64,000 bases of DNA from Rhodospirillales bacterium (GTDB taxonomy: Bacteria; Pseudomonadota; Alphaproteobacteria; Rhodospirillales; SHVU01), in assembly GCA_009691105.1 (NCBI GenBank), contig SHVU01000005.1, positions 1-64,000 on the forward strand, in the 5' to 3' direction. A program made the translations under genes and the position numbers. The notes under the pieces were generated by a model that saw only the letters and a program-made list of their open reading frames with translations, had not been told where the DNA came from and ran no database searches. The stretch's first letter is position 1; every line of letters starts with the position of its first letter. This document shows, one piece after another, positions 1-64,000 of the stretch.

Positions 1-376
1 AACGGCCGGGTTTTGATGTTTTTCCGCCAAAATCCGACGGATTCGCGTGGCGGCGGCGGCCGTTCCCGGGTCTTTTCCATCGATCTGACTGGATATAACG
101 AACGGGAGATGGTTACCCCTCTCGATGCATCCGACCCGGCGTGGTCCCCCTTGATCCCCTAGGGTAGAATCCATATAATCAGGGTGCCAAAATCATGACG
201 ACACCTAGTAGGTGCGATGTCCTTGATTAGAAGGCGCGCCCGAGGTATAGTTGCGATTCCAATTGGTTGCGCCAGTTTCCTCAATGCGTGGTAGTTTCGC
301 TAAATCAATCTCACCAAGACCCACAAGAAACGGCGGACAACGGTCAACTCAAATGCTCCGGAAAGGAAAAGTACTA

Positions 377-919
377 ATGCGTGTGAAACTGCTCGGATTG
401 ATTGCGGCGATGGCGCTGGTTGCGGCTTGCGAAACCGCCCCTCAACAGTCTTCTACGGCCACTGGCGCCGGCGCCGGCGCCGGCGCGGCGTCGACGGCGT
501 CGACGGCGTCGACGGCTGCGGCTCCGGGGGCTCGTCGGCCCGCGGAAGGCAGCGTTGCCGAATTCACTCAGACTGTCGGCGATCGGGTCCTGTTTGACTT
601 AGATAAGCACAACCTGCGGCCGGACGCCCGCACCGCTCTCGACCGGCAAGCGGCGTGGCTCAGCCGGTATCCTCAGGTCACCGTTACGATCGAAGGACAC
701 GCCGACGAACGCGGCACGCGCGAATACAACCTCGCGCTTGGCGAGCGTCGTGCGAACTCGGTCAAAGATTTCCTCGTGACCCTCGGCATCAACGCCAACC
801 GGGTGCGGACCATTTCCTACGGTAAGGAGCGGCCCGAAGTGGTTGGCTCGAACGAGGACGCGTGGGCGAAGAACCGTCGTGGCGTCACCGCCATCAGCGG
901 CGGTGCGCCGGCTAGCTAA
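377..919 (+). CDS. pal: Peptidoglycan-associated lipoprotein Pal (OmpA-family C-terminal domain)
   Basis: ORF 251..919; likely start ATG 377 gives signal peptide with lipobox (ALVAAC); FDLDKHNLRPDA...IEGHADERGTREYNLALGERRA OmpA motif; followed by cpoB/ybgF as in tol-pal operons. Confidence 0.95.
   Translation: MRVKLLGLIAAMALVAACETAPQQSSTATGAGAGAGAASTASTASTAAAPGARRPAEGSVAEFTQTVGDRVLFDLDKHNLRPDARTALDRQAAWLSRYPQVTVTIEGHADERGTREYNLALGERRANSVKDFLVTLGINANRVRTISYGKERPEVVGSNEDAWAKNRRGVTAISGGAPAS
464..516 (+). repeat. Tandem short repeats in the pal linker (GGCGCC units, then 3 perfect GTCGACGGC 9-mers at 490-516)
   Basis: Direct reading; encodes GAGAGAGAASTASTASTAA linker. Confidence 0.85.
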
Positions 920-956
920 ATAGCGGCTTCGTCTCCTCACGGAGCGAGTTTCAGGC

Positions 957-990
957 GCCTGCCCACCGACCGTGGGCAGGCACCTTACTT
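957..990 (+). terminator. Stem-loop between pal and cpoB: GCCTGCCCAC-cgacc-GTGGGCAGGC followed by a T-containing tail
   Basis: 10-bp perfect inverted repeat (957-966 / 972-981) then accttactttt; may be an attenuator. Confidence 0.6.
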
Positions 991-1058
991 TTGCCTTGAA
1001 CACAAGCGATCTTTGACGCCCGGCTGGGACTGGCAATTCTCGGGAAGGGCCCGCGATC

Positions 1059-2078
1059 ATGACACCCATTAGTCACTCGGTGCTGCGGCGCGTGTTGAGC
1101 GCCCTGGTCATTCTTAGCGCCGTCGTTCTCACCGCCGACCCTGGCGTTGCCGTTGCCCAAAGCGACACACGGCAGCTGATGGATCGCATCGAACGTCTCG
1201 AGCGCGACATCCGGCTTCTCAACGTTCAATTGGCGCGTGGTCAAGGCGCCGCGCCGGCCGGCTCGTCTGCGGCGATGCCGTCCATGTCGGGCGATCCGTC
1301 CTCCTACACGCGCCTCGAGGAACGCCTGAACACGCTCGAAGAAGAAATGCGGTCGATGACCGGCCTTTCCGAGCGCTTGAACCATTCCCTCGATGAAATG
1401 ACCCGGCGCCTCGACAAGTTTGGCGCCGATGTCGATTACCGCCTGGGCTCCGTTGAGAAAACGGGACCGGGTGCGTCGAACACGGCGTCGGCTCCAGCCG
1501 CGCCTGCCAGTACAGAGGCGAGCGCCCCGCCGCCGTCTCGGCCGGGCCAACCTCAGACTCTGGGAACTCTGACCGAATCGGATTTGCGCCGCCTTCGTCC
1601 TGGCACCGCTTCGGCCGCAACGCCGCCGGCCGCTGCACCGGGTGCGCCTCCGCCGACTGCGGAAGCGCAGGCCCGCGCCTTGCTCCCCGAAGGGACCGTG
1701 GCCGAGCGCTACAACTACGCCGTTGGGCTGCTTCGCCAGGCCCGGTATGACCAGGCCGAGCAAGCGCTACGCGCCTTTCTCCAGGCGCATGGCAACGATC
1801 GTTTGAGCACCAACGCCCGCTACTGGCTCGGCGAGACCTATTACGTCCGCGGCAACTACCAGGTGGCGAGCCAAGTATTCCTCGAGAACTACCAAGCCGC
1901 GCCGAAAGGTGAGAAGGCGGCCGATAGTCTTCTGAAGCTCGGCATGGCGCTCAATCTTCTCGAGCGGAAGCGCGAGGCTTGCGTCACCTTCGACAAGCTC
2001 AGCCAAGAATTTCCAACATCTCCGGACAATATCAAGCGCCCGCTTGCGGCCGAGCGCCAGCGCGCTAGTTGCGGTTGA
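1059..2078 (+). CDS. cpoB: Tol-Pal system / cell division coordinator CpoB (YbgF)
   Basis: Signal peptide, coiled coil, C-terminal TPR (YNYAVGLLRQARYDQAEQALRAFLQAHGNDRLSTNARYWLGETYYVRGNY); directly after pal. Confidence 0.92.
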   Translation: MTPISHSVLRRVLSALVILSAVVLTADPGVAVAQSDTRQLMDRIERLERDIRLLNVQLARGQGAAPAGSSAAMPSMSGDPSSYTRLEERLNTLEEEMRSMTGLSERLNHSLDEMTRRLDKFGADVDYRLGSVEKTGPGASNTASAPAAPASTEASAPPPSRPGQPQTLGTLTESDLRRLRPGTASAATPPAAAPGAPPPTAEAQARALLPEGTVAERYNYAVGLLRQARYDQAEQALRAFLQAHGNDRLSTNARYWLGETYYVRGNYQVASQVFLENYQAAPKGEKAADSLLKLGMALNLLERKREACVTFDKLSQEFPTSPDNIKRPLAAERQRASCG

Positions 2079-3451
2079 CCACGGAGCGCGGTCGCGGTCG
2101 CGCCACGTCGCCGGCGCGGCCTCTCACTTCCTCGGAGTTCTCAGACCTGATGGTGGCGGTTGGCCCATTCGAAGGTCGGCCGCGTCTCGCCGTCGCCGTG
2201 TCGGGTGGGGCTGATAGCCTCGCTTTGGCGTTGCTCGCCGATCGTTGGGCCCGCCTTCGATCTGGCCGCATCGTCGCCCTGACCGTCGATCATGGACTGC
2301 GCAAAGACTCGGCCGCCGAGGCCCGTCAAGTTGGGCGGTGGTTGGCGAAACGGGGCATCGATCATAGCGTTCTTCGTTGGACCGGCGCCAAGCCGACGAC
2401 GGGAATCCAGGCGGCGGCGCGTCAGGCACGCTATCGACTGCTGACCGACTGGTGCGCCCAGGAAGGCGTGCTGCACCTGCTGCTGGCCCACCATGCCGGC
2501 GATCAGATGGAAACATTTCTTCTGCGGGTGGCCGGCCGAAGTGGCGTCGACGGCTTGGCCGGAATGGCTGCCGTGGTCGAAGACTCCTCGTGCCGGTTGG
2601 TCCGGCCGCTTCTCGCGGTCCCGCGTCCGCGTCTCGAAGCGACCCTTCGGGCTGCCGACCAAGAATGGATCGAGGATCCCTCGAATCAAAACTCCGACTT
2701 CGCGCGGGTTCGGGTTCGGACTCTCTTGTCGAAGCTTGAAGGGGTGGGCAAAGGCCTGACGTCGCTGTCCGGGACGGTCCGCGCCGCCGGCCGGGTACGG
2801 GCGGCCTTCGAGGCTCCGACTTGGGCGCTTCTCGCCCGCGCCGCCGAGCTTTCCCCCGATGGTTACGCGCGGCTTCGGCTTGCGCCTCTGCGGGTGGCGC
2901 CCCGTCCCATCGCCGAACGCGCCGTTCAACGCCTGCTGCTGTGCGTCGGCGGAAACGACTATCCGCCGCGCCGCGAGCGTCTTGGCCGCCTCCTGGACGA
3001 GCTACTGGCCAAGCGGGCTGCCAAGGCTCGGACCCTCGCGGGCTGTCGCATCATTCCTTCGGGCGACTCTTTGCTTGTTTGTCCGGAGCTTCGGACCGAA
3101 CCGGCCAAGGTTTCCGCCGCTGCCAACCGAATGGTGCGCTGGGCCGACCGATTCGAGGTGGCGTTCGGCTCGGGTCACGCTAAAGGCCGAGTCTGGATTG
3201 CGCCTCTGGGTGACCCCGGTTGGGCCGACGCACTTAAGCGCCAACCCGAGGTTCGCGACACTCGAGTGCCGTATCCCGTGAGGGCCGGACTTCCGGCCTT
3301 ATTTGATCGCGGTGGGCTCCAGGCTGTTCCGCAGCTCGGATTTCGGCGCAAATCGTCGACTTTCCGTGATGTCGTGGTCCATTTTCGCCCGCGGCATAGC
3401 CTGTCCGGGCCGGGATTTCTCCTTGCGCCGGGCCGGTCGGGTACTATTTGA
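2069..3451 (+). CDS. tilS: tRNA(Ile)-lysidine synthase
   Basis: PP-loop motif VAVSGGADSLALALLADRWA; HAGDQMETFLLRVAGRSG; start codon uncertain (2069 or ~2150). Confidence 0.92.
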   Translation: MRLTTERGRGRATSPARPLTSSEFSDLMVAVGPFEGRPRLAVAVSGGADSLALALLADRWARLRSGRIVALTVDHGLRKDSAAEARQVGRWLAKRGIDHSVLRWTGAKPTTGIQAAARQARYRLLTDWCAQEGVLHLLLAHHAGDQMETFLLRVAGRSGVDGLAGMAAVVEDSSCRLVRPLLAVPRPRLEATLRAADQEWIEDPSNQNSDFARVRVRTLLSKLEGVGKGLTSLSGTVRAAGRVRAAFEAPTWALLARAAELSPDGYARLRLAPLRVAPRPIAERAVQRLLLCVGGNDYPPRRERLGRLLDELLAKRAAKARTLAGCRIIPSGDSLLVCPELRTEPAKVSAAANRMVRWADRFEVAFGSGHAKGRVWIAPLGDPGWADALKRQPEVRDTRVPYPVRAGLPALFDRGGLQAVPQLGFRRKSSTFRDVVVHFRPRHSLSGPGFLLAPGRSGTI

Positions 3452-3525
3452 TAGAATACCCAGGGAATTTTTGAGTTTCGACCGCAACCCATACGGGGGC
3501 GCGGACAGCGGAAGGGTAGGGTTTC

Positions 3526-5457
3526 GTGAATTTCAGCAAGAACATCGCGGTCTGGGCCATCATCGTTGTCGTTCTGATTGGCCTTTTTAACCTGTTTCAA
3601 GGAACGCCGACGCGCGGGCCGCAGTCGAACCTTACCTATTCGGAATTCAACGAGCAGGTCGAAAACGGCCAAGTAGTCACGGTCACGATCAAAGGCAAAG
3701 AGATCGTCGGCCAGCTGCGCGACGGCCGCAATTTCTCGACCTATGCCCCCGACGATGCCGGCCTGATCGCCCGGCTTAACCAGAAGCGGGTCGGGATCCG
3801 CGCCGTGCCGTCGGACGACAATTCGCCGTCCCTGTGGGGTGTGCTGATTTCATGGTTCCCGATGCTGCTCTTGATCGGCGTCTGGATCTTCTTCATGCGC
3901 CAGATGCAGTCGGGCGGCGGCAAAGCCATGGGCTTCGGCAAGTCCCGGGCCCGCTTGCTGACCGAAAAGACCGGCCGGGTGACCTTCGAAGACGTCGCCG
4001 GCATCGACGAAGCCAAGCAGGAACTTCAGGAAATCGTCGAATTCTTGAAGGATCCTCAGAAATTCCAGCGCCTCGGCGGCAAGATCCCGAAAGGGTGCTT
4101 GTTGGTTGGTCCTCCGGGCACCGGCAAGACGCTGCTCGCCCGCGCCATCGCCGGCGAAGCCAACGTGCCGTTCTTCACCATTTCAGGCTCCGACTTCGTC
4201 GAAATGTTCGTCGGCGTCGGTGCGTCGCGCGTCCGCGATATGTTCGAGCAAGGCAAAAAGAACGCGCCGTGCATCGTCTTCATCGACGAGTTGGACGCGG
4301 TCGGGCGGCATCGTGGCGCCGGCCTTGGAGGTGGCAACGACGAGCGCGAGCAGACGCTGAACCAGTTGCTCGTCGAGATGGACGGTTTCGAATCGAATGA
4401 AGGCGTCATCCTGATTGCGGCGACCAACCGGCCGGACGTTCTCGACCCGGCGTTGTTGCGTCCAGGCCGCTTCGACCGCCAGATCGTCGTTCCTAATCCA
4501 GACATCATCGGTCGCGAAAAGATTCTCAAAGTTCATATGCGCAAGGTGCCGCTCGCTCCCGATGTCGAGCCGCGCGTCGTCGCGCGGGGCACGCCCGGGT
4601 TCTCCGGCGCCGATCTCGCCAACCTCGTCAACGAGGCGGCGTTGCTCGCGGCGCGTCTCGGCAAGCGGGTCGTGACCATGGCCGACTTCGAGGCCGCCAA
4701 GGACAAGGTCCTGATGGGCGTCGAGCGTCGTTCCTTGGTCATGAGCGAAGACGAAAAACGTCTGACCGCCTATCACGAAGGCGGCCATGCCATTGTCTCG
4801 CTGACCGTGCCGAAACATGATCCGCTCCATAAGGTGACGATCATTCCGCGCGGCCGAGCTCTCGGCCTCACGATGTCGCTGCCGGAGCGCGACCAGTACA
4901 GCCTGTCCTATATGCAGCTCCGCTCGAAGCTCGCGTCGCTGTTCGGCGGCCGGGTCGCCGAGGAAATCGTCTTCGGTATCGAGAACATCACCAGCGGCGC
5001 GGCCATGGATATCTCCCAGGCGACCAATCTGGCGCGCCGGATGGTCACCGAGTGGGGATTCAGCGAGCGTCTTGGCCGTCTGCGCTTTACCGACAATGAG
5101 GAAGAGATCTTCCTCGGCCATTTGGTCACGCAGCGGAAGAACGTATCCGACGCGACGGCGCAAGCCATCGACGAGGAAATCCGCAAGCTCATCGACGAGG
5201 CCGAGACGACGGCGCGGACGATCCTGACCGAGCGTCGCGTCGAACTCGATCGCCTGGCCACGGCGTTGCTCGAATACGAGACGCTGTCTGGCGACGAAGT
5301 CAAAGCCGTCATGCGTGGTGAAACGATTATCCGCCCCGAAAACGACGACCGTCCCCAGCCCAAAGATACGGGACGGCGGTCGAGCGTGCCGGCGAGTGGC
5401 AAAGCCAAGGATCAGCCGACCGGCGGGCTGGAGGCGAAACCCCAGCCGGGCGCGTAG
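3526..5457 (+). CDS. ftsH: ATP-dependent zinc metalloprotease FtsH
   Basis: Walker [27 protein letters not shown] zinc motif, two N-terminal TM regions. Confidence 0.98.
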
Positions 5458-6560
5458 TGACGGCGTCCGCCTTGGACGCCGCGACGGTTCCCAGTCTTCC
5501 CACCGATTGGAGCGGCGACGGCCATGATGTGGCCGGCCGCTTGTACCTTCGGCCGCTGCCGCGGCCCGTAGGCGCCGCGCCCCATTTCTTTGAAGTGCTT
5601 ATTCGAGGTTCGGGCCGGATCGGCTCGCGGGAACGTGTTGCCTTCATCCTCGATCGCGATCGATTGACCGCCTGGGCCGAGGCCGAGGGCGAGGCCGTGC
5701 GCTCCCATGTGAACGCCATAGTCGAGAGGCTGTCGGCGCCTCCGCAGCATTTCGCGAGCATTGCTCTCGGTCAGCCCGTCCTCATGGGGGTCGTCAACAC
5801 CACCCCAGATAGCTTCTCGGACGGTGGTGAGGCCTTTGAGCCTGGCCAAGCCATTGCGCGGGGCGAAGCGCTCCGCGCCGCCGGTGCCGCCATCATCGAC
5901 GTGGGTGGCGAATCGACTCGGCCCGGATCTGATCCCGTCGATGCGGCCGAAGAAACGCGTCGTGTCGCTCCGGTCGTCGCCGGCTTGAAAGCCAGTGGAG
6001 CCGTGGTCTCGATCGATACGCGTCGCGCCGTGGTCATGGAAGCGGCGGTAGCGGTGGGGGCCAGCATCATCAACGATGTCACGGCACTCACCGGCGACGT
6101 CGGCTCGCTGGCGGTCGCACAACGCGCCGCTGTGCCGGTCGTCCTCATGCATATGCAGGGCGAACCGGGCACGATGCAGGACGAGCCCAGTTACGAAGAT
6201 GCTCTGCTCGATGTGTACGACTATCTCGCGGCGCGGATCGAGGTCTGCCGAAAGGCGGGAATTCCGCTGACCAATCTCGCCGTTGATCCAGGAATCGGGT
6301 TCGGCAAAACAGTCGATCACAATCTCGATATCCTGCGCCGGATCTCGCTTTATCACGGGCTCGGATGTCCGATCGTGCTCGGAGTGTCGCGCAAAGGCTT
6401 CATCGGCCGGCTGTCGAACGGCGAGCCGCCGAAAGCCCGGCTGCCGGGTTCGTTGGCCGTGGCCTTGTCGGCGGTGGCCCAAGGTGTCCAAATCCTACGC
6501 GTTCACGACGTCGCGGAGACGCGCCAAGCGCTGGCTTTGTGGATGGCGGTCGGGTGCTGA
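5457..6560 (+). CDS. folP: Dihydropteroate synthase
   Basis: [32 protein letters not shown] motifs; GTG start overlapping the ftsH stop. Confidence 0.95.
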
Positions 6561-6648
6561 GCACCGCGCGGCTTGTGGCGTCGCCCCGCGGACGGATACT
6601 CTAGATACGATTCGTTTTTTCAACAGCCCTGGACCGTCAGGAGGTTCG

Positions 6649-7995
6649 ATGGCACGCAAGCTCTTCGGAACCGATGGCATCCGCGGCACCGCCAACCGCG
6701 AGCCAATGACCGCCGAGATCGCCCTGAAGGTGGGGATCGCGGCGGCGCGGCAGTTCATTCGCGGCGCGCACCGGCATCGTGTCGTGATCGGGAAGGACAC
6801 GCGGCTCTCGGGATATTTGCTCGAGCCGGCGCTGACCGCCGGTTTCATCTCCATGGGTATGGACGTCATTCTGGTCGGCCCGATGCCGACGCCCGGAATC
6901 GCGATGTTGACGAGATCCCTTCGTGCGGATCTCGGCGTGATGATCTCGGCGTCCCACAACCCGTATCAGGACAACGGCATCAAGTTGTTCGGCCCCGACG
7001 CCTACAAGCTCTCGGACGAGGTCGAGGCCGAGATCGAGCGTCACGTCGATGGGGCGACGCCGACCGATCTCGCGTCGCCAGATCGGCTTGGCCGGGCGAC
7101 GCGACTCGACGACGCCCACGGCCGTTATGTCGAACACGTGAAGCAGAGCTTTCCGCGCGGCCACACCCTCGAGGGTTTGAAGATCGTCGTCGATTGCGCC
7201 AACGGCGCCGCCTACAAGGTCGCGCCCGAAGTGTTGTGGGAACTCGGCGCGACCGTGGTTCAGGTCGGCGTTGCACCGGACGGCTTCAACATCAACCGCG
7301 AGTGCGGATCGACCGCGACCGATTTCATGCGGGCTCAAGTCTTGGCGCATGGCGCCGATCTCGGCATCGCTCTCGACGGCGACGCCGACCGGGTGGTGAT
7401 GGCCGATGAAAAGGGTGACATCATCGACGGCGACCAAGTGATGGGCTTGATCGCGCGCGCCTGGATGCAGTCGGGACGTCTGCAAGGTGCCGGCGTCGCG
7501 GCGACGATCATGTCGAACCTTGGGTTGGAGCGATTCCTATCGGGTCTTGGCCTGTCGCTGGCCCGTGCCCAAGTCGGCGATCGCTACGTCGTCGAATTGA
7601 TGCGCGAGCGCGGCTACAACGTCGGCGGCGAGCAATCCGGCCACATCGTGCTCGCCGATTTCAACCGCACCGGCGACGGCCTGATCGCGGCGTTGCAGGT
7701 TCTCGCCGTACTCGTCGACGCCAAGCGGCCGGCGAGCGAAGTGTGTCGCGTCTTCCAGCCGTTGCCTCAGGTCTTGCGTAGCGTCCGCTTCAATGGTGGC
7801 GCGCCGCTCGAAGCCGATGCCGTCAAAAAGGCGATCGGGTCTGCCGAACGGCGCCTTGGCAAGACCGGACGGTTGGTCATCCGGAAGTCGGGCACCGAGC
7901 CGGTCGTTCGCATCATGGCCGAGGGCGAAGACCCAGGGCTCGTCGATCAGGTTGTCGACGATCTCGTCGGCGCGGTCGAACGCGCCGCCGGCTGA
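6649..7995 (+). CDS. glmM: Phosphoglucosamine mutase
   Basis: [27 protein letters not shown] active-site serine loop, DGDADR; start ATG 6649 with upstream AGGAGG. Confidence 0.97.
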
Positions 7996-8016
7996 GCGAA
8001 GCGCGCGGCGCTTCCC

Positions 8017-8847
8017 GTGAAAGGGCGAGTCCTCATTGTCGCCGGATCGGATTCCGGCGGCGGCGCCGGAATCCAGGCCGATATCAAAACGGTGACGGCG
8101 CTTGGTGGCTACGCCATGACCGCGATCACGGCTCTGACCGCCCAGAACACTCAGGGCGTCTTCGGTATTCACGAAGTGCCTCCAGACTTCATCGCCCGTC
8201 AGTTGGCGGTCGTCTTGTCGGACCTTGGCGCCGACTGCGTGAAGATCGGCATGCTGCACCGGCCCGAGGTTATCGATGCGGTCGTTGCGGTTCTCGCCGC
8301 GCCGCAGCCTGACGGCGCCCAAGGCATCCCCGTCGTCGTCGACCCCGTCATGGTGGCGAAGGGCGGGGCGCGGCTTCTGACCGAGGATTCCGTCGTCCGC
8401 TTGGCGCGTCATCTCCTGCCGCGCGCCACGGTGTTGACACCAAACATCCCGGAGGCCGAAGCGCTGACCGGTCTCGCGATTCGGGCTCCGGATGACGTGA
8501 TGGCGGCGGGACGGGCGTTGTTGGGACTCGGTGCGGCGGCGGCGCTGGTCAAAGGCGGGCACCTTGAGGGTGACGTCGTGACGGATGTCCTCTTCACCAA
8601 GGACGGGGTCGAATCGTTTTCCTCGCCGCGCATCCCGACGACGAGCACCCACGGCACCGGCTGCACTCTGGCTTCGGCGATCGCCACTGGCCTCGCGCAA
8701 AGATTGGATCTCCGGGCCGCCGTCGTTCGGGCCCGCGCGTATGTCCAAGAAGCGCTGCGTACCGCTCCGGCATTCGGTCGTGGCCACGGCCCGCTCAATC
8801 ACGGACATACCGTGACGCCGTTCAACGCCAGCAAATCGGCCCGCTGA
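8017..8847 (+). CDS. thiD: Hydroxymethylpyrimidine/phosphomethylpyrimidine kinase
   Basis: VAGSDSGGGAGIQADIKTVTALGGYAMTAITALTAQNT; HGTGCTLASAIA; GTG start. Confidence 0.95.
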   Translation: MKGRVLIVAGSDSGGGAGIQADIKTVTALGGYAMTAITALTAQNTQGVFGIHEVPPDFIARQLAVVLSDLGADCVKIGMLHRPEVIDAVVAVLAAPQPDGAQGIPVVVDPVMVAKGGARLLTEDSVVRLARHLLPRATVLTPNIPEAEALTGLAIRAPDDVMAAGRALLGLGAAAALVKGGHLEGDVVTDVLFTKDGVESFSSPRIPTTSTHGTGCTLASAIATGLAQRLDLRAAVVRARAYVQEALRTAPAFGRGHGPLNHGHTVTPFNASKSAR

Positions 8848-8894
8848 CGCGAGTCGATTGACAGCCCGATCGCGCCCGGTAAGAGTGAACTCTT

Positions 8895-9084
8895 CGGTCG
8901 AGTTTCTCTCGCGCCGCAAGGCCGGGAGCGAAGAGGGAATACGGTGAGGCCCGTTTGGGCCGAATCCGGAGCTGCCCCCGCAACTGTAAGCGGCGAGCCA
9001 GCCACGAAGCGGTCACTGATGCGAGACGCATTGGGAAGACCATGTGGCAACGAGGCGTCGACCCGCGAGCCAGGAGACCTGCCT
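8895..9084 (+). promoter_or_regulatory. Cobalamin (AdoCbl) riboswitch
   Basis: GAGGGAATACGGTGAGGCCC...GAATCCGGAGCTGCCCCCGCAACTGTAAGCGGCGAGCC...CACTG...TTGGGAAGACC...GCGTCGACCCGCGAGCCAGGAGACCTGCC; contains the canonical core and terminal B12 box. Confidence 0.95.
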
Positions 9085-9106
9085 TGACCCGTGTTGAGTC
9101 GTCCTA

Positions 9107-9163
9107 GGGCGGGGAGTCCTGGCGGTTTGCTGTCGAGGCGGGCCGCCCCCCCCGTCTTTTTTC
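9107..9163 (+). terminator. Possible riboswitch expression platform / intrinsic terminator
   Basis: GGGCGG...CCGCCCCCCCC GTCTTTTTT immediately 3' of the riboswitch; G/C stem and T tract visible, exact fold not computed. Confidence 0.45.
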
Positions 9164-9314
9164 CGACAGATGACCTCCACCTCCTCTCCGCCGAACGGGA
9201 GAGAGGTCCATGGTGCGTTCAGATCACGACGGCGGCCGGATTGTCCGGTCGATGACGCGATCGGTAGCCGAGGTTTCGGAGCCGATTCCCCGCGTTCCAC
9301 AGCGACGGCCTTAG

Positions 9315-9333
9315 AATGTTATATTATAACATT
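9315..9333. promoter_or_regulatory. Candidate Zur operator: AATGTTATA-T-TATAACATT
   Basis: Perfect 9+1+9 palindrome, the most AT-rich short block in an otherwise GC-rich leader, 52 nt upstream of the SBP ATG; matches the proteobacterial Zur box core AATGTTATANTATAACATT as I recall it. Confidence 0.75.
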
Positions 9334-9384
9334 TTGGACGATCCCGCCCACTGTCATCCGTCGTCGAACAGGAGATTATCCGAC

Positions 9385-10875
9385 ATGACGAACGTGGTTA
9401 GTGTCGTTGCCGTCACTGCCTCGCTACTCACCGCCATCGTGGTCGCTCAGACCGCGAACGCTCAGACCGCGCTGACGGTCGGCCAGACCTTCATCGCCAA
9501 CGGCACAGATCCGACCAAAGGATCGACCGGCTGGGCCCTGACCAGCCACGGCATCAGCGAAAATCTTTTCACCGTCGACCGGAACGGCGATCTGGTGCCG
9601 GAGCTTGCGCAAAGCGCGGAGCGCCTCGACGATCAGACGTGGATCATCAAACTCGCCCCGAGCCGCCGCTTCTCCGACGGCAGCGACGTCACCGCTCAGG
9701 TACTTGCTGCCAGTTTCGCCTACACCATGACCGCTAATCCGGCGCCCAAGGGAACGGCGGGGATGCTGACGTTCCAGGCGCTCGATCCACTTACGCTCAA
9801 AGTATCGACCGAGCGCGCCATCCCCCGCATCGAGCCGCTCTTCGCGGAATGGGCGCTGGTCGTCTATCAGAAGAAAGACGACGGCTCGATGCTGTTCACC
9901 GGGCCCTATGCGGTTGCCGATTACCGTCCGGACGTTGGCTTCACTTTGAAGCCCAATCCGCATTTTCCAGGAGCCGCCGCCCGCAGCGAGATCACGCTGC
10001 GGCGGTTCGGTGACGCTCAGACCATGGCCTTGGCTTTTGAAGCCGGGCAGCTCGATCTCGCCTTCGGTCTTCCGACCGACGTGGTGGCGCGCCTCAAGGC
10101 CAAGCAAGGCGTGACCGTCAAATCGTTCCCGGTCGCCTATCAGTACATGGCGTGGCTGAACACGCGCCGGCCCATGCTCGCCGACGTCAAGGTGCGGAAG
10201 GCGATCGACCTCTCCTTCGATCGTGGCCAAATCGCGCAAGCCCTCAAGGCCGGCAGCCCCGCTACCGGCGCCTATGCGCCGTACTTCGCCTTTGCGGTGA
10301 AGGAGCCTCGCCCGCGCGATATCCAAGCGGCGCGCACGCTTCTCGATCAAGCCGGCTGGACGATGGGCACGCGCGGCCGCACCAAAGGCGGCGCGCCGTT
10401 GGCGGTGACCGTTCTCGCCTATCCGCAGCGTCCTGATCTGGTTACCATGCTGCCGGTCATCAAGTCGCAGTTGCAGGAGATCGGGATCGCCGCCGAGACG
10501 CGGGTCATCGAGAACGTCAACGCGGTTGCCGCGTCCGGCGATTTCGACATGCTGCTGTGGGCGCAGCACACGGCGCCAAGTGGCGATCCGGCGTTCTTCC
10601 TGAACGGTATGCTGAGGACCGGCGCCGGGTTGAACTACGCCGGTTATTCGAGCCCGGCCTACGACGGCTTGCTCGATGCCATGGGCCGCGAAGGCAATCC
10701 GAAAGCCCGGGCCGAGCTCGCCGTGAAGGCCCAGAAGATCCTGTTTGATGACGCGCCGGTGTCGTTCCTGATCACGCCGGAATGGCATGTCGGTCTTTCG
10801 GAGCGCCTCGCCAACTATGTGCCCTGGGGCTCCGACTACCATGTGCTCCGCGCCGACATGGGGGCGAAGCGCTGA
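9385..10875 (+). CDS. ABC transporter substrate-binding protein, family 5 (NikA/CntA/DppA-like)
   Basis: Signal peptide ending AQTANAQ; SBP_bac_5 features (DDQTWIIKLAPSRRFSDGSDVTAQ; VRKAIDLSFDRGQIA); start ATG 9385 with GGAG. Confidence 0.88.
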   Translation: MTNVVSVVAVTASLLTAIVVAQTANAQTALTVGQTFIANGTDPTKGSTGWALTSHGISENLFTVDRNGDLVPELAQSAERLDDQTWIIKLAPSRRFSDGSDVTAQVLAASFAYTMTANPAPKGTAGMLTFQALDPLTLKVSTERAIPRIEPLFAEWALVVYQKKDDGSMLFTGPYAVADYRPDVGFTLKPNPHFPGAAARSEITLRRFGDAQTMALAFEAGQLDLAFGLPTDVVARLKAKQGVTVKSFPVAYQYMAWLNTRRPMLADVKVRKAIDLSFDRGQIAQALKAGSPATGAYAPYFAFAVKEPRPRDIQAARTLLDQAGWTMGTRGRTKGGAPLAVTVLAYPQRPDLVTMLPVIKSQLQEIGIAAETRVIENVNAVAASGDFDMLLWAQHTAPSGDPAFFLNGMLRTGAGLNYAGYSSPAYDGLLDAMGREGNPKARAELAVKAQKILFDDAPVSFLITPEWHVGLSERLANYVPWGSDYHVLRADMGAKR

Positions 10876-11804
10876 ACGCACCGATCCTACGCGCCGGCGG
10901 CGAGGCAGGCCTACGAAGTTTCGTCGGCCTCCTCGCCGTGTCGGTGTTGGCGTTTCTCGTCGTGACGGCGATGCCGGCCGATCCGGTCCGCATCGCCATC
11001 TACGCCTGGAACCTGCCGCTGAACGACGACACCGTGGCAGCGCTGCGTAGCCAGTGGAACCTGGATCGGCCGCTGATCGATCAGTACATCCGTTGGCTTG
11101 GCGGCTTCGTCCGCGGTGAATGGGGCACGTCGTTTCGGACCGGCTATCCGGTCTTCGCGGAATTCGCGGCACGGTTGCCGCTGACCCTGGCGATTGGAAT
11201 CGGCGGGTTAGCCATCGGCGTCGTCGTGGCCATCCCGTTGGGTTTCGCGGCGGCCTTGCGGCCCGGCGGTTTCGCCGATGGCGTGAGTCGAGTGCTGTCC
11301 GTCGGCATGCAATCGGTCCCGGTGTTCTGCCTCGGTCTGGCTCTGATTTGGTTGCTCGGTGTCGAGCTTCGTTGGATTCAACCCTTCGCGGCCGATGCCG
11401 AGGCTTTGGTGCTGCCGGTCGGATTGATCGCCTTCCGCGCCCTGGCGACACTCAGTCGAGTCTATCGGGCAGAACTGCTCGAAGCCGGCTCGCAACCGTT
11501 CTTTCGCGCCGCTTTGGCGAAAGGCGTCGGACGGCGCGAGGCTCTATGGCGCCACGGTCATCGTCATGCCCTCTATGCCCTGGTGGCCGCGGTTCGCGCT
11601 GAGGCCGGTTGGGCCATCGGCGGCACGGCGACGATTGAAATTCTGTTCGGACTTCCCGGTATCAGCCAGTTCTTGGTGCAAAGCATCGCGGCGCGCGATT
11701 ATTTCGTGCTCCAGGCTTACATCATGGTCGGCGCGATTTGGATGACGGCGATGAACGCTGCGGTCGGCGTTTTGACCGCGCACTTGGATCCGCGCATTCG
11801 ATGA
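10872..11804 (+). CDS. ABC transporter permease (DppB/NikB type)
   Basis: MPADPVRIAIYAWNLPLNDDTVAALRSQWNLDRPLIDQYIRWLGGFVRGEWGTSF...; TM-rich; start codon not resolved (no ATG at the gene junction). Confidence 0.85.
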   Translation: MNAPILRAGGEAGLRSFVGLLAVSVLAFLVVTAMPADPVRIAIYAWNLPLNDDTVAALRSQWNLDRPLIDQYIRWLGGFVRGEWGTSFRTGYPVFAEFAARLPLTLAIGIGGLAIGVVVAIPLGFAAALRPGGFADGVSRVLSVGMQSVPVFCLGLALIWLLGVELRWIQPFAADAEALVLPVGLIAFRALATLSRVYRAELLEAGSQPFFRAALAKGVGRREALWRHGHRHALYALVAAVRAEAGWAIGGTATIEILFGLPGISQFLVQSIAARDYFVLQAYIMVGAIWMTAMNAAVGVLTAHLDPRIR

Positions 11805-12592
11805 AAGGCAAGGCGGCCATCCTGGTCGGTCTCGCCATTCTGTTATCGGCGGGCGCGATCTGGCAGCCCTTCGATCCCGATGCTGTCGACATGGCGCAAC
11901 GTCATGCGTCGCTCTCGTTCGGTCATCCGTTGGGGACGGATCATCTGGGCCGCGACGTGCTGTCGCGGGTGATGGTCGCCGGATGGCGGACGGCGGCGGT
12001 GCTGATGGTGGTGAGCGCTATCGGCTTTATCGGTGGCACGGCGCTCGGGTGCGGCGCTGCCATCATCGGCGGGCGGTGGGAAGTGGCACTGCTTCGGATC
12101 GCCGAAATCCCAATCGTGTTACCGAGCCTGGTGGTCGCCATGGCGGCCGCAGCACTATTCGGTCTTGGTCCGGTATCCGCGGGGTTGGCCCTCGGGCTCG
12201 CCGGCATCGGCCCTTATGCGCTTCTCACGCACTCACTCACGCTCCGGGTCATGGCTCAGCCGTACATCCTGGCGGCGCGGGCCATGGGTGTGGGCGGCCC
12301 GGCGCTAGCGGGACGTCATATTTTCCCGAACGTGGCGCCGACCCTGATGGTCCACGTCGGCAGCAACGCCGGGCGCACCGTCGTCGCTTACGCGTCGCTG
12401 GCGTTTCTCGGACTCGGCGCCGACACGTCGCGGCCGGATTGGGGCGCGATGCTGTTCGAGTACCGGATCTTCATGTTCGACGATCCGGCTCTGATGCTTT
12501 GGGCCGGCGCACCGATCGCCGTCTGCGTCACGGTCCTAAACGCGATCTTCGATCCGTTGCGGGGTATTCGGGCGCCGCGCGCCGAAGCCTAA
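11801..12592 (+). CDS. ABC transporter permease (DppC/NikC type)
   Basis: HPLGTDHLGRDVLSRVMVAGWRT motif; ATGA overlap with the preceding permease. Confidence 0.9.
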   Translation: MKGKAAILVGLAILLSAGAIWQPFDPDAVDMAQRHASLSFGHPLGTDHLGRDVLSRVMVAGWRTAAVLMVVSAIGFIGGTALGCGAAIIGGRWEVALLRIAEIPIVLPSLVVAMAAAALFGLGPVSAGLALGLAGIGPYALLTHSLTLRVMAQPYILAARAMGVGGPALAGRHIFPNVAPTLMVHVGSNAGRTVVAYASLAFLGLGADTSRPDWGAMLFEYRIFMFDDPALMLWAGAPIAVCVTVLNAIFDPLRGIRAPRAEA

Positions 12593-13530
12593 ACCGTCTT
12601 TCCTCCGGCGGAGAGACGCAGCATGGCATAAGCCGTGCGATGGATCGGCGTCGCCACGTTGTGTTGACGACCCATGCGGACGATGGCGCCGCTCAGGTGT
12701 TCGACTTCGAGCCGTCCGCCGCGTTCCAGATCGTTCAGCATCGACGTCTTGACGTGATCGCCGAGCTTGTCGGTCTGCGTCAGGCAGCGCTCGACGACGT
12801 CGGCTCCGAGATCGATGCCTTGCGCCTTGGCTACCTGGGCGGCTTCGCCGATGGCGTCCCCGCAAATCCGCCGCGCCTCGGGGTCCTTCATGATCGGTCC
12901 GTAGGGCGAGCGCGACAGGCAGGTGACGGCCGCCATCGACGCGAGATAGACGAACTTGTTCCAGATTTCCCAGGTGATCTTATCGGTGAGTTTCGAGGTG
13001 AACTGGCCGCGCGCCATTGTGGCGGCGATGGCTTCGGCGCGCGGCGTCGTGCGGCCGTCGAGCTCGCCGAAGACGATCCGGGCGAAGGCGCCGTTGTGGC
13101 GGATGACGCCCGGCGTATCGATGTTGGCGAAGATGAAGGCGACGCCGCCCATGATCCGTTCCGGTCCCAGGATGCGAGCCATGCGCTCCTCGGCGTCGAT
13201 GCCGTTTTGGAGCGAGACCACCGTGGTCTTGGGGCCGAGCAATGGCCGGATGGCTTCGGCGGCGGATTCGACGTCGTAGAGTTTCACCGCGAACAGCACC
13301 ACGTCCACGGGTCCGATGTCTGCCGGCCGGTCGGAGGCCTTGGCGCGGATCAGCGCATCGCCGGCCGGACTGACGATCTTGAGGCCGTTGGTCTGGATGG
13401 CTTTCAAGTGTGCGCCGCGGGCGATGAAGCTGACGTTTTCACCAGCTTCCGCAAGGCGACCGCCGAAGTAGCCTCCGACGCCGCCGGTGCCCATCACCGC
13501 GATCGATAGTTTTGCACCTTCGGCTGCCAT
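12589..13530 (-). CDS. 2-dehydropantoate 2-reductase family protein
   Basis: GTGGVGGYFGGRLAEAG Rossmann motif and KxxxN region (NKFVYLASMAAVTCL); ApbA/PanE domain layout. Confidence 0.88.
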   Translation of the reverse strand: MAAEGAKLSIAVMGTGGVGGYFGGRLAEAGENVSFIARGAHLKAIQTNGLKIVSPAGDALIRAKASDRPADIGPVDVVLFAVKLYDVESAAEAIRPLLGPKTTVVSLQNGIDAEERMARILGPERIMGGVAFIFANIDTPGVIRHNGAFARIVFGELDGRTTPRAEAIAATMARGQFTSKLTDKITWEIWNKFVYLASMAAVTCLSRSPYGPIMKDPEARRICGDAIGEAAQVAKAQGIDLGADVVERCLTQTDKLGDHVKTSMLNDLERGGRLEVEHLSGAIVRMGRQHNVATPIHRTAYAMLRLSAGGKTV

Positions 13531-13653
13531 GATCCGCTCCTGTTATGTCTGGGAATCGCGCTCGATCTTCCACGGGACGCGCCGGACGGTCAACGCAAGG
13601 CCGCGACGGCGTCTTGGAGCGATGCTAAAATCCGAGGGCTTGAAACGGAGGCC

Positions 13654-14362
13654 ATGTCCGTGACCGAGAGCTCTTCCGCGCCGATTCCTACGCTAAGTCC
13701 TGCGAGGCCGTAGTGACGGCGGTGTCGCCGCTTGGCATCGAACTCGATCGCACGGTGTTCTATGCCGAAGGCGGCGGGCAGCCCGGCGACAGCGGTATCC
13801 TGAGTTTATCCGACGGCCGGGCAATCGCCGTCGCCGATACGCAAAAGGGAACGACGCCCGGTCAAATTCTGCACAAGCTCGCACCCGATCCGGCGACTAT
13901 CGAGGTCGGCACCACGGTCGTAGCCGAGATCGATTGGACGCGACGCTATCGCTTCATGCGCATGCACAGCTGTCTGCATGTGCTCTGTTCGATCGTGCCG
14001 GCGCAAATTATCGGCGCGGGGATCGGCGAGGGCAAAGGCCGGATCGACTTCAGCCTGCCAGAGCAGCCCGTCGACAAGGATGCCATCGGCGAAAAGCTGG
14101 AGCGCGTGATTGCCGCGAACCATCCGCTGGCGGCGCGGTGGATCATGGACGACGAACTCGCGGCGCGGCCAGAATTGTCCGCACTATGTCGGTCAAGCCG
14201 CCGACCGGGCAGGGGCGGGTTCGCTTGATCGAGATCGATGGCCTCGATCTCCAGCCCTGCGGCGGAACCCATCTTCGTTCGACGGGCGAGATCGGCCGGG
14301 TCCGGATCGGCAAGATCGAGAACAAGGGCCGCCACAACCGGCGCATCAATCTGTCTTTCTAG
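13654..14362 (+). pseudogene. AlaX-type alanyl-tRNA editing protein, interrupted by two frameshifts
   Basis: Body in frame of 13713..14228 (FYAEGGGQPGDSG, HSCLHVL); N-terminal LFRADSYAKSCEAVV is readable only without an in-frame start; C-terminal CGGTHLRSTGEIGRVRIGKIENKGRHNRRI lies in another frame (ORF 13934..14362). Confidence 0.8.
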
Positions 14363-14370
14363 GACTGACG

Positions 14371-14930
14371 TGGCATCCAGGCTGGCGTCGGGCATTGCGC
14401 TCGCGTCAACCCGACGCGACATCGCCGCGTCACGTCGCCTGTTCGCCGAGTACCAAGCCTGGCTCGGCGTCGACCTGTGCTTTCAAGGATTTGATGACGA
14501 GCTCCGCAGCCTCCCGGAAAAATACGGACCGCCGCGTGGCCGGTTTCTCCTGGCCCGGGTCAGTGGGCGGATCGCCGGTGTCATCGCCGTCGCACCCCTC
14601 GAAGACAATATCTGCGAGATGAAGCGGCTGTTCGTTCGACCCGCCTGGCGCGGCCGGGGACTGGGACGGCGGTTGGCCGAGGCCATCATTCGCGCCGCCC
14701 AGGAACTTGGCTACCAGCGGATGCGGCTCGATACCCTGGCCCGTCTCGATGAGGCTATCCGCCTCTATCGGTCCATGGGATTCGTCACGATCCCGGCTTA
14801 TTACCGGAATCCGCTCGAAAACGTCGTCTATCTGGAGCTCGATTTGGGCATCTTTTCCCAACGCGCCGGCCAGGGTCCGAAGCCGAAAAGCCTTCGCCGA
14901 CGTGGCGGGGCGCCGCCGCCGGCCGTATGA
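14371..14930 (+). CDS. GNAT family N-acetyltransferase
   Basis: MKRLFVRPAWRGRGLGRRLAEAIIRAAQELGYQRMRLDTLARLDEAIRLYRSMGF; approximate GTG start. Confidence 0.88.
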
Positions 14931-15040
14931 TTAATCGAACTTTAACTCGACGGGACCTTACTCGGGGAATCGTGCCGTCGAAGGGCCTGGAATCGCATGT
15001 CGATCCTGGCGGTGTGCCGATGGCTGAGGGGATCTGGGCA

Positions 15041-16388
15041 ATGCAGCGACGTTGGACAAGGGCGGGCCTCGCGGCCGTGAGTGCGATCGCGCTCAGTGTG
15101 TTGAGCGGTTGCAACGGCACGAATGTGATGGACCGCGGGATGCTCGACCCGTCGTTCTGGCAAGCAATTCCGTTCACGGAAAACGATGAAGCCGAACGTG
15201 GCCTGGCGGAGGTCATGAAAGGCGATCTCGGCGCGGCCGATAGCTATTTCGATCGCGCCTTGAAGCGCGATTCCAAAGACGTCCACGCGCTTCTTGGACT
15301 CGGCTTCATTTATCAAGGGTCGGGCCGCCTGACCAAGGCTCGCGAGATGTACGAGGCGGTTCTGGCGCTTCGGCCAGATACCAGGATGCAGCTTGCGATC
15401 GGCGGTCACGGTCCGCGACCGATTGCCGAGATCTCCAGCACCAATCTGGCCCAGCTGATGAGCTCGCCGAATCCGACCAACATTCAGCCGGCGTCGATGA
15501 CGACGCCGCAGGCTCAAGCCGCAATGGCAGCGTCGCTCATGCCGGTGACGCCGGAGACGGTGGCCCGGGGCGGCTCGACCTCCATGGCTGCCGCCGATGC
15601 CCAGAAGTTGATGCTGAATACCGGCGATTCGAACATCGCGCTGCGTTTCAAGACACTCGCCACGCTGCGCGATCAAAGCTTGATTACGCCCGACGAATTC
15701 CAGGTGCGACGGCAAGCCAACGTCGGGGCGTTGTTGCCGCTCACGACGCCGCCGCCATCGGCCGGTCTCGATCGACCGGTGCCGGCGACCGACCAAGTTG
15801 TCGGCCGGCTTCGGGCCATCGGTCTGGCGTTGGAGATGCGCGCGCTGACAGTCGCCCAGCATTCCGCCGAGCGCGGCATCATCCTCGACGCGTTGTTGCC
15901 GACCGCGCCGGGCACGGTTGCGAATCCGGCTTTGCCGCCCCGCGGCATGTTGGAAGCCGCAGATGCCTTACGCCGCATCTAACAACTTGCTGCCGGAAGC
16001 CTGATCTCCGGCGAAGAACTGACCAAGGAACGCGCCGCGATCGACAAGGCGATCCAACCCGATCCGCCGCCGCCGCCGCGATGACGGCCGGCCGGCCATT
16101 CATCTGGCGTCCTACAAGTCGCAACAGGCTGCCGATCGTGGTTGGGCGCAAATTCGCCGCGCCCATGCCGCGCTCCTCGGCGAGCTCAAGCACGAAGTCA
16201 GCCGGATCAATCTCGGGGCCGGGAAGGGCGTCTTCTTCCGGCTGCGCGCCGGACCGTTGGCAACCCAAGAGGCGGCGAGCGAACTGTGTCAGAAACTTAA
16301 GAGCCGCCGCCAGTTCTGCGAAACCAGCCCAGCTGGGAGTCGCCGGCTAACCGTCGAAACTTTCGTCTGGAATTTGAAGAGCGCTTAG
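15041..16388 (+). pseudogene. TPR/SPOR-domain lipoprotein gene, interrupted by an in-frame TAA and a frameshift
   Basis: ORF 14927..15982 (lipobox VLSGC, TPR ADSYFDRALKRDSKDVHALLGLGFIYQ) stops at TAA 15980-15982, continues in frame as QLAAGSLISGEELTKERAAIDKAIQPDPPPPPR, then resumes in another frame as IHLASYKSQQAADRGWAQIRRAHAALLGELKHEVSRINLGAGKGVFFRLRAGPLATQEAASELCQKLKSRRQFC (SPOR domain); 3' end uncertain. Confidence 0.7.
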
Positions 16389-16924
16389 CGCGCCCGGTTC
16401 ACGGCCGGCAAAGGCGCGCTCGGCATAGCGGGCGGCGTATTGCCGAGGGAACCGCTCGGTCCCGGCGGGAATGTTGCCGGACTGCCGCGCGGCGACACCG
16501 TGACGATGACCTCGGCGCCGAGCAACGTTCGCTTTTGAATCTGAACGGTTACGGCGCGTTCCTGGCGGACATAGGTCAGGACGCTGACCGCTGAGCGCAG
16601 CGACGTGACTTCCTGCCAGCCGAAAGCCGGCAATTGCTGGTTGTAGAAATCGAACATCTGGCTTGGATCGTAGGACGTGTTGATCACGAGCCGGCCGACC
16701 CAGGCCTCGGCCCGCCCGAAGATCATGGTGCGGTCGAGATCGAAGCTGCCCTTGTCGGGGATCGGCATATCCGGGAACCGCGTGAAGGCGACGCCGGTGT
16801 CGCCGCCTTCGCTTGATGACGGCGGGGCCACGCCGACGCTTTGATTGCAGGCCGCAACGCCGAGGAGCGCCACGACCGCAACCGCCGCCGATCGCCACGT
16901 CGCTCCGGGCCTTCGGTCGGTCAT
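16385..16924 (-). CDS. Hypothetical lipoprotein
   Basis: Signal peptide with lipobox LLGVAAC; DLDRTMIFGRAEAWVGRLVINTSYDPSQMFDFYNQQLPAFGW. Confidence 0.75.
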   Translation of the reverse strand: MTDRRPGATWRSAAVAVVALLGVAACNQSVGVAPPSSSEGGDTGVAFTRFPDMPIPDKGSFDLDRTMIFGRAEAWVGRLVINTSYDPSQMFDFYNQQLPAFGWQEVTSLRSAVSVLTYVRQERAVTVQIQKRTLLGAEVIVTVSPRGSPATFPPGPSGSLGNTPPAMPSAPLPAVNRAR

Positions 16925-17059
16925 ATGGGTAGAGCCCCCGAGTTTCGAATACGAGCGCGTCGATTCCGAGACGCGCCGACCGGTATCCTATCCGAGCGGC
17001 CTCGACTCGCCAATGGGCGACCCTTGCCAAATGCCGGGTCAACACGCCACGATGGAGCC

Positions 17060-17563
17060 ATGTCGCGATTGGTCTATCCGGATTCGCTGGTGCTCAACGT
17101 CCTCAAGACGTGCCGCACGATCGCCATGGTCGGGGCGAGCACGTCCTGGAATCGGCCGAGCTATTTCGCCATGAAATACCTGCAGGCCAAGGGCTACCGG
17201 GTCATTCCCGTGAACCCGCAATCCGCCAAAGCCGGCGAATCGATTCTCGGTGAAAAGGCCTACGCCAGCGTCACGGAGATTCCGGGCAGCATCGATCTGG
17301 TCGACATTTTCCGCCGCTCCGACGCCGTGGGGCCGATCGTCGACGAGGCGATCCAGCTTGCTCCCGAGAAGCATATCCGGGTGATCTGGATGCAGCTGGG
17401 CGTGATCAACGAAGACGCCGCCCTGCGCGCCGAAAAGGCCGGCCTGACCGTCATCATGGATCGCTGCATCAAGATCGAGTTTGGACGGTTCTCGGGCGAG
17501 CTCAGTTGGGGCGGCATCGACTCCGGGGTCATCACCAGCCGCCGCCGTCGGTTGATCGCATGA
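17060..17563 (+). CDS. CoA-binding domain protein (YccU-like Rossmann fold)
   Basis: MVGASTSWNRPSYFAMKYLQAKGYRVIPVNPQSAKAGESILGEKAYASVTEIPGSIDLVDIFRRSDAV. Confidence 0.9.
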   Translation: MSRLVYPDSLVLNVLKTCRTIAMVGASTSWNRPSYFAMKYLQAKGYRVIPVNPQSAKAGESILGEKAYASVTEIPGSIDLVDIFRRSDAVGPIVDEAIQLAPEKHIRVIWMQLGVINEDAALRAEKAGLTVIMDRCIKIEFGRFSGELSWGGIDSGVITSRRRRLIA

Positions 17564-18906
17564 CCAAGGACGCGAAGCCGGCAAAGCCCGGTACCTTTGG
17601 ATTTGAAACCCGCGCCGTCCATGCCGGTACGCCGCCCGATCCCGGTACGGGAGCGCGGACGACGCCGATCTATCAGACGACGTCCTATGTCTTCGACGAC
17701 GTCGATCACGCTGCGTCGCTCTTCAATCTCCAGACCTTTGGCTACATCTACAGCCGGATTGGCAATCCGACGGTCTCCGCGCTCGAAGGCCGCGTTACCA
17801 ATCTCGAAGGCGGTCGCGGCGCCGTGGCTTGCGCGAGCGGACATGCGGCGCAACTTCTCGCCCTGTTCACCCTGCTCGAGCCCGGCGACGGGATCATCGC
17901 GTCCCCATATTTGTACGGCGGCTCGGTCACGCAGTTCACGCACACCTTCAAGCGTCTCGGCTGGTCCTGCCGTTTCGTCGATCCGCGGAAGCCCGAAGAC
18001 GTCCGCGCCGCGCTGTGGCCAGAGTGCAAGGCGATCTTCGTCGAGACGTTGTCGAATCCGGGTGGCGTCATCGCCGATCTCGAAGCACTCGCCGATATCG
18101 CCCGCGAAGCTGGGATCGTCTTGATCGTCGACAACACCATGGCGTCGCCCTACCTCTGCCAGCCGTTCGAGTGGGGCGTCGATCTCTCGATCCACTCCCT
18201 CACCAAGTTCCTGTCCGGCCACGGCACATCGATGGGAGGGATCGTCGTCGAGTCGGGCAAGACCGACTGGGGACGAAACGACAAATACCCGTCGATGACC
18301 GCGCCCGATCCGGCCTATCACGGGCTGACTTTCGCGGAGACCTTTGGCGATTTCGGCTTCACGATGAAAGCCCGCGCCGTGTCCTTGCGCGATCTTGGGC
18401 CGGCGCTGGCGCCGATGAACGCCTTCATGATTTTGACCGGGATCGAGACGTTGCCGCTTCGCATGGAGCGTCACGTTACCAACGGTCTTGCCGTAGCACG
18501 GTTTCTCGAAGCCCATCCCGCCGTGTCTTGGGTATCCCACGCCGGCCTCGAGTCGAGCCCCTATCATCGACTCGCCAAGAAATATCTGCCGAAGGGCGTC
18601 GGTCCGGTGTTCACGTTCGGCGTCAAAGGCGGCTACGAGATGGGCGTCAAAACGGTTGAAGGCTGCGAGTTGCTGTCGCATCTCGCCAACGTCGGCGACA
18701 CCCGCAGCTTGATCATTCATCCGGCCTCGACGACGCATCGCCAATTGACCGAAGAGCAACAGATCAAAGCCGGGGCGGGTCCCGATGTCGTCCGGATTTC
18801 GGTTGGGATCGAGACCGTCGCTGACGTGATCGCCGATCTCGACCAAGCCCTGAGCCGGGCCGCGGGAACGGGCAAAGCGTCGGCGACGCGCCCGGCCGCT
18901 GATTAA
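17560..18906 (+). CDS. metY: O-acetylhomoserine (thiol)-lyase / sulfhydrylase, PLP-dependent
   Basis: FETRAVHAGTPPDPGTGARTTPIYQTTSYVFDD; SLTKFLSGHGTSMGG PLP lysine; ATGA overlap with the upstream gene. Confidence 0.95.
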   Translation: MTKDAKPAKPGTFGFETRAVHAGTPPDPGTGARTTPIYQTTSYVFDDVDHAASLFNLQTFGYIYSRIGNPTVSALEGRVTNLEGGRGAVACASGHAAQLLALFTLLEPGDGIIASPYLYGGSVTQFTHTFKRLGWSCRFVDPRKPEDVRAALWPECKAIFVETLSNPGGVIADLEALADIAREAGIVLIVDNTMASPYLCQPFEWGVDLSIHSLTKFLSGHGTSMGGIVVESGKTDWGRNDKYPSMTAPDPAYHGLTFAETFGDFGFTMKARAVSLRDLGPALAPMNAFMILTGIETLPLRMERHVTNGLAVARFLEAHPAVSWVSHAGLESSPYHRLAKKYLPKGVGPVFTFGVKGGYEMGVKTVEGCELLSHLANVGDTRSLIIHPASTTHRQLTEEQQIKAGAGPDVVRISVGIETVADVIADLDQALSRAAGTGKASATRPAAD

Positions 18907-18925
18907 GAACCCATCGGCCGACGCC

Positions 18926-20020
18926 GTGCCGCGGATCTTCGCCACCTATCGCATTCGGAGCGATGCAGCCTCGATCAAGGCTCGCGCCGATGCCATCGCC
19001 GTCGAGCAAAGCGTCGAGATGCCGGTCGCGGCGATCGTCGATGCGGGCGTCAAAGCCGACATTGTTGGCCGCGTCGAGTCGATCACGGATCGAAAAGACG
19101 GAACCTTCGATGTCGTGATCGGTTTGGCGACGGCGACGACCGGTCTCGAAGCCGGTCAGCTTCTGAACATGCTGTTCGGCAACACGTCGATTCACGACGA
19201 CGTCGTTCTGCACGATGCCGAATTTCCGGCCACGGTCGTCGCCGCCTTCGGCGGTCCGCGCCAAGGCATGGATGAGCTGCGCCGTCGCGTCGGAGCGAAA
19301 GCCCGGGCCATGACCTGTTCGTCCCTGAAGCCGCAGGGACTTGGGCCCGATGCGCTTGCCGCCATCGCCGGCCGTCTGGCCAAGGGTGGCCTCGACTACA
19401 TAAAAGACGACCACGGGCTCGCCGATCAGGCCTATAGCCCCTTCGCCGATCGTGTTCGGGCCTGCGCGCGGGCAATTGCCGAGGCGCGGACGGCGGGCGG
19501 TGTCGAGACCCAATATGTGCCAAGCCTCTCGGGCGATCTTGACCGTCTGCGTCGCCAAGTCGATCAGGCCAGAGCCGCTGGCGTCGATACGGTCCTAGTC
19601 GCCCCGATGATCGTCGGGCTCGCGTCATTCCACGCCTTGGTTCGCGCCAATCCGGACATGGCGTTCATGGCCCACCCGGCGATGGCTGGGGCAGGCAAGA
19701 TCGCGCCGGCGTTTTTGCTGGGCACGGTGTTCCGGCTTCTCGGGGCGAGCGCCACGATCTTTCCTAACCACGGTGGCCGCTTCGGCTATTCGCCCGAGAC
19801 CTGCCGCGCCATTGCCACCACGTCGTTGCGCGCCGATGGACTTCGCACCACGGTGCCGGTTCCGGCCGGCGGCATGACGGTCGAGCGGGTTCCCGAAATG
19901 CTCGATTTCTATGGGCGGGACGTTATGCTCTTGATCGGCGGCGGGTTGCTTGCCGCCGGCGATGGTTTAGTCGAAGCGACCCGAGCCTTTACCCGGCAGG
20001 TCGCCGCATACGCCCGATAG
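18926..20020 (+). CDS. RuBisCO-like protein (form IV; candidate 5-methylthioribulose-1-phosphate isomerase)
   Basis: LLNMLFGNTSIHDDVVLHDAEFP; CSSLKPQGLGPDALAAIAGRLAKGGLDYIKDDHGLADQAYSPFADRV; FPNHGGRFGYS; GGMTVERVPEMLDFYGRDVMLLIGGGLL. Confidence 0.92.
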   Translation: MPRIFATYRIRSDAASIKARADAIAVEQSVEMPVAAIVDAGVKADIVGRVESITDRKDGTFDVVIGLATATTGLEAGQLLNMLFGNTSIHDDVVLHDAEFPATVVAAFGGPRQGMDELRRRVGAKARAMTCSSLKPQGLGPDALAAIAGRLAKGGLDYIKDDHGLADQAYSPFADRVRACARAIAEARTAGGVETQYVPSLSGDLDRLRRQVDQARAAGVDTVLVAPMIVGLASFHALVRANPDMAFMAHPAMAGAGKIAPAFLLGTVFRLLGASATIFPNHGGRFGYSPETCRAIATTSLRADGLRTTVPVPAGGMTVERVPEMLDFYGRDVMLLIGGGLLAAGDGLVEATRAFTRQVAAYAR

Positions 20021-20027
20021 AGACGCC

Positions 20028-20495
20028 ATGACGAAGACTGAACGTGAACCGTTTCGCGACTTCCTTCCCGGCTTCCGCTGGGAGGGCGTCGATCGCCTGG
20101 CTTACAAAGCGGAAGGGAGCGCACCCTTCAAGGCGATCACGCGCCAGGTCTTGTTCTCCGACCCGGCCTTGGCCTGCGAACTTCGCTATTTCGAGATCGA
20201 TGCCGGCGGTCACTCGACCCTCGAGCGCCACGACCACGTCCATGCCGTCATGGTGGCGCGCGGCTCCGGACACTGCTTGGTCGGTAACGAGGTCCGCACA
20301 GTGAAAACGTTCGACCTCGTGTCGGTGCCGCCGGGGACCTGGCATCAGTTCCGAGCGACGCGCGGTGAAGCGTTGGGTTTCATCTGTATGGTTAACGCTG
20401 GCCGCGACCGACCCCAATTGCCCAACGAGGACGAGGTGCACGCTCTTCGCGCCGATCCTCGCATTACCGCTTTTCTGGACGACCGGCCGAGCTAA
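20028..20495 (+). CDS. Cupin-domain protein (candidate 1-methylthioxylulose-5-phosphate sulfurylase)
   Basis: Cupin motifs GGHSTLERHDHVHAVMVARGSGHCLVG and VPPGTWHQFRA; directly 3' of the RLP gene. Confidence 0.85.
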   Translation: MTKTEREPFRDFLPGFRWEGVDRLAYKAEGSAPFKAITRQVLFSDPALACELRYFEIDAGGHSTLERHDHVHAVMVARGSGHCLVGNEVRTVKTFDLVSVPPGTWHQFRATRGEALGFICMVNAGRDRPQLPNEDEVHALRADPRITAFLDDRPS

Positions 20496-20538
20496 GCGCG
20501 GCCGAGCGTTCGCCCCGAACCTGAACCAGGAGCCCTCA

Positions 20539-21414
20539 ATGCTCGATCGTCACATTCCAGGCGTGCTTCGCTTCCACGCGCCGAAAGGCGACCTTGTGCC
20601 GGTCGTGTTCGACTCGCCGCACAGCGGTCTGATGTTTCCGCCCGATTTCGGATCGGTGGTGCCGCGCGCCCGCTTGCGCGAAGCCGAAGATGCCTTCGTG
20701 AACGATCTCTATGGGGCCGCGCCGCAGCACGGCGCGGTGTTTCTCGAGGCGTTGTTTCCGCGGACCTACATCGATCCGAACCGGGCCGAGCACGACATGG
20801 ATCCCGACACCATCGATGGGGCGTGGCCGAAGCCGCTGACACCGGGCCAGAAGTCGTCAAAGGTCGGCAGCGGCCTGATCTGGCGCACCTGCCACCCCAA
20901 CACGGCGATGTACGATCGGAAGATGACCTTGGCGGAGGTCAGCAACCGAATCGAGACCTATTACCGCCCGTATCGCGAGGCACTGCGCGAGGCCATCGCC
21001 GAAGTGCATTCCAAATTCGGCCAGGTCTGGCACGTGAATTGTCATTCGATGCCGGCGTTCAGTTCTGAGAAGTCGCCCGAGGGACGGGCCGGCGTCAAAC
21101 GGCCGGAGTTCATTCTGGGCGATCGCTCGGGAAAGACTTGCGAGGCCGATTTCACGAATTTCGTCAGCGACGAGCTCAAGCGGCTCGGTCATCAGGTAAT
21201 CCTGAACGATCCGTATAACGGCGGCGATCTGGTCGTCGCTTATTCCAATCCCGCGAAGGGCATCCACAGCCTGCAGATCGAGATCAAGCGCTCGCTCTAC
21301 ATGGATGAAACGTTGACCGTTCCGAACGGCGGGTTCGATCGGCTGCAACGCAACCTCACGAAGCTGGTCGAAGCGATCTGCGCGTATGCCCAACGGCGGG
21401 TCCGCAACGCCTAG
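20539..21414 (+). CDS. N-formylglutamate amidohydrolase family protein
   Basis: VVFDSPHSGLMFPPDF; RTYIDPNRAEHDMDPDTI; HVNCHSMPAF; LQIEIKRSLYMDE. Confidence 0.92.
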   Translation: MLDRHIPGVLRFHAPKGDLVPVVFDSPHSGLMFPPDFGSVVPRARLREAEDAFVNDLYGAAPQHGAVFLEALFPRTYIDPNRAEHDMDPDTIDGAWPKPLTPGQKSSKVGSGLIWRTCHPNTAMYDRKMTLAEVSNRIETYYRPYREALREAIAEVHSKFGQVWHVNCHSMPAFSSEKSPEGRAGVKRPEFILGDRSGKTCEADFTNFVSDELKRLGHQVILNDPYNGGDLVVAYSNPAKGIHSLQIEIKRSLYMDETLTVPNGGFDRLQRNLTKLVEAICAYAQRRVRNA

Positions 21415-22246
21415 GGCAGTCGGTTGGCGGATACGATCGGCGACGATCGGCGACGATCGGCGTTCTTGCGCTGATTGCGGTGCCGCTCGGGTCCGAAGCG
21501 GCCGAGCCCTGGCGCTGGCCGGCTAACGCCCTCGTGTCTTGCGAGGCCGCCGAACCCGATCGCGTGATGGATGTCTACATGGCGCCGGACCGGACGTCGG
21601 CCGGACGGCATATCTTGCGGCGCTGTCGCGCGGGTACGGCCGAGACCCCGGATAGGATCGTCACGATCCAATTGCGCTTCACCAAGCGTGCTGCGTTGGT
21701 TGCGGCATTGGACGTCACGGTCGATCACGCGGTGTTGGATGGCACCGCGACGGCCATCTTGCCCGTGCGGTCGCCCATGCCCGGGGCAATGGGGCCTGCG
21801 GAAATCTTGTCTCGGGTGAATGCCGTTTCGACCTGACGGCGACGGCGGACGGCTGGTCCTTTCGCTGAACCGATCAGCGTGGCGAGCATGTCGAGACGCT
21901 TCGGGTCGAGGCTCGCCACAACGGGATGTGGGACCCAGGCGTTTTGCAGGCCTCGCGGCTGGCCGATTCGTATTCCGGTACGGTCTGGACGATGCACGCC
22001 GATCCCATGGGGGTCGCCGACGATCTCGACGGCCGGTCGGTCCAGCGCCACCACATCAAGGCCGTCCCCCAGGGTGTCCCATTGCTCGCCTCGCGCTGCG
22101 AGCGGGTTCTCTGGATCGCTGGCGATGGCGAGGTTTTGCGAGTTTGCGACTTTCACCGGGAATTCGGGATGGAGAATGTGACCGAATTCGTCCACGCCGA
22201 TCTTGGAATCGCGCCGCGCCATGATTGCACCCGGTGGCTCCAATAG
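21415..22246 (+). pseudogene. Possible decayed secreted-protein gene (two partial ORFs in different frames)
   Basis: ORF 21480..21836 with signal-like RRRSATIGVLALIAVPLGSEA upstream; second coding-like segment 21926..22246 (WTMHADPMGVADDLDGRSVQRHHIKAVPQGVPLLASRCERVLWIAGDGEVLRV) in another frame. Confidence 0.35.
21433..21462 (+). repeat. Three perfect tandem copies of 10-bp ACGATCGGCG
   Basis: Direct reading. Confidence 0.95.
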
Positions 22247-22410
22247 TGGGTATCAAGGCCGGCCCCGAGACAGGCCCGAAGGGGTCTTGATTGTCAGGCC
22301 GCAGCCGGAGATAGTGGCGGTTCCGCGCCACTGACGGACCGGCAACGACTCGCGCCGATTTCGCGTTTGGCTGGTTCGCGCGATGGCGGTGAGGGCTGAG
22401 GGGAAAAGCA

Positions 22411-23282
22411 TGCTTGCGTTGCGTTTCGAAGCTCCGAACTCGATCGACGAGGCGGTGGTTTTATTGTCCAAGGCCGACGGCGAGGCGCGTGTCCTCGGCG
22501 GCGGAACCGATCTCGTCGTCCAGATGCGGTCCGGGGTCGTCAAGCCCGGGCTCGTCGTCGACGTAAAACGAATTCCTGAAATGGCGAAGATCGTTCGCGA
22601 TGCCGGTGGGTTCCGTATCGGCGCCGCCGTTCCCTGCGCCGCGCTCGGTGAACACGCCGAACTCAAGGCTGCCTGGCCGGGTGTGATCGAAGCAGCGCGG
22701 CTGATCGGCTCGACGCAAATTCAAGGCCGCGCCACCTTGGGCGGCAATCTTTGCAACGCGTCGCCGGCCGCTGATAGCGTCCCGGCGATGATCGCTGCCG
22801 GAGCGATCTGCGTGATCGCCGGACCGAAAGGGCGCCGCGAACTGCCGGTTGAGGCTCTCGCCACCGCGCCGGGCAAAACCTCGCTGGCGCGTGGCGAGCT
22901 TGTTATTGAAGTGCGGCTTGCGGCGCAGGCGGCGCGATCGAGCGATGCGTATCTTCGCTTCATCCCGCGCACCGACATGGACATCGCCGTCGTCGGCGTT
23001 GGCATCTCATTGACGCTCGACGCCAAGGGTGTTTGCACCGCGGCTCGGGTCGCTCTCGGGGCGGTGGCTCCGCGGGCGATGTTGGTGGCCGAGGCCGGAG
23101 CGGCCTTGGTTGGAACCAGTCTCGACGCCGCGGCCCTCGATCGTCTGGCCAAGGCGGCGAGCGCCGCCTGCCGTCCGATCGACGACAAGCGCGGCACGAT
23201 CGAATATCGAACCAAAGTGGCGGGCGTCCTTGCGCGACGCACCGCTCTGATTGCCCGTGACCGGGCCGGGAGCAGCCGATGA
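22411..23282 (+). CDS. Molybdenum hydroxylase FAD-binding medium subunit (CoxM/XDH FAD type)
   Basis: RVLGGGTDLVVQMRSGVVKPGLVVDVKRIPEM; GRATLGGNLCNASPAADSVPAMIAAGA. Confidence 0.93.
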
Positions 23283-23289
23283 GCAGCCG

Positions 23290-23772
23290 ATGAGCAAGAG
23301 CCACGTTTCCACCACGATCAACGGCGAGCCGATCGAATTTTTGTGCGAGCCGCAACAGACGCTGCTCGACGCGCTCCGTGACGATGTCGGCCTGACAGGC
23401 ACTAAGGATGGTTGCGGTTCCGGCGATTGCGGCGCCTGCAGCGTGATCCTCGATGGTCGCGTTGTCTGCTCGTGTCTCGTGCTGGCGCCCGAAGCCGAAG
23501 GCCGAAAGATTCAGACGGTCGAAGGCTTGGCGACCAAGGACGCGTTGCATCCGATTCAGAAGGCCTTCCTGAACGAAGCGGCGCTGCAATGCGGGTTCTG
23601 CACACCTGGCTTCCTGGTGTCGGCCAAGGCCCTGCTCGAACGCAACAACAATCCGACCGAGCACGAAATTCGGTTTGGACTTGCCGGCAACATTTGCCGT
23701 TGCACCGGCTACGACAAAATCGTCCGCGCTGTTCAGATCGCTGCGGCTGAAATGCGGGGGGAGACTCGCTAA
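23290..23772 (+). CDS. Molybdenum hydroxylase [2Fe-2S] small subunit
   Basis: GTKDGCGSGDCGACSVILDGR...; QCGFCTPGFLVSAKALL...ICRCTGYDKIVRAV. Confidence 0.95.
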   Translation: MSKSHVSTTINGEPIEFLCEPQQTLLDALRDDVGLTGTKDGCGSGDCGACSVILDGRVVCSCLVLAPEAEGRKIQTVEGLATKDALHPIQKAFLNEAALQCGFCTPGFLVSAKALLERNNNPTEHEIRFGLAGNICRCTGYDKIVRAVQIAAAEMRGETR

Positions 23773-26039
23773 TGAACGAGATCCGCAGTCCTTTCAAGAC
23801 GATCGGCACACGTCCGGTCCGTCATGACGGCGTCGACAAGGTCACCGGTCGCGCCAAGTTCGGCGCCGACTTCTCGCTGCCCGGTATGCTTGTAGGGAAG
23901 ACGCTACGTAGTCCGCATCCTCACGCCCGCATCAAGGCGATCCGTCTCGACAAGGCCCTCAAGATCCCGGGCGTGAAGGCCGCTGTCACCGCGGCCGACA
24001 TGGTCGAGTTTAAGTCCGAATGGGCGGGCGCCGGCCGCGTCGAGGTGAATCTCTATCACCTGAGCTGCAACGTGTTGGCGCGCACAAAAGCGCTCTACGA
24101 AGGACATGCCATCGCCGCGGTCGCGGCCACGACGTCGGCGATTGCCGATGCGGCGCTCGCCGCCATCGAAGTCGATTACGAAGTCCTGCCGCACGTCATC
24201 GACGAGATCGAGGCCATGCAGCCGGGCGCGCCGTTGCTGTTCGAAGAGATGACGACGCGCGGCGCCAATCCGCCGCCGACCACGCCGTCGAACATCGCCA
24301 AGGAATTCGAAGTCATCAGCGGCGACGTTGCCGCCGGGTTCGCCAAAGCCGACGTCATCGTCGAGCGCACCTTCAAGACACGCGCCGTGCATCAGGCCTA
24401 CATCGAGCCGATGGCGGCGATCGCTGATGTCACGGAAGACGGCCAATGCACGATCTGGAGCTGCACCCAAGGCCAGTTCCAAGCGCGCGCCCACTGCGCC
24501 AAGTTTCTCGGCATGGATATGGCCAAGATCCGCGTCATCCCGGCCGAGGTCGGCGGCGGATTTGGCGGCAAGCTGAACGTCTATCTCGAACCGCTCGTGG
24601 TCATGCTGTCGAAGAAAGCCGGCAAGCCGGTGAAGATGGTCATGAGCCGCGAAGAAGTGTTCCGCGGCACCGGCCCGACGTCGGGCGGTACGGTCACGGT
24701 AAAAATGGGCGTGACCAAGGACGGCAAGATCACGGCCGGCGAAGCGAAGTTGATCTTCCAAGCGGGCGCGTTCCCTGGATCGCCGGTCGGCAACGCGGCG
24801 ATGACGGCGTTCGCGGCCTATGACGTCGCAGATGTCCGCGCCATCGGCTACGACGTAGTCTCGAACCGTCCCAAATGTTCGGCCTATCGCGCCCCCGGCG
24901 CGCCCATCTCCGCGTTCGCGGTCGAAGGCGTCCTCGACGAGATCGCCCAGCGTTTGAAGATGGATCCGATCGAACTTCGTCTGAAGAATGCCGTTCGCGA
25001 AGGCTCCAAGACGGCGTACGGCATGAAATTCGCCAAGATCGGCTTCATCGAAACTTTGGAAGCCGCGAAGAAGCATCCGCATTACTCCGCACCGTTGAAA
25101 CCGAACCAGGGCCGCGGCGTCGCCTCGGGGTTCTGGTTTAACGGCGGTGGCGATTCCACCGCCGCGGTCAATATCTCCGAGGACGGAAACGCGATGCTGA
25201 TTACCGGCAGTCCCGATCTCACGGGCTCCCGCGTCTCGCTCGCCATGATGGCTGCCGAAGTCTTGGGCATCGACGTCTCCAAGGTGCAGCCGGCGGTCGG
25301 TGACACCAACGCCATCGGCTACACGTTCGTCACGGGCGGCAGCCGCACCACCTTCGCGACCGGTATGGCCGTGGTCGAGGCGACCAAGAATGTCGTCAAA
25401 GACCTCTGCCGTCGCGCCGCGATGATCTGGGAAGTCGAAGCTGACGCGGTTGTGTGGGAAGACGGCCACGCTCGGCCGGCCGGCGCCAACGTCGGCAAGT
25501 TCAAGCCGCTGTCGCTGAAAGACATTGCTGGCCAAGCCGGCAAGACGGGCGGTCCGATCAGTGGGCACGCCTCGCTGACCGCGCAAGGCATCGGACCGGC
25601 TTTCGGCACGCATATTTGCGATGTCGACGTCGATCGCGAAACCGGTCGCGTCACCGTGACGCGCTACACCATCGTCCAGGACGCCGGCCGGGCCATTCAT
25701 CCGAGCTACGTCGAAGGCCAGCTGCAAGGCGGCGTCGTCCAGGGCATCGGTTGGGCGCTCAACGAGGAATACATTTACGGGAAAGACGGAAAACTTCAGA
25801 ACCCCGGCTTCCTCGATTATCGGCTGCCGGTGGCGTCCGACGTTCCGATGATCGATGCGGTCATCGTCGAGGTTCCCAATCCCGGCCATCCGTTCGGCGT
25901 CCGCGGCACCGGCGAAGTTCCGATCGTTCCGCCGATGGCGGCGATCGCCAATGCCGTGGCGAACGCTCTTGGAATGCGGATTCACGAGTTGCCGTTGTCT
26001 CCGCCGCGGGTTCTCGCGGCTCTCGACCGCAAGGCCTAA
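23772..26039 (+). CDS. Xanthine dehydrogenase family molybdopterin-binding large subunit
   Basis: GRAKFGADFSLPGMLVGKTLRSPHPHARI; GGGFGGKLNVYLEPL; RAPGAPISAFAVEGVLDEIA; GTGEVPIVPPMAAIANAV catalytic Glu region; TAATG overlap. Confidence 0.95.
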   Translation: MNEIRSPFKTIGTRPVRHDGVDKVTGRAKFGADFSLPGMLVGKTLRSPHPHARIKAIRLDKALKIPGVKAAVTAADMVEFKSEWAGAGRVEVNLYHLSCNVLARTKALYEGHAIAAVAATTSAIADAALAAIEVDYEVLPHVIDEIEAMQPGAPLLFEEMTTRGANPPPTTPSNIAKEFEVISGDVAAGFAKADVIVERTFKTRAVHQAYIEPMAAIADVTEDGQCTIWSCTQGQFQARAHCAKFLGMDMAKIRVIPAEVGGGFGGKLNVYLEPLVVMLSKKAGKPVKMVMSREEVFRGTGPTSGGTVTVKMGVTKDGKITAGEAKLIFQAGAFPGSPVGNAAMTAFAAYDVADVRAIGYDVVSNRPKCSAYRAPGAPISAFAVEGVLDEIAQRLKMDPIELRLKNAVREGSKTAYGMKFAKIGFIETLEAAKKHPHYSAPLKPNQGRGVASGFWFNGGGDSTAAVNISEDGNAMLITGSPDLTGSRVSLAMMAAEVLGIDVSKVQPAVGDTNAIGYTFVTGGSRTTFATGMAVVEATKNVVKDLCRRAAMIWEVEADAVVWEDGHARPAGANVGKFKPLSLKDIAGQAGKTGGPISGHASLTAQGIGPAFGTHICDVDVDRETGRVTVTRYTIVQDAGRAIHPSYVEGQLQGGVVQGIGWALNEEYIYGKDGKLQNPGFLDYRLPVASDVPMIDAVIVEVPNPGHPFGVRGTGEVPIVPPMAAIANAVANALGMRIHELPLSPPRVLAALDRKA

Positions 26040-26044
26040 GCGCC

Positions 26045-26293
26045 GTGGCCCGGGTCATCCTGACCGGGGGCCTGACGCGGCACTTGACCGGCGGCAAGAC
26101 CGAGTTCGAGGTCGACGGCAAGAACGTCCGCGCCGTGATCCGCGAACTCGAGGCGCGGTATCCGGGGCTCGGCCCGCAACTCGAGGCCGAGATGTCCGTC
26201 GCCATCGACGGCGAAATTCACAACGAGCCGTTTTTGCAGCCGGTTCAACCCGGTAGCGAAGTCTGTTTCGTGCCACGCCTGCGCGGCGGCTGA
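26045..26293 (+). CDS. MoaD/ThiS family small sulfur-carrier protein
   Basis: About 82 aa beta-grasp-like sequence ending PRLRGG (C-terminal GG); GTG start 6 nt after the molybdenum large subunit stop. Confidence 0.82.
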   Translation: MARVILTGGLTRHLTGGKTEFEVDGKNVRAVIRELEARYPGLGPQLEAEMSVAIDGEIHNEPFLQPVQPGSEVCFVPRLRGG

Positions 26294-26303
26294 CGCGCCG
26301 CGA

Positions 26304-27749
26304 CTAACGACGGGTGCGACGGAGCACGTGGCCGGGTCTTTCCCCGGTCGAAGCCCCGCGCCGCCACACCGTGCGGCCATTCACCAAGACATGTTCGATA
26401 CCGCTGGCCGGTCGTGTCGGCTCCTCGAAGCTTGCCCGGTCGATGACCGTCTCTGGGGAGAAGACCGTCAGGTCGGCGAAGGCGCCAACTCGGATGGCGC
26501 CTCTATCGACTAGGCCGAAGCGGCTTGCCGGTAGGCCAGTCATGCGGCGAATCGCGTCCGGCAACGTCAAAATTCCCAGATCGCGGGCGTAATGCCCGAG
26601 GACGCGCGGAAACGTTCCCCACAGGCGGGGATGTGGATGCCGGTCGTGGGGCAAGCCGTCCGATCCGATCATCGTTTCGGGATAGGCCAGGATGCGGCGG
26701 ACGTCGCCTTCATCCATCATGAAGAAGATCCCGCCGGCCGGCTGCAGACGCTTCGCGGCATCGACCGGATCGACGCCCCAGTCGCGGGCAATGTCGGCAA
26801 GCTCGCGACCGGCGCATTCGGGATGGCTCTTCGACCAACTGATGAGCACCCGCGACGACGTGCGGACGAGACGTTCTTGCAAGATCGTTGATGCTGCGGC
26901 GTAAGGATAGGCATCGAGGCCGAGCGGCAACGTCTGCTGCGCCTCCCGAATGCGGGCCAGGGTCTGGACGCTGCGGCCGAAATTCTTGATGCCACCGCAC
27001 TTGTGATGCGAGATCACGGCTCGCGCCCCGGATCGTTTAGCAATGGCGATCGTTTCGTCGATCGAGGTTTCGACGCCGTCGTGCTCGTCACGCATATGGG
27101 TCGTGTAGATTCCGCCTTCGGCGGCGAGGACGTCGGCGAGAGCCACGACTTCGTCGGTCGGTGCGGCGCTGGCCGGGGCATAGGCGAGCCCGGTGCTCAT
27201 GCCGATGGCGCCGTCGTCCAACGCATCGCGAAGCCGCGCCCGCATCGTATCGATCTCGGCACCCGTGGCGGCCAGATCGAGGCGGTCCATGGCATGGACG
27301 CGGAGCGTGGCGTGGCCGACGAGCACCGCCGCGTTGACCGCTGGGCGGGTTTTCTCGACGGCGGTCATGTAATCGGCGACGCGGGGAAAGCGCCGCCAGT
27401 CGCCATCGCCAAGAAGATCGAAGGGAGGGGGCGGAGCCTTGGCGAACCCGGCCGGCGACAGACTGACGCCGCAATTGCCGACGACGACGGTCGTCACGCC
27501 CTGGCTGGTCTTTGGCGCCATGTCCGGGGCGATCAGCAGAGCCTGGTCGTCGTGGGTGTGAACGTCGATGAAGCCGGGGGCGACCGCGAGGTTGGTGGCG
27601 TCGATCTCTGTCTCGGCGGTGGCCGATCCGAGTGGCCCGACAGCGACGATGCGCTCGCCGGCGATGGCGATGTCGGCTCGCTGCCCGGCCGCGCCGCTAC
27701 CGTCGAAGACCTCGCCACCGCGCAGGATCACGTCATAGCGGATGCTCAT
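26304..27749 (-). CDS. N-acyl-D-amino-acid deacylase / amidohydrolase family (D-aminoacylase-like)
   Basis: PGFIDVHTHDDQALL; VGNCGVSLSP; HMRDEHDGVETSIDETIAIAKRSGARAVISHHKCGG; SDGLPHDRHPHPRLWGTFPRVLG. Confidence 0.92.
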   Translation of the reverse strand: MSIRYDVILRGGEVFDGSGAAGQRADIAIAGERIVAVGPLGSATAETEIDATNLAVAPGFIDVHTHDDQALLIAPDMAPKTSQGVTTVVVGNCGVSLSPAGFAKAPPPPFDLLGDGDWRRFPRVADYMTAVEKTRPAVNAAVLVGHATLRVHAMDRLDLAATGAEIDTMRARLRDALDDGAIGMSTGLAYAPASAAPTDEVVALADVLAAEGGIYTTHMRDEHDGVETSIDETIAIAKRSGARAVISHHKCGGIKNFGRSVQTLARIREAQQTLPLGLDAYPYAAASTILQERLVRTSSRVLISWSKSHPECAGRELADIARDWGVDPVDAAKRLQPAGGIFFMMDEGDVRRILAYPETMIGSDGLPHDRHPHPRLWGTFPRVLGHYARDLGILTLPDAIRRMTGLPASRFGLVDRGAIRVGAFADLTVFSPETVIDRASFEEPTRPASGIEHVLVNGRTVWRRGASTGERPGHVLRRTRR

Positions 27750-27855
27750 GGGGGGGGATTACAAAGGAAGCCCGGGGTCTCGGCAAGCGCCGCCATCGTC
27801 GAACGGCCTGGACTTGGCCGAATGATTTAGCTACGCCGACAGGACGGAGGGCGTC

Positions 27856-28599
27856 ATGAAATTCGATTTTTCTGGCAAGAACGTGGTTTTGACCGGCGGC
27901 GCCGGGGACATCGGGGTCGCGACGGCCGAGCTGTTCCTCGATGCCGGGGCGACGACGCTTCTGATCGACAATCGTCCCGACGCTCTCGCCGACGCGACGA
28001 AGCGCTTTCACAACTACAAAAGCCTTCTTCGAACGGCCTGTTCGTCGTTGGAGACCCCGGCCGCAGCGACCAAGGCTCTGACTGCCATCGAGGGGCCGAT
28101 CTTCGCGCTCGTGTATCTCGCCGGGGTCCACATTCCAGATCCCATGAACCCGGACGACCACACGTCCTGGGATAAGACCATGGCTTCGAATCTGACCGCC
28201 GCGTACGACACGGCTATGGCGTTCAAGCCCCGGGCCGTTACCGATGAGCCGTCGCGGCTCGTCTATATCACCTCGTTGGCGGCGAGCAGCGGCACGCCCC
28301 GCGAGCCTGCCTACAGCGCCAGCAAGGCGGGGATGTTGGGATTGGCCCGGGCGCTTGCGAAGCGCTGGGCCCCGGACGTTCTCGTCAATTCTGTGGCTCC
28401 AGGCATCATCGAGACGCGGATGACGGCGCCGCATCGCGCCGATCCGGAATATGCCGCCGGGCTTTTGAATCGCATCGTCATGCGGCGCTTCGGCAAGCCG
28501 TCAGAAGTCGCGAGCGTCATCGGATTCTTGTGCAGTCCGGGCGCGAGTTACATGACCGGCCAGATGGTCCACGTTAACGGCGGCGCCCACTTCTCCTAG
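27856..28599 (+). CDS. SDR family oxidoreductase
   Basis: VLTGGAGDIGVATAELFLDAGA; YSASKAGMLGLARALAKRW; C-terminal GQMVHVNGGAHF. Confidence 0.9.
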   Translation: MKFDFSGKNVVLTGGAGDIGVATAELFLDAGATTLLIDNRPDALADATKRFHNYKSLLRTACSSLETPAAATKALTAIEGPIFALVYLAGVHIPDPMNPDDHTSWDKTMASNLTAAYDTAMAFKPRAVTDEPSRLVYITSLAASSGTPREPAYSASKAGMLGLARALAKRWAPDVLVNSVAPGIIETRMTAPHRADPEYAAGLLNRIVMRRFGKPSEVASVIGFLCSPGASYMTGQMVHVNGGAHFS

Positions 28600-28606
28600 C
28601 GCGGCG

Positions 28607-31600
28607 TCATCCTTTGAGGAAACGCGCCGGGGAAAACGGCGCGATCTCCGGTGCGGCCTTTCCGGTTCGGATCGTCTCGGACAACAGGCGGCCGAGAAGC
28701 GGTGCCAAGGTCACGCCATTGACCGTCGCGGCGATGAAAAGACCGGGCTTGCCGGGAATCTCGCCCAGCAACGGCGCACCGTCGACGGTGACATTGACCG
28801 CGGCCCAGCTGCGGATGATATGCAGGTTCTTCAAGTAGGGAAGAACACGTTCCGCGACCCAAAGATTTCCCTCGAAGCTCGATCGCAGCACTTTCGGGAA
28901 GGGACGATCGGCGTCCATGGTGGCGGTCCAGCCGCCGCCGATGATGAGATTGCCGTTGCGTGCCTGCTTGAGGCTCAAGTGTCGGTCGATATGAGCGACG
29001 AGATGATCGACCATCGGTGGCGCCGGCTCGGTCACGATCATCTGGAGCGGCGAGGCGTGGGCCGGGATCGTGAACCCGGCGAGGCCGGCGAGAGCCGGAG
29101 ACCAGCCGCCGGCAGCAATCAACACCTTAGGCGCGAGAAAATCGCCGCGATTGGTTGTGAGGCGCCAACCGTTGGAGGTCGATTCGATGCCACGGACTTC
29201 GGTCTCGGCGAAAAACCGCGCCCCGGCCTTGGTCGCGCCGTTGAGCAGAGCCGGCGTCGCGAGCAGGGGATTGATCTTGCCCTCGTCAGGGCAATACGCC
29301 GCACCGGCCAATCGGTGCGACAGGAACGGTGCCAAAGACCGAAGCTCGCTGGGGCCGATGACCTCGACCGGTGTTCCCAGCTCGCGTTCCACTGCCGCCT
29401 TGTCGCGGAGTGTGGCGAGTGCCGCTTCGTCCTCGGCGACCATGAGGCCGCCGTTGATCTCGATTTCCAGATCGCGGCCGAGCTCGCGGGCGAGCGCCGG
29501 CCACGACCGAGCCGATTCTCGTTGCAAAGGCAAAACCTGGAACGGGGCTTTCCGGCCTTGGGAGCGTTTTCCGAAATCGTACGACAAGAGCTGAACGTGA
29601 AGGCTGCCGGCATTTCCTCCCGAGGCTTGGCTGTTCGGCAAGCTTCGCTCGAGTTGGATGACATCGACGCCGGCTTTGGCCAGGAAGTAGGTCGTCGCGG
29701 TGCCGACAATGCCGGCGCCGATGACGATGACTTCGGCCCGGCGTTCGGGATCGTTGTGCACGGGAAGCGGCCGCATCAAGCGCGGTGCGTCGCCGCCTTT
29801 GTGACCACCCCATTCGCCTTTCTCGAACGCGAAGGCAGCGGCCGGCATCGGCTTCAAGGGGAAGCGTGGTGCGAACAGGTCCAATTCGTCGCCGCCTCGT
29901 CCAAAAGCCCGCTCGCAGAGCGTTTCGATTTGCGGCCCGCAATAGCGCCCCTGACAGCGGCCCATGCCGGCGCGTGTCACGCGCTTGAGAGTTCCGATGT
30001 TGGTGGCGCCGGCCGCGAGATTTCGACGGATTTCGCCCGCCGTGACTTCCTCGCAGCGGCAAAGAATGGTGTCGTCGGCGGGCTCGTCGAACAATGTCGG
30101 CGCGGCGAAGACGTGCCAGAGAGCCTTCTGGAACTTGAGATCGTTGCTCATCGCCCAGGTCGACACATCGATCTCGGCGTTCATCGGCGACGTCATTTGC
30201 TGGCCCAGAGCCTCCGCCGCGGCGTAACCGGCGAGCGTTCCTTGGGACATGGCGACGCGCGATCCGCCGAGCCCGCCGCAATCGCCGACCGCGAAGACGC
30301 CGGGGACCGACGTGGACCCTTTCTTGTCGCGTTCGACAAGAAGGCCGCCCCAAGGACCGACCGTATGGCGACACCCGAGAAGCCGCGTGATTTCCGCCGA
30401 CGGCAGGAAGCCGTAGCCGGCGCAAACGGCATCGACGGCAAATCGCCGTTCGGTCCCGTGTAGGACGCGGCCGTTGCCATCGACCTCAGCCAGGACGGCC
30501 GCTTCGATCCGATCTTTGCCTTCGGCGCGGATCAAGGCGTGGCCGTTCAGGACCGGAACTCCGCGCAGTTTCAGTTTTGCAAGATAGGCGATACCGTCGC
30601 GCAATAGATCAGGAGCGCGCCAGGCGGCGCCGAGCACCGATCCGGCTTTGGCGAAAGACAGCGCCGAGGCTTCGGCGACGGCGACGACATCGACGCCCCC
30701 GGCGATCAACTCGCAGGCGACTTGAATATTCAGCGGCCCGTTACCGGCGATCAGGATGCGTTGGCCGGGCGCCACCCGATAGGCGCGCCCGAGTGTCTGG
30801 GCGGCACCGGTGGTCATGAAGCCGGGCAAGGTCCAGCCGGGAACCGGATACGGTCGCTCGTAGGCGCCCGTCGCGACGATCAGCTGGCGGGGTCGGATCA
30901 ATTGAGCGGCACCATCTTTGACGATGCCGACTTCGATCGCGCCTTCGGGCGGCCGAAAAGCTCCCCACACCGTTGTCTCGCTCAGGATTTCGATGCCGCG
31001 AGCCCGAACCCGTTCAATGAGAGCTCGGCCGCGCTCGAACTGGTTGTCGGCCTTGCGCGCGAAGCGCTGACTGGGGGCAAGCTGTTTGAAGTACTGGCCG
31101 CCCGGTTCGGGCCGTTCGTCGACGATCAGCGCCGTGACGCCAGCTTTTGCCGCGGCCTCGGCCGCAGCAAGTCCGGCTGGTCCGGCGCCGATGATCAGCA
31201 GCGGAACGTCGCGAGTCGGTAGTTCGCCGGTCGGCGTCGGCGCCAGGACCGGATCGGAAGGCGTGAAGGCCGGGCCGACGTGCGCTTCGCGGCCGATCCT
31301 CATGCCCGGTTTGACTTTGGCGAGGCAGGCCCGCTGGTTGCGCCGGCCGTCGATGGAGACGAGGCAGTCGAAGCAGACGCCCATGCCGCAGAAGAGGCCA
31401 CGACCGACGTCGGCGCGGGTCTGGCGAAAGGCCGCAAAGCCGGCCGCGGTCAGGGCCGCGGCAACGGTCTCGCCTTCGAGAGCGGGAATGCGCCGGCCTT
31501 CGAACTCGACCGTGATAGCGGCACCTTGCGGCTCGATCCCGGCCCCGCGCAGGCGTCGGGATTGACTCGCAGGCGAGGCTTCGGCATTACCGGAGGGGTG

Positions 31601-31618
31601 TTCAGAGGAGGGGATCAT
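28607..31618 (-). CDS. Fused HcnA/HcnB/HcnC-like flavoenzyme: 2Fe-2S + FAD/NAD oxidoreductase + BFD-like [2Fe-2S] + DAO-type amine oxidase
   Basis: GLFCGMGVCFDCLVSIDG...RACLA; LLIIGAGPAGLAAAEAAAKAG; ILCRCEEVTAGEIRRNL...CQGRYCG; second FAD motif EVIVIGAGIVGTATTYFLAKAG. Confidence 0.88.
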   Translation of the reverse strand: MIPSSEHPSGNAEASPASQSRRLRGAGIEPQGAAITVEFEGRRIPALEGETVAAALTAAGFAAFRQTRADVGRGLFCGMGVCFDCLVSIDGRRNQRACLAKVKPGMRIGREAHVGPAFTPSDPVLAPTPTGELPTRDVPLLIIGAGPAGLAAAEAAAKAGVTALIVDERPEPGGQYFKQLAPSQRFARKADNQFERGRALIERVRARGIEILSETTVWGAFRPPEGAIEVGIVKDGAAQLIRPRQLIVATGAYERPYPVPGWTLPGFMTTGAAQTLGRAYRVAPGQRILIAGNGPLNIQVACELIAGGVDVVAVAEASALSFAKAGSVLGAAWRAPDLLRDGIAYLAKLKLRGVPVLNGHALIRAEGKDRIEAAVLAEVDGNGRVLHGTERRFAVDAVCAGYGFLPSAEITRLLGCRHTVGPWGGLLVERDKKGSTSVPGVFAVGDCGGLGGSRVAMSQGTLAGYAAAEALGQQMTSPMNAEIDVSTWAMSNDLKFQKALWHVFAAPTLFDEPADDTILCRCEEVTAGEIRRNLAAGATNIGTLKRVTRAGMGRCQGRYCGPQIETLCERAFGRGGDELDLFAPRFPLKPMPAAAFAFEKGEWGGHKGGDAPRLMRPLPVHNDPERRAEVIVIGAGIVGTATTYFLAKAGVDVIQLERSLPNSQASGGNAGSLHVQLLSYDFGKRSQGRKAPFQVLPLQRESARSWPALARELGRDLEIEINGGLMVAEDEAALATLRDKAAVERELGTPVEVIGPSELRSLAPFLSHRLAGAAYCPDEGKINPLLATPALLNGATKAGARFFAETEVRGIESTSNGWRLTTNRGDFLAPKVLIAAGGWSPALAGLAGFTIPAHASPLQMIVTEPAPPMVDHLVAHIDRHLSLKQARNGNLIIGGGWTATMDADRPFPKVLRSSFEGNLWVAERVLPYLKNLHIIRSWAAVNVTVDGAPLLGEIPGKPGLFIAATVNGVTLAPLLGRLLSETIRTGKAAPEIAPFSPARFLKG

Positions 31619-32114
31619 GGCGGCTCAGGCTCGCAAATCGTGGACCGATCTGTATTACGAAGACATCGTCGTCGGCGAGGTCGTCGAGACGCCGCATCAC
31701 ACCGTGACCCAGGCGGCCATCAACACGTTCGCCGAAGTTACCCTCGATGATCATCCGTTGCACGTTGATCTTGATTACTGCGCCAAAGGCCCCTTCGGTC
31801 GTCCCATCGCCCATGGCCTCATGGGCCTGTCGTTGATGGAAGGCCTGAAGATGAAGCTCAGCCTCTATCGTCACACTTCGATCGCGTCGCTCGGCTGGGA
31901 CAAGGTGCGCTTCGCGAAACCGATCTTTCCCGACGACACGATCCATGTCCGGATGACGTTCAAACACAAGCGCGAGAGCAAGAAGCCCGACCGCGGCGTC
32001 GTCACGGAGTTCGTCGAGCTCGTCAATCAAAAGGGCGAGGTCGCTATCGCCGCCGAGCACGTCACGCTGTTGTGGAAAAAAGGCTACGCTCCGGCGGCAT
32101 CGAGCGGCGGCTAG
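31617..32114 (+). CDS. MaoC-like dehydratase (hot-dog fold)
   Basis: YYEDIVVGEVVETPHHTVTQAAINTFAEVTLDDHPLHVDLDYCAKGPFGRPIAHGLMGLSLMEGL. Confidence 0.9.
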   Translation: MAAQARKSWTDLYYEDIVVGEVVETPHHTVTQAAINTFAEVTLDDHPLHVDLDYCAKGPFGRPIAHGLMGLSLMEGLKMKLSLYRHTSIASLGWDKVRFAKPIFPDDTIHVRMTFKHKRESKKPDRGVVTEFVELVNQKGEVAIAAEHVTLLWKKGYAPAASSGG

Positions 32115-32905
32115 CGCGCCGTCCAGCCGCCGTCTAGGGTCAGGGCCGAGCCCGTCACCGAGCGGCCCGTCTCGCTTACCAGATACAGAACCAACGCCGC
32201 GATCTCGTCGATGGCGACGAACTGCTTGTTGGGTTGCGGCGCCAGGATCACGTCGCGGATTACCGCGTCGCGCGGAATGCCATGGTGCTTAGCTTGGTCG
32301 TCGATCTGCTTTTCGACCAAGGGCGTTGCGACGTAGCCCGGGCAGATGGCGTTGCAGGTGATGCCGTCTTCGGCGCATTCGAGCGCCGTTACTTTGGTCA
32401 GTCCGATCAATCCGTGCTTGGCGGCGACATAGGCGGCCTTGAAGGGCGAGGCGACAAGGCCATGCACGGACGCGATGTTGACGATCCGGCCCCAGCGCCG
32501 CGTCTTCATGCCCGGAAGTGCCGCTTTGGTCGCGTGAAAGGCCGCCGACAGGTTGATGGCCAGGATCGCGTCCCACTTGGCTTCGGGAAATTCTGGAATC
32601 GGCGCGACATGCTGGATGCCGGCATTGTTGACGAGGATGTCGATCTGCCCGGTCCAGTCGATCACGGTGCGGACCAAGTCGCGGACGTCTTCGGGATCGC
32701 TGACGTCGGCCGAGCAAAACAGCGTCGAGGCTCCGGTCTCTCCAGCGATCTCGGCAGCGATCTTTTTGCCGGCCGTGGCTGGCTCTTCGGAGTTGATGAT
32801 GACCGCCGCGCCTTGAGTAGCCAGAGACTTCGCGATCCCTAAGCCAATGCCGCTAGTCGAGCCGGTAATCAGGGCGGTCCTTCCGGCGAGGGGCGAGTCG
32901 ACCAC
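32111..32905 (-). CDS. 3-hydroxybutyrate dehydrogenase (SDR)
   Basis: ALITGSTSGIGLGIAKSLATQGAAVIIN; YVAAKHGLIGLTKVTALECAEDGITCNAICPGYVATPLVEKQIDDQA. Confidence 0.88.
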   Translation of the reverse strand: MVDSPLAGRTALITGSTSGIGLGIAKSLATQGAAVIINSEEPATAGKKIAAEIAGETGASTLFCSADVSDPEDVRDLVRTVIDWTGQIDILVNNAGIQHVAPIPEFPEAKWDAILAINLSAAFHATKAALPGMKTRRWGRIVNIASVHGLVASPFKAAYVAAKHGLIGLTKVTALECAEDGITCNAICPGYVATPLVEKQIDDQAKHHGIPRDAVIRDVILAPQPNKQFVAIDEIAALVLYLVSETGRSVTGSALTLDGGWTAR

Positions 32906-32915
32906 GGCAAACCGC

Positions 32916-33491
32916 CTAGGCTGGAAGGGTGGCGATGGTAAGCACGACGCCGCCCTTCAACGCCACGACGTCGCAGTCGCGCTCGTCCACCGACCGGCCG
33001 AGAACGACGAAGTCGGTCGCGGTGTCGAGGGCCAGGACCGGATGGTGCCAGACGGCACGCCGATAGTTCACGCCTTGGCGGCCATTGGTGAGGAAAGCGC
33101 GGATCTGCGCCGGATCGGGCGCATCGCCGCCGGCTGGTGCGACAATGACCAGGAACCGACGCTCGCTCAGGGGCATGAAGGCCTGGGTCGAGAGCGGGTG
33201 GCGCTCGAGGCTGCGGCAGGCGAACGGCAGTCGAGCCGGGGTCACCCGAAAGACGCTCAGCACGGCATGGCCGCCGTCGCGGTCGAGTTCGAGTTTCGTG
33301 AAATCGTCGAAGCGGACCGCCGTGCCGGCGTTGGCGTCGATGCCGCCGGTCTCCGGGATTTCGATCACCTCGCCGAACGGCGCGAAGGCCTGAGCCGTGA
33401 GCGGCTCGACCGTAAGCCAGCGCTCGATGGTGGCGACACTCACGACGGTCTTACGACGCAGCGCGATGGCGCGGCGCGGCTGCCCCGACAT
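32916..33491 (-). CDS. Ureidoglycolate lyase (AllA-like)
   Basis: LTAQAFAPFGEVIE; VFRVTPARLPFACRSLERHPLSTQAFMPL; RRAVWHHPVLAL; start probably internal. Confidence 0.85.
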   Translation of the reverse strand: MSGQPRRAIALRRKTVVSVATIERWLTVEPLTAQAFAPFGEVIEIPETGGIDANAGTAVRFDDFTKLELDRDGGHAVLSVFRVTPARLPFACRSLERHPLSTQAFMPLSERRFLVIVAPAGGDAPDPAQIRAFLTNGRQGVNYRRAVWHHPVLALDTATDFVVLGRSVDERDCDVVALKGGVVLTIATLPA

Positions 33492-34422
33492 GGCGAGCCA
33501 GCGCCGCCTCGTCGACGACCTTTCGAACTCGCGCCGTAATATCGGGCGCGACTGGCAGAAGCGGTGCCCGGGGCACGGCGCTCTCGATGATGCCGAGATG
33601 CTTCAGGCCCTCTTTGATGCGGGTATGCATATCCATCCGCGGCGGCGCACCGTAGATCGTCCGGACCACCGGATAGAGCTGATCGCTGGCTTGCCGCATC
33701 GCCTTCAGGTCGAGCTTCTCGGCGGCTCGCCAGAGATCGATCAGCATGTGCGGCGTTAGGCTGGCGAGGCCCGACAGGATGCCGTCGGCGCCGACCGCGA
33801 CCTGGCCCAGGAACCAATCGAAGTTGGAGGGCAGGATGGCGCATTTGGGCGCGGCCTTTTTCACCAGGCGCCAGTTGTCTTCGTAGGCGGTCAGCGTGTC
33901 GCTGCCTTCCTTGATGGCGAGGACGCGGCTGCCGAGCTTGGCGATCTCGACCAAGGTCTCGGTCGGATAGCCCATACCGGAGCCGAGTGGGTATTGGAAA
34001 ATCGAAATCGGAATATCAACGGCGTCGAGCACGGCTTTGACGTAGGCGAGCGGGACGTCGGGCGTCCGCGTGCCGCCCGCCGCCATCTGCGGCATTGGGA
34101 ACAGCACGGCGATGTCGGCGCCAGCGGCTTTGGCGTCGCGAGTCTGGCGAATCGCCTCGCCGGTCGAATAGGGGATGATCCCCGTCATCAGCGGCTTCGT
34201 GCCATTAAGATACTTGCGGGTATATTCGATGACCTGGACGCGTTCCTCCGGCGTCAGCGCCGCGCCTTCGCCGGCGTGGCCGTTGACGAAGACCGACGAG
34301 ATGCCGTCGGGTGTCGTGCAGTAATCGAGGAGCCGGCTGTAGCTCGCCCAGTCGATGTCGCGCTTCTCGGTGAACGGCAGGACCGTGGCGACAATGACGT
34401 CGGTCAGGCGAATGTCGGGCAT
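33451..34422 (-). CDS. Dihydrodipicolinate synthase (DapA/NAL) family protein
   Basis: IVATVLPFTEKRDIDWASYSRLLDY; GHAGEGAALTPEERVQVIE; IFQYPLGSGMGYP; VLAIKEGSDT Schiff-base Lys. Confidence 0.9.
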   Translation of the reverse strand: MPDIRLTDVIVATVLPFTEKRDIDWASYSRLLDYCTTPDGISSVFVNGHAGEGAALTPEERVQVIEYTRKYLNGTKPLMTGIIPYSTGEAIRQTRDAKAAGADIAVLFPMPQMAAGGTRTPDVPLAYVKAVLDAVDIPISIFQYPLGSGMGYPTETLVEIAKLGSRVLAIKEGSDTLTAYEDNWRLVKKAAPKCAILPSNFDWFLGQVAVGADGILSGLASLTPHMLIDLWRAAEKLDLKAMRQASDQLYPVVRTIYGAPPRMDMHTRIKEGLKHLGIIESAVPRAPLLPVAPDITARVRKVVDEAALARHVGAAAPRHRAAS

Positions 34423-34462
34423 CGGATCATCTCCTTCGTCTTAAGCGGCGCGTTGGCCGGTT

Positions 34463-36040
34463 TTAGCGGCGGGCGTTGCCGCGAGCCAGAATGTCAGCGC
34501 GAAGTCCCATGGGGCCTTCGCGGTAGAGCCGAGTGTCCATGGTCTTGAGGTCGGACGCGACCGCTGGGGTGAAGCCCATGCGGTCGAGAATGTCCTCTTT
34601 GACGCGCATTCCTGGCGCGATCTCGACCAGCTCAACGCCGCGAGGCCCGAACCGAAAGACCGCGCGTTCGGTCACGACCATGGCGGCTTGGCCGCGCTCT
34701 CGGCCGACCCGTCCATTGTAGCTTATCTGATTGACCCGCGGCACGAACTTGCGGACCGTGCCATCCGTGTCGATAAGGATTTTGCCGCCCGCAATGCCGA
34801 CTTTCAGGCCGCCGCCGGTCAACGTCCCGCTGAAGACAATGCGCTTGGCGTTTTGGGTAATGTCGATGAAGCCGCCGGCGCCGTCGTTGCGGTCGCCGAA
34901 ACGCGTCACGTTGACGTTGCCCTCGGCGTCGATTTCGGCGAAGGACACGAAGGCGACGTCGAGGCCGCCGCCGTCATAGAAATCGAATTGGTAGGGCTGG
35001 TCGATGATGGCGCGGGGGTTGATGGCCGTTCCGAAATGCAGGCCTTGGCCGGCGATACCGCCGATGACTCCCGCTTCGACGGTCAGCGTGAACAAATCCT
35101 CGATCTCTTCCTCGGCGACGACGTTGGGGATGGCCGCGGAGACGCCGACGCCCATGTTGATGACGGCGCCGGGCGAAAGTTCGAACGCGGCGCGGCGGGC
35201 GATCACGCGGCGCTCGCTCAACGGTTCGGGTTTGATGGACGCGAAGGGTTGGGAGATTTCTCCGGACCGGCTGGGGTCATAAGTGACGGCATAATTCTGC
35301 TTCTGGTCGGGATCGACCACGAAATGATCGATCAGGAATCCCGGAATGCGAACCATCTGCGGATGCAGGCTGCCGCGCTTGGCCAGCCGCTTCACCTGAC
35401 AGATCACGGTGCCACCGGCATTGTGGACGGCCTGGGCCATCGACATGCCTTCCAACGTCGTCGCCTCATGCTCGAGGGAGACGTTGCCGTCCTCATCGGC
35501 GGTCGTGCCGCGAATCAGCGCGACGTTGGCTTGCAGGGCTTTGTAGAACAGCCATTCGCGACCGCCGAGGGTGACAACCTCGACCAAGTCTTCGGTCGTC
35601 TTGGCGTTCATTTTGCCGCCTTCCTGGCGGGGATCGATGTAGGTGTGGAGCCCGACGTGGGTCACGACGCCGGGCTGTTTCGCCGCCGTCGCCCGATAGA
35701 GTTGGCAGAGCACACCCTGCGGCAGGTTGTAGGCCTCGATCTCATTGGTAACGATCAGCGTTTTCATGAACGGCAACTGCAGGCCGTAATTGCCGCCGAT
35801 GACGCGTTTAACGAGGCCTTTGTGGGCGAGGCGATTGAGACCCTGTCCGGTGACCGCACCGATACCCGTCGTGTGAATGATCGTCAGGTCGCGCGGCATG
35901 CCGCCGTCTAGGAAGCGCTTTTCGAGAGCGACCATGACCGACTCGGCGATGCCCATGCCGGCCGATCCGCCGACGATCATGGAATCGCCGTCGCGGAGCA
36001 ATCCGGCGGCCTCAGCTGCGCTGATGACGGATTTCAGCAT
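34463..36040 (-). CDS. Class I (AtoD/AtoA-fused) acyl CoA-transferase
   Basis: Alpha motif DSMIVGGSAGMGIAESVMVALEKRFLDGG; beta motif VINMGVGVSAAIPNVVAEE; GGFIDITQNAKRIVFSGT. Confidence 0.92.
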   Translation of the reverse strand: MLKSVISAAEAAGLLRDGDSMIVGGSAGMGIAESVMVALEKRFLDGGMPRDLTIIHTTGIGAVTGQGLNRLAHKGLVKRVIGGNYGLQLPFMKTLIVTNEIEAYNLPQGVLCQLYRATAAKQPGVVTHVGLHTYIDPRQEGGKMNAKTTEDLVEVVTLGGREWLFYKALQANVALIRGTTADEDGNVSLEHEATTLEGMSMAQAVHNAGGTVICQVKRLAKRGSLHPQMVRIPGFLIDHFVVDPDQKQNYAVTYDPSRSGEISQPFASIKPEPLSERRVIARRAAFELSPGAVINMGVGVSAAIPNVVAEEEIEDLFTLTVEAGVIGGIAGQGLHFGTAINPRAIIDQPYQFDFYDGGGLDVAFVSFAEIDAEGNVNVTRFGDRNDGAGGFIDITQNAKRIVFSGTLTGGGLKVGIAGGKILIDTDGTVRKFVPRVNQISYNGRVGRERGQAAMVVTERAVFRFGPRGVELVEIAPGMRVKEDILDRMGFTPAVASDLKTMDTRLYREGPMGLRADILARGNARR

Positions 36041-36045
36041 GTCCT

Positions 36046-37185
36046 CTAAGACTCTTTCACCATCTGGCGGGCGATGATGATCCGCTGGATCTGGTTCGTG
36101 CCCTCGTAGATTTGCGGCAGCTTGATGTCGCGGAACAGCCGCTCGACCCGATAGTCCTGGGAATAGCCGTTGCCGCCGTGGATCTGCAGCGCGTTGGTGA
36201 CGTGCTTCATCGCCATATCGGTGGTGAAGAGCTTCATGTGCGCCGCTTCCTTCACAATCGGATGGCCGGCGTCATAGAGACGCGCCGTCGAATGCACGAG
36301 GAGCCGCGACGCGGCGATATCGGTCGACATGTCGGCGAGCATGAACTGCACGGCTTGATGCTCGACGATGGGCTTGCCGAACTGGACGCGGCTCTTCGCA
36401 TAGTTGAGCGCATCGTCCATGGCGGCCTGGGCAATCCCCAGCGACATCGCCGACATCACGATCCGGCTGTAGTTGAAATTCTCCATGGCCATCTTGAAGG
36501 CGCCATGCTCCGGCCCGATGCGGTTCCGAGCCGACACCCGGCAATCTTCGAAGATGACCTGACAGGTGCCAAGGCCGTGCATGCCGAGAAGCTTTTCCTT
36601 CTTGCCGCGCTTCACGCCCGGATTGGCGCCGTCGACGATGAAGCAGGAGACGCCGCGGTGCCCGGCATCGGGATCGGTCTTGGCGAAGACGAAGATGAAG
36701 TTCGCGACCAGGCCGAGGCTCACCCAGGCCTTGGTGCCGTTGATGATGTAGTCGCCTCCGTCCTTGATCGCAGTCGTCCGCATCGAGGCGACGTCGGACC
36801 CGAAGTCGGGCTCGGAGGTGCAGCTTGCCGGGATCAGCTCGCCGGTCAACAGGCCGGGAATGAAGCTCTTGTGATGGTCGTCGCCATGCTGGTCGAGGAA
36901 CAGCACCGCTTCGTGGGGCAGGGCATAGATGTTGCCGACGCTGCCCGAGCACCGCGCCAGCTCTTCGATGGCCAGCGCCATGCACGTCGTGTCGAAGCCG
37001 CTGCCGCCGGCGGCTTCGGGCAGGTTCACGCCATAAAGGCCGAGGTCGGCCATGGCGCGATAAATGTCGGTGGGGAACTCGTCAGTCCGATCAATCTCGG
37101 TGGCGCGGGGTAAGACCGTCGATTCCGCGAACTTGCGAACCGTGTCGCGGATCGTCTTCTGGCTCTCGCTGTAGAACGGCTCCAC
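36046..37185 (-). CDS. Acyl-CoA dehydrogenase
   Basis: ACADs signatures TSEPDFGSDVASMRTTAIKDGGDYIINGTKAW; QIHGGNGYSQDYRVERLFRDIKLPQIYEGTNQIQRIIIARQ. Confidence 0.95.
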   Translation of the reverse strand: MEPFYSESQKTIRDTVRKFAESTVLPRATEIDRTDEFPTDIYRAMADLGLYGVNLPEAAGGSGFDTTCMALAIEELARCSGSVGNIYALPHEAVLFLDQHGDDHHKSFIPGLLTGELIPASCTSEPDFGSDVASMRTTAIKDGGDYIINGTKAWVSLGLVANFIFVFAKTDPDAGHRGVSCFIVDGANPGVKRGKKEKLLGMHGLGTCQVIFEDCRVSARNRIGPEHGAFKMAMENFNYSRIVMSAMSLGIAQAAMDDALNYAKSRVQFGKPIVEHQAVQFMLADMSTDIAASRLLVHSTARLYDAGHPIVKEAAHMKLFTTDMAMKHVTNALQIHGGNGYSQDYRVERLFRDIKLPQIYEGTNQIQRIIIARQMVKES

Positions 37186-37211
37186 TGGCGTCTCCGTTGC
37201 GGCTCGTCGGA

Positions 37212-37442
37212 TCAGTATTCGTGAGCGAGCCAGGGCTTGTTATTGGGCGTCGTCTTGCGCCCGCCATCACTGAACAGCCGGCCGGAATGGGCGAGGGTGT
37301 CCTCGGCGGAATCGAAGACGTAGACCGTGATGTCCTTCTTCGCGACGCCATAGCTTGATGCCACGGCCTCGGTCAGGCTTTTGACGAGCGCGCGTCGTTT
37401 GGCAATAGAACGCGTCAGGCCCCAGAAGCAGACAGTGTGCAT
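37212..37442 (-). CDS. Tautomerase-superfamily small protein lacking the usual Pro-1 (N-terminus MHTVCFWG)
   Basis: Paralogous to 37450..37689 and 37738..37962 (RSIAKRRALVKSLTEAVASSYGVAKKDITVYVFD). Confidence 0.78.
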   Translation of the reverse strand: MHTVCFWGLTRSIAKRRALVKSLTEAVASSYGVAKKDITVYVFDSAEDTLAHSGRLFSDGGRKTTPNNKPWLAHEY

Positions 37443-37449
37443 TCCGGTT

Positions 37450-37689
37450 CTATCGTCCTCGGCGACGAGACGGTTTGGCGATTTTATTCTTTTTCTTTTG
37501 CTCGCGGTCGTGATCCGAGACCAGGACACCGAAGTGCGCCGCATTCTCGCGCGGCACATCGAAGATGTAGACGGTCACGATCTCTTTGGGCACGTCATAG
37601 GATTTGACGACGGCGTCGGTGAGCCGCTTCGCGACTTGGCGTTTCTTGGCGATGGGGCGCTTGAAGCCATAGAGGTAGACGATCGGCAT
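37450..37689 (-). CDS. 4-oxalocrotonate tautomerase family protein
   Basis: MPIVYLYGFKRPIAKKRQVAKRLTDAVVKSYDVPKEIVTVYIFDV; Pro at position 2. Confidence 0.85.
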   Translation of the reverse strand: MPIVYLYGFKRPIAKKRQVAKRLTDAVVKSYDVPKEIVTVYIFDVPRENAAHFGVLVSDHDREQKKKNKIAKPSRRRGR

Positions 37690-37737
37690 CGGGGTCTCCG
37701 GTAAAGGTGAGAGTGGGCGCGGTGGGAAAAGCGGCGA

Positions 37738-37962
37738 CTATTTACGCCGGGCTTTTCGTGCCGGCTTCTTCTTATGTTGCGGAAGATCGGATGCCATCAT
37801 TCGTCCCGCACCCGAGTGCTCGGCATCGACGTCGATCAAGAAGACGGTGACCGATTCCTTCGGTATGCCGTACGCGTTCACGATCGTATCGGTGATTCCG
37901 TGGATGACCTTGCGCCGCTTAGCGGCGGGGCGGCTAAAGCCATAGACGTGAACGATCGGCAT
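37738..37962 (-). CDS. 4-oxalocrotonate tautomerase family protein
   Basis: MPIVHVYGFSRPAAKRRKVIHGITDTIVNAYGIPKESVTVFLIDV; Pro at position 2. Confidence 0.85.
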   Translation of the reverse strand: MPIVHVYGFSRPAAKRRKVIHGITDTIVNAYGIPKESVTVFLIDVDAEHSGAGRMMASDLPQHKKKPARKARRK

Positions 37963-38016
37963 CGAATCCTCCGGAATCGGTTGGGACGGCGCGATGGCGG
38001 GTGAAGTCGGTCGGGC

Positions 38017-38832
38017 CTAGGCGGCCCGCCAGACCACCGGAAACAGGTCGCAGTCGAGCTTGTCGCCCGGCTTCAGGCCCGGGTCGCGCAGAAGACGGAT
38101 CATCTTCTTGCGCTGGATGAAGCGTGCATCGTCGCCCGTAAAGCGCACCGACAAAGCCCGCCGCCGGCGTTCCGACGTCGTATTGCCGCGCGCCCCGTGA
38201 AGGGTGAGGGCCGAGAACATCACAGCGTCGCCGGCTTTCATGTCCCACGACAGGATGTTGAAATCGTCGCGGTGGCTTTCGACGTCCGGCAATTTTTCGA
38301 ACTCGTCGGTTTCGACGGCGCCCGTCCCGCGAAAATCGAACGGCTGATAGCGATGACCCGAGACGTGCGATCCCGCCACGAACTCGAGCCCGCCGTTGGT
38401 GCCGTCGACATCGTCGAGGGCGAGCCACATCGAGGCGACTTGGCGTCCCTCGGCCGGCCAGTAGTTCATGTCCTGGTGCCAGGGCGTCGGCGTCACCGCA
38501 CCCGGGTCCTTCACCATCAAATGGTCGTAGAAGAGATTGACCTTGGTGGCGCGCATGACGCGGCCGACCACACCGGCGGCGGGCGATTCAAACGCGTAGG
38601 CCCGAAAGTCCGGATCGAAGGTCCACATGAACTTCTCGGAGAGAAACATCCCCGGATCCTGCGGGCTGTAGCGCTCGGTGAACGGCCCGGGGTTTTTCTC
38701 GATCCGATCGATGGCGTTGCGCAGGCGATCGACCCATTCCGTGTTCAGAACCTTGCGGATGCAAACGGCTCCGTCGCGCTCATAGGCGCGGACGTCATCT
38801 TCGGTAACCCGTGGCCGCACAGCGTCATTCAT
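38017..38832 (-). CDS. Phytanoyl-CoA dioxygenase (PhyH) family protein
   Basis: TPWHQDMNYWPAEGRQVASMWLALDDVDGTNGGLEFVAGSH (HxD motif), LHGARGNTTSERRRALSVRF. Confidence 0.9.
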   Translation of the reverse strand: MNDAVRPRVTEDDVRAYERDGAVCIRKVLNTEWVDRLRNAIDRIEKNPGPFTERYSPQDPGMFLSEKFMWTFDPDFRAYAFESPAAGVVGRVMRATKVNLFYDHLMVKDPGAVTPTPWHQDMNYWPAEGRQVASMWLALDDVDGTNGGLEFVAGSHVSGHRYQPFDFRGTGAVETDEFEKLPDVESHRDDFNILSWDMKAGDAVMFSALTLHGARGNTTSERRRRALSVRFTGDDARFIQRKKMIRLLRDPGLKPGDKLDCDLFPVVWRAA

Positions 38833-38899
38833 GGCGTCCTCCCTGATTTTGTTGAATCGAAGGGCAACTTGCCTGCCTGGTCAAGGCTATTGTCAGCCC

Positions 38900-39664
38900 C
38901 TAGCGGCCCGTGAACTTGGGTTTACGCTTTTCGACGAAGGCCTTGATGCCCTCGACATGGTCTTCGCTTTGCCACAGCAGCAATTTGCGCTCGAGGCTCA
39001 GGGATTCATCCAAAGGCTTCTCGAAGGCCATGAGGGTCTCGGCCTTGACCATCTGGGCCGTGAGCGGCGAATGCTCGGCGATCCGTGCTGCGATGGTCAG
39101 GGCCCGCTCCAGTGTCTGGGCGGCGGGAACGATCTCGGCGGCAAGGCCCCACGCGCCGGCAGTCTTGGCGTCGATCGGATCTCCGGTGAGGCCCATCAAC
39201 ATTGCTCGGGCTTTGCCGACAACCCGGGGCAGGCGTTGCGTGCCACCGTCGCCGGCAAACGCGGCGATCTTGATCTCGGGTGCGCCGAACTTGGCGGTAT
39301 CGCCGGCAATGACGATGTCGCAGAGCATGGTCAGTTCCATCCCGCCGCCCAGCGCCCAGCCGTTGACCGCCGCGACCATGGGTTTGCGGAATTTCTCGAT
39401 GGTCTTCCACGACGTCAGGCGATTCTTCTCGGCCCACATCGGCATGTGGCCGGTGGGCATCTCTTTGATGTCGGCGCCCGCGGAGAAGGCCTTCTCATTG
39501 CCGGTCAGCACGACGACGCGGATGGCGTCGTCAGCATCGGCTTCGCGAAGCGCCGTCGCGACTTCGACCAGAAGATCCTTGGACAACGCGTTCAGGGACT
39601 TCGGCCGGTTGAGCGTAATCAGCATAACCCCCGGTCGGGGCTTGGCGACGATGATGTGCTGCAT
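38900..39664 (-). CDS. Enoyl-CoA hydratase/isomerase family protein
   Basis: LITLNRPKSLNALSKDLL; FSAGADIKEM; AAVNGWALGGGMELTMLCDIVIAGDTAKFGAPEI. Confidence 0.93.
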   Translation of the reverse strand: MQHIIVAKPRPGVMLITLNRPKSLNALSKDLLVEVATALREADADDAIRVVVLTGNEKAFSAGADIKEMPTGHMPMWAEKNRLTSWKTIEKFRKPMVAAVNGWALGGGMELTMLCDIVIAGDTAKFGAPEIKIAAFAGDGGTQRLPRVVGKARAMLMGLTGDPIDAKTAGAWGLAAEIVPAAQTLERALTIAARIAEHSPLTAQMVKAETLMAFEKPLDESLSLERKLLLWQSEDHVEGIKAFVEKRKPKFTGR

Positions 39665-39691
39665 GGCGTGTCCTCGTGTGTGGGGTAAAGC

Positions 39692-40714
39692 CTACGCGCT
39701 GCGCCGCGGGACGGGCGCCGCGGGATCGATCAACCCTTCGTGTTTGAGCTCGGCCCAAAAGTCCGCCGGTATCGACGTCTTGAGGCCACGGACATAGCTG
39801 CGCAGATGAGCGGCGCTGCGACCGCCCATGACAATCGATGCGACGGCCGGATGCGCCAAAGGAAATTGGAGTGCCGCCGCGGCCAGCGGAACGCGATGGG
39901 CGCGCGCCACGCGTTCCAGCGCTTCGACCTTGGCGCGAACGGCAGGCGGCGGCGGACGATGGCCATAGGTCGAGCGCTTGCGAAGACCACGCGCCAAGAC
40001 GCCCGTGTTGAAGACTTGGCCGATGACGACGCCGATTTTGCGCGCCTCGCAGAGCGGCAGCATCGAGGCCAGCGCCGACTGTTCGAGTAGCGAATAGCGG
40101 CCGGCAAGAAGGAAGCAATCGAAGTCGCCCTGTTGGGCGCCAAGCTGACAGACACGCCAGTCGACCGAACCGATGCCGATGGCGCGCAGCACGCCCTCGT
40201 CGCGCAGGCGCTTGAGCGCCCGATACGTTCCCTTCATCGCTTCGCCGAAGCGGTCTTTCCAACTCGGTCCGTGAGTGGGCGCATCGGGGTCGTGAATGAG
40301 TCCGATATCGACCCGATCGAGACCGAGCCGGAGCAAGCTGTGTTCGACAGATCGCAGCGCCGCGTCATAGCCGTAGTCGAAGCGGACGGAGAAGGGCAGG
40401 CGGTCGATATAGGGTTTGCGGCCAGGATTGTTCGGCTCGGGGCTCAGCAATCGGCCGATCTTGGTCGAGAGCACGTAGCCGGCGCGCGGATAGGCTCGCA
40501 AGCTTCGGCCCATGCGGTGTTCGCCGAGACCGCCACCGTAATAGGCGGCGGTGTCGAAATACCGGACCCCGAGATCATGGGCCTCGGCAATCGCGGCCAT
40601 CGCGTCCGGTTCCGGACACGGACGGTGAAGATTGCCAAGTTGTGACCCTCCAAGCCCGAGAGCCGTCAGCTTGAGCTTGGTCTTGCCGAGGCGGCGGAGG
40701 GCTGTGGGATTCAT
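39692..40714 (-). CDS. Aldo/keto reductase
   Basis: LTALGLGGSQLGNL; YFDTAAYYGGGLGEHRMGRSL; LGLDRVDIGLIHDPD; start MNPTAL at 40714. Confidence 0.9.
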   Translation of the reverse strand: MNPTALRRLGKTKLKLTALGLGGSQLGNLHRPCPEPDAMAAIAEAHDLGVRYFDTAAYYGGGLGEHRMGRSLRAYPRAGYVLSTKIGRLLSPEPNNPGRKPYIDRLPFSVRFDYGYDAALRSVEHSLLRLGLDRVDIGLIHDPDAPTHGPSWKDRFGEAMKGTYRALKRLRDEGVLRAIGIGSVDWRVCQLGAQQGDFDCFLLAGRYSLLEQSALASMLPLCEARKIGVVIGQVFNTGVLARGLRKRSTYGHRPPPPAVRAKVEALERVARAHRVPLAAAALQFPLAHPAVASIVMGGRSAAHLRSYVRGLKTSIPADFWAELKHEGLIDPAAPVPRRSA

Positions 40715-40820
40715 GATTCTTGGCGTCTGATCAGGCCGGAGGTAGGATCGTTTGACCATACAGCCAGTAGGCGTCCCGCGAAAGTCCGGCGACGCCGCTC
40801 TGACCCCGAGGGACAATCCC

Positions 40821-41738
40821 ATGCCTAAGAAATTACGCGGCACCTACACCGTCATCGTCACGCCCTTCACCAATGACAATAAGATCGACGAAACGATGCT
40901 GCGCTGGCTCGTCGATTTCCAGATCTCCGAGGGCATTCACGGAATTATCGCGCTCGCCTCGAACGGCGAGTTTCTGTCGCTGAACGATCAGGAGCGCCAC
41001 GACGTCGCGCGGATCGTGATCGACCAGGCGCGCGGCCGAGTCCCCGTCGTCATCGGCACCGCCGCCGAGAACACCGATCACGTCATCCACTACACCAAAG
41101 ACGCGGAGAAGCTCGGCGCCGACGCTGCGATGATCCTGACGCCGTACTATGCCTGGATCGACGAGGAAGAGATCTACACGCACTACAAGCGTATCGCTGA
41201 GGCGGTGTCGCTGCCGATCATGCTCTACAACCATCCGGCATCGACCGTGCTCGACATCAAGCCGCCTCTGGTGGCGCGCTTGGCCGAGATCGACAACATC
41301 CTCTACATCAAAGAATCGACGACCGACACGCGCCGGGTCTATCGCATCAACGATCTGTGCAAGGGCAAGATCACGGTCTTCGCGGGCTATCTCGGCTACG
41401 AGTCGTTCATGGTCGGAGCGGAGGGCTGGGTCTCGGTCTGCGCCAACATCCTGCCGCGCAAATCGGCGCAGTTGTTCGAACTTGCCGTCGACAAGAACGA
41501 CAAGGACGAGGCCTGGGTCGTCTTCAAGGAGCTCGTGCCGCTGATCGATTTCCTCGGCGATCATCTCTACGCCCACGGCATGAAGGCGGCCTTCAAGATG
41601 CTGGGTCGAGACATGGGGATTCCGCGCCCTCCACGCTTGCCCATGCGCAAGGAACTTGAGCCGAAGCTGCGGCAGGTCATGACCGATCTCGGTCTCTTCA
41701 AGAAAGAGCTGCCGCCGGTCAGGGCCAACGCGGCGTGA
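40821..41738 (+). CDS. Dihydrodipicolinate synthase (DapA/NAL) family protein
   Basis: GTYTVIVTPFTNDNKIDETMLRWLVDFQISEGIHGIIALASNGEF; MLYNHPAST; LYIKESTTDTRRVY. Confidence 0.93.
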   Translation: MPKKLRGTYTVIVTPFTNDNKIDETMLRWLVDFQISEGIHGIIALASNGEFLSLNDQERHDVARIVIDQARGRVPVVIGTAAENTDHVIHYTKDAEKLGADAAMILTPYYAWIDEEEIYTHYKRIAEAVSLPIMLYNHPASTVLDIKPPLVARLAEIDNILYIKESTTDTRRVYRINDLCKGKITVFAGYLGYESFMVGAEGWVSVCANILPRKSAQLFELAVDKNDKDEAWVVFKELVPLIDFLGDHLYAHGMKAAFKMLGRDMGIPRPPRLPMRKELEPKLRQVMTDLGLFKKELPPVRANAA

Positions 41739-43246
41739 GCCGACGCTATACCGTCATCCGCGGCGGCCGGCTTCTCGATGGCGCCGGTCGCAATGGGGAC
41801 TTTGCGGACATTCTGATCGACGGCGACACGATCCGGACCATCGGGCCCGCGGGCCTTGCTGCGCCGGATGATGCCCTTGTCGTCGACGCTTCGGACAGGT
41901 TGCTGATCCCTGGACTCGTCAACGCTCATACCCACGGCGACGTGTCGTTCGCCAAGGGGCTCGGCGACAAGTGGACGTTGGAGCTTCTGCTCAACGCCAA
42001 TCCGTTGACCAGCGAGCGCTTCCGTCTCGAGGACAAACACCTCGCGGCGAAACTCGCCGCTGCCGAAATGGTCCTCGGAGGATGCACGGCCTGTTACGAC
42101 CTCTTTTCCGAGTTTCCGGTTCCCTCGGCCGATGGATTGGCGGCGGTGGGTCGCGCCTATGCCGAGATCGGCATTCGCGCCGTTGTCGCGCCGCTGATGG
42201 CGGACCGGAGTTTCTGGCAAGCCATCCCGGGTTTGATCGAGGCGATGCCCGAGGCGTTGCGCGCCCGGGTCGGGCCAGCGACGACCGATGCGGCCGATGC
42301 GGCGATCGAGTCGTGCCGGCGAGCCCTCAAGGAATGGCGATTGGATCGCGACCAGGTGCGTCTCGCTCTCGCCCCGACCATTCCGTATCACTGCGCCGCC
42401 GATTTTTTCCGAAGCTGCCGCCGCCTCGCCGATGAATACGGCGTCGGTATCCACAGCCATCTCGCGGAGTCCAAAGTTCAGGCGGTCGTCGGCCGCCACA
42501 AGTTCGGCATGAGTCTCGCCCGTCATCTGGACAGTCTCGGTGTGATCGGCCCTGACTTCACAGCCGCTCACGCTGTCTGGGTCGATGCCGACGATATCGC
42601 GCTGCTGGCCGATCGCGGCGCCACGGTGGCGCACAATCCGACGAGCAACCTGCGGCTTGGCGTCGGAGCAGCCCCGGTCAAGGCGATGTTGGATGCTGGC
42701 CTTGGTGTCGGCGTCGGCACCGATGCCGCGACCTGCTCGGATTCTCTCAACATGTTCGAGGCGATGCGGCTCGCCTGTTATCTTAGCCGGATTCATTCGC
42801 CGGACCCGGCCCAATGGCTGGGCGCCGAAGACGCGCTGCGCCTGGCCACCGAAGGCAGCGCCAGGGCTTTAGGGTTCGGGGATCGGATCGGCCAGCTCGC
42901 GCCGGGCTTCAAGGCCGACGTCGTGTTCCTGGATCTTGGTCGAATCGCCTACGTGCCGTTTAACCACGCGGCCCGGCAGGTGGTGTTCCAGGAGAACGGT
43001 GCCTCCGTCGACAGCGTCATGATCGGTGGCGCCTTCGTTGTCCGGGACGGCCGTCCTGTGAGCTTTGACCTCGCCAAACTCCGGGCCGAGGTCGAGCAAA
43101 CGATGGACCGCATCCGGGCCGAGACCGCGGAATCCGCGGCTCTGGTCAAGGCTCTAGAGCCCGTCGTGTCACGCTTCTGCGTCGCCTTATCGCAGGAGCC
43201 TTTCCACGTGCATCGCTACGTCGGAGAGGCGCCGCGCGCGCATTGA
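41735..43246 (+). CDS. Amidohydrolase, ATZ/TRZ-type (deaminase/chlorohydrolase subfamily)
   Basis: LIPGLVNAHTHGDVSFAKGLGD; HSHLAESKVQ; TAAHAVWVDADDIALLADRGATVAHNPTSNLRLG; GTDAATCSDSLNMFEAMRLA; overlaps the DapA-family stop. Confidence 0.92.
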   Translation: MSRRYTVIRGGRLLDGAGRNGDFADILIDGDTIRTIGPAGLAAPDDALVVDASDRLLIPGLVNAHTHGDVSFAKGLGDKWTLELLLNANPLTSERFRLEDKHLAAKLAAAEMVLGGCTACYDLFSEFPVPSADGLAAVGRAYAEIGIRAVVAPLMADRSFWQAIPGLIEAMPEALRARVGPATTDAADAAIESCRRALKEWRLDRDQVRLALAPTIPYHCAADFFRSCRRLADEYGVGIHSHLAESKVQAVVGRHKFGMSLARHLDSLGVIGPDFTAAHAVWVDADDIALLADRGATVAHNPTSNLRLGVGAAPVKAMLDAGLGVGVGTDAATCSDSLNMFEAMRLACYLSRIHSPDPAQWLGAEDALRLATEGSARALGFGDRIGQLAPGFKADVVFLDLGRIAYVPFNHAARQVVFQENGASVDSVMIGGAFVVRDGRPVSFDLAKLRAEVEQTMDRIRAETAESAALVKALEPVVSRFCVALSQEPFHVHRYVGEAPRAH

Positions 43247-43340
43247 CAAGGCTTCGGCGAGAGGGTCAGATAAATGTCACAATTCAATCACGAACGACTG
43301 GTCAATGGCTGCGCTTACCGACGATACATGGGGACCGTCT

Positions 43341-44234
43341 ATGAACGCCTTCGAAGGCAGCTACACCGTCATGTTGACGCCGTTCACCGAGGGCGGCGCG
43401 AAGGTCGACCTCGCGGCGACGCGCCGGTTCGTCGATTGGCAGATCAAGGAAGGCACTCCAGGCCTCATTCCATTGGGCTCGACCGGCGAGTTTCTGTCGG
43501 TCGCCGATGACGAGCGCACTCAATTCATCGAAACGATCATCGATCAGGCGAAGGGGCGCATCCCGGTCATCGTCGGCACCGCCTCCGAATGGTCCGACGA
43601 AGCCGTGCGCTACAGCAAGGAGGCCGAGCGCCTCGGCGCCGCCGGCGTCATGGTCATCCCGCCGTTCTATGCGACGCCCACCGACGATGAGTTGTTCGAG
43701 CACTACCGCCGGATCGGCGAGGCCATCTCGATTCCGATCATGGTCTACAACAACCCGTTCACGTCGAACGTCGATATGAAGCCGGCGCTGATCGCTCGGC
43801 TCGGCCAGATCGACAACGTCCTCTACGTCAAGGAATCGAGCGGCGACATCGGCCGCGGGCGCGAGATCGAACGGCTCTCGAAGGGCAAGGTCACGGTTTT
43901 CGCGGGCTATCACGCCTACGACACGATCGTCTGCGGGGCCAAGGGCTGGGTATCGGTCATCGGCAACATCGCGCCGCGCCTGTCGCAGGATCTCTACGAG
44001 ATCACGAGCAAGGGCGACCTCGTCAAAGGCCGCGATCTGTATCACCGCCTGCTGCCGACGCTCGACGCGATTTCGGGCGATCTCTACGTGTCGGCCACGA
44101 AGGCGGCGATGCCGTTGGTGGGAATGCCGATGGGTGAGCCGCGTCCGCCGCGCTTGCCCTTGCCGCAAGATCGTACTGCTGGGTTGAAGCGCGCGCTCGC
44201 CGATCTCGGGGTGCTCGCCAAAAAGGCGGCCTAA
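43341..44234 (+). CDS. Dihydrodipicolinate synthase (DapA/NAL) family protein
   Basis: GSYTVMLTPFTEGGAKVDLAATRRFVDWQIKEGTPGLIPLGSTGEF; MVYNNPFTS; LYVKESSGDIGRG. Confidence 0.93.
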   Translation: MNAFEGSYTVMLTPFTEGGAKVDLAATRRFVDWQIKEGTPGLIPLGSTGEFLSVADDERTQFIETIIDQAKGRIPVIVGTASEWSDEAVRYSKEAERLGAAGVMVIPPFYATPTDDELFEHYRRIGEAISIPIMVYNNPFTSNVDMKPALIARLGQIDNVLYVKESSGDIGRGREIERLSKGKVTVFAGYHAYDTIVCGAKGWVSVIGNIAPRLSQDLYEITSKGDLVKGRDLYHRLLPTLDAISGDLYVSATKAAMPLVGMPMGEPRPPRLPLPQDRTAGLKRALADLGVLAKKAA

Positions 44235-44296
44235 CGCCCGGTGGGTGTTCGAAAGGTCGTTCGTCGTCTGTACAGACCATGCAAGGGAGGAGTCAC

Positions 44297-45271
44297 ATGA
44301 AAAAGTTTTCTCTGCTGTCGTTGAGTGGTGCGCTCGTGATCCTGGTGTCCGGGATGGCGATGGCGGCCGATTTGACGTTCCGGGCCGGCCACTCGGCGGC
44401 GCCGGGCGAACCGTATGACGAAGGCCTGAAGAACATGAAGGCCGGGCTTGAGAAGCTGACCAACGGGAAGGCGACGATGCAGATCTTCCCGAGCAACCAA
44501 GTCGGCAACGAGCCGGACATGATCAAGGGCGTGCTGACCGGCACTCTCGACATCACCGTCCCGTCGAACGCGCCGCTGACGGCGTTCGTCGAAGAGCTCA
44601 AGATTTTCGACATGCCGTTCTTGTTCCGCGACCAGCGGCACATGAACCGGGTTTTGCGTGGACCGGCCCGCGATGAGATCGCCAAGGCCGTCGCCGCGAA
44701 GAACCTGCAACTGCTCGGCGTCTATGGCGTCGGGACGCGCCACATCATGACCAAGAAGGCTGTCGCCTCGATCGACGACTTGAAGGGCATGAAGATCCGG
44801 ACCATGCAGAGCCAGTATCACCTGGATGCGTTCCGAGCCTTCGGCGCCAATCCCACGGCGGTCAACTACAGCGAACTCTATGGGTCGCTGCAGACCGGCG
44901 TCGTCGACGGGGCCGAAGCCGCCAACACCAACTACTACAGCATGAAGTTCTACGAGCAGGCTCCGAACTGGGCCATGGTCGGTTGGCTGATCCTCACGGC
45001 GCCGCTGATCATGCAGAAGCAGAAGTTCGAAGCTCTGCCCAAGGATATCCAGACTGCCCTTATGCAGTCGGGTGAAGAGTCGGCGATCTTCGAGCAGGAC
45101 CTCTACAACAAGACGGACGACGCCTTTTTCGACGAGCTGAAGAAAAAGGGCATCAAGGTGACGCAGCCTGATCTGAAGCCCTTCCTCGCAGCCTCGAAAC
45201 AGGTCCACGAGAAGCATCTGACGACCGAAACCGATAAGCGCATTCTCAAGCTGATCCAAGACACGCAATAA
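44297..45271 (+). CDS. dctP: TRAP transporter substrate-binding protein (DctP)
   Basis: Signal peptide; GHSAAPGEPYDEGLKNMKAGLEKLTNGKATMQIFPSNQVGNEPDMIKGV; GMKIRTMQSQYHLDAFRAFGANPTAVNYSELYGSLQTGVVDGAE. Confidence 0.95.
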   Translation: MKKFSLLSLSGALVILVSGMAMAADLTFRAGHSAAPGEPYDEGLKNMKAGLEKLTNGKATMQIFPSNQVGNEPDMIKGVLTGTLDITVPSNAPLTAFVEELKIFDMPFLFRDQRHMNRVLRGPARDEIAKAVAAKNLQLLGVYGVGTRHIMTKKAVASIDDLKGMKIRTMQSQYHLDAFRAFGANPTAVNYSELYGSLQTGVVDGAEAANTNYYSMKFYEQAPNWAMVGWLILTAPLIMQKQKFEALPKDIQTALMQSGEESAIFEQDLYNKTDDAFFDELKKKGIKVTQPDLKPFLAASKQVHEKHLTTETDKRILKLIQDTQ

Positions 45272-45298
45272 GGTCGTAAGACAGGGTTCGACGACGAA

Positions 45299-45338
45299 GG
45301 CCGGGCGGGAGAGGATCTCCCCGCCCGGCCTTTGTGTT
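45299..45338 (+). terminator. Intercistronic hairpin between dctP and dctQ: GGCCGGGCGGG-agaggatctc-CCCGCCCGGCC-TTTGTGTT
   Basis: 11-bp perfect inverted repeat followed by T-rich tract. Confidence 0.8.
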
Positions 45339-45359
45339 GAGGGGCATCGGAGGGGCGCT

Positions 45360-45881
45360 ATGCAGAGCGTAACGACCGCGATCGAACGGATCGTGGAGGC
45401 CGTCCGCATCGTCGTGCGGTTCTTCGTCATCTTCGCCTTCGCCTATATGTGCGTGGCGGTCTTTGCCCAGGTTCTGGGGCGATATTTTTTCAATTATTCG
45501 ATCGACTGGGCTGTGGAAACCGCGACCTGGTCGCAAATCTGGATCGTGTTGCTCGGCTCGGGGCTCGCGATGCAGAAAGGCATGCACGTTTCGATCGACA
45601 TGCTGGCGCAGTTATTTCCGCTCTGGCTGGCGCGGGTTGCCAGTGTCGCGATCGCCTTGGGATGCGTCTGGTTTTTGGGCGTCGTCTTCTACGGCAGTCT
45701 GCCCTTGATTCAGGTTGGAAGCTTCGAGCGCTCGCCGGCCATGCATATGCCGATGTGGGTCATCTATTTGGGTCTTCCGATCGGAGCGAGCTACTTCGCG
45801 CTTGAGGTCGTGGCGTCCTTGATCCGGCGTTGGGATGCTCCCTTTGCGGCGGAGCGCGGCGTTGAGGAGGAAGTCCTGTGA
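45360..45881 (+). CDS. dctQ: TRAP transporter small permease (DctQ)
   Basis: TM protein with VAVFAQVLGRYFFNYSIDWAVETATWSQIWIVLLGSGLAMQKGMHVSID. Confidence 0.92.
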   Translation: MQSVTTAIERIVEAVRIVVRFFVIFAFAYMCVAVFAQVLGRYFFNYSIDWAVETATWSQIWIVLLGSGLAMQKGMHVSIDMLAQLFPLWLARVASVAIALGCVWFLGVVFYGSLPLIQVGSFERSPAMHMPMWVIYLGLPIGASYFALEVVASLIRRWDAPFAAERGVEEEVL

Positions 45882-47164
45882 TTTTCCTTTTCTCGCTGTT
45901 CTTCGTCCTGATCGTTGTCGGGATGCCCATCGTCTTCGTATTGGGCGTTTCCTCGACCCTGGCATTGTTGTTCATCACCGACGTCCCGGTCGCGATCGTC
46001 GCCCAACGCATCTATGCCGGGCTCGATTCCTTTACCTTGATGGCCATTCCGTTCTTCGTGTTCTGCGGCGCCATCATGGATGTGGGCGGGATCTCGCGCC
46101 GGATCGCCGATTTCGCCGGCGCCCTGGTCGGCTGGATCACCGGCAGCCTGCTTCACGTCGGCATCGTCATGGCGACGGTGCTGTCGACGATCTCCGGCTC
46201 CGGTTCCGCCGATACGGCGGCGGTCGCGGCGATTTTACGACCGGAGTTCGTGCGCCGGAAGTACGACATCGATTTCGCGGCGGCCATGGTGGCTTCCGCC
46301 GGGTGCTTGGGCCCGATCATTCCGCCAAGCTTGACCATGGTCGTCGTCGCCATGGTGTCGAACATGTCGGTCGGCGCGTTGTTCCTGGCGGGCTTCTTGC
46401 CGGGTCTTCTTACCGCGGCCGGCTTGATTCTGACGTCCTATGCCCACGCTAAGCGGGGCGGGCCGCAGTATCGGGAAATCGAACCCTTCACGCTGGCCCG
46501 CCTCTGGAAAACGTTCTGGGCGGCGATTCCGGCGCTCGGCATGCCGTTCTTGATTTTAGGTGGCATCGTCGGCGGCATCTTTACGCCGACCGAAGCCGCG
46601 GCTGTCGCGGTGTGGTACGGCCTGATCGTCGGGATGTTCGTCTACCGCGAGCTAAAGCTGAAAGACCTTCCGATGGTCATTCTGCGCTCGGCGATGCTCG
46701 CCTCCATGGTTGCGATCATCATCGGTACGGCTGCCATGTTTGCCTGGCTCATCGCCAATGCCGACGTTCCGCGGCTCATTGGCGCGTGGTTTCAGGAAGT
46801 GGCGACCAAGCCTTGGACGTTCCTGTTGCTCGTCAACGTCGTGCTCATGCTCGTCGGCTGTTTCATGGAAAGCATCGCGGCGATCCTGATCATCGTTCCG
46901 ATCTTGATGCCGATCGCCATCTCCTATGGCATCGATCCCATCCATTTCGGACTCGTCGTGGTCATGAACCTGTCGATCGGTATGATCACCCCGCCGTATG
47001 GGATCACGCTCTATGTCTCGTCGGCGATCTTCCAGCGTTCGGTCGTGCAAGTTGCTCGGCGCATGTTCTGGCCCTGGGCGATTATGACGATCGTTCTGCT
47101 GCTGACGACCTACGTGCCGTGGATCAGCCTGATCGTGCCGCAGATGGCGGGATTCCTGAACTAG
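45878..47164 (+). CDS. dctM: TRAP transporter large permease (DctM)
   Basis: IVVGMPIVFVLGVSSTLALLF; GSGSADTAAVAAILRPEFVRRKYD; MITPPYGITLYVSSAI; ATGA-type overlap. Confidence 0.95.
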   Translation: MIFLFSLFFVLIVVGMPIVFVLGVSSTLALLFITDVPVAIVAQRIYAGLDSFTLMAIPFFVFCGAIMDVGGISRRIADFAGALVGWITGSLLHVGIVMATVLSTISGSGSADTAAVAAILRPEFVRRKYDIDFAAAMVASAGCLGPIIPPSLTMVVVAMVSNMSVGALFLAGFLPGLLTAAGLILTSYAHAKRGGPQYREIEPFTLARLWKTFWAAIPALGMPFLILGGIVGGIFTPTEAAAVAVWYGLIVGMFVYRELKLKDLPMVILRSAMLASMVAIIIGTAAMFAWLIANADVPRLIGAWFQEVATKPWTFLLLVNVVLMLVGCFMESIAAILIIVPILMPIAISYGIDPIHFGLVVVMNLSIGMITPPYGITLYVSSAIFQRSVVQVARRMFWPWAIMTIVLLLTTYVPWISLIVPQMAGFLN

Positions 47165-47165
47165 C

Positions 47166-48206
47166 TCAGACGAGCGCTAACAGGCGGCGGGGTGTCTCGA
47201 CGAAGACGGTCTGGATCTCGGCGTCCGAGAAGCTCTTCGTCCGCATGAGAGGGACGACGTTGCGGAACAAGTGGCCATAGCCGTGGCCGCCATACCGCAC
47301 GAGCCGCGTCTTCGTGCAGATGTCGTGCGACACGACGATCCGGTTGCCATGGCCGTGATCGAAAAGGGCGCGGATATAGCCAAGCCGCATGTAGTCCGTC
47401 GGCAGGTCGGCGTCGCCGAACCAGTAGTACGATGTCTCGATCCCGAAGAAGTCGTATTCGATGACGCAGCCGGTGTCGGCGAGGCGTAGCGCCTCGTCAG
47501 CCGAGAACAGCGTCCGGTCGACATGACTGATGATGAGGCGTCCCACGTCGCCACCGGCCTCACGGATAATCTTTACGATCTCGAACGGCGCGTCAGGATG
47601 GCGTCCCGGATGGACGCTGATGGTGGCCCCAGTCTCGCGCTGGGCGATCGCCGCCGCCTGCAGGACGCGGCGCTCGAAATCGCGAAGCGGCCACATGCAG
47701 CCCAACTCGCCAATGATTCCGGCGCGAACATCGGTGCCCCAGCAGCCCGTGGTCACTTGATTGACCATTTCACGAGCGAGAGCGTCGATCCCAAGCTTCT
47801 TAGGCTCAGCTGGGACGTATTCATCGACGTAATAACCGGCCCCTTGGACGATAGGGACGCCTGTCGCCACCGAGATGCGGCGAAGCCCGGCCGGGTCCGG
47901 CGCGATCCCGAAGGTCGTGAGATCGACGATGGCGCCGCCGCCGTCGGCCTTCATGCGCAGGACTTCGTCCATCGCGACGTCGACCGAACGATTGTGTTGA
48001 TTGCCATAGTCCCGGGACGGATGCCGGCGGATCTCCCAGACGTTCTCGAGGGAGATCACGACTTCAGAAGAATTCTGGGCGGCGACCTCAGGGCGCGTCA
48101 GATCGAACAGCAGGTGCTCGTGCATCAAGGTGGGACCCAGCGCCGCCGCGGCCATCGGCCCCGTCACCGTCAGGACTTTGCCTTTCAGATCAGGCGGCGC
48201 GCTCAT
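47166..48206 (-). CDS. Phosphotriesterase-related (PTE/PTER) metallohydrolase
   Basis: LMHEHLLFDL HxH motif; AGIIGELGCMWPL (Glu at the metal-bridging position); SHVDRTLFSADEAL; SHDICTKTRL. Confidence 0.88.
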   Translation of the reverse strand: MSAPPDLKGKVLTVTGPMAAAALGPTLMHEHLLFDLTRPEVAAQNSSEVVISLENVWEIRRHPSRDYGNQHNRSVDVAMDEVLRMKADGGGAIVDLTTFGIAPDPAGLRRISVATGVPIVQGAGYYVDEYVPAEPKKLGIDALAREMVNQVTTGCWGTDVRAGIIGELGCMWPLRDFERRVLQAAAIAQRETGATISVHPGRHPDAPFEIVKIIREAGGDVGRLIISHVDRTLFSADEALRLADTGCVIEYDFFGIETSYYWFGDADLPTDYMRLGYIRALFDHGHGNRIVVSHDICTKTRLVRYGGHGYGHLFRNVVPLMRTKSFSDAEIQTVFVETPRRLLALV

Positions 48207-49245
48207 GCCGTTCCGCGTCCCGGAATGCGTTCAAGTGTTCGACCACAGTGTCGCGCCCGATGCCGCGGGTGATGAATACGAGCCGCGTCGTCGTGTCAGA
48301 GCTTGGCCAGCGCGCCAGAACGATGGGCGAGTGCAGGACGTGCTGCACGCCATGAATCACCGCCGGGCGACCCATCCCCTCGACATGAATGAGCCCCTTG
48401 ATCCGCAGAATGTCGCGGCCGTGATCGGTTAGGAGGGCCCTTAACCAGCCCTCAAGCCGCCCCAGTGGCCAGGGAATCTCATCCATAAGCGCAAACGATC
48501 GAATGCCATGGGTATGGCGGTGATCGAGGGCGCCGTCGTGATGGGCATTCGCAGCAAGCCATCGGTCCACGGCTGCCGATCGTGTGGGGGCGTCATATAG
48601 ACCTGTGCCGAAAAATAACTCCGGACCAAACTCGTTTCGGGAGTGGATCGGGGCCGTCCGATTGATCGTTCGAAGCTGCGATTCGAGAGCGACCGTCGTT
48701 CTCCGATCCGCAAGGTCGGTCTTGGTAAGGACGATGCGATCGGCAAGCGCGGTTTGTGCGATCGACTCGGGGTGGCGCTCCAGTGTCTCCGCGCCGTGGA
48801 TGGCGTCGATCGTCGTTACCACGCCATCGAGACGATAGTGCCGGGCCACGATCCGATCGGTAATCAGCGTTTTCAGGATCGGCGCAGGATCGGCGAGTCC
48901 GCTGGTTTCGATGACCAGTCGATTGAAAACCGGAATGTCTCCGGCTTGGCGGCGGCGAAAAAGATCGAGCAGGCAATCGATCAAATCGCCGCGGGTGCTG
49001 CAACAGACGCAGCCGTTGCCGACTACGGCAATGCGGTCGGTCGATGTTTCGATGAGATGGTGATCGATCGGGATTGCGCCGAACTCGTTGACCACCACGG
49101 CGACATTGCGAGTGTCGGGGTGCTTGAGGAGACGGTTGAGAAGGGTCGTTTTTCCGCTGCCCAAAAAGCCGGTCAGCAGCGCGACCGCGACCTGCGCTTC
49201 GGGCGGGCCGTGCTCCCACGCATCACTGGCATCGACGGTGTTCAC
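48190..49245 (-). CDS. G3E GTPase / COG0523 (CobW-like) putative metallochaperone
   Basis: [49 protein letters not shown] motif; ETSGLADPAP; His-rich NAHHDGALDHRHTHG; 17-nt overlap with the PTE-like gene. Confidence 0.92.
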   Translation of the reverse strand: MNTVDASDAWEHGPPEAQVAVALLTGFLGSGKTTLLNRLLKHPDTRNVAVVVNEFGAIPIDHHLIETSTDRIAVVGNGCVCCSTRGDLIDCLLDLFRRRQAGDIPVFNRLVIETSGLADPAPILKTLITDRIVARHYRLDGVVTTIDAIHGAETLERHPESIAQTALADRIVLTKTDLADRRTTVALESQLRTINRTAPIHSRNEFGPELFFGTGLYDAPTRSAAVDRWLAANAHHDGALDHRHTHGIRSFALMDEIPWPLGRLEGWLRALLTDHGRDILRIKGLIHVEGMGRPAVIHGVQHVLHSPIVLARWPSSDTTTRLVFITRGIGRDTVVEHLNAFRDAERHERAA

Positions 49246-49360
49246 AGCGAGGACTGTGCCACGATCGCCTATGGCCTGTCGCGGCCCTAGCCAGGTAATC
49301 CTGTTGCCTGACAGGGCCGAGGGGATACGATAGACGTGGCTTGAACCCAGGGAGGGAACC

Positions 49361-50266
49361 ATGGCCAAAGATATCCAGTGCGCCTTCGGCATCGACGTCG
49401 ACGCGGTGGCCGGTTGGCTGGGTTCGTACGGAGGTGAAGACTCGCCCCTCGACATCTCGCGCGGCATGTTTTCCGGCGAGGTCGGATCGCCCCGGCTTCT
49501 CAAGCTGTTCGATCAGTTCGGGATCAAGACGACGTGGTTCATCCCGGGCCATTCGATCGATACGTTCCCCGAGCAGATGCAAATGGTCGCCAAGGCCGGC
49601 CACGAAATCGGTGCTCACGGGTATTCCCACGAAAATCCGATCTCGATGACCAAGGAGCAGGAAGAATACGTCCTCAAAGCCTGCGTCGAGCTCATCACCA
49701 AGCTTTCTGGCAAGAAGCCGCGCGGGTATGTCGCGCCGTGGTGGGAGTTCAGCCCCAACACCATCGATCTTCTTCTCAAGTACGGCTTCAAGTACGACCA
49801 CAGCTTGATGCACCACGATCACCAGCTCTATTACGTCCGCCAGGGCGATAGCTGGACGAAGATCGACTACTCGAAGCCGGCCAAGGCCTGGATGAAGCCG
49901 CTCCAGCGCGGTAAGCTGGTGCCGTTGGTCGAGATTTCCGGTAGCTGGTATCTCGACGACTTGCCGCCGATGATGTTCATCAAGGCCGCCCCCAATAGCC
50001 ACGGGTTCGTGAGCCCGCGTCATCTCGAGCAGACCTGGATCGATCAATTCGATTGGGTCTATCGCGAGTACGATAACGCCGTCTTCACGATGACGATCCA
50101 CCCGGATGTGTCGGGTCGGCCCCAGGTATTGCTGATGCTGGAGCGCATCTACAACCACATCATCCGTCACCCCGGTGTGCGGTTCATGACCTTTGACGAG
50201 ATCGCGTCGGATTTCGCTAAGCGTCGCCCGTTCGCCAAGGAAAAGGGCGCCAAGGCTGGCCGCTAG
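49361..50266 (+). CDS. Polysaccharide deacetylase / CE4 (NodB) family metallo-amidohydrolase
   Basis: [58 protein letters not shown]; HxxxH-like metal site. Confidence 0.9.
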
Positions 50267-50283
50267 AGGTCGGGCGCGATCCA

Positions 50284-50595
50284 ATGTGCAGCCTCTGCGG
50301 CGTGCTCGGTGCTGAAGCCCATTGGTCGGAGGGCGAGGTTCCGTCACGTCGCAAGGGGCGCCAGCCTGCGGCGCCGTCGCGCCAGGCGCGGATCGATTTG
50401 GTCAATCGGATCGTCGGGCCCTTCAAGCTGCGGCTTCGCGATTTCGGTGGCGCCGGCTATGTGCTGGCCGGACCGACTGGAAAATCCGAAGTTGTTCCCA
50501 CGCTAGGGCAAGTCTGGCCGGCGGCGCGACGTCTGGCGGGCCGGCCGTTCGATCCCCTCGATCCAGCGCTTCTTGCGCTCCTCGGCCGGGCTTAG
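50284..50595 (+). CDS. Small protein of unknown function with N-terminal CxxC
   Basis: ORF 103 aa MCSLCGVLGAEAHWSEGEV..., 17 nt after CE4 gene and ~10 nt before the second G3E GTPase. Confidence 0.7.
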   Translation: MCSLCGVLGAEAHWSEGEVPSRRKGRQPAAPSRQARIDLVNRIVGPFKLRLRDFGGAGYVLAGPTGKSEVVPTLGQVWPAARRLAGRPFDPLDPALLALLGRA

Positions 50596-50604
50596 GAGGC
50601 CGTC

Positions 50605-51660
50605 GTGGCCGCGACGCCCGTCACCGTCCTTACGGGCTTCCTGGGGAGCGGCAAGACGACGCTTCTCAAGCGTCTTCTCGAAAGTCCGCGGCTCGCCAAA
50701 GTCGCCGTCATCGTGAACGAGTTCGGCGAGATTGGGCTCGATCACCTTCTCGTCCGTCGCATTGACGAATCCACGGTCATTCTGAAAAGCGGTTGCGTCT
50801 GCTGCACGGTTCGCGGCGACTTGATCGAGTCCTTGAAGGACTTGCTCAGTCAACGCGAGCGCCGCCTCATCCCCAACTTCAACCGCGTTGCCGTCGAGAC
50901 CACGGGCCTTGCCGATCCGGTGCCGATTGCCTACACCCTCGCCAACGATCCTGTTCTTAAGCATCACTTTCGATTGGGCGGGATCGTTGCAACCGTGGAC
51001 GCTGTGAACGGCCTTGGGTCGCTGCGCCGTCACCGCGAAACGCTCAAACAGGCCGCGACCGCCGATCGCCTGGTCCTGACCAAGACCGATCTCGCGACGC
51101 CGGCCGCGACGCGGCGGCTCCAATCCCGTCTCACTCGGCTCAATCCGGCGGCGCCGATCGTCGAGGCCCGGGCCTTCGGACCGGCGGCGCTTCTCGGGGC
51201 GGATATCTACGACCCGACGGCCCGCTCGGTCGATGTTCGCCGCTGGTTTGCAGACGAAGCCCACCATGCCGACGAGGCCCACGATCACGCCAGCCGGCAT
51301 GAGGACGTCCATTCCTTCGCGCTTGTCGTCGATCGGCCGCTCGATTGGGCAGTGTTCGGCCTTTGGCTCACGATGCTGCTCGACACTCACGGACAGAGCG
51401 TGCTGCGCGTCAAAGGCATCCTCAATGTCGCGGGGTCACGCACGCCCGTCGTCATCAACGCCGTCCAGCATCTGGTCCACCCACCGATCCATCTTGCCGC
51501 CTGGCCGGACCGCGACCACCGCTCGCGGCTGGTCTTCATAGTGAAGGGGCTGGACGAGGCCTCTATCCGGGCATCCCTAGCCGTTTTTGATCGGTTGGCG
51601 GCGCGAAAGAGCCGGCCCCTGGTGTCGGCAAAACGACGAACGGCGCAACCTCGCCGCTAA
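50605..51660 (+). CDS. G3E GTPase / COG0523 (CobW-like) putative metallochaperone
   Basis: [55 protein letters not shown]; His-rich [20 protein letters not shown]. Confidence 0.93.
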
Positions 51661-51726
51661 GTTCTGTCGCCGTTGTTGCGACCGGCGGCGCGGCTCACTA
51701 TACTTTCGCTTCTATTCGTAAAGCCC

Positions 51727-52566
51727 ATGCCCAAACATTTCACCGACGCCCAGCTCAACCGTTATCGCCACGACGGATACATCTTTCCGTTGCGGGTGAT
51801 GTCGGCCGAGGATGCGGCGGGCTACGTCCGCAAGCTCCAAGCCTACGAGGCCTCCATCGGTGGGCCGATCGGCTGGGCGGAAAGCCAGAAGTCGAACCTG
51901 CTGTTCACCTGGATCGACGAGATCGCTCACAACAGCCGGCTTCTCGACGCCGTCGAAGACGTCATCGGTCCCAATATCCTTCTGTGGTCGACCGAGTTCT
52001 TCATCAAGGAAGCGCGCAGTCCGACCTACGTCACCTGGCATCAGGACGACACGTACTGGCACCTCGATCCGCCCATCGAGATCACGGCGTGGCTGGCCTT
52101 GGCCGACGTGACCCCGAACCACGGACCCATGCGTTTCATTCCCGGAAGCCATCGGACGGACCGACTGCCGATCGTCAACGAGCCCAATCCCGACAACATG
52201 CTGCGCAGCGGCCAGATGGCTCAAGGCGTCGACGAATCCAAAGCCGTCGACTCGATCCTGCGCGCCGGCGAAATCTCGATCCACGACACCCGGACACTGC
52301 ATGCATCGAAGCCGAACGTCGAGGCGACGCGGCGCATCGGCCTCGTCATGCGGTTTGTGCCGACTCAGGTACAGCAGCGTCAGAAGCGCGAGACCGCGAT
52401 GCTGGTGCGGGGCGCCGACGTTTATGGACATTATGACTTGGAGCCGCGGCCTCGCGGCGATCTCGATCCGGCGGCCCGCGCCGCCCATGGTGAGGCTGTC
52501 GCCCGCCATATGGGCAACCTGTTTGGCACGGGCTATCAGGGCAAGATCGACGCTAAGGGCGCGTAA
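51727..52566 (+). CDS. Phytanoyl-CoA dioxygenase (PhyH) family protein
   Basis: YVTWHQDDTYWHLDPPIEITAWLALADVTPNHGPMRFIPGSHR; IHDTRTLHASKPNVEATRRIGLVMRF. Confidence 0.92.
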   Translation: MPKHFTDAQLNRYRHDGYIFPLRVMSAEDAAGYVRKLQAYEASIGGPIGWAESQKSNLLFTWIDEIAHNSRLLDAVEDVIGPNILLWSTEFFIKEARSPTYVTWHQDDTYWHLDPPIEITAWLALADVTPNHGPMRFIPGSHRTDRLPIVNEPNPDNMLRSGQMAQGVDESKAVDSILRAGEISIHDTRTLHASKPNVEATRRIGLVMRFVPTQVQQRQKRETAMLVRGADVYGHYDLEPRPRGDLDPAARAAHGEAVARHMGNLFGTGYQGKIDAKGA

Positions 52567-53560
52567 GCCGTTCGGCGATCGGATAACGCGGATCGTTGTA
52601 GCCGGGCGTTGACGCCATACCCGGCGCGACCAAAGCATCGACAAAAGCTTCGTCGTCGGCGTCGAGCCGGACTTCCAGCGCCCCCACGTAGTCCTGCCAC
52701 TGCTCGAAGGTTCGCGGCCCGGCGACAGCCGCCGCGACCAGAGAATTGTTCAAAACCCAGGCAAGCGCGAACTGACCGGCGGTGATGCCGCGCCGCTGGG
52801 CCAGAGCGCGGATCTGTTCGGCAACGCGAAGGGACTCCGGCCGCAGCTCGGTTTCGACCAGGCGCTTGTCGCGCCGCGCTGCTCGGGAGCCCGGCGGCGG
52901 TGTTTTGCCGGCGCTGTATTTCGCGGTCAGGACCCCGCGCGCCAAAGGGCTGTAGCAGACGACGCCGAGGCCGAAGTGCCTGCAGGCCGGCAGATACTCG
53001 ATTTCGGCCAGCCGGGTCGCGGCGTTGTAGCAGGGCTGGCCCGAAATCGGCCGTGGAACGCCCAGGCGGTCACAGGCGGCGATGATCTCGCCGAGACGCC
53101 ATCCGGCGAAGTTGCTGAGCCCCCAATGACGGATGCGGCCAGCCTGAATGAGGCGGGCGATGGTCCACACCGTTTCCTCGACCGGGGTTTCACCGTCGTC
53201 GGCATCGACGTAGTAGAGATCGATGACATCGATGGCGAGGCGTTGCAGGCTGCCCTCGACGGCCTCGATCATCCACTTGCGGCCCTGGCCAACCCGGTTG
53301 GGCCCCGGGCTCAGTCGGTTTCCGAATTTGGTGGCGACGATCCAGCGATGACGGTCGTCGCGAATGAGTCGTCCGATGACGCGCTCGGATTCACCATCGG
53401 CGTTGACGTCTGCGGTGTCGATGAAGTTGACGCCATTATCGCGAGCGGACGCGACGATGCGCGCTGCCTCGGCCGGCGATGTTCGATCGCCGAACGACAT
53501 AGTGCCGAGCGCCAGCTCCGACACCGCGAGGCCGCTGGCGCCTAGGGCGTTGTACCTCAC
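52553..53560 (-). CDS. Aldo/keto reductase
   Basis: VRYNALGASGLAVSELALGTMSFGD; NFIDTADVNADGESERVIGRLI; GTG start overlaps the upstream CoA-transferase stop. Confidence 0.92.
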   Translation of the reverse strand: MRYNALGASGLAVSELALGTMSFGDRTSPAEAARIVASARDNGVNFIDTADVNADGESERVIGRLIRDDRHRWIVATKFGNRLSPGPNRVGQGRKWMIEAVEGSLQRLAIDVIDLYYVDADDGETPVEETVWTIARLIQAGRIRHWGLSNFAGWRLGEIIAACDRLGVPRPISGQPCYNAATRLAEIEYLPACRHFGLGVVCYSPLARGVLTAKYSAGKTPPPGSRAARRDKRLVETELRPESLRVAEQIRALAQRRGITAGQFALAWVLNNSLVAAAVAGPRTFEQWQDYVGALEVRLDADDEAFVDALVAPGMASTPGYNDPRYPIAERLTRP

Positions 53561-55134
53561 GGGGTTGCGGTGCGAACGCGATCTTGGAGCCAAGCAGAGA
53601 ACGTGTCGCTGGCCGGACCTAGCACCGGAGCGGCGAACGGTTTCAGATCGGGCGCCAACTTCAGCGGAAATTCCATCATCGGTTGAAGGTCGCTCTCGGG
53701 GCGAAGGCCCGTGGCGATTTCGGTCAGAATCCATCCGGCCTCGGTAAAGCGGAACATGCCGCGTTCCGTGATCATGTGGACGCGCTGGCCTTTACTCAGG
53801 GCGATCCGGCCGTTGAAGGTCACGTGCTGGACCAGTTTGACGAGTTTTTTGATCCGGCCTTCCTTGGCGATGCGGACTTGGCCATTGGCGATGTCGATCT
53901 CCGGGCCGCCGGCGGCGAAGGCGCCGCAGACGAAAATCCGCGGCGTCCGTGCCGTAATGTCCATGAAGCCGCCGACGCCGGTCAGTCGGCCGGCGAACAA
54001 GCTGACATTGAGATTGCCCTCGGCATCGGCCTGGGCGACGCCCAGAAACGCCGCGTCGAGCCCACCGCCGGTATAGAGATTGAACGTGTCGGTGGGATCG
54101 AGGATCGCCTCCGGATTGACGTGGGCCCCAAACGTCGGAAGGCGGGTCGGCAAGCCGCCCATCACGCCGTGCTCGGTCGAGAACGTGACGTCGTTCTCCA
54201 GGCCGGTTTCGCGCACCAAACGCGGCAGGTCCGTCGGAAGCCCGACCCCGACGTTAACCAGCCAGCCCGATTTCAACTCCTGGGCGGCGCGGGCGAGGAT
54301 GGCGCGGTTCGGACCTGGATCCAAGATTTCGGGAATCAATGTCGTCGGCGTTTCACCGGTGATCGTCGGATCGTGACGGGCGATCTCCGATTGCGGCGCG
54401 TCCGGCGCGAGCACGATCCCATCGACGAGATTGCCCGGTACCTCGATGCGCCGGGGATGAAGGCTGCCGCGCGCCGCGATCCGCTCGACCTGGGCGAAGA
54501 CCTTGCCGCCAGAGGCCTTAGCGGCGATGGCGAGGGACAAAACGCCGAGTGTCACCGGCTCGTTTTCCATCGACAGATTGCCATGGTCGTCGGCCGTCGT
54601 CGCCTTGAGCAGCGCGACGTTGATCGGAACCGTTTTGTAGAACAGAAACTCGCGTCCGGCGAAGATGACGCGTTCGACTAGGTCCTCGGTCGAGCGCGTG
54701 TTGAGCTTGCCGCCGCTGACGCGGGGATCGATGAAGGTGCCGAGCCCGACTTCGGTCAGCAGGCCGGGCCGACGGGCTCCGATCTCGCGGACCAGCGAGT
54801 AGAGGACGCCCATGGGTAGGTTGTAGCCCTCGATCGTGCCGTCGAGGATTAGCTCCATGATCTTCGCGCCTTTGAACGGCGGGAAGGCCGAGGCGACGAC
54901 CCGGCGTGTCATGCCGGCGTGGGCGAACCGGTCGATGCCGGTGCCGGGTGTGATTGCCGCGTTGCAGGGCTCGAAGGCCGTCAAATCGCGGGGGTGGCCT
55001 TCGGCGAGGAAGCGCTTCTCGATCGCTGCGAGCAAGTGATCGACGACCAGAATGCTGGCGGTTCCTGGGAATGCGATCGTGGCCCGGTCGGGGATCGCGG
55101 CGGCAACGGCTTCGGCGGTCAGGAGCTTGGTCAT
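53557..55134 (-). CDS. Class I (AtoD/AtoA-fused) acyl CoA-transferase
   Basis: DHLLAAIEKRFLAEGHPRDLTAFEPCNAAITPGTGIDRFAH; LVNVGVGLPTDLPRLVRETG; GGFMDITARTPRIFVCG. Confidence 0.92.
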   Translation of the reverse strand: MTKLLTAEAVAAAIPDRATIAFPGTASILVVDHLLAAIEKRFLAEGHPRDLTAFEPCNAAITPGTGIDRFAHAGMTRRVVASAFPPFKGAKIMELILDGTIEGYNLPMGVLYSLVREIGARRPGLLTEVGLGTFIDPRVSGGKLNTRSTEDLVERVIFAGREFLFYKTVPINVALLKATTADDHGNLSMENEPVTLGVLSLAIAAKASGGKVFAQVERIAARGSLHPRRIEVPGNLVDGIVLAPDAPQSEIARHDPTITGETPTTLIPEILDPGPNRAILARAAQELKSGWLVNVGVGLPTDLPRLVRETGLENDVTFSTEHGVMGGLPTRLPTFGAHVNPEAILDPTDTFNLYTGGGLDAAFLGVAQADAEGNLNVSLFAGRLTGVGGFMDITARTPRIFVCGAFAAGGPEIDIANGQVRIAKEGRIKKLVKLVQHVTFNGRIALSKGQRVHMITERGMFRFTEAGWILTEIATGLRPESDLQPMMEFPLKLAPDLKPFAAPVLGPASDTFSAWLQDRVRTATP

Positions 55135-55270
55135 GGGCGGCCTCGTCGGCGAATTGGCTCAATTCCATAGCGCGATTTCAGCGACCAGACGAGTCCTCGA
55201 CGCGGCCTTGACGCCTGCCGAGGCGCCTGTTTTGGTACAGGACGATCCGCGCCTCGCCACCAGGAGCCCG

Positions 55271-56434
55271 ATGGTCGATTTTACAATCTCCGATGAAACG
55301 CGCCTGCTCGTCGAAACCGTCGGCAAGTTTGTCAAGGCCGAGCTCCAGCCGCTGGAAAGCGAGGTGGAAGAGCAATCCCGCGTTCCGCCCGACAAGCTCA
55401 AGGTCGTTAAAGCCAAGGCGCAGGCCCTCGGCCTCTACGCGCTGAACATGCCGGCCGAGGTCGGCGGCGGCGGACTGGCGACTGTCGACATGTGCTTGGT
55501 CGAGGAAGAATTCGGCAAGACGTCGGATCCTTTGATTCGGCGCACCTTCGGCCAAGTCTACGAAATGCTCATGGCCTGCAAGGGCGAGCAGCGCGCCAAA
55601 TATCTGCTCCCGACGGTGAAGGGCGATCGCATCTGCTGCATGGCGATTACCGAGCCGGGCGCCGGGTCCGACGCCCAGGCGATCTCGACGACCGCGGTGC
55701 GCGACGGCAATTCGTGGGTCTTGAACGGCCGCAAGCATTTCATCAGTGACGGCGACATCGCCGATTACGCCATCGTCATGGCGCTCACCGATAAGGACAA
55801 ACGGGCCCGGGGCGGAATCACGCTCTTCATCGTCGACAAGGGCACTCCCGGATTCAGCGTCGGCCGCGTTCAGCACATGATGGGCCACCACGGTTACGGC
55901 CACGCCGAGCTGGTCTTCGAGAACTGCCGGATCGGCGCGGATCAGGTCATGGGCGAGGTCGGCGACGGATTCCGCACGATGTTCGGAACGGTTTCCAAGG
56001 TTCGGCTCGGCCACATCGGCGCCCGCTCGGTGGGCATGGCCAGCCGCGTCCTCGAGCTTTGCCGGCACCAGGCCAACGAACGCAAACAGTTCGGAAAGCC
56101 GATCGGCGATTACCAGATGATCCAGAAAATGCTGGCGGACATGGCGACCGAGATTTACGCGACGCGGTCCATGGTCCTGAACGCCGCCTGGGAGGTCGAC
56201 CAGGGCCGCGACCCGCGCGACAAGGTGTCGATGGTCAAGCTCTATGCGTCCGAAATGATGGGCCGGGTCGCCGACCGCGGTATTCAAATTTTCGGCGGCA
56301 TGGGATTCTCGACCGAAATGCCGCTCGAGCGCATCTATCGCGACAGCCGCGTGCTGCGCATCTACGACGGTACGTCCGAAATCCACCGCATGCTGATCGC
56401 CCGGTCCGTTCTGAAGAACGGCTTCGTACTCTAG
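55271..56434 (+). CDS. Acyl-CoA dehydrogenase
   Basis: MAITEPGAGSDAQAISTTAVRDGNSWVLNGRKHFISDG; FGGMGFSTEMPLERIYRDSRVLRIYDGTSEIHRMLIAR. Confidence 0.95.
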   Translation: MVDFTISDETRLLVETVGKFVKAELQPLESEVEEQSRVPPDKLKVVKAKAQALGLYALNMPAEVGGGGLATVDMCLVEEEFGKTSDPLIRRTFGQVYEMLMACKGEQRAKYLLPTVKGDRICCMAITEPGAGSDAQAISTTAVRDGNSWVLNGRKHFISDGDIADYAIVMALTDKDKRARGGITLFIVDKGTPGFSVGRVQHMMGHHGYGHAELVFENCRIGADQVMGEVGDGFRTMFGTVSKVRLGHIGARSVGMASRVLELCRHQANERKQFGKPIGDYQMIQKMLADMATEIYATRSMVLNAAWEVDQGRDPRDKVSMVKLYASEMMGRVADRGIQIFGGMGFSTEMPLERIYRDSRVLRIYDGTSEIHRMLIARSVLKNGFVL

Positions 56435-56447
56435 GAAGGAACTCACG

Positions 56448-56873
56448 ATGAATGCACCGACCACCATGACGTATCCCCGCAAGATCCCGAAAGTCGGCGA
56501 GACCGCCCAAGTCCGGAAGACCATGACGGTCGCCGATCAGGGCCTGTATTCGGGCATCTCCGGCAACATTCATCCGCTTTACGTCAACGAGGTTCACGCC
56601 CAGCAGACCTCGGTCGGAACCCGGCTGATGTTCGAATTGGCCGTGGCGTCGCTGCTTACAAACTCGCTGACGGAAGTCGGCGGCGCGTTCTGTCGTGTGT
56701 CCGCGATGAACCTGACGTTCCCCAACCCGACCCGCATCGGCGACACCGTTGCGGCGCGAGTCGAGGTGACGGCTGTCGTCGGCGACCGGGTGACCTGCAA
56801 GGTCAGCTGCAAGCGCGACGAAGGCGGCCTCGTCGTCTGCGAAGGCACCGCCGAACTCGTCGAGGTGAAGTAA
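56448..56873 (+). CDS. MaoC-like / hot-dog fold protein
   Basis: GLYSGISGNIHPLYVNEVHAQQTSVGTRLMFELAVASLLTNSLTEVGG. Confidence 0.85.
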   Translation: MNAPTTMTYPRKIPKVGETAQVRKTMTVADQGLYSGISGNIHPLYVNEVHAQQTSVGTRLMFELAVASLLTNSLTEVGGAFCRVSAMNLTFPNPTRIGDTVAARVEVTAVVGDRVTCKVSCKRDEGGLVVCEGTAELVEVK

Positions 56874-56880
56874 CCTCGTC

Positions 56881-57318
56881 ATGTACCAGATCAAAACCTG
56901 GGACGAGATCGGAGTCGGCGACCGAGTCTCCATCGCTAAGACCATCACCGAGATCGACTCGGCGATGTACGGCTCGGCCACCGGCGACTTCGGTCCCGTC
57001 CACAACGACACCGGCTACGCCTCCAAGACTCGCTTCGGCGCGCGCATCGCCTCCGGCATCATGGTCGCCGGAATCTGCACGTCGATTTTGACCAGTCACC
57101 TGGTCGGCATCGCGCCGGTCTCCATCGAGGATCGTTTCTGGTTCACCGGCCCCGTCAAGTTCGGGGACACGGTCACCATCGACGTCTGGATCGTCGAGAA
57201 GAATGCCGAGGACCGAACGATCATCTGGGAGGCCTCGGCCCGCAACCAAGACGGGCTTGAGGTGTTGAAGGCACGGGCCACCATGAAGTACCCGCGTCGT
57301 CCGACGCCCGTCGTGTAG
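56881..57318 (+). CDS. MaoC-like dehydratase
   Basis: IKTWDEIGVGDRVSIAKTITEIDSAMYGSATGDFGPVHNDTGYASKTRFGARIASGIMVAG. Confidence 0.9.
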   Translation: MYQIKTWDEIGVGDRVSIAKTITEIDSAMYGSATGDFGPVHNDTGYASKTRFGARIASGIMVAGICTSILTSHLVGIAPVSIEDRFWFTGPVKFGDTVTIDVWIVEKNAEDRTIIWEASARNQDGLEVLKARATMKYPRRPTPVV

Positions 57319-57322
57319 CGGC

Positions 57323-58300
57323 ATGGCGGTCTGGCACGGCGTCGGTATGGTCCGGCGCTCGCCCGCTTATACGGTGAGCGAAGCCGACGTCGCGATGTTC
57401 GCGAGCCTGAGCCTCGACTTCGCCAGCCTTCACACCGACGCCGCTTACGCCGCCAAAGGCATCTTCGGTCGCCGCGTCGGCCATGGCCTGTTGGGAATGT
57501 GCCTGATGGAAGGGCGGCTTGGACGTGCACTCGGTTCGGATGCCGTGTCCTTCGCCTGGGAGTGGGAATTCCAGACGCCGTTCTTCGACGGCGACACGCT
57601 TGTCGCTGAGGCCACGGTCGAGATGGCCGAGGCCCGGGGCGATCTTGAAATCGTCACCGAAGCCGTCGTCGTCTCCAATCAGCGCGGCGAAGCGATTCAG
57701 AAAGGTCGACACAAGGTCGCGCGGTCCGGCAAAGCCGCGGATCGCGGTTGGGCGAGGCTAGGGCTGTCGGCGCCCCATCCCGGCTTCGCGGAAATCCGTG
57801 TCACCGACGACGACTCGCCGCCGCCGACCACAGCCTCTCTGGACGTGTTGGCCGAGACATCGGTCTTCTTCGAAGACGTGGCCCTGGGCGATCGGTTCTC
57901 GACGCCGGCGATCACGGTCGATGATTTCGCGGTAGAGGGCTTCGCCGGACTGATTGGCGAGATCGGCGCCTGGTTCGCTGATGAGCCGACGGCGCAAAGT
58001 GCCGGGCTTCGCGAACGGGTCGTGCCACCGCTTTATGGTCTCGCCCTGGTCGAGGGTTTGAAGTACGCGAGCCGCGGCGTCGGTATCCCCATGGCGTCGT
58101 TGTCGTGGCGGTGGCTTCAGGTTCAACCGATCTATCGCGGCGACACCCTCCACGTCGACGTCACTGTCCAAGGCAAACGGGCGAGCCGCAGCAAGACCGA
58201 CCGCGGCGTCGTCGCCCAAACCATTGAGCTCGTCGCTGCCGGCCGTGGCGTCGTCCAGCGCGGTCAGCATCTTCAGATGTTTCGCCGCCGCCCGGCTTGA
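57323..58300 (+). CDS. Double hot-dog MaoC-like protein
   Basis: Two hot-dog halves: ...SLDFASLHTDAAYAAKGIFGRRVGHGLLGMCLMEG... and FEDVALGDRFSTPAITVDDFAVEGFAGLIGEIGAWFADEP. Confidence 0.87.
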   Translation: MAVWHGVGMVRRSPAYTVSEADVAMFASLSLDFASLHTDAAYAAKGIFGRRVGHGLLGMCLMEGRLGRALGSDAVSFAWEWEFQTPFFDGDTLVAEATVEMAEARGDLEIVTEAVVVSNQRGEAIQKGRHKVARSGKAADRGWARLGLSAPHPGFAEIRVTDDDSPPPTTASLDVLAETSVFFEDVALGDRFSTPAITVDDFAVEGFAGLIGEIGAWFADEPTAQSAGLRERVVPPLYGLALVEGLKYASRGVGIPMASLSWRWLQVQPIYRGDTLHVDVTVQGKRASRSKTDRGVVAQTIELVAAGRGVVQRGQHLQMFRRRPA

Positions 58301-58350
58301 ATGGGCGGGAGCGGCTCTCTAGGATCGCGACAGGCGTTGGGGGCCGGTCC

Positions 58351-59559
58351 ATGAATTTGCTCGAAGGCGTTACGGTCGCGAGCTTCAATCACTTTCTGGC
58401 CGGCCCAGCGGGCGCCCAGATTCTGGGCGATCTCGGAGCCGATGTGATCGCGGTCGAGCCGTTGGACGGTGCTTTTCATCGCAACTGGGCGGTCAACGGA
58501 ACCTTCGTCGACGGCCAAAGCGTGAACTTCATTTCGACGGGCCGCAACAAGCGCTCCGTCGCCTTCGACCTCAAATCGGAAGCCGGCAAAGAGATCGCCC
58601 GTCGCCTCGTCACCAAGGTCGATGTCGTAATGGAGAACTTTCGTCCCGGCACGATGGCGAAGCTCGGCCTCGGCTACGACGACGTGAAAGCGCTCAATCC
58701 GCGGGTGATCTACGCCTCGGCGTCCGGCTACGGATCGAGCGGACCCTATCGCGACAAGCCAGGCCAGGATTTGCTCGTTCAAGCGATCTCGGGATTGGCG
58801 GCCCGCACCGGACGCGCCGACGGGCCGCCGACGCCAGCCGGGCCGACGGTCAGCGACCACCATACCGGCGCGTTCTATGCGCTCGGCGTGCTCGCGGCGC
58901 TGATTGGGCGCGGCCGCACCGGCAAGGGCTGTCTCGTCGAGGTCGATTTGTTGAGCGCCGCCCTCGATGTTCAATTTGAATCCTTGGTCTGCTACCTGAA
59001 CGGCGGGCGGTCGCCGAGTTCGCGTGGCGCCGGTAATCTTGCCGCGTGGTACAGCCCCGCGCCCTACGGCATTCACGCCACGATGGATGGGCATGTCGCG
59101 ATCTCGATGGGGCCGATGAAGCCTCTGGCCGAAGCCTTCGAGCTTCCCGAACTCGCCGCCTATTCGGAAAAAGATCAGTTCGACAAGCGTGCCGAGATCG
59201 TTGGCAAAATTCGACCCCGGGTGGCGGCGAAGTCGACGGCCCATTGGCTCGAGGTCTTCGGTCGGCTCGGCATCTGGCACGCCAAGGTTCAGGACTATGA
59301 CGAGGTCGTGCTCGACGCGCAGGTCCGTCACAACCGTATGATCCAGACAATGCCCGGCGCCACGGGAGCGCCGATCAGCATGGTCATGCATCCCGTCCGC
59401 TACGACGGCGAGGTGCCGGAAGTGCGGCTGGTGCCGCAACCGCTCGGCGCCCAGACCCGCGACGTTCTCGCCGAGCTCGGCTATTCGACCGATCGCGTCG
59501 GCGAGTTAGAAGCGGCGGGCGTCATCCGCACCCATCCAGGCCAAGTTGCCGCCGAATAG
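58351..59559 (+). CDS. CaiB/BaiF (class III) CoA-transferase
   Basis: AGPAGAQILGDLGADVIAVEPLDGAFHRNW; NKRSVAFDLKSEAGKEIARRLVTKVDVVMENFRPGTMAKLGLGYDDVKALNPRVIYASASGYG. Confidence 0.95.
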   Translation: MNLLEGVTVASFNHFLAGPAGAQILGDLGADVIAVEPLDGAFHRNWAVNGTFVDGQSVNFISTGRNKRSVAFDLKSEAGKEIARRLVTKVDVVMENFRPGTMAKLGLGYDDVKALNPRVIYASASGYGSSGPYRDKPGQDLLVQAISGLAARTGRADGPPTPAGPTVSDHHTGAFYALGVLAALIGRGRTGKGCLVEVDLLSAALDVQFESLVCYLNGGRSPSSRGAGNLAAWYSPAPYGIHATMDGHVAISMGPMKPLAEAFELPELAAYSEKDQFDKRAEIVGKIRPRVAAKSTAHWLEVFGRLGIWHAKVQDYDEVVLDAQVRHNRMIQTMPGATGAPISMVMHPVRYDGEVPEVRLVPQPLGAQTRDVLAELGYSTDRVGELEAAGVIRTHPGQVAAE

Positions 59560-59576
59560 TCACGGACCGAGTCCCC

Positions 59577-60770
59577 ATGCTTCTCAAGATGCGGGTTGTC
59601 AGCTTCTGTCACTATTTGCAGGGGCCGGCTTGTACCCAGTACCTCGCCGATATGGGCGCGGATGTGATCAAGATCGAACCGCCAAATGGCGCGTTTGAAC
59701 GTCATTGGTCGGGCGGGAAGTCGTTCATCAACGGGGTCAGCGCGTTTCTGCTGTCCGCCAACCGCAACAAGCGCAGCTTTGCCATCGATCTGAAGCGTCC
59801 AGAAGCCCAAGCCATCATCCGTCGTCTCATCGGGTCCGCGGACGCCGTCGTCGAGAACTTCCGTCCTGGCGTCATGGACCGGCTCGGCCTCGGCTATGAC
59901 GAGCTCCGCAAGCTGAAGCCCGAGATCATCTATGCCTCGGCGACAGGCTTGGGTGCGTCCGGACCGGACCGCGACCGTCCCGGCCAGGATTTGCTGATGC
60001 AAGCGCGCTCCGGCCTCATGGCGGCCACCGGCAATCACGAGACCGGTCCTGTCGCGGTGGGTGCCGCCACCATCGACCAGCATGGCGGAGCGTTGCTCGC
60101 CATGGGCATCCTCGCGGCCTTCGTCCGGCGTCTTCAGACCGGGAAGGGGACACGCGTCGAAGCGAGCCTGCTGAATTCAGGAATCGACCTTCAGGTCGAG
60201 GCTCTCACCAAGTATCTCGCCAAGCGGCCCGGCCGCGCCGCGTTCAAGCATGATCGCCATGTCGGGAGCTGGTATCACGACGCGCCGTACGGTGTGTATC
60301 CGCTCGCCGACGCGCATATTGCGGTGTCGATGAACGATGCCGCCAAGATGACGCGGGCGTTAAAGAGCGAGAGGCTGAAAGCCCTCGAAGGGCTCGATCG
60401 GTATGTCGAGCGTGATCGCTATGCCCAGGCTATCGCGGCCGAGCTCAAGCCGCGCCGCTTCGCCGACGTCGCCAAGGATTTCGATGCCGAGGGCGTGTGG
60501 TTCGAACGGGTCCGCGACTATGACGATCTCATTAACGATCCCCAGGCCAAGCACAACCACGTCTTCCGCGAAGTTCCGATCCGCGGCACGACCGCGACCC
60601 TCGTCAATCATCCGCTCCGCTACGATGGCCAGGTTCCTGAATACAAAGGTGTTCCCTTGGACATCGGCGAACACAGCCGCGAAGTCTTGAGCGAGCTTGG
60701 TTACGCTGCCGCCGAGATCGACAGCTTCATCGCCTCTGGCGTGATCGTCGCCCCCGCAACCACCGACTGA
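59577..60770 (+). CDS. CaiB/BaiF (class III) CoA-transferase
   Basis: LQGPACTQYLADMGADVIKIEPPNGAFERHW; NKRSFAIDLKRPEAQAIIRRLIGSADAVVENFRPGVMDRLGLGYDELRKLKPEIIYASATGLG; paralogue of the preceding gene. Confidence 0.95.
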   Translation: MLLKMRVVSFCHYLQGPACTQYLADMGADVIKIEPPNGAFERHWSGGKSFINGVSAFLLSANRNKRSFAIDLKRPEAQAIIRRLIGSADAVVENFRPGVMDRLGLGYDELRKLKPEIIYASATGLGASGPDRDRPGQDLLMQARSGLMAATGNHETGPVAVGAATIDQHGGALLAMGILAAFVRRLQTGKGTRVEASLLNSGIDLQVEALTKYLAKRPGRAAFKHDRHVGSWYHDAPYGVYPLADAHIAVSMNDAAKMTRALKSERLKALEGLDRYVERDRYAQAIAAELKPRRFADVAKDFDAEGVWFERVRDYDDLINDPQAKHNHVFREVPIRGTTATLVNHPLRYDGQVPEYKGVPLDIGEHSREVLSELGYAAAEIDSFIASGVIVAPATTD

Positions 60771-60783
60771 AAGGACGACTCAG

Positions 60784-61788
60784 ATGGAATACGCGCGCCT
60801 CGGAACCAGCGGCCTTCAAGTCAGCCGCATCGTGCTGGGATGCATGAGCTTCGGCAGTCCGACCTGGCACAGCTGGGTGCTGAACGAGAAGGCTAGCGCC
60901 CCGATCCTCCGCAAGGCGATCGATCTCGGAATCAATTTCTTCGACACCTCCGACATCTACAGCGCCGGATTGAGCGAGGAGTTCGTCGGCCGCCATGTCC
61001 TTCGCCATATTCCCCGCGACAAGGTGGTGATCGCGACCATCACGCACAATCATTCTGGCCGGCGGCCAAACTACCTCGGTATCAGCCGGAAGCAGATCTT
61101 CGACGCCATCGATCTGACGTTGAAGCGCATGAAGACCGACTACATCGACATCTACCAGATTCCGCGTTTTGATTGGGAAACGACGCCCGAGGAGACGATG
61201 GAAGCGCTTCACGATGTCGTGAAGGCCGGTAAGACCCGCTACATCGGCGCGTCGAGCATGCTCGCCTATCAATTCCAGCGTCACCAGAACGTTGCTGAGA
61301 AGAACGGCTGGACCAAGTTCACCTCCATGTCCAATCACTACAATCTGGTCTATCGCGAAGAGGAGCGGGAGATGATCCCGTTCTGCCGCGAAACCGGCGT
61401 TGGATTGATTCCCTGGAGTCCGCTGGCTCGCGGCCTTCTCGCCGGTAATCGCAAGCCGAATGCTGGAACGACCAAGCGCGGCCGCGAGGACCAACAGTCG
61501 CAGAATCTCTACGGCCATGGGTCGGACTTCGCGGTAGCGGCCGAGGTCCAGAAAATCGCTAAGAAGCGCGGCGTGAAGCCGGCGCAAATCGCCATCGCTT
61601 GGCTGCTCGCCAAGCCCGGCGTGACGGGACCGATCATTGGCGCGACCAAGGCCGAGCATGTGACCGCCGCCGTCGAGGCGGTTTCGATAAAGCTGACGAC
61701 CGGAGAAATCGCGGCCCTGGAGAATCCCTACGTGCCCCATTCCGTGCTCGGCTTCGATCCGACCGGCGCCACTGCGACCATGCGCTAG
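60784..61788 (+). CDS. Aldo/keto reductase
   Basis: MEYARLGTSGLQVSRIVLGCMSFGSP; NFFDTSDIYSAGLSEEFVGRHVL; YIDIYQIPRFDWETTPEETMEALHDVVKAGKTRYIGASSM. Confidence 0.95.
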   Translation: MEYARLGTSGLQVSRIVLGCMSFGSPTWHSWVLNEKASAPILRKAIDLGINFFDTSDIYSAGLSEEFVGRHVLRHIPRDKVVIATITHNHSGRRPNYLGISRKQIFDAIDLTLKRMKTDYIDIYQIPRFDWETTPEETMEALHDVVKAGKTRYIGASSMLAYQFQRHQNVAEKNGWTKFTSMSNHYNLVYREEEREMIPFCRETGVGLIPWSPLARGLLAGNRKPNAGTTKRGREDQQSQNLYGHGSDFAVAAEVQKIAKKRGVKPAQIAIAWLLAKPGVTGPIIGATKAEHVTAAVEAVSIKLTTGEIAALENPYVPHSVLGFDPTGATATMR

Positions 61789-61856
61789 CTGCGCATGCGC
61801 GACCCCGCCCCTGGTAAGGGTGTGTCCCATCGTCTTCATGGCGGCGGTCGCTGAGC

Positions 61857-62603
61857 GTGGACGACTCGTTTACGCTTTTCGCGGTCGCCTTCGCCGCGTT
61901 CCTGCTGGCTGGCCTCGTTAAGGGCGTCATTGGGCTCGGCCTTCCCGTCGTCGCCATCGGCCTCTTGGCGTTGGTGATGTCGCCGGCTCAGGCCGCGGCC
62001 CTTTTGGTCGTGCCGTCGTTGGTCACCAATATGTGGCAGGTGGTGGCCAGCCCGCAGTTCTTGGCGTTGACGCGTCGTCTCGGGCTCGTGCTCGTCGGCA
62101 TTGTTGCGGGCATCGGATTGAGCCCGTCGCTGCTCACCACCGACACGAGTGGTGGGGCGAGCTTTGCATTGGGCGTGGCCCTGGCGCTCTACGCGATCCT
62201 CGGATTAACCGCGGTTCGGTTTCAGATACCACCACGCGCCGAGCCCTGGGCCGGACCGCTGGTCGGTTTGGCGACGGGCGCGGTTGCGGCGGCTACCGGC
62301 ATCTTTGCGATTCCATCGGTGCCGTATCTGCAAGCGATCGGTCTTGAGAAAGACGATCTGGTCCAGGCCCTCGGTCTGATCTTCACCGTGTCGACGGTGG
62401 CGCTCGGCATCGTCCTGGCCCGCGATGGCGTCCTAAGCGTATCGACCGCCGGAGCGTCCTTGATGGCGCTCGTGCCGGCACTCGGCGGAATGGTCGCCGG
62501 CCAGCTGATCCGTTCGCGGATCAAGCCGGCCGTCTTCCGACTCATCTTTCTCTGGGGCCTGTTGGCGCTCGGCGTTCACCTCGCGGTGCGCGCCGCGCTG
62601 TAA
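61857..62603 (+). CDS. TauE/SafE family sulfite/anion exporter
   Basis: FAAFLLAGLVKGVIGLGLPVVAIGLLALVMSPAQAAALLVVPSLVTNMWQ; internal duplicated TM pattern; GTG start. Confidence 0.9.
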   Translation: MDDSFTLFAVAFAAFLLAGLVKGVIGLGLPVVAIGLLALVMSPAQAAALLVVPSLVTNMWQVVASPQFLALTRRLGLVLVGIVAGIGLSPSLLTTDTSGGASFALGVALALYAILGLTAVRFQIPPRAEPWAGPLVGLATGAVAAATGIFAIPSVPYLQAIGLEKDDLVQALGLIFTVSTVALGIVLARDGVLSVSTAGASLMALVPALGGMVAGQLIRSRIKPAVFRLIFLWGLLALGVHLAVRAAL

Positions 62604-62621
62604 CCTTCGAGCGCCGTCGCG

Positions 62622-63584
62622 TTATTTTCCGACGAGCGGCTGGACCTTCTCGACGAAATAATCGAGGCGCTTAAGGGTCGAGGGCAGGTCGGCGCCGCGA
62701 ATGTTGACCATCATGTGGCGGACGCCCAACTCCCCGTAACGACGAATATCGCCGGCGATTTCTTGCGCCGTGCCCGAGAAGGCGCGGCGGGTGCCGTCGC
62801 TGGCCTTCTGGGCTTTGGTCTCGTCGTACCAGGTCGAGTAGTAGGCAAGATCCAGAGTCGCCGGATCACGGCCAGCCTCGCGAGCGAAGGTCTTCAGCCG
62901 GGCGACCGCGACGCCGAACCGCTCGGGCGTATCGAGCGGGAATTTCGGATTGGCGCCGATCGGGAACCAGCCGTCCGCGAACTTCGCGGCGCGCTTCATC
63001 GCCGGGTCGCTTTCGCCACCGACCCAGATCGGGGGATTCGGCTTCTGCACCGGCTTCGGCATGAAGTTAATGTCGCCAAACTTGACGTACTTGCCGTCGA
63101 AACGCGGGTCATCCTTGGTCCAAAGTTCGCGGAAGCCTTGAATGTATTCGGCGACGACCTTGCCGCGCTCGGCGAAGGGCGGGGCCTGAAGGGCTTCGAA
63201 TTCCTCGGCCATCCAACCGGCGCCGCAGCCGACGGTCAGCCGGCCATTGGTGAGGACGTCGATGGTGGCCAGCATCTTGGCGACCAAGAGGCAGGGCCGA
63301 TGCGGCACGACCATGACGCTGGTCAGCAGGCGGATCTTCTTGGTGACCGCCGCGAAATAGGCGAGGAGGCAAATCTGTTCCAGGTAGTCGCCTCCCTGGT
63401 GGACCCCTTCGAACTCGCCGTTCTCGGAATACGGGTACACCGGCGCGACGGTGCGCGGGACGATGACGTGATCGGACACGCCGGCATAGGTATAGCCAAG
63501 ATCCTCGGCATGCTTGACGATCTTGACCATGTTCTCGGCGGTGGCGAGTGCACCCCGCGTCGGAACGCTGAATCCATACTTCAT
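62622..63584 (-). CDS. LLM-class (luciferase-like) F420/flavin-dependent oxidoreductase
   Basis: MKYGFSVPTRGALATAENMVKIVKHAEDLGYTYAGVSDHVIVPR; LTNGRLTVGCGAGWMAEEFEALQAPPFAERGKVVAEYIQGFRELWTKDDPRFDGKYVKF; PPIWVGGESDPAMKRAAKFADGWFP. Confidence 0.93.
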   Translation of the reverse strand: MKYGFSVPTRGALATAENMVKIVKHAEDLGYTYAGVSDHVIVPRTVAPVYPYSENGEFEGVHQGGDYLEQICLLAYFAAVTKKIRLLTSVMVVPHRPCLLVAKMLATIDVLTNGRLTVGCGAGWMAEEFEALQAPPFAERGKVVAEYIQGFRELWTKDDPRFDGKYVKFGDINFMPKPVQKPNPPIWVGGESDPAMKRAAKFADGWFPIGANPKFPLDTPERFGVAVARLKTFAREAGRDPATLDLAYYSTWYDETKAQKASDGTRRAFSGTAQEIAGDIRRYGELGVRHMMVNIRGADLPSTLKRLDYFVEKVQPLVGK

Positions 63585-63700
63585 GACGGCCTCCATGTTC
63601 CCCCACTCTTGGCGCAAAAATGGTCCGGACGGAAGGGGGATCGGGAATCGATTTTCAGGGGGCTGGCATGCTATGGATAGGGACCTTTGGGGAGGAACGA

Positions 63701-64000
63701 ATGCGCACTGCGATCGCACCATATGAATCGATGCGGCCCGTGGTCATGGGCACCCGCCACGCCGCTTCGGCGGGGCATTATTTGGCGACCGAAGCCGCGT
63801 TCCAAATCCTCGAAGCGGGCGGCAACGCCGTCGACGCGGGAGTCGCGGGCGGTCTTGCGCTCGGCGTTCTCGAAAGCGAATACGTCGGCATCGCTGGCGT
63901 CGCACCGATCCTCATTTATCTCGCCAAGACCGGCGAGGTCATCACGCTCGATGGCGTCGGTGGTTGGCCGAAGGCCGCGACCAGCGACTACTTCCAAAAG
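63701..64000 (+). CDS. Gamma-glutamyltransferase family protein, N-terminal part (truncated by window end)
   Basis: MRPVVMGTRHAASAGHYLATEAAFQILEAGGNAVDAGVAGGLALGVLESEYVGIAGVAPILIYLAKTGEVITLDGVGGWPKAAT read from + strand after GGAGG; no stop within the window. Confidence 0.85.
   Translation, partial: MRTAIAPYESMRPVVMGTRHAASAGHYLATEAAFQILEAGGNAVDAGVAGGLALGVLESEYVGIAGVAPILIYLAKTGEVITLDGVGGWPKAATSDYFQK

Follow-up and report, generated by a model that had tools for sequence, protein, structure and literature searches.

The third of three tandem tautomerase genes in the window (the whole stretch of 64,000 nucleotides that was analysed), T3, encodes a short protein that lacks the N-terminal proline of its neighbours and keeps Arg-11. 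Judged from its sequence and by analogy with known enzymes, we put at roughly one half the probability that T3 is an α-CaaD-like partner of the B type described below, donating Arg-11 within a mixed hexamer whose Pro-1 would come from T2 or T1. A class of Pro-1-less tautomerases is already known; what is new is a trio of which one member is Pro-less and has probably arisen, in this lineage alone, out of MP-bearing B types, together with fused homologues at the same locus that divide Pro-1 and Arg-11 between their domains. The source is one metagenome-assembled genome (MAG) of a marine Rhodospirillales bacterium (1.88 Mb, 85% complete), a single assembly, so that T3 comes from one genome. The genes of the locus, in their order in the window, are:

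39692..40843, - strand, aldo/keto reductase (AKR); the mechanically called ORF probably starts too far upstream
38900..39664, - strand, enoyl-CoA hydratase (ECH)
38017..38832, - strand, PhyH-type dioxygenase, directly upstream of T1 with a 54-nt gap
37738..37962, - strand, T1, tautomerase of 74 aa starting MPIV (MPIVHVYGFSRP...), with Pro-1, Arg-11, a disrupted or shifted AHxG loop and a basic tail
37450..37689, - strand, T2, complete tautomerase of 79 aa starting MPIV (MPIVYLYGFKRP...), with Pro-1, Arg-11, His and a basic tail
37212..37442, - strand, T3, 4-OT-like tautomerase of 76 aa starting MHTVCFWG (MHTVCFWGLTRS...), without Pro-1, keeping Arg-11, the AHxG loop and a C-terminal ...KPWLAHEY
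36046..37185, - strand, acyl-CoA dehydrogenase, directly downstream of T3 with a 26-nt gap
34463..36040, - strand, CoA-transferase (FadX-like), conserved beside the tautomerase slot in relatives
33451..34422, - strand, DHDPS-family aldolase/dehydratase (a)
40752..45271, + strand, divergent arm of DHDPS-family (b), amidohydrolase, DHDPS-family (c) and TRAP solute-binding DctP

T1, T2 and T3 are adjacent paralogous ORFs on the - strand and lie exactly where a sequence-only reading had placed three tandem tautomerase paralogues, an assignment now secured by Pfam PF01361 (Tautomerase), of which all three exceed the gathering score (39.2, 30.1 and 23.3 bits for T1, T2 and T3) and are the sole matches across the 85% complete assembly. 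As homologues, they raise no issue of chance resemblance among themselves. The common motif that had been read as R-x-A-KR does run through all three, and is better worded as RxxAK[RK]R...TV[YF]xxD. The stop of T2 and the start of T3 are 7 nt apart, a spacing compatible with coupled translation; scans of the operon for promoters and terminators gave scores below the shuffled mean.

The AlphaFold2 models of T3 (pLDDT 88-96 over residues 1-40, low for the tail) and T1 contain the same β-α-β core, which together with PF01361 places the proteins in the 4-OT subgroup of the tautomerase superfamily. Pro-1 is present in T1 and T2 and absent from T3, which does not bar membership because about 3% of recognised members are without it (PMC5818174). 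Closer assignments do not fit the trio: Arg-11 is found in all three, as in 4-OT sensu stricto (2-hydroxymuconate tautomerase), but the Arg-39 column holds Thr, and none reaches an NCBIfam equivalog cut-off. For DmpI (NF041920, cut-off 70 bits) the scores are 45.9 for T2, 38.4 for T1 and 27.1 for T3. DmpI (PDB 3m20) is the best full-length PDB sequence match of T2 and its best-scoring NCBIfam model, and has the same one-residue-shorter loop before the helix; the 3m20 protein, however, lacks Arg-11. In a Foldseek search with the T3 model the highest-ranking matches were CaaD, DmpI, 4-OT and solved heterohexamers (8t9o, 8t9p, 3mb2); the E-values are modest (0.0019 at best), a consequence of the short chain. 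The heterohexameric 4-OTs (3mb2 being from Chloroflexus aurantiacus) are solved mixed hexamers of short tautomerases; they are distant from T3 in sequence, and the likeness is one of fold.

That the third protein lacks Pro-1 proved correct. In-frame start-like codons upstream of T3 (ATG 37559, ATG 37544, GTG 37529) are none of them followed by Pro, nor is any downstream one (CTG, ATT or GTG), and the ATG at 37442 aligns column for column with the Met of relatives; the alternative MP start, which had been named as an observation that would refute the reading, was therefore rejected. The collection of free tautomerase N-termini comprises 80 different ones, of which 79 start MP and only that of T3 starts MH; three AP cases are internal second domains and not free N-termini. 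An error of base calling or of assembly, or a misplaced start, concealing a T3 that really begins MP, is very improbable on these grounds: a single C-to-A difference separates the codons CCC and CAC and T3 is known from one assembly, but residue 3 departs as well (Ile or Gln to Thr), Met-1 sits in the conserved register, and none of the other possible starts supplies a Pro.

Close relatives were found in very few of the 317 genomes of the order that were searched. A single-sequence scan of the genome contigs gave no close relative, and an alignment scan gave only four loci, all in Rhodospirillales MAGs. The best matches to T3 lie in three marine MAGs (JASLLZ, JASLZL, JASLLV), each with two adjoining genes, one of A type (T2-like) and one of B type (T3-like). 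T3 and the B types have in common a C-terminal signature, DGG...KPWL..EY, that T1, T2 and the A types lack, and by this signature T3 is a B-type protein. All B types of the three MAGs start MP. Since these nearest relatives have both the MP start and the signature of T3, its Pro-1 was most likely lost in its own lineage, from MP-bearing B types. The conservation of the His-Thr N-terminus, proposed earlier as a check, gave a negative answer, His-2 and Thr-3 being conserved in no relative. Both genes of the A+B pairs keep Pro-1 and Arg-11, so that even these pairs do not prove a mixed oligomer, and they sit in related surroundings (L090, L091) that are less similar to the T1-T3 locus than those considered next. 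A plasmid search for T3 and its B-type kin gave no close relative and one weak match in Pantoea.

Related loci, compared by tblastn of the window genes, show how the tautomerase slot varies. In genome G088 (L094) it holds one tautomerase, standing between PhyH and the CoA-transferase; a phosphotriesterase-family gene (PTE) is also present, and the four families of the divergent arm recur in unchanged order. In G040 (L092) AKR and ECH precede one fused two-domain tautomerase, and the CoA-transferase and DHDPS-a follow it; in G673 (L095) a fused tautomerase is followed by the acyl-CoA dehydrogenase and the CoA-transferase. By these gene orders the slot is filled by a single gene, by a fused gene or by three separate genes. 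The fused proteins include P0004, P0005 and the plasmid proteins of L127 and L128; on annotated plasmids of one Comamonadaceae strain and one Thioclava strain, the fused gene, annotated 'hypothetical protein', stands before acyl-CoA dehydrogenase, CoA-transferase and MaoC dehydratase genes. In the Comamonadaceae record the gene at the place of the CoA-transferase is likewise annotated 'hypothetical protein'. For the plasmid fused genes (L127 12001-12414, L128 8977-9393) a tautomerase-family annotation is possible. In L093 (G019:C77, about 3827-4087) a fused tautomerase is broken, its second domain running into a truncated CoA-transferase, by either a deletion or an assembly joint.

The ten full-length fused proteins that were aligned divide the active site without exception. 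In domain 1 Pro-1 is invariant and Arg-11 is missing, and in domain 2 Arg-11 (R74) is invariant and Val or Ile takes the place of Pro; the loop His of both domains (H52, H115) is invariant as well. In cis-CaaD, too, Pro-1 and Arg-73/Glu-114 lie in different halves (PMC5818174). This reciprocal loss, as in CaaD and cis-CaaD, argues that a site in this family combines the Pro-1 of one unit with the Arg-11 of the partner unit. No publication on such same-locus fused homologues was found among open-licence papers.

T3 can be likened to domain 2 of the fused proteins and to α-CaaD, because it has no usable Pro-1 and retains Arg-11 and the AHxG loop. The fused tautomerase occupies the same slot as the trio, and its domain 2, like T3, has Arg-11 and His and no Pro; it differs in being one polypeptide, and its domain 1 lacks Arg-11, whereas T1 and T2 keep it. 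The likeness to CaaD lies in the two kinds of short subunit, one chain having the functional Pro-1 and the other Arg-11. The catalytic Pro-1 is that of the β chain. In the PDB sequences (1s0y), the alignment gives Pro-1 and Leu-11 for β, and Arg-11 and Glu-52 for α. Both CaaD chains start with Pro, however, which T3 does not, no dehalogenase context was seen at the T1-T3 locus, and of the residues that define CaaD (α Arg-8, Arg-11 and Glu-52, β Pro-1) the trio has Arg-11 and a partner Pro-1, without a counterpart of Arg-8 and with His in the Glu-52 column.

On this footing the three genes would go back to a single tautomerase gene in an operon for CoA-dependent catabolism, and T3 would be a B-type partner without a catalytic N-terminal proline in a mixed hexamer. 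In a productive site Pro-1 of T2 (or T1) would transfer the proton, while T3, on the other side of the dimer interface, would contribute its Arg-11 and loop His; a site that needs Pro-1 of T3 would be idle. The reaction may isomerise an unsaturated acid or an oxo acid, either ahead of its CoA-dependent breakdown or in the course of it. It is from the sequences that we infer the mixed oligomer itself, the identity of the partner (T1 or T2), the dead sites and the reaction. Against the model count the one-sidedness of the loss within the window, where T2 and T1 keep Arg-11, and the weak Shine-Dalgarno sequence of T3. The earlier proposal of a mixed oligomer thus stands as the best reading, resting on the A+B pairs of relatives and on the same-locus fused proteins that divide Pro-1 and Arg-11, while its subunit composition is something we only infer. 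Its premise, the existence of hetero-oligomers in which one partner lacks Pro, found no confirmation: both CaaD chains start with Pro, and at the time of the 2017/2018 survey of the superfamily (PMC5818174) not one of its 346 Pro-1-less members was a characterised protein.

A three-component tautomerase, in which T1 would bring Pro-1 with a broken His loop, T3 the His loop without Pro-1, and T2 a complete site, seems quite unlikely. The loop His of T1 is lost by gap-free alignment and kept (EHSG) if compensating 3-residue indels are allowed. Were the three-component reading true, the trio would be an unfused, split equivalent of the same-locus fused enzymes that divide Pro and Arg, and would represent a natural step between a homohexamer and an obligate hetero-oligomer. 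One conserved locus offers a single gene, a split fused protein and a trio with a Pro-less member, with A+B pairs in neighbouring contexts, and these variants form a ready set for asking whether the loss of Pro-1 follows from hetero-oligomer formation.

The three copies have diverged to different extents. End branches in the tree, which is poorly resolved with 62 columns and does not resolve the order of duplications, are 0.16 for T2, 0.76 for T3 and 1.16 for T1, and T2 is nearest to the single tautomerase gene of G088 (63% identity); by these measures T2 is the conservative, least diverged copy and T1 and T3 are the diverged ones. It could thus be supposed that T3, as a redundant paralogue, has begun to decay, with T2 (and T1) carrying the function and the loss of Pro-1 reflecting relaxed selection, the more so as G088 makes do with one gene at the same place and the Shine-Dalgarno sequence of T3 is weak. 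This is doubtful, in that the ORF is intact, its GC by codon position (0.55/0.49/0.77) is coding-like, GC3 included, and Arg-11, the AHxG loop and the B-type C-terminus have been kept. The core of T3 appears constrained despite the missing Pro-1, because invariant columns are preferentially retained: 16 columns do not vary in the eight compared relatives (T1 and T3 left out), and T3 matches 12 of them, against an overall consensus match of 22/60 (p = 0.00035); with T1 added to the comparison the count is 7 of 11, which is weaker (p = 0.06).

T3 might also form a hexamer of its own, using another group (the α-amine of a retained Met-1, His-2, the loop His) or acting as a non-enzymatic binding or regulatory protein. 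A Met-His start is expected to keep its Met, since Met before His is retained under the aminopeptidase rule. Structures without an N-terminal Pro have been solved, and in one of them, overlaid on 4-OT, the Ser-2 N lies 1.7 Å and the Met-1 N 3.7 Å from the Pro-1 N (PMC9813972). Pro-1 is missing from 346 of 11,395 superfamily sequences, 13 of them in the 4-OT subgroup; those conserving the rest of the active site belong mostly to other subgroups, and how Pro-1-less tautomerases work was listed as an open question (PMC5818174). The 4-OT subgroup members without Pro-1 described by Davidson et al. (PMC5818174) are, like T3, short, with checked starts and the other active-site residues kept; their commonest substitutes are Ser, Ile and Ala, whereas T3 has His at position 2, and T3, unlike them, stands in tandem with two paralogues that do bear Pro. 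This embedding, and the absence of His-2 and Thr-3 from every relative, make a self-sufficient T3 unlikely, and the Arg-11-donating partner of a mixed hexamer is preferred.

With regard to the wider surroundings, three DHDPS-family genes lie within 11 kb (33451-34422, 40752-41738, 43305-44234), accompanied by amidohydrolase, phosphotriesterase-family and TRAP transporter genes in a conserved catabolic cluster, on which a literature search found nothing. The cluster is partly common to other Rhodospirillales, an 8-Mb genome of the same class, Thioclava and Comamonadaceae.

The very basic tails that had been noticed on two of the genes belong to T1 and T2 (pI 10.5 and 10.4). Within the T family they are found on T1, T2 and the A type of G040, the others being without, and are not conserved. 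Besides T1, T2 and the A type in L007, strongly basic C-terminal tails were seen on tautomerases of different subfamilies (L016 1480-1809, + strand; L017, reverse strand; L062), and in two marine MAGs the tail contains a histone-H1-like KAPAKR repeat.
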